This document shows positions 1 to 23,893 of a stretch of 23,893 nucleotides of DNA, piece by piece (within the stretch, counting starts at the first letter, position 1; each line of letters starts with the position of its first letter). Location of the stretch: positions 1 through 23,893 of the IMG/VR virus record IMGVR_UViG_3300028025_003152, one strand, 5' to 3'. Position numbers and translations under genes: made by a program. Source of the stretch: a virus. The notes under the pieces are model-generated. The model was not told the origin of the DNA. It made no database searches and was given only the letters and a program-made list of their open reading frames with translations.

Positions 1-1116
1 AGTCTCTTTGAAATTCACAGTCATTTGTATTGCAGTTGGCATACCGGTACGACCTAAACGAGGATCATTTTCACCAGGCATCTCATATGCAGACCATCCG
101 TTAGGTGCATAGTTTACAGAAATGCTATCCATTACGCAACGACCAATTGTTGGTATATTTGGATTAGGAAATCCGCCGTAATAAAACTGTATGTCAAATT
201 GTGATGGTGGAATTAATAGAAGTCCTGAACTACCAGCATCAATTTCTGGTGCTTGATGGAAACGGAATCTTTCAATGATGTTTTGAACTTCTAGTGCTTC
301 TCTCTCATCACGAGGATAAAACATAAACTCATAAGAAAAAGAACGGAATGAAGGAGACTTATAGATCATCTCTAACATTGGATTGTTGACTCCACCAAGT
401 GCCAAAAATGCTCCTGCTGTTGCCGCACCCTGACCAACAACTTTGCCTGCTGCTTCTTGTATTTTTTGAGCAGCAGCAATAAGGGCGGTGTCACCAATCT
501 TGTTTGCCATACTGCCTTCATTTTTGCTGTCAACGAGTGATTTGCCAGCACCCATTGCTTTACCACCTATCTCATTTCCAAGTTGTAACTCATCGTATCC
601 CTGTGAATGCTCAAAACTTAAAGTGTCTGGCATATACAATACAATAGAGTCGGTTGTTTCAACTGTTGTTTGTAATAGCGACTTGTTTTCAATATCTTTA
701 ACACTACTTACATATTGATCTGAACTGAAAGATTGTTTTGATACACTTGCAGATGAGGTACCAAATGATGTTGATATTTCTTTACCAAATAGGGTTTTAC
801 CTTTGGTAAAACTGTTTACAGCAGAATCAATTTTACTATTAATCTGGGATGCAAAACTTGTGCTTGGTTTGGAAGCACCTTTATAATTCCTAAGAGTCTC
901 TTCTTCTGGGCTTCTCTGTATACCTTCAAACTGAGAATTTTTTTGTTTGAAAATATGAAAAATCATGTAATGGCCTTTATCATAATTTCCAACATCCAAA
1001 GGATATCTAAGTGTGTTTGACGTGCCCCCTTCTTTGCCTGTAAATAGGGCTCCTAAAGGTCCTTGTCTATTTTCTTCTTGGGAAATAGTGATATCAGATA
1101 AACCGAAAAATGCCAT
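1..1116 (-). CDS. gp48: Baseplate tail-tube cap, gp48-like (C-terminus cut by window edge)
   Basis: The frame is open from ATG at 1116 to base 1 (372 codons, no stop), so only the last residues lie outside; T4 gp48 is of similar length (about 364 aa). The protein starts MAFFGLSDITISQEENRQGP. Its second half has features I recognise from T4-like gp48: VLYMPDTLSFEHSQGYDEL, then NPMLEMIYKSPSFRSFSYEF followed by MFYPRDEREAL, and near the end PTIGRCVMDSISVNYAPNG and GMPTAIQMTVNF. In T4 this protein caps the baseplate hub and, with gp54, starts tail-tube polymerisation. The start has a TAGGA Shine-Dalgarno and a T4-late-like promoter upstream. It is transcribed divergently from gp4. Family recognition is from memory of T4/cyanophage proteins. 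Confidence 0.85.
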   Translation of the reverse strand, partial: MAFFGLSDITISQEENRQGPLGALFTGKEGGTSNTLRYPLDVGNYDKGHYMIFHIFKQKNSQFEGIQRSPEEETLRNYKGASKPSTSFASQINSKIDSAVNSFTKGKTLFGKEISTSFGTSSASVSKQSFSSDQYVSSVKDIENKSLLQTTVETTDSIVLYMPDTLSFEHSQGYDELQLGNEIGGKAMGAGKSLVDSKNEGSMANKIGDTALIAAAQKIQEAAGKVVGQGAATAGAFLALGGVNNPMLEMIYKSPSFRSFSYEFMFYPRDEREALEVQNIIERFRFHQAPEIDAGSSGLLLIPPSQFDIQFYYGGFPNPNIPTIGRCVMDSISVNYAPNGWSAYEMPGENDPRLGRTGMPTAIQMTVNFKET

Positions 1117-1140
1117 GATTGTCCTAATTAGGTTGACTAG

Positions 1141-1152
1141 ATAGTATTTATG
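1141..1152 (-). promoter_or_regulatory. T4-like late promoter for gp48
   Basis: The minus strand reads CATAAATACTAT, one base off the T4 late consensus TATAAATACT. It sits 25-36 bases upstream of the gp48 ATG, which predicts a leader of about 20 bases containing the TAGGA Shine-Dalgarno. The presence of gp33 in the window fits use of late promoters. It overlaps the first codon of gp4 on the other strand. Confidence 0.55.
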
Positions 1153-1581
1153 TCATATTCAGGTAAATTTAAGCCCAAAAACCCACAGAAATACAAAGGT
1201 GATCCGACAAATATCATCTATCGGTCGTCATGGGAAGTCAAAGTGATGAAATATTTAGATGATCATCCAGACGTTATTTGGTGGGGTTCCGAAGAACTGG
1301 TCATACCATACTGGAGTCCAGTGGACAATAAGAAGCATCGATACTTTCCAGACTTTGTGGCCAAGATTCGACAGAAAAACGGTGTAATCAAAACGTTTGT
1401 CATTGAGGTCAAACCTGAGGCGCAGACTAAACCACCCACACAAAAACGTAAGACTAAACGTTACATTCAAGAGGCCGCAACCTATGTGGTCAATCAATCC
1501 AAGTGGAAAGCAGCAACGGAATTCTGCAAAGACCACGGATGGGAATTTCAAGTCATCACAGAAAAACATCTAGGCATCTAA
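1150..1581 (+). CDS. gp4: Head completion protein gp4-like, PD-ExK nuclease fold
   Basis: 143 aa, close to T4 gp4 (150 aa). It starts MSYSGKFKPKNPQKYKGDP and contains IIYRSSWEVKVMKYLDDHP, both typical of T4 gp4 (also called gp50/65). A nuclease-like PD...ExK arrangement is visible: RYFPDF with D68, then VIEVKP with E86 and K88. In T4 the protein acts on filled heads so that tails can join; a nuclease activity on DNA ends is suggested by the fold. It is the first gene of the plus-strand structural operon. Its Shine-Dalgarno is weak: the nearest AGG belongs to the palindrome CCTAATTAGG at 1123-1132 and is distant. The next gene begins 12 bases after the stop. Confidence 0.87.
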   Translation: MSYSGKFKPKNPQKYKGDPTNIIYRSSWEVKVMKYLDDHPDVIWWGSEELVIPYWSPVDNKKHRYFPDFVAKIRQKNGVIKTFVIEVKPEAQTKPPTQKRKTKRYIQEAATYVVNQSKWKAATEFCKDHGWEFQVITEKHLGI

Positions 1582-1593
1582 GATAAATACTAG

Positions 1594-2178
1594 ATGGCTA
1601 CCAAAACACTTATAGATCGCATCAAAGATTCTCTGGCAAAGCAGGGTTTCGAACCACGTTCCCGTGAAGCACGTAACTGGTTAAAAGCAAAGACTGGCGC
1701 ATTGAAACCTACCAAAGGTGATCTGATGCGTGACAGACAAAGACTCAGAGAAAAATCTATAATTGGTAGAATGTACTTTTACTTTTATGATCCGAAAACG
1801 AAGGATACGTTGCCATATTACGATAAGTTCCCATTGGTTATACCAATAGAACGATACCCAGACGGTTTTTTAGGACTTAACTTACATTATATAAGTCCAA
1901 AGCAGCGTGTGCTTCTTTTAGATAAGTTGAGTACATTACTCACTGACCATAACTATGATGAGAAAACAAGACTCAGAATCAGTTATGACTACCTAGCAAA
2001 AGCATCGAAAATGTACCAGGCAAAACCTTGTATCAAAAGGTATTTGTACAGCCATGTTCAGTCTAGGTTTTTAGAAATCACAGCAGATGAATGGGACATC
2101 GCCGTCATGTTACCTGTCGAGTCATTTGCCAAAGCAAAGAAAAACAAAGTATGGTCAGAATCAGAGGATAAATTCTAA
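1594..2178 (+). CDS. Conserved T4-like phage protein of unknown function in the structural operon
   Basis: 194 aa. The N-terminal 55 residues are basic with many Arg/Lys (for example RDRQRLREKS). A central block reads MYFYFYDPKTKDTLPYYDKF then PLVIPIERYPDGFLGLNLHY, a pattern I recall from many unassigned phage proteins next to structural genes. The rest has aromatic residues and no obvious catalytic motif, signal peptide or membrane segment. It lies between gp4 and the gp54-like gene, and its stop overlaps the next start by one base (TAATG), so it is probably co-translated with virion proteins. In T4 gene 53 follows gene 4, but this sequence does not resemble T4 gp53, so that name is not given. 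A virion or tail-assembly role is inferred only from position. Confidence 0.8.
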   Translation: MATKTLIDRIKDSLAKQGFEPRSREARNWLKAKTGALKPTKGDLMRDRQRLREKSIIGRMYFYFYDPKTKDTLPYYDKFPLVIPIERYPDGFLGLNLHYISPKQRVLLLDKLSTLLTDHNYDEKTRLRISYDYLAKASKMYQAKPCIKRYLYSHVQSRFLEITADEWDIAVMLPVESFAKAKKNKVWSESEDKF

Positions 2179-2906
2179 TGTCGTTTTCACCCAATCTATT
2201 TCTATCAAACATCAATGGCAAAGGTGGACCCGCTCGTTCATGCCGATTTGAAGTTGTGTTGCCTATACCACCATACATCGGTCAAGCAATAGGAAATTCA
2301 TTTTTGGAAAAGGTATTGAACTTTCCAAATTCTGTTTTTTCTGATGTGTCTGATGCAATCAATAATGCTATGGGCAGTGAATCGGATGGAATGAAATCTT
2401 CTAATCCGTCGGTGTCACGTTATCTGGCCTTGCAATGTGAAGCAGCAGAACTTCCTGGCCGTACATTAGAAACCGCAGACGCAAGAGTATATGGTCCGTC
2501 ATTTAAAATACCATACCGTATGCAGTATGCTGAAACTACATTAACATTCATTTGTACGAATGACTTCTACGAGCGTAAGTTGTTTGAACGTTGGATGGAT
2601 GCTATCATTCCTTCAGATACGAACAATCCACGTTTTCCAAAAAGTCAAGTGTCAAGATACTTGACCGACATTCGTATTATACAATATGACGATATCGTTC
2701 GTCAAATTTATGCAGTAGATTTAATTGATGCATTTCCAACTGGCATTTCACCACAAGCATTAAGTTGGGGTGATGACGCATTCCACAGACTATCTGTACA
2801 GTTTAGTTACCAGAAATATCGTTCTATCTTTGAAGGTAGATACGATATTGGCCAAACACTCACTTCGTTGGGTGGCAGCGCAGCAACAAGATTATTATCA
2901 TTCTAA
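2178..2906 (+). CDS. gp54: Baseplate tail-tube initiator, gp54-like (tail-tube fold)
   Basis: 242 aa. The N-terminus GPARSCRFEVVLPIPPYIG followed later by LALQCEAAELPGRTLETADA is the pattern of tail-tube-fold proteins (gp19, gp48, gp54). The middle, ETTLTFICTNDFYERKLFER and WMDAIIPSDTNNPRF, and the end, FPTGISPQALSWGDDAFHRL then SVQFSYQKYRSI, line up by eye with the corresponding parts of T4 gp54. It is shorter than T4 gp54 (320 aa) and longer than the tube protein gp19 (163 aa). In T4, gp54 sits on the baseplate under the first tube ring. An alternative is another tube-like protein of the same fold. Located between the unassigned gene and gp26, with gp48 on the other strand nearby. Confidence 0.7.
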   Translation: MSFSPNLFLSNINGKGGPARSCRFEVVLPIPPYIGQAIGNSFLEKVLNFPNSVFSDVSDAINNAMGSESDGMKSSNPSVSRYLALQCEAAELPGRTLETADARVYGPSFKIPYRMQYAETTLTFICTNDFYERKLFERWMDAIIPSDTNNPRFPKSQVSRYLTDIRIIQYDDIVRQIYAVDLIDAFPTGISPQALSWGDDAFHRLSVQFSYQKYRSIFEGRYDIGQTLTSLGGSAATRLLSF

Positions 2907-2919
2907 TTGAGAGGAAATT

Positions 2920-3651
2920 ATGTTACCAAAACTTGATGTACCAATTTATACTATCAAACTCATTTCTAATGGACAAGATGTTCGCATTCGTCCATTTCTA
3001 GTAAAAGAACAAAAGTTGTTTCTGATGGCAGCAGAGTCGGAAGATCCAAAAGAAACAATCAATACCATTCGTCAAGTGTTGAAGAACTGTGTAATCGATG
3101 AAATCGACATTGACAATCTACCTACATTCGATCTTGAGTTTTTGTTTATGAACCTTCGTGCTCGATCGGTAGAAGAAGTTGTGGAACTGAAGTATAAGTG
3201 CAACAATGATATTACCGACGATAAAGGTGAAACAAAGAAATGTGCTGGTTCGGTAGACTTCAATTTGAATCTGTTGGAAATTGAACCTACCAAACATGAC
3301 GACCATGCGACCAAGTTTATGTTGAACGAAAAGATTGGTATCTGTCTAAAGTATCCTACCTTTGAGATGATTCAGAACTATGAAAGCATGGACGAGAATC
3401 AGATTCTAGTAAACGTGCTGATTGATTGTATTGATTATCTGTATGATGATGAACAAGTATATTATGCCAAAGATACACCAAAAGAAGAGTTGATGGAATT
3501 TATCGACTCTATGCAACAGAAAGACCTGGAAAAAATTAAAAAATTCTTTGATACAATGCCTGAAATCAAAAAAGATGTTCACTTTAAATGCGGTAAATGT
3601 GGATATGAGGAAGACATTACCATCAGAGGCCTACAAAATTTTTTCGCTTAA
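2920..3651 (+). CDS. gp26: Baseplate hub subunit gp26-like
   Basis: 243 aa with GAGAGGAAATT just upstream of ATG (good Shine-Dalgarno). MLPKLDVPIYTIKLISNGQ at the start and RPFLVKEQKLFLMAAESED are hallmarks of the T4 baseplate/gp26 family. Four cysteines, C94, C108, C224 and C227 (the last two in CGKCGYEED), could make a zinc site. T4 gp26 is a minor hub component needed for hub assembly. The last codons, CAA AAT TTT TTC GCT TAA, carry slippery heptamers that would move ribosomes into the gp51-like frame, giving a fusion of about 306 aa. Position between a tube-like gene and large virion genes is where tail-assembly chaperones usually lie in long-tailed phages. Confidence 0.83.
   Translation: MLPKLDVPIYTIKLISNGQDVRIRPFLVKEQKLFLMAAESEDPKETINTIRQVLKNCVIDEIDIDNLPTFDLEFLFMNLRARSVEEVVELKYKCNNDITDDKGETKKCAGSVDFNLNLLEIEPTKHDDHATKFMLNEKIGICLKYPTFEMIQNYESMDENQILVNVLIDCIDYLYDDEQVYYAKDTPKEELMEFIDSMQQKDLEKIKKFFDTMPEIKKDVHFKCGKCGYEEDITIRGLQNFFA
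3636..3645 (+). promoter_or_regulatory. Candidate -1 frameshift site, gp26 to gp51-like frame
   Basis: Read in the gp26 frame, A AAT TTT (3636-3642) and T TTT TTC (3639-3645) are overlapping X XXY YYZ heptamers, two codons before the gp26 stop. An AGAGG Shine-Dalgarno-like run lies at 3625-3629, a stimulator position similar to that in dnaX. Slipping by -1 enters an open frame to 3839. No strong downstream hairpin is evident by eye. Confidence 0.6.
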
Positions 3652-3839
3652 TATTTCGTCATGAATCACTAGGGAATTACTATCAGACAAACTTTGCGAT
3701 GATGCAACATCACAAATACAGTTTGACTGAACTTGAAAATATGATACCTTGGGAAAGAAGCATTTACGTTTCGTTATTAGTGAAGTACCTTGAAGAGGAA
3801 AAAGAACGCATCAACCAACAAAAACAAAGTAGAAGGTAA
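3642..3839 (+). CDS. gp51: gp51-like baseplate hub assembly frame, probably expressed by -1 frameshift
   Basis: The -1 frame is open from 3609 to the TAA at 3837-3839. It encodes HESLGNYYQTNFAMMQHHKY then SLTELENMIPWERSIYVSLL and a charged tail ending QKQSRR. This resembles the short gp51 proteins of T4-like phages (hub assembly catalyst in T4, next to gene 26). The only usable ATG in frame is at 3699; it has no Shine-Dalgarno and would drop the conserved-looking HESLGNYYQTNFA. No ATG, GTG or TTG occurs between 3609 and 3699. The coordinates given are those of the segment translated after slippage at AAT TTT; the ATG-initiated alternative would be 46 aa. The stop overlaps the start of the next gene (TAATG). 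Identity with gp51 is a judgement from short motifs. Confidence 0.6.
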   Translation, partial: FRLIFRHESLGNYYQTNFAMMQHHKYSLTELENMIPWERSIYVSLLVKYLEEEKERINQQKQSRR

Positions 3840-5578
3840 TGGCAAAAAAGAATTTAGAAGAACTAGCCAAAAGTCTAGGTTATAAAAATTTTGATAAAAT
3901 GAAAGAGTCTGTTGGCAATAAAGACGCAGGCTTTTCATTCATGTCATTGTTCGGAGGTAAAAAAAGCAAAGAAACTTCTCCATCAAAAGCAGGAACTGAA
4001 ACTGAAGCCACTGGTGGAATAAGTGAAGATGTTCTACCGTTTCTAAATGTAATTGCTAAGAACTCTATTGTTCTACCTGGCATGGCACGTGATATGAATG
4101 TGCTGCGTCAAAATATTTCCAAACTGGTTAATCTGAAGGGTAAAGAGAGTAAAGTAAAAGCAGAAGGTAAAGCAGATAAATTCTTTCAAACGGAAGAAGC
4201 CCGTGAAGCAAAACTAGAAGAAGAAAGAAAAAAGAACGCTCCAGTAAAAGAAGGTAAAGATAAAAAAGAACCGAAAGAAGAAAAGAAAGAGGGTGGTGGA
4301 CTTCTTTCTGGTTTGATGGACATGTTGAATCCTATAAACCTATTAAAAGGTTTGTTCATGGGAATTGTTGGTGCATTTGGTGCTCTGTTTAGTGGTGGTT
4401 CTATCTTTGCGATACTGAGTAAGATATTTGTACCTGCTATGATCATTGGTGGTCTAATCAATGGCATCATGGATGGTATCAACACATGGAAAGAAACAGG
4501 TAGTATCACAGATTCTCTAATATCTGCTGTAGGTGGTTTCTTACAGTTTATTACATTTGGTTTATTCAATGAAAGTGATTTACGCAAGGGGATGGATACA
4601 GCATTAACATATCTTAATCCTTTGATGCTAAGTGTTACTCAGTTCTTTGATGATGTTGTTGGCTGGATAAAAAACAATGTTGGATGGCCAGGCACTCCAC
4701 CATTTAAAATTCCTTTTAAGAAATTAACATCATACGATATATCAATTGGTGGTAAAGGATTTAAGGGTAATATTTTAGATGATGTTACTATACCTGGAAC
4801 TCCTGCATGGTATCCATTTAAAAGTAATCCATCAAGTGGAGCAAAAGAAAGTTATACATCAAGTGCGACAACTGCTCTAAAAGAGAATCAAGCAAAACTT
4901 GATAGTGGTCAAGGTGTATTCTACGATAAAGAACGTGAAGCAAAAGATAAACAGAAACAAAAAGAAAAAGAAGCAGGAACTACACCAGAAGCGGCAGGTA
5001 AATTAGCAGAAAAAGTTGGAACATCACCAACAAAAGAAGATCCTTATAGTGCTAAGAATGCCGAGAAAGATCAGAAAGGCGCAGTTGGTTTTCTAAAAAC
5101 AAAACTTGGCATCAGTGTTGATCCTAATTCGTCAACAGGTTTTATTGATGATAAAACGGGCGAACAACTATCTGAAGATGCTGTTCGTCAAGAAGTTAAT
5201 GCTGTTGGCGGTGATGCCAATAAAATTATTGATGCGGCAAAAGGAAAGAAAACATCAGAGATTGCACCAATGCCTACCGCAGCACCAGCAGCATCGATAG
5301 GAGGTGGTAGTATTTCTGGTGGTGAAAGCATGGGTGGTGGAGGTGGTGCAGTATCACCAAGTCCTTCACCCGAATCCTCACCAGCGGTTTCAGGTTCAGC
5401 ATTATCGACAGCATCCTCTGAAGTAGCAGAAGGACAACGTATGGACTCTGCGGCAGATGCCGGAACAGTAATAAATGCACCAATGACAAACAATCAATCT
5501 GGTGCAACAGGTAAAGAACCAGAAAATATTGCCAGCGTTTACAACAATAGTTTTATCAACAATTACATGACGGCTTAA
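3839..5578 (+). CDS. Large virion/tail protein, paralog 1 of 3 (no hydrolase domain)
   Basis: 579 aa. Order of parts: a basic N-terminus; a conserved helix around residues 60-105 (NVIAKNSIVLPGMARDMNV, then LRQNISKLVNLKG); a Lys/Glu-rich linker (about 115-150); a hydrophobic, Gly-rich stretch (about 153-250) with several possible membrane-crossing helices and NTWKETGSITDSLIS leading to FITFGLF; a mixed region; a Gly/Ser/Pro/Ala-rich low-complexity zone (about 480-540); and a C-terminal VINAPMTNNQSG. The same helix, hydrophobic block with FGLF/FGLI, and C-terminal NA..TNN motif recur in the next two genes, so the three arose by duplication. Hydrophobic segments in a virion protein suggest a tape-measure-like, hub or ejected protein, but this is inference. 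I do not recognise a named T4 homolog. Confidence 0.75.
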   Translation: MAKKNLEELAKSLGYKNFDKMKESVGNKDAGFSFMSLFGGKKSKETSPSKAGTETEATGGISEDVLPFLNVIAKNSIVLPGMARDMNVLRQNISKLVNLKGKESKVKAEGKADKFFQTEEAREAKLEEERKKNAPVKEGKDKKEPKEEKKEGGGLLSGLMDMLNPINLLKGLFMGIVGAFGALFSGGSIFAILSKIFVPAMIIGGLINGIMDGINTWKETGSITDSLISAVGGFLQFITFGLFNESDLRKGMDTALTYLNPLMLSVTQFFDDVVGWIKNNVGWPGTPPFKIPFKKLTSYDISIGGKGFKGNILDDVTIPGTPAWYPFKSNPSSGAKESYTSSATTALKENQAKLDSGQGVFYDKEREAKDKQKQKEKEAGTTPEAAGKLAEKVGTSPTKEDPYSAKNAEKDQKGAVGFLKTKLGISVDPNSSTGFIDDKTGEQLSEDAVRQEVNAVGGDANKIIDAAKGKKTSEIAPMPTAAPAASIGGGSISGGESMGGGGGAVSPSPSPESSPAVSGSALSTASSEVAEGQRMDSAADAGTVINAPMTNNQSGATGKEPENIASVYNNSFINNYMTA

Positions 5579-5579
5579 A

Positions 5580-7667
5580 ATGTTATCCAGCGTTTTGGGC
5601 CTAACAATCAAAAAGAAAGTCCTAAATGAGGACTCTTCTAAAAAAGTAACTCCTGCATACAAGTCACTTAAAAAAGCAGCGATCAATTATACCGAGTTAG
5701 CAAAAGCGGCAAATGATCTGAATATCGTTCGACAAAACATAGTTAAATTGGTTGGTTTATATGGTGTAAAATCTACCGACAAAGAAGATATGCATTTGTT
5801 GAAAGATGATGAAGTAGAGAAGAAATTTAAAGTACAACAGGATAAAGAAGTTGCTGCTAGAACTCCACCTTCGGAAGATGATCCAAAAAGTTCCAAAGGT
5901 GTTAAGTTTAAACAAATCAAAGAGAATGCCAAAAAGTTAGCGACACAAGTAAAGAATAAAGCAAAAGATTTATTCAAGTCGTTAATGGATAATATAAAGA
6001 AGATTGCAAAAACTTTGGTTAATAAAGTAAAAGACTTTGCGAAGAATGCTTGGAAATATCTTACCGAACTGTCAGATAAGATTGTTGGTGATAAGATAAA
6101 AGAGTTGGAGAAAAAAGAAGCAACTAAGATTGCCAAACAAGCAGCAAAGAAAGCAGGTAAAGCGGCAGCAAAAATTGCAGCACGAACTGCGGCAGTTGCT
6201 TCTGGTCCATTAGGTTGGGTCGTATTGATTGTTTGGACATTATGGGATGGTCTGACAGACGCATGGGAAAAATGGAAAGAAACTGGCGACTGGTATGAAA
6301 CGCTAAAAGCAGGTATTGCTGGTCTAGTTGATTCATTAACGTTCGGTCTTTTTGACAAAGAGACTGCCGCTAAAGTGATTGATGGTACAGTCAATTTCCT
6401 CAAAGACATTCCAAAAAATATAGACAAGTTTATATCCGATGCTTCAAAAGCAATCGATGATATAGTTTCGGGTTTAGTTCAAAAGATATCGGAGATGAAT
6501 CCTTTGAAACCTAAACCTTTAACTGAAGCAGAACTTGCTAAGATGGTAGAAGATAGAGATAAGCAAGATGCTGCGGCCGAAGAAAAAAGAAAACAAAACG
6601 AAGAAATAGCCGCAAATCTGGCCAAAGCACAAGCATTGATTGCACAGAAAACACAAGAACGAGATGCATTGATCGATGAGATTGCTGCACTCGAACTTGA
6701 TGCATATGGTAAAAAGACTGAACAAACTGAACAAGCGATAAAGAAAAAAGAAGAACTTCGTAAGACTGAACAAACTCTTTCTAAAGCAATCGAAAAAGAA
6801 GGCAACCTAAGAAAAGAAGCAGCAAAGCCAACACCAGCACCAGCGCCTGCTCCAACTAAACCAACAGCAGAAGGTCCTAAAGGTATGGTTGGTTTAATCA
6901 TCACTGCGATGAATGAACTAGGTATAACAAATAAGTTTACCAAGATTGCTTTGCTTGCCAATATCCAAAAAGAATCTAACTTTGTTCCAATAAATGAAAA
7001 TCTAAACTATACGTCAGTTGAACGCATACAAAAAGTATTTCCTGGTGCAGTTAAGAAGTCTGGATATGGTCCGAAAGAACTGGAAAAATTTGTCAAAAAT
7101 CCAGAAGCATTAGCAGAGTTTGTTTATGGTAAAAATTCTCTACGTGGTCCAAGTATGGGCAACAAAGAAGATGGTGATGGATTTAAGTATCGAGGTCGTG
7201 GATTCATTCAAATTACAGGTAAAAATAACTACGATGCTTTTGGTAAAATTATTGGTGAAAATCTAATTCAGAATCCAGACAAAGCAAATGATCCTTTCAT
7301 TGCTGCTAAGATGGCAGCAGCATTTATTATAAAAGGTCTTGGTAAAAAACTCAATACGTTTACGACACAACAAGAAGCAAATCGTGCGGTAACTCAAACG
7401 ATTGGTGGCGCTGGACTGAATTTGGATAAAGGTATTGGTGCTGAGATTCTTGCCAAAGTAGACAAGTATTCAAAAGGATTTGAGAATGTTGATTTAGGTA
7501 GTACAAGTAAAGAAGTATCACAAGGTCAACGAGAACAAATGAAACCAACAGACACCAATGTTGTAAACGTTGCTCAGACCAATAATACAAAAGTGAGTGA
7601 TACTAAAGTTGCTGCTGTAGACAAAAAAACTAATGGTAATGACACATTGTTGGCAAGGGCAACATAA
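5580..7667 (+). CDS. Virion protein paralog 2 of 3 with C-terminal GH19 peptidoglycan hydrolase domain
   Basis: 695 aa, starting two bases after the previous stop. It shares the helix LNIVRQNIVKLVGLYG (about 47-62) and the hydrophobic block with KWKETGDWYETLKAG and LTFGLF (about 205-260). A long coiled coil (about 313-410) and a Pro/Ala linker (PTPAPAPAPTKPT) follow. The C-terminal domain (about 437-640) is of the GH19 lysozyme/chitinase type: LLANIQKESNF with the likely catalytic E465, ENLNYT, then YRGRGFIQITGKNNY (about 537-551) and a late NRAVTQTIGG. GH19 domains cleave the beta-1,4 bond between aminosugars, so this is probably a virion-borne muralytic activity used at entry. It ends with VVNVAQTNNT, the motif shared by the trio. 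Not a free endolysin, given the structural N-terminal half. Confidence 0.82.
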   Translation: MLSSVLGLTIKKKVLNEDSSKKVTPAYKSLKKAAINYTELAKAANDLNIVRQNIVKLVGLYGVKSTDKEDMHLLKDDEVEKKFKVQQDKEVAARTPPSEDDPKSSKGVKFKQIKENAKKLATQVKNKAKDLFKSLMDNIKKIAKTLVNKVKDFAKNAWKYLTELSDKIVGDKIKELEKKEATKIAKQAAKKAGKAAAKIAARTAAVASGPLGWVVLIVWTLWDGLTDAWEKWKETGDWYETLKAGIAGLVDSLTFGLFDKETAAKVIDGTVNFLKDIPKNIDKFISDASKAIDDIVSGLVQKISEMNPLKPKPLTEAELAKMVEDRDKQDAAAEEKRKQNEEIAANLAKAQALIAQKTQERDALIDEIAALELDAYGKKTEQTEQAIKKKEELRKTEQTLSKAIEKEGNLRKEAAKPTPAPAPAPTKPTAEGPKGMVGLIITAMNELGITNKFTKIALLANIQKESNFVPINENLNYTSVERIQKVFPGAVKKSGYGPKELEKFVKNPEALAEFVYGKNSLRGPSMGNKEDGDGFKYRGRGFIQITGKNNYDAFGKIIGENLIQNPDKANDPFIAAKMAAAFIIKGLGKKLNTFTTQQEANRAVTQTIGGAGLNLDKGIGAEILAKVDKYSKGFENVDLGSTSKEVSQGQREQMKPTDTNVVNVAQTNNTKVSDTKVAAVDKKTNGNDTLLARAT

Positions 7668-9427
7668 TGTCCAATAAAGATCAAATAAAACAAGACGAAA
7701 AAAAACAAGATCAAAAGAAAGAAAAATCTTTTTTTGGTAATTTGTTCAAGAAAAAAACTGATGGTGGTGATCAAAAGCCAACATTAGAAGGTGTTGCATC
7801 ACTCAAAATATTTGCAAAGAATACCATTATTTTCCGCAGAATGAGTCGTGAACTCAAACTGATTAATAAAGGATTTACTAAATTTGCTAAACTTGAAGGC
7901 GTAAAGGTAGTAACTAAACCAAGCACAGCATCCAGACTTGCCAATCTATTCAAACAAAACGAAGTAGATAAAGAACTAAAAAAAACAAAGAAGGTAGATG
8001 GAAAAAAAGAAAAGAAGAAAAAGAAAAAAGGCTTCTTCAGAAATATCTTAGATAATATTATAGATGGATTAATAGCAACAATTGCTGCAATTGGTTTGGC
8101 GTTATTCATGAACAAAGATGCTATTCTAAGCATCATTGAAAGTCTTGGTGGTATCGAAGGTATTATCTCAATGGGTATTGAAGCATTCAAAACTGCTTTC
8201 AATGATTTCTTTGGTTCTACTGATTGGGGTAAAGCATTCGTAGAGGAAGCGTCCAAGTTAATCGAATTCCTATCGTTTGGTTTAATTACCAAAGATGATG
8301 CAGCAAAAGCACTGAATGTTATTGGTGATTTTATATCTCCTGTGACAAGCAGAATCGGAATATTTCTAAGTGGTATTGGTAATTGGATTGCAGATAAACT
8401 AAAAGGATTCGGTCGGTCATTAGATCAGAATGTTTTAGGCATTCAACCATCAACTACAAGTCCAGGTGAAAAAGAAAAACCAGTTGACCCATATGCTGGT
8501 GCTGTAGAACAATTAAATGTCCTTGATGCCGACATTGAAGAACTTACATGGAAAAGAAATAAACTAAAAGAACTAATTGCTAAAAGAGAAGAGCAAAAAA
8601 AAGGTGGCAAAAAAGTTGAAGCAATTGTGCCACCACCGCCACCGCCACCATCAAAGTATCGTTCTAAGAAATCAGTTTTTGCACCAACAGAGCAGCCTAC
8701 ACAAGTTGCTACAGGACCATCATCGGCGGCAGGTGGTGGTGGCGGTGCTACTCCTGTTATATCAGGAACGGAAAAACCTAAAGGCACTTTAGATAGTATT
8801 ACAAAGAAAGCGGATTCTGGTGTAGACACTTCTAGTTTTAATCCTGCATTCCAAAGCCGTGTTGAAACGATGGCAACAACATTTAAACAAGAAACTGGTA
8901 AAATGCTTTTGATCACTTCTGGTTATCGTTCAAATGAAAAGCAAAAACAATTATATGATGCAGACCTAGCAAAGAATAATGGTAGACCTAGTGGTAAAGT
9001 AGCACAACCTATGCCACCATTGGGTTCAGGTGCAGGTAGTGTTCATATTAAAGGTCTTGGTATTGATGTTAATAGCAAAGAACCTGAGGGATTAAATGTT
9101 CTTGCTGGACCTAGAGATAAACCTACTGGTTGGTTAGAAAAGTTTGGATTGATTCGTAATGTCAAAGGCGAAGATTGGCACGTTACTATTGCAGGTGCAC
9201 CACCAACACCTGATGATGCCACGGTAACATCTAAGTCTGGTGCTACAGTTGATCCCGCTACAGGTCAATCAAAAGGCGAAGGATTGAATGTCGGTAAGTC
9301 ATCAACTGAACTTGCAGTCGAACAACGTAATCAATCTAAACCAAAAAATCCTACAGTCATCAATGCTGGTGTTACAAACAACACAGTGGTCGAATCAACA
9401 CAATTAAGAAAAGCAGTACCAGCATAA
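7667..9427 (+). CDS. Virion protein paralog 3 of 3 with C-terminal M15 peptidase domain
   Basis: 586 aa; ATG overlaps the previous stop (TAATG). The N-terminus is Lys-rich, followed by the shared helix KIFAKNTIIFRRMSRELKLI, a lysine tract, and a hydrophobic block (about 122-205) ending FLSFGLITKDDAA. A short coiled coil (about 285-315), a run of seven prolines (about 321-327) and a Gly run precede a zinc D,D/L,D-peptidase domain of family M15 (about 385-510). The M15 metal motif is visible as SVHIKGLGID with H460 and D467, plus EDWH with E502 and H505. M15 enzymes cut the peptide crosslinks of peptidoglycan, complementing the GH19 domain of paralog 2. C-terminus has VINAGVTNNT. Last gene of the plus operon; a terminator hairpin follows directly. 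Confidence 0.84.
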   Translation: MSNKDQIKQDEKKQDQKKEKSFFGNLFKKKTDGGDQKPTLEGVASLKIFAKNTIIFRRMSRELKLINKGFTKFAKLEGVKVVTKPSTASRLANLFKQNEVDKELKKTKKVDGKKEKKKKKKGFFRNILDNIIDGLIATIAAIGLALFMNKDAILSIIESLGGIEGIISMGIEAFKTAFNDFFGSTDWGKAFVEEASKLIEFLSFGLITKDDAAKALNVIGDFISPVTSRIGIFLSGIGNWIADKLKGFGRSLDQNVLGIQPSTTSPGEKEKPVDPYAGAVEQLNVLDADIEELTWKRNKLKELIAKREEQKKGGKKVEAIVPPPPPPPSKYRSKKSVFAPTEQPTQVATGPSSAAGGGGGATPVISGTEKPKGTLDSITKKADSGVDTSSFNPAFQSRVETMATTFKQETGKMLLITSGYRSNEKQKQLYDADLAKNNGRPSGKVAQPMPPLGSGAGSVHIKGLGIDVNSKEPEGLNVLAGPRDKPTGWLEKFGLIRNVKGEDWHVTIAGAPPTPDDATVTSKSGATVDPATGQSKGEGLNVGKSSTELAVEQRNQSKPKNPTVINAGVTNNTVVESTQLRKAVPA

Positions 9428-9450
9428 AAAATGCCACCCGAAGGTGGCAT
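9426..9450 (-). terminator. Rho-independent terminator with UUCG tetraloop between converging operons
   Basis: ATGCCACC (9431-9438) and GGTGGCAT (9443-9450) form an 8-bp stem. On the minus strand the loop is C(TTCG)G, the very stable tetraloop, and is followed by a T run (complement of 9426-9430), so it terminates gp32 transcription well. On the plus strand the stem lies just after the paralog 3 stop but lacks a T run, so it may only stabilise or weakly terminate that mRNA. Confidence 0.88.
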
Positions 9451-9477
9451 CCGCAGTTGACTAAGATAAAGGAGGTT

Positions 9478-10338
9478 TTAATCTTCTGCTAGAGACTTGA
9501 AATAGTCTAATTCATCATCTAAATCTGGCGACATTGTTGTCATAGCAGGTGTGATATCTTCTGCCTTAGTCTTTACTGGTGCAACACCATCAAGACCTAA
9601 AACTTTATCCAACTTTGCCTTCAGTGCATCATAAGACTTGAATTGTTTCGGATCAAGGAACTCTTTGAGTGAATATTCTTTTTTCCAAATTGCTTCAAGT
9701 GCAGCATCATCACCATCAACTTGTGAAGGAGAATCAAACTCAGACTTGTCATAGTTGCGATAACCTTCAACTTGACGAATCTTGATTTTGAAGTTGGCAC
9801 CTTCCCAGAAGTCAAAAGGATTCAACGGTGTCTCATCTGCAAATTCCGGATTCATTGCTTCAGAGATTTTGTCAAAGATTTTCTTACCGTATTTGTACAG
9901 TTTGATTTGACCTTCGTTCTCTGGATGCTTAGGATCAGAAACAACAAGAATGTTTGAAATATAAGTCAAACGGCGTTTCTGTTTACGTGCGATTTCTTTG
10001 TTTGCTTCAATGCCTGAGTTCCATAGAATAGAATTGTATTCTGATACTGGATCTTTTTGGTTGAGTGTAGTCAAAGAGTTTTCGATATACCAACCACCTG
10101 GGCCTTGAAATCCATGATTGAATACACGAACCCATGGAAGCGCATCATCACCATCTGCTGCTGGTGCTGGCAGAAAACGAATCACTGCCATACCGTTACC
10201 TGCTTTGTCTACTTCGGGTTGCCAGAAACGTGTGTCATCTTTTGAACCTGCCTCTGCATTTGAAGATGGTGTTTCCATTGCTTTTTTGAGCGAATCGAAG
10301 GCGTTACGATTGCGCTTGAGTGCTGAAAAATCAGACAT
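9478..10338 (-). CDS. gp32: Single-stranded DNA-binding protein gp32
   Basis: 286 aa (T4 gp32 is 301). The N-terminal B domain has the LAST-like basic segment ALKRNRNAF for cooperative binding. The core carries WQPEVDKAGNGMAVIRFLP, HGFQGPGGWYIENSLTTLNQ, and KRRLTYISNILVVSDPKHPE, all typical of T4-like gp32. The C-terminus is acidic (DLDDELDYFKSLAED), the partner-binding A domain that contacts gp59 and other replication proteins. The whole protein contains no cysteine, so the Cys zinc ligands of T4 gp32 (C77, C87, C90) are missing; the aligned stretch reads DPVSEYN. CGAGGT gives a good Shine-Dalgarno. Last gene of its block, followed by the UUCG terminator; gp59 and gp33 lie upstream. Confidence 0.92.
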   Translation of the reverse strand: MSDFSALKRNRNAFDSLKKAMETPSSNAEAGSKDDTRFWQPEVDKAGNGMAVIRFLPAPAADGDDALPWVRVFNHGFQGPGGWYIENSLTTLNQKDPVSEYNSILWNSGIEANKEIARKQKRRLTYISNILVVSDPKHPENEGQIKLYKYGKKIFDKISEAMNPEFADETPLNPFDFWEGANFKIKIRQVEGYRNYDKSEFDSPSQVDGDDAALEAIWKKEYSLKEFLDPKQFKSYDALKAKLDKVLGLDGVAPVKTKAEDITPAMTTMSPDLDDELDYFKSLAED

Positions 10339-10355
10339 ATATTACCTCGTATAAG

Positions 10356-10904
10356 TTAGTTGTTTAAAGTATGTGCATCTTGTTCACATGATTCATTATA
10401 TACTTTTATATATGTATCGTCAAGAACCGATTGAACAATTTTTATCGTTTTTGCCGTATCAGTGTGAAGTATTCCAATTCCACCTGCCATATTAAAATCG
10501 TCGATAACATCTTGTGTATCATCGATAAGGATAATATCAGGTTTAGCATAGTCTGCCTTCAATGCACGACCAGGTACGATATTGGCAGGAAAATCAATGT
10601 AATGTTTTTTCAACCAAACCTTCTTTTGCTTCTTTACTGCTTCATGATGATTTCTACCACCAGATGATGATAGAATCTCAATCGGTATATCTAATGTCAG
10701 AACATACTTCAATAGTTCTTTACCACCAGGATACCAATCGAGTGTCTCAAAATTATTACCGTCTACAAACTCATCCCATTTGAAGTCACGTTTCTCACCT
10801 CTTTCACGACTAGGACTCGGTGCGACTTTCCATAATTCTTCATATCGTTTAGTAAAGTCAGACAGAACACCGTCCATGTCAAGGTAAAGTTTCTGTATTT
10901 TCAT
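10356..10904 (-). CDS. HAD-superfamily 5'-nucleotidase / phosphatase
   Basis: 182 aa. HAD motif I is LYLDMDGVLSDF with nucleophile D9 and D11; motif II is EILSSSGGR; a Lys-containing segment ALKADYAKPDIILIDDTQD supplies the later acidic motif. The arrangement resembles 5'(3')-deoxyribonucleotidase-like proteins (NT5C type), which remove phosphate from (deoxy)nucleoside monophosphates, but the substrate cannot be read from sequence. The start lies within the 3' end of gp59 (overlap of 26 bases) without a strong Shine-Dalgarno, so expression may depend on translational coupling. It is inserted between gp59 and gp32, genes for DNA replication, which fits a nucleotide-pool role. Confidence 0.8.
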   Translation of the reverse strand: MKIQKLYLDMDGVLSDFTKRYEELWKVAPSPSRERGEKRDFKWDEFVDGNNFETLDWYPGGKELLKYVLTLDIPIEILSSSGGRNHHEAVKKQKKVWLKKHYIDFPANIVPGRALKADYAKPDIILIDDTQDVIDDFNMAGGIGILHTDTAKTIKIVQSVLDDTYIKVYNESCEQDAHTLNN

Positions 10905-11493
10905 GTAGTGCTTTCTTCAGGATTAGTTTGTATTTGGTTGGATCAAATTGTATAAACGGTGTATATTTCTTTATCTTTAAACTTGTATTTGGATAGTGAA
11001 TCGTATCTTCAATCTTCTTATCCCACATAGGTAAAAAGTTTAACAGTGAATTCAATATGCATACAGTTTCAATTGATACTTCACCATATAATAACTTAGA
11101 CAACAATAAAGGATATGGACTCTCATCCCGCATCATTAACAAATCATTTGGGTTTCCATATGTCATCAATGATTGAATCTCATTGGTGAAAGTATATGAT
11201 AGCGATTGAATCACTTTCTGTCTTGCCCGATAATGAACGTCACAATCATCTGTCAGTAAATGTCCAATCCATACATCAGAACTATGCACAAGATTAGCAA
11301 CAAGAAAATCTCTAGCCTGCTCATCATTAGAAAATCTCCGACTTAGTTTGTAATAAAACCATTTATCTTTCTTGTTCTCAAACGCATCTATACTTGTTCT
11401 CGATTTACCACCATACTTAAAGTAGTCATACGATTCTTGAGTAAAATGCAGTTTGAGAGAAGAAAATAAACAGAATGCTTCATATCCAGTCAT
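10879..11493 (-). CDS. gp59: Helicase loader gp59
   Basis: 204 aa (T4 gp59 is 217). The stretch KKDKWFYYKLSRRFSNDEQA and FLVANLVHSSDVWIGHLLTD matches the T4 gp59 pattern (RRDKYFFQKLS..., ISNLVANQDAWIGDI). The second half has YPLLLSKLLYGEVSIETVCI followed by LNSLLNF, again as in T4. In T4 gp59 recognises forks covered by gp32 and loads the gp41 helicase, so its position in the same transcript as gp32 makes sense. Start ATG overlaps the gp33 stop (ATGA). Mostly helical and basic, no membrane segment. Confidence 0.9.
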   Translation of the reverse strand: MTGYEAFCLFSSLKLHFTQESYDYFKYGGKSRTSIDAFENKKDKWFYYKLSRRFSNDEQARDFLVANLVHSSDVWIGHLLTDDCDVHYRARQKVIQSLSYTFTNEIQSLMTYGNPNDLLMMRDESPYPLLLSKLLYGEVSIETVCILNSLLNFLPMWDKKIEDTIHYPNTSLKIKKYTPFIQFDPTKYKLILKKALHENTETLP

Positions 11494-11714
11494 ACAGGTA
11501 ATCGACCACTTTTCGTTTTCAATAAATTCAATCTTTCGGCTTGTTCTTGTATTCTCGATTTAAGGTTTGGAGTGATAAGTGATGCTGCTACTTCCATCTC
11601 CAAACCTGTCTCTTTACAATGCTCAACAATTGCCTCAAGATAAGTGTAATCTGTTTTTGCCACTAAAGATTCAATCTCTAGTGTGAACTTCATCATCTCA
11701 TCTTTAGTTGGCAT
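11490..11714 (-). CDS. gp33: Late-transcription coactivator gp33-like
   Basis: 74 aa from the ATG at 11714, which overlaps the preceding stop (TAATG); a longer in-frame start at 11747 lies inside the upstream gene and is less likely. MPTKDEMMKFTLEIESLVAK and YLEAIVEHCKETGLEMEVAA followed by SLITPNLKSRIQEQAERLNL is the compact helical pattern of gp33. T4 gp33 (112 aa) binds the RNA polymerase beta flap and links it to the gp45 sliding clamp and gp55 at late promoters. This copy lacks some of the T4 length. It sits directly before gp59, the same order as in T4-like genomes. Confidence 0.85.
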   Translation of the reverse strand: MPTKDEMMKFTLEIESLVAKTDYTYLEAIVEHCKETGLEMEVAASLITPNLKSRIQEQAERLNLLKTKSGRLPV

Positions 11715-12361
11715 TATTTTTGATAATCCTTTGAACGTGGTGACCAATCATTTTTAGGATCGCCAAATGTAACCTTTGCGCCACCAAGTGTTCCTGGTGC
11801 ATCCATTTTCCATGATGAAAGATCAGCAACAGTCAATGATTGAATTTGATCAGATGATAAAGTCCATGATTGAATTTGTTGTGTAGTCAATGGTGACATG
11901 GTTGGAAATTGATTCACAGGCGCCGTGTATTTGTCTTTGTATGCATAAGTTTTGTTTGTAGTCAAATCAGTTACAGTCAAAGGTGCTAAATCGGCAGTAG
12001 TTAATGCAGCAATACTTGCAGTTGTCAAACCACCAAATGGCCATCCATTGTTAGGCAAATGATCCATTGAGAATTTATCTTGTGTTGGATTTTGTATTGC
12101 TTTTTGATATTCATACCGATCCGTCCAATTTTCTACTAACGGCTCATCTTCATAACTACCTTCATCAATACCTAATTCACCAATCTGTCCTTCAATATCA
12201 TGACCAGATGCAATCAGAAAGTTTTTGATCTCAGCAAAGATAATATCTAAATCATAATCTGGTTCTGCACGAAATGATACGTTTACATGCTTACCATCTT
12301 CAGTGTGAAAGTTAAAACTATAATTGCTACGCTCATCATTATAATGACCTAGTGTATTCAT
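11714..12361 (-). CDS. Unassigned protein with short LTT-type repeats
   Basis: 215 aa, TAGGAG Shine-Dalgarno, followed directly by gp33. The N-terminal 95 residues are acidic (EGQIGELGIDEGSYEDEP). The C-terminal half has short imperfect repeats of 8-10 residues: LTTASIAA, LTTADLAP, LTVTDLTT, then LTTQQIQS, TLSSDQIQS and LTVADLSSW. At DNA level, CATGATTGAATTTG-like units are also repeated (about 11838-11880). Such LTTxxIxxL repeats occur in beta-strand or solenoid repeat proteins and adhesins, but no function can be assigned. No signal peptide or membrane segment. Confidence 0.75.
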   Translation of the reverse strand: MNTLGHYNDERSNYSFNFHTEDGKHVNVSFRAEPDYDLDIIFAEIKNFLIASGHDIEGQIGELGIDEGSYEDEPLVENWTDRYEYQKAIQNPTQDKFSMDHLPNNGWPFGGLTTASIAALTTADLAPLTVTDLTTNKTYAYKDKYTAPVNQFPTMSPLTTQQIQSWTLSSDQIQSLTVADLSSWKMDAPGTLGGAKVTFGDPKNDWSPRSKDYQK

Positions 12362-12378
12362 AATATATCTCCTAATAA

Positions 12379-12618
12379 TTAAAATTTACGACCGCTTGCT
12401 GCGGCATGTGCTATACAAATTGTGTCATAATCACGGACATACGAACACCGTACAGTCAGTGGATCAATACCTTTAGCAATTGCATTTTCAATGTTTGCTG
12501 CCATTAGTTTACGGTCATTCATTGAATAGTAGCATACTGCTGTAATAGTTGTAAGGATAACGAATGTAATTGCCAAAACAACTAAATCGGTCGATCCTTT
12601 TCGTTTCACTTCTTCCAT
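12379..12618 (-). CDS. Small membrane protein next to the lysis enzyme
   Basis: 79 aa from the ATG at 12618, chosen because AAGGAGAAGG lies just upstream; an ATG at 12651 overlapping the SleB stop (ATGA) would add 11 residues. One N-terminal transmembrane helix (LVVLAITFVILTTITAVCYY), then MAANIENAIAKGIDPLTVRC and a short C-terminal domain with two further cysteines. I recall similar small proteins in marine T4-like phages, unassigned. Its place directly after the cell-wall hydrolase suggests a lysis role (holin, spanin or regulator), but the topology (single N-in helix with a soluble C-terminal part) does not decide. Confidence 0.75.
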   Translation of the reverse strand: MEEVKRKGSTDLVVLAITFVILTTITAVCYYSMNDRKLMAANIENAIAKGIDPLTVRCSYVRDYDTICIAHAAASGRKF

Positions 12619-12647
12619 AATCACCTTCTCCTTTTTGCTTGATAAAA

Positions 12648-13190
12648 TCATACTCTTCCTTGTTTAACCCTGTTGTAAAAAATGTGTCTGCCAATATAAG
12701 CAGTTCTTCTCATATTATTCCAAGTAGGTTTCACATAGTCTGCATGAAAAAATAATGCGCCTTTAGTTGGGTCATCAAATTCATTCGTGTACAAATAAAA
12801 TCTCAATGCTAAGTCAGTAATATCATTATACAACGGATTGCTACTTAATGTCAAGAGTCTTTTACGTGCCGCTGCTTCACAATACCACGAAAACTGACAT
12901 ACATTACCTGCTTTCTGTTTTACCACTCCACAATAACTTGTTGGGTAATTACCATTCATCATTCTATTGTGTGTGACAAATGCCACGCCGAGTTGTCCTT
13001 GTTTGGGTTCTTGCCCTGCTTCAAAGAACATGTTTTGTGCCAAACATTCAACTTCTTGTCTGGCCTCTTTTGTTAGGTCTTGCAGTTCAACATTCATTTT
13101 AGTCGGCACAACAACCTGCGCCATAGAATGACTAAAGAATAAAATGAAACTTGCAAATGCGGCACAAAGTGCCAGTGTTAGAAAACGCAT
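12648..13190 (-). CDS. SleB/CwlJ-type cell wall hydrolase with signal sequence (endolysin candidate)
   Basis: 180 aa. An N-terminal signal peptide or signal anchor (about 2-24, LTLALCAAFASFILFFSH) is followed by a Hydrolase_2 (SleB) domain: ECLAQNMFFEAGQEPKQGQL with probable catalytic E57, VAFVTHNRM, YCGVVKQKAGNVCQFSWYC. SleB-type enzymes cleave peptidoglycan glycan strands. A leader on a phage hydrolase suggests Sec export to the periplasm, so it may not need a large-hole holin. Strong AAGGAG Shine-Dalgarno. A hairpin lies just upstream (13212-13229), and a small membrane protein gene follows with ATGA-type overlap. Confidence 0.86.
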   Translation of the reverse strand: MRFLTLALCAAFASFILFFSHSMAQVVVPTKMNVELQDLTKEARQEVECLAQNMFFEAGQEPKQGQLGVAFVTHNRMMNGNYPTSYCGVVKQKAGNVCQFSWYCEAAARKRLLTLSSNPLYNDITDLALRFYLYTNEFDDPTKGALFFHADYVKPTWNNMRRTAYIGRHIFYNRVKQGRV

Positions 13191-13211
13191 AATTTCTCCT
13201 TGTTAGTTAGA

Positions 13212-13229
13212 GAGGTGCCTAAGCACCTC
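13212..13229 (-). terminator. Intergenic hairpin upstream of the SleB gene
   Basis: GAGGTGC and GCACCTC form a 7-bp stem around a 4-base loop, between the stop of the 90-aa gene (13239) and the SleB start. There is no clear T run on either strand, so it may be an attenuator or mRNA-processing/stability hairpin rather than a full terminator. Confidence 0.5.
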
Positions 13230-13238
13230 CGGTCCCAA

Positions 13239-13511
13239 TCAGGTAGATGATTTTGATTTTGGTTTATCTACTGAAATATTTGAAACGAATCCATTCAAGA
13301 CTTGCGCCTTAGATATGATTTCATTCTCTGTGGGATATGGTGGGAAACCTGGATGATCTGGTATGGTTCCACCATTAAGTTTTGCAGATTCGACTTTTGT
13401 TGCCCAGTCGTTACTGATTGATTCACGCTTACCGTAATACTCATCGGATAGCATGTCTTTCGCCATTTTTAATAGTTCAAGGCGAATCTCGAACGGTGTC
13501 AAGTTGCTCAT
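13239..13511 (-). CDS. Conserved T4-like phage protein of unknown function
   Basis: 90 aa with AGGAG Shine-Dalgarno. It starts MSNLTPFEIRLELLKMAKDM and continues LSDEYYGKRESISNDWATKV, a pattern I recall from T4-like cyanophage proteins without known function. The middle is Pro-rich (HPGFPPYPTENEI) and the C-terminus ends with a basic, Ser-rich tail. No catalytic motif or membrane helix is seen. It is flanked by hairpins on both sides, so its message may be processed as a separate unit. Confidence 0.8.
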   Translation of the reverse strand: MSNLTPFEIRLELLKMAKDMLSDEYYGKRESISNDWATKVESAKLNGGTIPDHPGFPPYPTENEIISKAQVLNGFVSNISVDKPKSKSST

Positions 13512-13535
13512 AGTTACTCCTGTGTTGTGTGTGTT

Positions 13536-13563
13536 TACTGGCGGGTTGTGTGTGATGCCAGTA
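13536..13563 (-). repeat. Inverted repeat, 7-bp stem with ACACACAAC-rich loop
   Basis: TACTGGC (13536-13542) and GCCAGTA (13557-13563) flank a 14-base loop, in the leader of the 90-aa gene. The minus strand carries ACACACAAC in the loop and again after the stem. CTAAATA, resembling a late promoter core, lies just upstream at the end of the previous gene. Confidence 0.55.
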
Positions 13564-13566
13564 TCT

Positions 13567-13764
13567 TTATTTAGTTACTTTTTTCTTGCGGGATAATAAC
13601 CATTCTTTAATTAATCGTTTTTGACGCTTATCTTCCCATGTGTCAATATTTCGATCTTTTTTTCGACCACCACCCTTAAAGAATTTATTATTACCATAAG
13701 GGTCAATATAATCTGATCCTGTAGAATATATCTCTGGAGATTTTGGAAATGTTTTTTTAACCAT
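13567..13764 (-). CDS. Small basic protein of unknown function
   Basis: 65 aa from the ATG at 13764, two bases after the previous stop; an upstream GTG (13776) is less likely. Very basic: GGGRKKDRNIDTWEDKRQKR and a C-terminal LLSRKKKVTK. No recognisable domain; a nucleic-acid-binding role is possible from charge only. It is translated with the preceding 227-aa gene. Confidence 0.65.
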   Translation of the reverse strand: MVKKTFPKSPEIYSTGSDYIDPYGNNKFFKGGGRKKDRNIDTWEDKRQKRLIKEWLLSRKKKVTK

Positions 13765-13766
13765 AA

Positions 13767-14450
13767 TTAATCCCACAGTCCTCTGTAATATCGGCCAAAC
13801 AGACGGAATCCATTGTCCATGCGGTCATACACTTTGCGTAAACCCTCATAGTCTAATTTATAGGTATGATTAGGTCCATGTTCCGTACTGTATAGTTTTG
13901 GTTTACCATTCTCATCCCATTCACATGGAACATGTTTAATATCAAGTTCACCTGAATGGTATGCTTCTTCCCACGTATCGTCAACAAGATGTTCGAAAGC
14001 AAAAATCATTTCATTAAGAACCCATTCCCAACGACGATGTGTCAACTCCCATGAGTCTTTTCCATACTCTTCTGGATTATCAAGATCAAGTGTATATTGT
14101 GATGACGCATCTTCATAACCAACCATACGTAGTTCTTCTGGTACATCTTCAAGATCAACAAGAGGTGAACCGTGTTTGGTATCACGCAGTTGCTTCAACA
14201 TCGGTAGAATGATATCTGCTAATGTGTGATCCATTGACCATGTATCATAATGATCAATCTTAACATAACTGATTCGTGGATGCACAAAATCAAGAAACTT
14301 TTGCCATGCTACACAAAATGGATTGAGGAAGTCGGAAAGTTTTTTGATGATTGGTTCATCATAATCAATCTCACGCCAAAAGAAAATCTTCTCCAATATA
14401 ACATAAGGAGAAAGCCAATGACTACGATAATTTGATTTGTATATTTTCAT
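13767..14450 (-). CDS. Conserved phage protein of unknown function (HWLSPY/DTWSMDHTLAD type)
   Basis: 227 aa. Contains SHWLSPYVILEKIFFWREID, DFVHPRISYVKIDHYDTWSM followed by DHTLADIILPMLKQL, and HRRWEWVLNEMIFAFEHLVD. I recall this arrangement from many tailed phages of different hosts, always unassigned. Rich in Trp, Tyr and acidic residues; no signal or membrane helix. The ATG lies about 15 bases after the terminal hairpin of the tmRNA coding piece and has no Shine-Dalgarno, so RNA processing of the tmRNA precursor might create its 5' end. Confidence 0.82.
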   Translation of the reverse strand: MKIYKSNYRSHWLSPYVILEKIFFWREIDYDEPIIKKLSDFLNPFCVAWQKFLDFVHPRISYVKIDHYDTWSMDHTLADIILPMLKQLRDTKHGSPLVDLEDVPEELRMVGYEDASSQYTLDLDNPEEYGKDSWELTHRRWEWVLNEMIFAFEHLVDDTWEEAYHSGELDIKHVPCEWDENGKPKLYSTEHGPNHTYKLDYEGLRKVYDRMDNGFRLFGRYYRGLWD

Positions 14451-14462
14451 AGTATAAAATTA

Positions 14463-14635
14463 GGTGGGAGTGATTGGTTAATAAGGACACTCCCGAAACC
14501 CCAAGTGAGTTACGCTGCTAGGCGATCTTCACCGTAGAATGCATCGTTTGCATTTATAGTTTTGCTTGATTTACAGTCATCGCCTACTGTGTTGCCTTCT
14601 CTACTATCTCACCCTGTCGAAACCTTGTCATCCCC
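14463..14635 (-). ncRNA. ssrA: tmRNA coding piece (mature 5' part with tag ORF)
   Basis: Begins GGGGATGACAAGGTTTCGAC then AGGG, the tmRNA 5' signature. A PK1-like pseudoknot can form: stem ACAGT/ACTGT (14590-14586 with 14577-14573), and loop GCGAT (14583-14579) with ATC..GC (14570-14564). PK1 ends 12 bases before the resume codon GCA (14551), with U at -5 and A at -4 as in E. coli U85/A86. The piece ends with hairpin GGGAGTG/CACTCCC (14494-14488 with 14472-14466). Confidence 0.88.
14510..14551 (-). other. tmRNA proteolysis tag reading frame, ANDAFYGEDRLAA
   Basis: From resume codon GCA at 14551 the frame reads ANDAFYGEDRLAA and stops at TAA (14512-14510). AND at the start and a C-terminal LAA are typical of tags that target ClpXP. 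The inner FYGEDR is unlike tags I remember. Confidence 0.9.
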
Positions 14636-14636
14636 A

Positions 14637-14780
14637 TCAAGAAGAAACTTTGTTAGAAAGCAGGGTCATCAATTTTCCAATATGTTCGTAAAGATTTTTG
14701 ATTTGTTCATCTTTACGGTCAATTGTTTCCTGAAGATATTTTATCAGGGTTTCTTGGTCTTTGATTTCCGTGGGTTTCAT
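14637..14780 (-). CDS. 47-aa coiled-coil-like protein encoded in the tmRNA spacer
   Basis: ATG at 14780 with AAAAAGGAATTTAAT upstream (AAGGA at good spacing), stop TGA at 14639-14637, one base before the mature 5' end of the coding piece. The product starts MKPTEIKDQETLIKYLQETI and continues DRKDEQIKNLYEHIGKLMTL; hydrophobic residues spaced in heptad fashion suggest a short coiled coil. It fills nearly the whole 159-base segment expected to be cut out of the tmRNA precursor. Codon positions look protein-like (charged helical sequence, no rare oddities). Function unknown; the Shine-Dalgarno directly abuts the CCA of the acceptor piece. Confidence 0.65.
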   Translation of the reverse strand: MKPTEIKDQETLIKYLQETIDRKDEQIKNLYEHIGKLMTLLSNKVSS

Positions 14781-14794
14781 ATTAAATTCCTTTT

Positions 14795-14862
14795 TGGTGG
14801 AGATGGAGGGAATCGAACCCTCGTCCAGAATGCCTTCGCTTTGAAGGAATTACAACAATTCT
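14795..14862 (-). ncRNA. ssrA: tmRNA acceptor piece (mature 3' part)
   Basis: The T arm is GAGGG-TTCGATT-CCCTC (14822-14806), directly followed by CATCTCC, A, CCA ending at 14795. Before the T arm comes CTGGAC (GGAC is usual here in tmRNA) and a hairpin-capable CCTTC/GAAGG. There is no anticodon arm of normal tRNA size, and the 5' half of the acceptor stem lies elsewhere, so this is not an ordinary tRNA. The 5' boundary is set near 14862, where the upstream small ORF ends, and is not certain. Confidence 0.87.
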
Positions 14863-14989
14863 ATCTTATGTAATTGCCAGTGACAACCACATAAATGAAC
14901 AAACACCAACCAAATCGTAATGCTATATCAAACCATCTTTCGAAATGATCGAGGAGTGTTTTATTTTCTTTCTTTGGTTCTATCATCAT
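14861..14989 (-). CDS. Small single-span membrane protein just upstream of the tmRNA
   Basis: 42 aa. ATG at 14989 overlaps the stop of the previous gene (ATGA type); a second ATG follows immediately. The N-terminus is polar and charged (MMIEPKKENKTLLDHFERWF) and the C-terminal part is one membrane helix (ALRFGWCLFIYVVVTGNY). The TAG stop lies at the presumed 5' edge of the acceptor piece. Charge pattern fits a single-helix membrane protein with cytoplasmic N-terminus; a holin- or lysis-related role is possible but not shown. Too short for routine gene callers; the overlap and composition support it. Confidence 0.6.
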   Translation of the reverse strand: MMIEPKKENKTLLDHFERWFDIALRFGWCLFIYVVVTGNYIR

Positions 14990-15303
14990 TTCAATTTTCC
15001 TTCCAATTCACTTAAACGATTCATACCAGTTTGTTCCAATTCATAGTCATGAAGTTTTTCAATTGGATCTTCAATGACTTTAAAATTCAGTTTATCAAAC
15101 TCTTTATGAAACTCGTTTCTCCTTTCGGCATCCCAACCCATACACTGAAAGAATCCACTTTTTGGATGAGCAGAAACATTTTTATCATAGTAGTCCATGT
15201 ATCTTGCACGATACTTAGACAATTCTGAAAATAACAAAGAACTCTTATGATTTTTCTTTATCTCGTCAATCAATTCTTTCAAGTATTCTTCCAAGTAACT
15301 CAT
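14986..15303 (-). CDS. Small acidic-basic helical protein of unknown function
   Basis: 105 aa, AAAGGA Shine-Dalgarno. Mostly helical, charged residues (YLEEYLKELIDEIKKNHKSS), with HPKSGFFQCMGWDAERRNEF in the middle and a C-terminal coiled segment (LEQTGMNRLSELEGKLK). No domain recognised. It is translationally coupled to the downstream 42-aa membrane protein, and so leads into the tmRNA transcript. Confidence 0.75.
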   Translation of the reverse strand: MSYLEEYLKELIDEIKKNHKSSLLFSELSKYRARYMDYYDKNVSAHPKSGFFQCMGWDAERRNEFHKEFDKLNFKVIEDPIEKLHDYELEQTGMNRLSELEGKLK

Positions 15304-15317
15304 TATATAATATTCCT

Positions 15318-15857
15318 TTACTTATATGCTGTAAAAGTCTGATTCGCACCAAGTCTTGTTCTACCTTTACCTTTATCTTCACCAGGTTTTACTTTGACAT
15401 TGTAATGCACTTTACCTTGATTTTCAACTTTGCCTGATTTAGCAGAAGCATCAAGATGGTGCCAACTACCCTCATGTGAACTGTGGTGAACGGCCAGAAT
15501 AGATTCTTGCTTATGTTTATTACCAACATTTTTTAAAGCATGAACCATTTTATTGTGGCCTTCTTTACCTTTTTCAGAAGCATGGACTAAGTATGATCCT
15601 TCATGACTCACCTCATGCTCACCACCATACTGATATTCACCCTTATGTGGTCCAGACCAACCGCCAATATGTCCAGATTTATGAGCATGATCTAAGTCTT
15701 TCTGCATCTCTGCATGTGCTGCCTTTTTCTTCTCTGGAGTATCCGTATGAGGACCTTCAGGAGATACTGCGCCGATACTATGCCCAGAAGCCAAGTGTTT
15801 ATTTACTTTTTGTTGAAGTGGATTGCCTTCTACAATGTACTGTTTTAATGATAGCAT
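15318..15857 (-). CDS. His/Gly-rich phage protein, DUF3293-like features
   Basis: 179 aa from the ATG at 15857, chosen because AAAGGAGG precedes it closely; an upstream ATG at 15884 lies within the exonuclease gene. Starts MLSLKQYIVEGNPLQQKV, an N-terminus like several T4-like phage proteins (LKxYI.E). Rich in His, Lys and Gly. The pattern SHEGSYLVHASEKGKEGHNK, then KHKQESILAVHHSSHEGSWH resembles DUF3293-like proteins (SYLV ... QESVL), a weak match by memory. Function unknown; no membrane helix. Confidence 0.7.
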   Translation of the reverse strand: MLSLKQYIVEGNPLQQKVNKHLASGHSIGAVSPEGPHTDTPEKKKAAHAEMQKDLDHAHKSGHIGGWSGPHKGEYQYGGEHEVSHEGSYLVHASEKGKEGHNKMVHALKNVGNKHKQESILAVHHSSHEGSWHHLDASAKSGKVENQGKVHYNVKVKPGEDKGKGRTRLGANQTFTAYK

Positions 15858-15867
15858 GATGCCTCCT

Positions 15868-16530
15868 TTAGGCATATTTATCAATGTACTGCATCAGAGG
15901 TTTCTGGTAATCATGAATCTGACGTTCAAATATCTGTGGTGAACCCTCTTCAGTTGCAATCAATACTACTATATCATCAATCCACATGCCTGTCAACTCT
16001 GAAAACATCAAAGCATATGCTGTACACTGCATAAAGTAGTTCTGAATATTTTCCTCTTCTTTTTGCTTAGTAGAGGTCTTAAAGTCAATTACCGATAACT
16101 TACCATTCCACATACCAATCAAGTCTACTCGGCCAGCAATCTTCAATCTATGTGAATAGAGTGCTTGTTCTTGTGAATAAACGTCACCCAAATTCTCATC
16201 AATTATGGGTTTGATTTTGAAAAACAGTTCCTTCAAATCTGGCATCAACATCTGCATCTTCAATTCAGATATTTCGTTATTGATATAGTCCTCACATATT
16301 TTATGAACTTTGGTACCACGCCGTGCTGCTTTACTTGATATCTTATTTGCTTCCTCTGCACCAACACGTTCACGCCACTCCATGATTGCTTGTTTATTGT
16401 GATTACCAAGAACCGTAGTGATAGACTTATACCTTTCTCCTGTTGGAGTGGCATAGAGTCTACCACTGTCGGTTGTTTCTGCTTTTAAGTCAAAGTCAAG
16501 TGACGGAAGTCTTACATGATTAAATGGCAT
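15868..16530 (-). CDS. PD-(D/E)XK exonuclease (RecB/Cas4-type nuclease)
   Basis: 220 aa, starting directly after the previous stop. Nuclease motifs in order: RGTKVHKICEDY with H76, E121 region (YSQEQALYS), GRVDLIG with D136, LSVIDFKTSTK with D149 and K151, and a helix QNYFMQCTAYALMF with the Q..xY motif of RecB-family nucleases. It is probably a phage DNA-processing exonuclease, used in recombination, repair or host DNA breakdown. The size (about 220 aa) is common for stand-alone phage members. No helicase or iron-sulfur cysteine cluster is seen, so it is not a Cas4-type Fe-S enzyme. Confidence 0.87.
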   Translation of the reverse strand: MPFNHVRLPSLDFDLKAETTDSGRLYATPTGERYKSITTVLGNHNKQAIMEWRERVGAEEANKISSKAARRGTKVHKICEDYINNEISELKMQMLMPDLKELFFKIKPIIDENLGDVYSQEQALYSHRLKIAGRVDLIGMWNGKLSVIDFKTSTKQKEEENIQNYFMQCTAYALMFSELTGMWIDDIVVLIATEEGSPQIFERQIHDYQKPLMQYIDKYA

Positions 16531-16713
16531 CTAAGTTATATAATGGTTTCTACTGTGGTGTGGATAATTTTGTCGGATAAACTTCTTTTCGTTCTTTGCA
16601 GTTATGTTGTCTTTTTCCATGTTGTCAATTTCATTTGACATTTCTCGTTCTAGTTCTTTGGTAATATAATCATTTAGAATTGCTACTTTCTTCTGCAATG
16701 AACGTTTTGCCAT
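16531..16713 (-). CDS. Small charged protein of unknown function
   Basis: 60 aa, AGAGGAG Shine-Dalgarno upstream of ATG at 16713. Lys/Glu-rich helix (MAKRSLQKKVAILNDYITKE followed by LEREMSNEIDNMEKD) and a polar C-terminus (NYPHHSRNHYIT). No domain recognised. Its TAG stop is followed at once by the exonuclease ATG, so the two are coupled. Confidence 0.7.
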   Translation of the reverse strand: MAKRSLQKKVAILNDYITKELEREMSNEIDNMEKDNITAKNEKKFIRQNYPHHSRNHYIT

Positions 16714-16745
16714 GTGTGCTCCTCTACAAGGTTCACATAATATAA

Positions 16746-17048
16746 TTAGTACCCAAATTTTCCGATATGTTTATTAACTAAATTTTGTGTTTTGATTTCT
16801 TTCATAGACTTCCGACCATGAGCATTGGCGACTGCCGATGTCTTATGGTTTTCAGCAACTTTAGATAGAACTTCTTTGAAACCGTCTGGTACTTTACCAG
16901 TGATTGATACACCAGAAACCGTTGATGTGGCTCCTAGCATTTGTTGAATATGCGGATTTTCTTTGAGATATTCTTCACGTGCGGAAATGGACATGAACTT
17001 CTCAAACTCTTCACCTGTTTCTTTATTTACAAAGTCATATGTTGGCAT
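16746..17048 (-). CDS. FmdB-like small protein lacking zinc cysteines
   Basis: 100 aa from ATG at 17048, four bases after the previous stop; a longer frame start at 17102 lies inside the upstream gene. Begins MPTYDFVNKETGEEFEKFMS, which is the layout of FmdB-type zinc-ribbon proteins (MPTYxFxC..CG..FE) but with the cysteines replaced, as I recall in other T4-like phages. Continues EEYLKENPHIQQML. The C-terminal half is basic (HGRKSMKEIKTQNLVNKHIG). A regulatory role is a guess. CTAAATA precedes the start. Confidence 0.75.
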   Translation of the reverse strand: MPTYDFVNKETGEEFEKFMSISAREEYLKENPHIQQMLGATSTVSGVSITGKVPDGFKEVLSKVAENHKTSAVANAHGRKSMKEIKTQNLVNKHIGKFGY

Positions 17049-17052
17049 AATT

Positions 17053-17628
17053 TTATTTAGTGATATACCATTCTGGAACGTCACGTTTCTTCCAGTTGGC
17101 AAGGTGTGTCTTATTGTTTATATAGTAGTTCCGATAAGACGCCAGCGAATCCAATTCATATCGATCTGTGCGAACTTCACGAAGCACCTTAACATCGTCG
17201 GGCATAGCAGGTGTCGGTTCAGTAAATGGACCATCAGGTATGTTTGTAGGAAACTGATTTTTCAACGCCTGCATCAGACCATCACGTTCCACTTTATGAA
17301 CTTTATCGTACCGATGTGTATATTCTTTGCAGCATTCTTCCAGTAACTCTGCCAACCACATGTAGTTTTGTGCAGATTGTCTTACCCATACAGCAGACGG
17401 ATGGTTAACGTGAGTAGCAGAGTACAAAGTGGTATCACGGTTATCGGTAAGAACATATACAGTTTTCTTCCGACCAGATGCACTGACGCCAACAGAAAGA
17501 ACACCGTCAAGAATACGGTGAGCAGTAGAAAGAAGTTGAGCATATTCAAGTATCATTTTGACCACGTGCTTGTCGTTGTGCATTTCGGCACACTTACGAA
17601 CATCGTGGTCTAGGTAGAAAATATTCAT
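17053..17628 (-). CDS. Conserved phage protein of the DKHVVKM type (possible pyrimidine-dimer glycosylase-related)
   Basis: 191 aa from ATG at 17628, one base after the lipoprotein stop. Starts MNIFYLDHDVRKCAEMHNDK then HVVKMILEYAQLLSTAHRIL, a highly recognisable N-terminus found in many phage genomes; I have seen it labelled as pyrimidine-dimer DNA glycosylase-related, but I cannot confirm that from the sequence, and it does not look like T4 DenV. Other conserved-looking parts: HVNHPSAVWVRQSAQNYMWL and ASYRNYYINNKTHLANWKKR. Conserved His, Asp and Trp hint at an enzyme or nucleic-acid-binding protein. Confidence 0.8.
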   Translation of the reverse strand: MNIFYLDHDVRKCAEMHNDKHVVKMILEYAQLLSTAHRILDGVLSVGVSASGRKKTVYVLTDNRDTTLYSATHVNHPSAVWVRQSAQNYMWLAELLEECCKEYTHRYDKVHKVERDGLMQALKNQFPTNIPDGPFTEPTPAMPDDVKVLREVRTDRYELDSLASYRNYYINNKTHLANWKKRDVPEWYITK

Positions 17629-17629
17629 G

Positions 17630-17893
17630 TTAGAAGCAAAGCAATTTGCAGTTGGCATGACCTTGAGCAGATTGTTTTTGTACCTGCATTTGAGTTAGTT
17701 CTTTCAAATGTTGGTACTTCAATTCTTGTTCACGTTTTTCCATCTCACGCTCAAGTTTTGCGATGTGCTCCAGTTGGACTTTGATTAAGTCTGGATTAGT
17801 CAGACCTTGTGGATTAGCCACAGGATCTTTCAGTGTAGCAGTAGAACATGCGGTAAGCATACTTAACAATAATAAAGGTATAATCGTTTTCAT
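17630..17893 (-). CDS. Small lipoprotein with coiled coil, possible o-spanin
   Basis: 87 aa. Signal peptide of type II: MKTIIPLLLLSMLTAC with lipobox LTAC and lipidated C16. After that comes a short linker, then a charged coiled-coil helix (LIKVQLEHIAKLEREMEKRE, QELKYQHLKELTQMQ). Start overlaps the stop of the preceding membrane protein (ATGA). A short outer-membrane lipoprotein partnered with an inner-membrane protein is the pattern of phage spanins, but the partner here has a long second hydrophobic part, so the assignment is tentative. Confidence 0.7.
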   Translation of the reverse strand: MKTIIPLLLLSMLTACSTATLKDPVANPQGLTNPDLIKVQLEHIAKLEREMEKREQELKYQHLKELTQMQVQKQSAQGHANCKLLCF

Positions 17894-18123
17894 TTCTGAT
17901 CCTCATCAGGTGTAAACTTATTCATCACATAAACAAAGGCAATAAATTCAACAGCACCTCTTGCACCAACCACAGCAAGAATCGCCATGAATATTACCAA
18001 CATGTAAAACTTTTGTCGTTCGGTAAATAATGCACTGTAAAAATTTACAGAGTCAATAGCCTTGACTGAACGATTCTCAAGGGCTTCATACTTCTTTGCA
18101 ATCCAGTTTGTAAATTTCGACAT
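17890..18123 (-). CDS. Small membrane protein paired with the lipoprotein
   Basis: 77 aa from the ATG at 18123 (AAAGGTGATC upstream); a start at 18174 would lie in structured leader RNA and is rejected. The N-terminal 35 residues are polar (MSKFTNWIAKKYEALENRSV), followed by two closely spaced hydrophobic helices (FYMLVIFMAILAVVGA and AVEFIAFVYVMNKF) and an acidic end. A two-span small membrane protein beside a lipoprotein might be a holin or an inner-membrane partner; no direct evidence. Confidence 0.7.
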   Translation of the reverse strand: MSKFTNWIAKKYEALENRSVKAIDSVNFYSALFTERQKFYMLVIFMAILAVVGARGAVEFIAFVYVMNKFTPDEDQK

Positions 18124-18156
18124 GATCACCTTTAGAAAATAAAATGGGGCACGTGG

Positions 18157-18170
18157 ATGTCTCCCGACAT
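18157..18170 (-). repeat. Small hairpin in the leader of the membrane-protein gene
   Basis: ATGTC/GACAT close a GGGA loop (GNRA tetraloop on the minus strand), about 35-50 bases upstream of the start at 18123. Confidence 0.5.
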
Positions 18171-18182
18171 TCATTGTTATTT

Positions 18183-18236
18183 AATGATAAGCCTATTGCA
18201 CCGCTAACGGCCATCACCCCGGAAACTTTTATCATT
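18183..18236 (-). repeat. Structured intergenic inverted repeat
   Basis: AATGATAA (complement of 18236-18229) and TTATCATT (complement of 18190-18183) are perfect 8-base complements that enclose a GC-rich 38-base insert with CCG-TTAG-CGG. It starts at the stop codon of the 128-aa gene. It may terminate, process or regulate the downstream pair of membrane genes; no known riboswitch was recognised. Confidence 0.5.
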
Positions 18237-18618
18237 CAGTGATTTCAACAACCTCTTCATCGGAAGTCACTGGAGCAGCAGGTGCTTTCTTAGCCTTAAG
18301 ATCGCCAAGGTTTTTGATTGATGCATCGGCGATAGGAACTATGCCGAAACCACGATCTGTAAGATATGGCATCATCTCAGCAACATTGACCAGTTCGTAA
18401 CCAACTACTTTACGACCATTCTTATGTGCTTTGATAACTGCACCACGATATTTCATATTCAACAACTCAGCACCGATGCGATACATTGCATCATACTGCA
18501 TTGTTTTTTGGATTTGCTCAAGTGTAACAACACCACCATTGGCAAGAACCATTAGCAAACGTTCCCAACGAACAGGTTTGCCAGCACGTTTGCCAGATGC
18601 TGTAGTTTTAATAGCCAT
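18232..18618 (-). CDS. Small winged-helix-like protein
   Basis: 128 aa, TAGGAG Shine-Dalgarno. After a basic N-terminus (MAIKTTASGKRAGKPVRWER) the pattern LLMVLANGGVVTLEQIQKTM, then YRIGAELLNMKYRGAVIKAH and GRKVVGYELVN, resembles a winged helix (helix-turn-helix with a beta wing ending YELVN). The C-terminus is Ala/Pro- then Glu-rich (KKAPAAPVTSDEEVVEITE). A DNA-binding regulatory role is inferred from this fold impression only. It has its own sigma70-like promoter. Confidence 0.7.
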   Translation of the reverse strand: MAIKTTASGKRAGKPVRWERLLMVLANGGVVTLEQIQKTMQYDAMYRIGAELLNMKYRGAVIKAHKNGRKVVGYELVNVAEMMPYLTDRGFGIVPIADASIKNLGDLKAKKAPAAPVTSDEEVVEITE

Positions 18619-18650
18619 AATATAAACTCCTAATTAACAGTAAGAATAAC

Positions 18651-18679
18651 AGTGTAACATACGAGACAGGAATTGTCAA
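18651..18679 (-). promoter_or_regulatory. Sigma70-like promoter for the 128-aa gene
   Basis: TTGACA (18679-18674), 17-base spacer, TACACT (18656-18651). Predicted leader of about 25 bases contains TAGGAG before the ATG at 18618. Shares TTGACAATT and TACACT with the promoter at 19082-19110. Confidence 0.78.
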
Positions 18680-18682
18680 GTA

Positions 18683-19072
18683 TCATAACACCTCGTTTTT
18701 GCGACCAAGACTTGCAGGATTCATACCTTCGGTAACATAGACATAATTACCTTTGTGTAATGGAGCCGTACAAGTTGCTACATGATCCACAATCTCACGG
18801 TCGCTTGAATCGAGTTTGTGGTAGTCTTTCATAATACCAGTTTTTGTCATAGCACCCTTAACGGTATCTGGAATGCTCTCAGCCCGTACAATGTCACGTG
18901 GCACACGGTATGTGAACACGGACTTTTTCTGTGCTTTTACTTTGGTAGGTAAAAACTTAGAACCAGAAGGTAACGGAATAGCATTGATAGACCGCTCGAA
19001 ATCTTGATGGTCTTGCAATTGTTTTTTAGTTACTTTCTTTTTCTTTGATTTGAAGTATATACGAATCATCAT
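18683..19072 (-). CDS. Conserved phage protein of unknown function
   Basis: 129 aa. Basic N-terminus (FKSKKKKVTKKQLQDHQDFE), then FTYRVPRDIVRAESIPDTVK and a short C-terminal part with VATCTAPLHKGNYVYVTEGM and NPASLGRKNEVL. I recall related small proteins in many tailed phages, none with a known function. The start has no Shine-Dalgarno and lies 10 bases after the -10 of its promoter, so its mRNA would be almost leaderless. Probably an early gene. Confidence 0.75.
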   Translation of the reverse strand: MMIRIYFKSKKKKVTKKQLQDHQDFERSINAIPLPSGSKFLPTKVKAQKKSVFTYRVPRDIVRAESIPDTVKGAMTKTGIMKDYHKLDSSDREIVDHVATCTAPLHKGNYVYVTEGMNPASLGRKNEVL

Positions 19073-19081
19073 AATATATCC

Positions 19082-19110
19082 AGTGTATCAGGTAGTGAAC
19101 CAATTGTCAA
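19082..19110 (-). promoter_or_regulatory. Sigma70-like promoter for the 129-aa gene
   Basis: TTGACA (19110-19105), 17-base spacer, TACACT (19087-19082). The start site would fall about 3 bases before ATG at 19072. The -35 overlaps the stop codon of the SWIM gene. Confidence 0.75.
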
Positions 19111-19466
19111 GTGGTAATCTTTTGTTTTACCTTGGTAATGTGTTTGCATTTGCTATGATATTTGAAACCAATGCAAGGACAAGAATAATGATCGCCAGAT
19201 AGTGTTACGATATATTCATCATTCTTAGAACCTTTGACCTTGAACTTACGAATGGTTGTTGTCGAACCAGCAAGTATTTCCAAATTTGTAACATTTGTAA
19301 GATTGATAACTGACACAGGAAATTCTTTGTTGCCAGTTTGTAAACAGAACTCATTGGTAGATAACCAACGATAAGGGTTGACCACTACGCCCTCAAACTT
19401 GGCAGCGCCAGTGTAATATTGACAATTTACGGATATTGTCGATCCAACGGTAGGCAAATTTGTCAT
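19107..19466 (-). CDS. SWIM-type zinc finger protein
   Basis: 119 aa. The C-terminal part shows DHYSCPCIGFKYHSKCKHI: C96-x-C98 ... C107-x-H109, the CxCxnCxH pattern of SWIM zinc fingers, which bind DNA or proteins. The N-terminal 70 residues look like a small beta domain (VGSTISVNCQYYTGAAKFEG and VVVNPYRW). It is unusually short for a SWIM protein; most are fused to larger enzymes. It has the best sigma70 promoter in the window and an almost leaderless start, typical of an early host-interaction gene, though function is unknown. Confidence 0.78.
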   Translation of the reverse strand: MTNLPTVGSTISVNCQYYTGAAKFEGVVVNPYRWLSTNEFCLQTGNKEFPVSVINLTNVTNLEILAGSTTTIRKFKVKGSKNDEYIVTLSGDHYSCPCIGFKYHSKCKHITKVKQKITT

Positions 19467-19475
19467 AGTAATACC

Positions 19476-19504
19476 ATTATACGATATTACCTGTCGTTTG
19501 TCAA
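19476..19504 (-). promoter_or_regulatory. Consensus sigma70 promoter for the SWIM gene
   Basis: TTGACA (19504-19499), 17-base spacer, TATAAT (19481-19476): a perfect match to consensus with ideal spacing. The start site is expected near 19469, only about 3 bases before the ATG at 19466. Confidence 0.92.
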
Positions 19505-19507
19505 GCG

Positions 19508-19525
19508 TGTTGTATTTTTACAACA
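19508..19525 (-). terminator. Hairpin after the polyglycine gene
   Basis: TGTTGTA/TACAACA is a 7-bp stem with AAAA loop just after the stop at 19529 and before the SWIM promoter. No T run follows, so termination is weak or the hairpin protects the 3' end. Confidence 0.5.
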
Positions 19526-19528
19526 TTA

Positions 19529-22126
19529 TCAGAATGTTATTGTACCTGTACTATTGAATTGATATACTCTTGTGGAACCTGTCTCCGAATAATAAACATT
19601 TGCACCCGTAATTACAGCATTTGAATTTGCTAATCCTGTGGCAAGAATAACTATACCCGAACCACCACTTCTACCACGGGCACCTGGTCCGTCACCATAG
19701 TTACCACCACCACCTCCACCTCCAGTGCTTGTATTACCAGCAGTTGATGTCCATGAAGGACCTTGTCCATCACCACCACCACCTAAACCACCTCGTGAAT
19801 TTAATCCCGTAACTAAATTACCACCACCGCCACCACCTCCAGCATAATATGTTGATGTACCTATGATAGATGATGTTAAACCATCTCCACCCGATCTTGA
19901 TGGTGCAGCATTTTTAGTTCCTGCGCTACCAGCACCACCACCACCACCAGAAAGATCGTTAGATGATGATTGTCCCACACTACCATTGTTACCCTGACCT
20001 GGCGTTCCTGAACCTGCGCCAGCATTTGGGCCACCGCCACCACCGCCGCCAGAACCACCTGCTTTACCCGCACCAACATTATAACCACCACCACCGCCGC
20101 CACCAGTAGACCATAATGATGTTGACACATTAAAGAATCCAGAGTTTGAACCATTAGTTCCCGCATATGAACCACCACCGCCAGGAGCAGATGCACCCGC
20201 ACCAACTTGAATTGTGTATGTGACTCCGCTTGTTATTGGATATGAACTTCCTGTTCTCATACCACCAGCACCGCCACCACCACCAATATCGCCTCCACCA
20301 GAACCTCCACCTGCAACGACAAGATAGTTCATCGTTGTTGGTGGTGGAGGTGGGGTTATAGTTATAGAACCTGTTGAATTGAATGTAAATATACGATTTC
20401 CACCCGATTCAGAATATAATGCTCCACTAAATGTAGAATTTGCTTCTGATGTGGGATATGAAATAACAACGAAACCTGAACCTCCACTACCACCGCTTGA
20501 AGCGTTTGGTCCACCAGTTCCACCGCCGCCACCACCGCCTCTGTTACCAGTAGCATTCGATGCTTGACCGCCACCATCACCTGTTGTTCCAGCAGTAGCA
20601 CTACCATCACCTGCTGAACCTGCTGATGGAAAAGCACCACTTGCACCACCACCACCTCCGGCAGCATAACTCACTGGTGTACCACTCATTGCTGATGTTA
20701 ATCCAACACCACCATTACCACCAGATGATGGCGTTCCATTAGCACCTGCTGCACCTGCACCACCACCACCACCACATGTAACGCCAGACCCAGGTTGTAC
20801 CGAATCACCACCACGATTACCTTGACCTGGTGTTCCTAATGCACCGCCAGTAAGATTAGTTCCAGCACCTCCACCTGAGCCGCCGGACCTTGTTTCAGCA
20901 ACTGGACCACCTTGTCCTCCTCCTCCACCACCACGTGCAACAATCAGTGAACCTATTGATGAATTAGAACCATTTCCACTTGATGATGATGCGTACACTC
21001 CTTTAGAACCACCACCACCAACCGTAACCGTATATAACACATTCTTAGGCACTGAAAGTCCTGTCCCAACTAAGAAACCACCACCACCGCCACCTCCACC
21101 ACGATCAGAACCTCCGCCACCACCACCAGCAACAACAAGATAGTTTATACTTGTAGTAGGTGCAGAACCACCCGCTAAAAAATTTATTGAGCCAGAACCT
21201 ATAAAGGAATAAATTCGTTTTCCACCGCCAGTCTCAACGTAACTTACTGTTCCTGTAGTAGTAGATAACTCTAATGTACTGTCGTAAGAAATAACAACAA
21301 TTCCACTGCCACCTTGACCAGCATATCCAGCCTGATTAATTGGTGAATTTGACCAAGCACCGCCGCCAGCACCACCAGTGCTGTTTGTACCGTTTGCTGC
21401 AATACCATTTTGTGAAGAACCTCCATCACCGCCTCCGCCTTTGTTAGCAGCAACAGGAGTGCCTCCACCTAATCCTCCAGAACCTATGTGACCTCCACCA
21501 CCTGCACCACCAGCATAATAAGTAGATGTTCCAGATATTGCAGATGTGAGAGCAGTACCGCCATTACCACCTGGTCCAGGTGCTGTACTATTTCCAGTAT
21601 CGGGTCTTGAATCTCCCACACCACCAGCACCACCACCACCAGCAGAATAACGGGTAGTCTGTGCGCTTCCACCATTGTTACCTTGTCCTGGAGTTCCTAA
21701 ACCACCAACAGCAACGCCAACAGGTCCACCACCAGCACCACCGCCAGAACCGCCTGACATACCAGCACCATAATATCCACCACCACCTCCACCAATTGCA
21801 GTGAGTGTTGCGAATGAAGAGTTTGATCCATTAGCACCTGTTGTGGAACCTGGTGCGGGTGTAAGTGGAGGAGATACACCACCAATACCACCAGCGCCTA
21901 CTGTTACAGTATAAGGTTGTCCTGATGTTACTGGAAATCCTGATCCAGTTAAAAAACCACCCGCACCACCACCGCCTGAAGCAGTTGAGTAATTTCCACC
22001 ACCACCGCCACCTCCACCACCAATGACAAGATAGTCTACATTAAATGTGGTTCCAGATCTACGAAGTGCTTTTATTAATCCAAATGCTCTAACAGAACCT
22101 GAACCTAAAGAAGAAATGATTGGCAT
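19529..22126 (-). CDS. Polyglycine repeat protein, likely tail fibre/adhesin
   Basis: 865 aa. A short head (MPIISSLGSGSVRAFGLIKA) is followed by three tandem modules of about 270-290 residues. Each starts with YLVxxGGGG (VDYLVIGGGG, INYLVVAGGG, MNYLVVAGGG), has TPGQGNNGG or similar, STYYAGGGGG or similar, then GSGIVVIS or similar, and ends with a beta-rich closing piece (KRIYSFIGSGSINF, NRIFTFNSTGSITI, TRVYQFNSTGTITF). Polyglycine loops like these recall the adhesins of T-even-like phages (gp38 type, polyglycine II), which contact the receptor; here it is an analogy, not homology. No catalytic domain. It follows the other polyglycine gene after a gap of only 7 bases and GTAAATAAAAT, a late-promoter-like sequence. 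Confidence 0.8.
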   Translation of the reverse strand: MPIISSLGSGSVRAFGLIKALRRSGTTFNVDYLVIGGGGGGGGGNYSTASGGGGAGGFLTGSGFPVTSGQPYTVTVGAGGIGGVSPPLTPAPGSTTGANGSNSSFATLTAIGGGGGGYYGAGMSGGSGGGAGGGPVGVAVGGLGTPGQGNNGGSAQTTRYSAGGGGAGGVGDSRPDTGNSTAPGPGGNGGTALTSAISGTSTYYAGGAGGGGHIGSGGLGGGTPVAANKGGGGDGGSSQNGIAANGTNSTGGAGGGAWSNSPINQAGYAGQGGSGIVVISYDSTLELSTTTGTVSYVETGGGKRIYSFIGSGSINFLAGGSAPTTSINYLVVAGGGGGGSDRGGGGGGGGFLVGTGLSVPKNVLYTVTVGGGGSKGVYASSSSGNGSNSSIGSLIVARGGGGGGQGGPVAETRSGGSGGGAGTNLTGGALGTPGQGNRGGDSVQPGSGVTCGGGGGAGAAGANGTPSSGGNGGVGLTSAMSGTPVSYAAGGGGGASGAFPSAGSAGDGSATAGTTGDGGGQASNATGNRGGGGGGGTGGPNASSGGSGGSGFVVISYPTSEANSTFSGALYSESGGNRIFTFNSTGSITITPPPPPTTMNYLVVAGGGSGGGDIGGGGGAGGMRTGSSYPITSGVTYTIQVGAGASAPGGGGSYAGTNGSNSGFFNVSTSLWSTGGGGGGGYNVGAGKAGGSGGGGGGGPNAGAGSGTPGQGNNGSVGQSSSNDLSGGGGGAGSAGTKNAAPSRSGGDGLTSSIIGTSTYYAGGGGGGGNLVTGLNSRGGLGGGGDGQGPSWTSTAGNTSTGGGGGGGNYGDGPGARGRSGGSGIVILATGLANSNAVITGANVYYSETGSTRVYQFNSTGTITF

Positions 22127-22133
22127 ATTTTAT

Positions 22134-23893
22134 TTACGTCCATTTAAGAATTACAATTCCGGAACCACCTGCACCACCAGATGCAATTGTTCCTGGTGTT
22201 TGTGCCCAACCTGAAGCACCACCTCCACCACCAGTTGCATAACTTCCTGAAGTTCCTTGTGTCGCTGCAACAGGTGTAAGACCAACACCACCAGCACCTC
22301 CTCCACCTTGACCACCAGAAGCAATGGGTCCTCCTTCAGCACCACCACCTCCACCTCCAGCATAATAAGTTGATGTGCCAGAAAGAGTAGATGTTAATCC
22401 TACACCACCTGCGCCTGCAGCGGCAGCAGAACCATTTGTTCCTGCTGCACCAGCACCTCCACCACCTGCGCCGCCATATGCTGGTGCACCTGCGGGTGCT
22501 CCAGTAAATGCACCACCGTTATTACCTTCACCTGGTGTTCCTAAACCCCCTATATATGGACTTGGTGCACCACCCGCTGCACCACCACCAGAACCTCCAT
22601 TTTGTCCTTGCCCTTTACCCCATGCACCACCGCCACCACCACCTGTTGACCAAACAGCAGGGAATGGTGATGAACTCCATATACCAGAATTGCTTCCGTT
22701 TGAACCTATTATTGTTGGCGCAGGTGCAGCCTGAAAACCTCCTGATCCTCCACTTCCAACAACAACTGATAGTGTTGAACCTGGTGTTACAGTTAAAGAC
22801 GGACTTGTGCGGAAACCTCCAGCACCACCTCCGCCACCATCTCCACCTCCACTGCCTCCACCGCCAGCAACAACAAGATATTGAAGTGATGTTATACCTG
22901 TTGGTACTGTGAATGAACCTGTGCCTGTGTATGTTACTAATTTATTTTGTGTAGTAGATATTTTAACGACGACTACGCCTGAACCACCTGCTCCACCATT
23001 ACCGTCAACTGCTGGACCAGCACCACCACCACCACCGCCGCCACCAGTGTTTGTAGTTCCTGCGGTTCCAGTTGCACCTGTAGGTGAACCACCATTGCCA
23101 CCAGCACCACCAGAACTTCCTCCACCAGCACCGCCAGCAAATGCTGGACCAGCACCACCACCACCACCGCCAGAATAACTTGTGTTTGAACCTGTGAATG
23201 ATGAATAAATTGAAAGACCACCAACAGCACCAATTCCTGGACCTGTGCCTGATAATGGATAACCCGATACTCCAGCACCACCAGCACCACCTCCACCAGC
23301 ACCAGAATATGGACTACCAGGTTGTGCTAAACCTCCATTGTTACCTTGACTCGGAGTGCCTAAACCAGCAGTAGGACCGCCTCCACCACCTGAACCACCA
23401 CTATTACCTGGAATATTCCATCTACCACCAGCACCACCGCCTCTAGCAACTGCTGTTCCGAACACAGAGTTTGATCCATTCGAACCACCAACTGGTCCAG
23501 ATGTTGATCCACTACCTCCAGCACCAACAACCACATTCATTGTAGTATTTGATACTATTGATAGTCCAGAACCTAATATTAAACCTCCAGCACCTCCACC
23601 ACCGCCGCTTGTGCCGCCACCGCCGCCACCACCGCCAGCAACAATCAGATAATCTACTGTAGTAATTCCATCGGGTACTAACCACTGTTGACTGCTTGCA
23701 AATGTCCATGTTGTTGTTGGATCAGCATAATAACGAAGAACAACAATTCCTGAACCACCAGCACCACCATTTGACGGATTGACTGATAAAGTACCAGGAC
23801 TAGCACCGCCACCTCCTCCGCCACTACTTGTATTAGCATCAAATCCATATTGTACTGTGCCACCCGAACTCGGATTAGTGCCTCCGGTACCGC
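22134..23893 (-). CDS. Polyglycine repeat protein, likely tail fibre/adhesin (5' part outside window)
   Basis: The frame stays open through the right window edge: upstream of the ATG at 23540 it continues VDYLIVAGGGG and, further, GGSGIVVLRYYADPTTTWTF, so that ATG is internal and the real start is outside. At least 586 aa are visible, ending GGSGIVILKWT. It has the same module type as the neighbouring gene (YLVVAGGGG, GTPGEGNNGG, STYYAGGGGGG), including VPTGITSLQYLVVAGGG at module borders. Probably a long fibre or adhesin. Gly-rich on the coding strand, so the plus strand is Pro/CCA-rich and full of false reading frames. Confidence 0.8.
   Translation of the reverse strand, partial: GTGGTNPSSGGTVQYGFDANTSSGGGGGGASPGTLSVNPSNGGAGGSGIVVLRYYADPTTTWTFASSQQWLVPDGITTVDYLIVAGGGGGGGGTSGGGGGAGGLILGSGLSIVSNTTMNVVVGAGGSGSTSGPVGGSNGSNSVFGTAVARGGGAGGRWNIPGNSGGSGGGGGPTAGLGTPSQGNNGGLAQPGSPYSGAGGGGAGGAGVSGYPLSGTGPGIGAVGGLSIYSSFTGSNTSYSGGGGGGAGPAFAGGAGGGSSGGAGGNGGSPTGATGTAGTTNTGGGGGGGGAGPAVDGNGGAGGSGVVVVKISTTQNKLVTYTGTGSFTVPTGITSLQYLVVAGGGGSGGGDGGGGGAGGFRTSPSLTVTPGSTLSVVVGSGGSGGFQAAPAPTIIGSNGSNSGIWSSSPFPAVWSTGGGGGGAWGKGQGQNGGSGGGAAGGAPSPYIGGLGTPGEGNNGGAFTGAPAGAPAYGGAGGGGAGAAGTNGSAAAAGAGGVGLTSTLSGTSTYYAGGGGGGAEGGPIASGGQGGGGAGGVGLTPVAATQGTSGSYATGGGGGASGWAQTPGTIASGGAGGSGIVILKWT

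Follow-up and report, generated by a model that had tools for sequence, protein, structure and literature searches.

Does the spacer between the two pieces of a permuted phage tmRNA, which is expected to be removed on maturation, also serve as a gene? The question is raised by a locus in a window of 23,893 nucleotides (the whole stretch of viral DNA analysed here, IMG/VR record IMGVR_UViG_3300028025_003152), in which the spacer holds an open reading frame. The phage-encoded two-piece tmRNA itself is an already known kind of gene: it accounts for 53 of 133 phage tmRNA structures, with 50 from marine or aquatic samples (PMC9004378), and 79 phage sequences are found in the tmRNA database paper of 2025, the source of the Rfam model RF04321 (PMC11915505). 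A sequence-only reading of this DNA had taken such a tmRNA in a phage for a novelty, which does not hold, since the arrangement is published (PMC9004378) and very common in related viral contigs. The most unusual feature of the locus, absent from that reading, is the putatively coding spacer. We propose that, in the permuted two-piece tmRNA which this phage encodes, the spacer is at the same time a gene for a small protein, a reading to which we assign a probability of about 0.83.

The permuted tmRNA and its surroundings

On the minus strand of the window, ARAGORN called a permuted tmRNA (tmRNA*, 14419-14887) with the tag ANDAFYGEDRLAA. The covariance-model search that the sequence-only reading had proposed as a check matched both RF04321 tmRNA_permuted (147.5 bits, E = 1.4e-29, 14857-14510) and RF01850 beta_tmRNA (134.3 bits, E = 3.4e-41, 14909-14460); the two scores are far above the gathering scores of 47 and 84, respectively, so that a chance match is excluded. 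By score the gene belongs to both families, including the beta-type one, and its acceptor piece lies 5′ of the mRNA-like piece, as in the permuted family. The sequence hallmarks of RF04321 are present, namely the 7-bp acceptor stem with the G3-U70 pair, the T arm, the encoded CCA, the resume codon and the tag frame (Table 1), and these, like the order of the parts, are common to the known permuted tmRNAs of RF04321 and RF01850. The earlier description of the gene as a permuted phage tmRNA of the alanine type, in two pieces that restore the acceptor stem, agrees with ARAGORN, with the two Rfam models and with the sequence. Moreover, on re-reading the sequence, the ends predicted for the processed RNA again fell at 14795 and 14635, and the mRNA-like piece again measured 173 nt. 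When the tmRNA was compared by blast with annotated phages, only short partial matches were obtained, covering at most 16% of the query.

Table 1. Positions of the features of the tmRNA locus in the window.
Feature	Position	Strand	Remarks	Basis
tmRNA acceptor (tRNA-like 3′) piece	14795-14862	-	5′ end approximate (RF04321 start = 14857)	ARAGORN, Rfam, sequence
T arm GAGGG-TTCGATT-CCCTC	14806-14822	-	aligned to RF04321/RF01850	sequence
Acceptor stem 3′ strand CATCTCC	14799-14805	-	pairs with 14635-14629, G3-U70 included	
A before CCA	14798	-		sequence
CCA closing the acceptor piece	14797-14795	-		sequence
Spacer (intervening sequence, IVS), 159 nt	14636-14794	-	removal expected during maturation	sequence, Rfam
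Closing-stem 5′ arm	14785-14794	-	contains Shine-Dalgarno AAGGA	arm pairing, fold prediction
Shine-Dalgarno AAGGA	14792-14788	-	just 3′ of CCA, inside closing-stem 5′ arm	
Small ORF within spacer, 47 codons + UGA: MKPTEIKDQETLIKYLQETIDRKDEQIKNLYEHIGKLMTLLSNKVSS	14637-14780	-	without detected homolog	sequence, shuffle test
Closing-stem 3′ arm AGTTTCTTCT	14640-14649	-	also ORF 3′ end	arm pairing, fold prediction
Conserved UGAU ahead of mature 5′ end	14636-14639	-	pairing with ACCA possible; UGA = spacer ORF stop	spacer comparison
mRNA-like piece, 173 nt, 5′ GGGGATG	14463-14635	-	3′ end approximate	ARAGORN, Rfam, sequence
Acceptor stem 5′ strand GGGGATG	14635-14629	-		sequence
Tag reading frame GCA...TAA, ANDAFYGEDRLAA	14510-14551	-	resume codon GCA 14551-14549; TAA ends at 14510	ARAGORN, sequence
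3′ hairpin of mRNA-like piece, GGGAGTG...CACTCCC	14466-14494	-		sequence, fold prediction

The neighbours are genes of a T4-like phage (tail tube cap, baseplate hub, ssDNA-binding protein, exonuclease and endolysin) and the record is a virus record, in line with the phage origin claimed earlier. The tmRNA stands in a tight row of genes on the same strand, since a 42-aa small ORF (14861-14989) ends directly upstream of it and a gene of phrog_11543 (14450-13767) begins 12 nt after its end. No terminator was found at the tmRNA locus, and promoter-like hexamers at 14886-14858 were not used, being too near the expected RNA 5′ end and not far above chance. Long glycine-rich repetitive ORFs, of a type known from phage tail fibre proteins, occupy 19529-23893 on the minus strand. 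In the contig that is closest by neighbour gene (L002, 97% identity), positions 1-712 hold an mRNA-like piece with a different tag, ANDNSYRLAA, and extra DNA, perhaps with a homing-endonuclease-like ORF on the opposite strand, lies between the tmRNA and the neighbour gene.

As for the origin of the gene, capture from a host had been suggested. In a tree of 102 permuted tmRNAs, built from the mature parts only, the window belongs to a supported clade of 18 that consists of phage genes only, and the 11 Burkholderiales genes in the sample fall outside it. The tree thus gives no support to a recent capture; an ancient one may have taken place. The need for host processing enzymes, also put forward for this putative two-piece tmRNA, is a reasonable assumption.

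The reading frame in the spacer

The spacer is almost wholly taken up by a single ORF, which starts with the ATG at 14780 and stops with the UGA at 14639-14637, one base ahead of the GGGG and of the predicted RNase P cut. Dinucleotide shuffling left the frame open in 4.6% of the trials, and both open and at least as phage-like in codon usage in 0.12% of them; among the six frames the sense frame is the best. An antisense ORF (14562-14873) was rejected, as its frame scores below that of the sense spacer frame. Taken alone, without the relatives, this evidence is suggestive only. No homologs of the spacer ORF were found in IMG/VR, so that selection on it is not measurable, and nine spacer proteins, joined, gave no match among 50,697 annotated phage records.

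Permuted tmRNAs were gathered via the neighbour gene, via the T arm and via AAGGA or AAAAAGG after the CCA, the last collection requiring neither a start codon nor an open frame. On viral loci related to the window, some of them overlapping or repeated, ARAGORN found about 100 tmRNAs, of which almost all are permuted. The comparison set is enriched by search design for AAGGA after the CCA. It contains 49 distinct spacers that have AAGGA, or in one case AAGGT, at that place, and in 47 of them an ATG comes close behind; one of the two others, L158, is bacterial. Of the 47 frames, 46 run on without a stop at least as far as the last 15 nt of the spacer, and in the remaining one (L147) a second ORF ends one base ahead of the mature 5′ end. 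As regards their stops, 21 use the UGA of the UGAU, 11 stop 9-13 nt before the end and 14 have none in the spacer, L147 standing apart. The joint open-frame probability for 32 spacers is 3e-17, if independence is assumed, and RF04321 was matched by fourteen coding-spacer loci, among others checked. Of the 37 distinct complete genes in the set collected by T arm only, 6 have coding spacers.

Thirty-five families were distinguished among 52 spacer proteins (the AAGGA set with L042, L068, L100 and the family of phage Melnitz, described below). One product is a complete 84-aa thioredoxin-like protein (L268; PF00085, 4.1e-21), another is a PGDYG-type protein, barely above the cut-off (L222), and a membrane peptide of 24 residues was found in the spacers of six phages. 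Across the seven families with homologs pN/pS was mostly 0.03-0.6, with a maximum of 0.70 in a 24-codon alignment, values that indicate purifying selection. The comparison points to the coding spacer as a recurrent design among the phage relatives, and dozens of aquatic phages appear to carry unrelated small proteins in the same tmRNA spacer. The literature search, confined to open-access papers, yielded no description of a permuted tmRNA with a protein gene in its spacer. L149 has a permuted tmRNA with a very short spacer ORF of 10 codons; a few kb away there are a GOLLD RNA (120-579; RF02032, 182 bits) and several tRNAs.

Coding and non-coding spacers share one layout, in which a stem right after the CCA is followed by UGAU and then by the mature 5′ end. 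Of the 47 coding spacers 45 end in TGAT, as do 46 of the 48 non-coding ones. The two stem arms of a coding spacer pair at 9.38 of 10 positions on average, compared with 8.06 (sd 0.13) when the partners are shuffled; for the non-coding spacers, with which L100 was grouped in this computation, the values are 9.68 and 8.07. Non-coding spacers, too, often begin with AAG. In the precursor, the mean predicted unpaired probability of the Shine-Dalgarno arm is 0.06 over the 47 coding spacers, the stem energies being single-sequence predictions. The window has the elements of the coding design, with a Shine-Dalgarno in the closing stem after the CCA, a start codon near it and an ORF open almost to the spacer end. 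Protein-level selection is seen in other spacer families, whereas the ORF of the window lacks a homolog for comparison; that it is protein-coding is likely, although not proven.

Bacterial genes gave a different picture. In the order of an Accumulibacter MAG, strong RF04321 matches were found in 14 of 300 genomes, with spans of 185-240 nt versus 348 nt in the window, and the readable spacers were short and none coding. In Pseudomonadota, 87 of 299 genomes had strong matches, with spans nearly all below 300 nt; the spacers of bacterial alpha-type genes were read by eye from a subset, and the Pseudomonadota spacers that were read contained no Shine-Dalgarno-led ORF. A strict coding-spacer pattern had 0 hits in 84,980 bacterial genomes, a count that is weak alone because the pattern fits only some bacterial T arms, and a looser one had 4 hits in 398 Pseudomonadota genomes, with no tmRNA among them by ARAGORN. 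The sampled Burkholderiales spacers are short hairpins, whereas that of the window measures 159 nt and contains an ORF. More generally, the bacterial members of RF04321 and RF01850 that were examined have a short non-coding spacer, a trait typical, though not strictly defining, of bacterial RF01850 members, and the ORF-filled spacer of the window departs from it. For the bacteria sampled, coding spacers appear to be absent.

Exchange of spacers and the cultured phage Melnitz

On the tree of the 102 tmRNAs, at least 13 changes between coding and non-coding spacers are needed, 8 of them forced by well-supported branches, and the clade of 18 around the window has mostly non-coding spacers. L125 and L133 are nearly identical in mature pieces, tag and flanks, but the spacer is coding in the former and non-coding in the latter; moreover, the spacer of L154 resembles a shortened remnant of the L125 ORF. 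The switches on the tree, this pair and the remnant argue that the spacer is an exchangeable slot, which unrelated small genes enter and leave in related phages. Near-identical spacers go with differing tags in L017/L018 and in L028/L035/L046/L047 (ANDAFYGEDRLAA, ANDETFALAA, ANDAFYGEERLAA, ANDNYYAMAA and ANDDYYALAA), as if the tag region had been exchanged separately from the spacer. The non-coding spacers of L003-L006, L014, L022 and L133 belong to recurring sequence types, common to phages with different tmRNAs, and these types may be structured RNAs; a search of the L004 spacer against Rfam for a known structured RNA or ribozyme returned tmRNA models only.

In the cultured OM43 phage Melnitz (MZ577097), the tmRNA at 45984-46436 is of the alpha type, and its spacer contains a 41-codon ORF with the Shine-Dalgarno GGAG that is missing from the annotation of the record. 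Relatives of the spacer protein were found in eighteen viral contigs, each directly after CTCCACCA. The family has a pN/pS of 0.2-0.4, some members carry an 8-codon in-frame insertion, L363 has an apparent frameshift, and the stop lies within the spacer in one branch, with none there in the other. Since this selected spacer ORF belongs to an alpha-type gene, coding spacers are found in phage tmRNAs of the alpha type as well as of the beta type. The Melnitz ssrA (PMC9004378) is like the locus of the window in being a two-piece tmRNA of a T4-like phage, in having genes for a PDDEXK nuclease and an ssDNA-binding protein nearby, and in its ORF-bearing spacer, the ORF being under selection in Melnitz. 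By contrast, it is alpha-type, has another tag and a glutamine riboswitch downstream, and its spacer encodes an unrelated protein and has no stop codon. The riboswitch (RF01739), published for Melnitz, lies just 3′ of the mRNA-like piece in L344 (46398-46446, Melnitz), L347, L357 and L361.

A proposed sharing of one RNA by a gene and a tmRNA

In the mechanism that we propose, a single transcript would contain the acceptor piece, the spacer as a mini-mRNA and the mRNA-like piece. Host tRNA-processing enzymes would cut 3′ of the CCA and 5′ of the GGGG, and the outer pieces would pair into a tmRNA which, judging from its family, would rescue stalled ribosomes together with host SmpB and alanyl-tRNA synthetase. 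The spacer protein would be translated from the Shine-Dalgarno and AUG, signals that are present in the sequence, and, because the Shine-Dalgarno sits in the closing stem, it would probably be made mainly on nascent RNA, ahead of transcription of the 3′ arm; closing of the stem would then favour tmRNA maturation. A further step, which we put forward tentatively and consider somewhat unlikely, is that the phage spacer has evolved into a slot for gene expression. Translating the nested gene and maturing the tmRNA would then be competing uses of a single RNA, and spacers without a stop would set free a mini-mRNA targeted by their own tmRNA, giving a built-in self-control.

Other explanations have to be weighed against a spacer that doubles as a protein gene. 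The spacer ORF could be translated mainly as a control device, with ribosomes delaying or timing tmRNA maturation, or with non-stop versions feeding the tmRNA, so that the peptide would matter little. The Shine-Dalgarno buried in the closing stem in 47 of 47 cases fits this idea, as do the 14 of 47 spacers without an in-frame stop, from which a cut before the GGG would leave a non-stop mini-mRNA. However, several families have kept their amino-acid sequence and a thioredoxin is among the products, so that at least in those cases the protein matters, and the Melnitz family is split over the spacer stop; we regard the control device as unlikely. More doubtful still is an ordinary phage two-piece tmRNA in which the ORF is a chance open frame, within a long non-coding spacer that serves only the closing hairpin. 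The ORF of the window is without a homolog, close relatives have mostly non-coding hairpin spacers and the open frame alone has a probability of about 0.05, all of which would suit a chance frame; on the other hand, the Shine-Dalgarno, start, codon usage and UGA placement fit the spacers that are under protein-level selection elsewhere, and the collected spacers lacking such an ORF measure 28-127 nt, compared with 159 nt in the window.

A decayed or non-functional copy of a tmRNA might be suspected from a spacer that is unusually long beside those of the sampled bacteria. Instead, no damage is seen in the acceptor stem with its G3-U70 pair, in the T arm and CCA, or in the resume codon and tag. 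The RF04321 score of 147.5 bits is within the bacterial range, and identity to phage relatives in the mature parts reaches 92%; since the functional parts are intact, we reject decay as extremely improbable.

If the spacer is indeed a gene, an RNA regarded as waste of tmRNA maturation would carry selected protein genes in many phages, probably overlooked since annotation labels the whole locus as tmRNA. This would add a number of small phage proteins that annotation has missed, including one from a cultured phage, and the sharing of one molecule by translation and RNA processing becomes directly testable.

Second genes inside tmRNA genes have been described before: homing endonuclease genes are carried by group I introns of tmRNA genes, and the spacer of one permuted tmRNA has a nested tRNA-Ala gene (PMC11915505). 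Those systems are T-loop introns or an RNA gene, whereas the window and its relatives would have varied small protein genes in the permuted spacer, with start signals built into the closing stem. The arfA of E. coli is a separate gene, which encodes a back-up rescue factor. Its non-stop mRNA is under the control of trans-translation (PMC10107115), and in some relatives of the window the tmRNA could act in the same way on the non-stop spacer; unlike arfA, the spacer ORF of the window has a stop codon.
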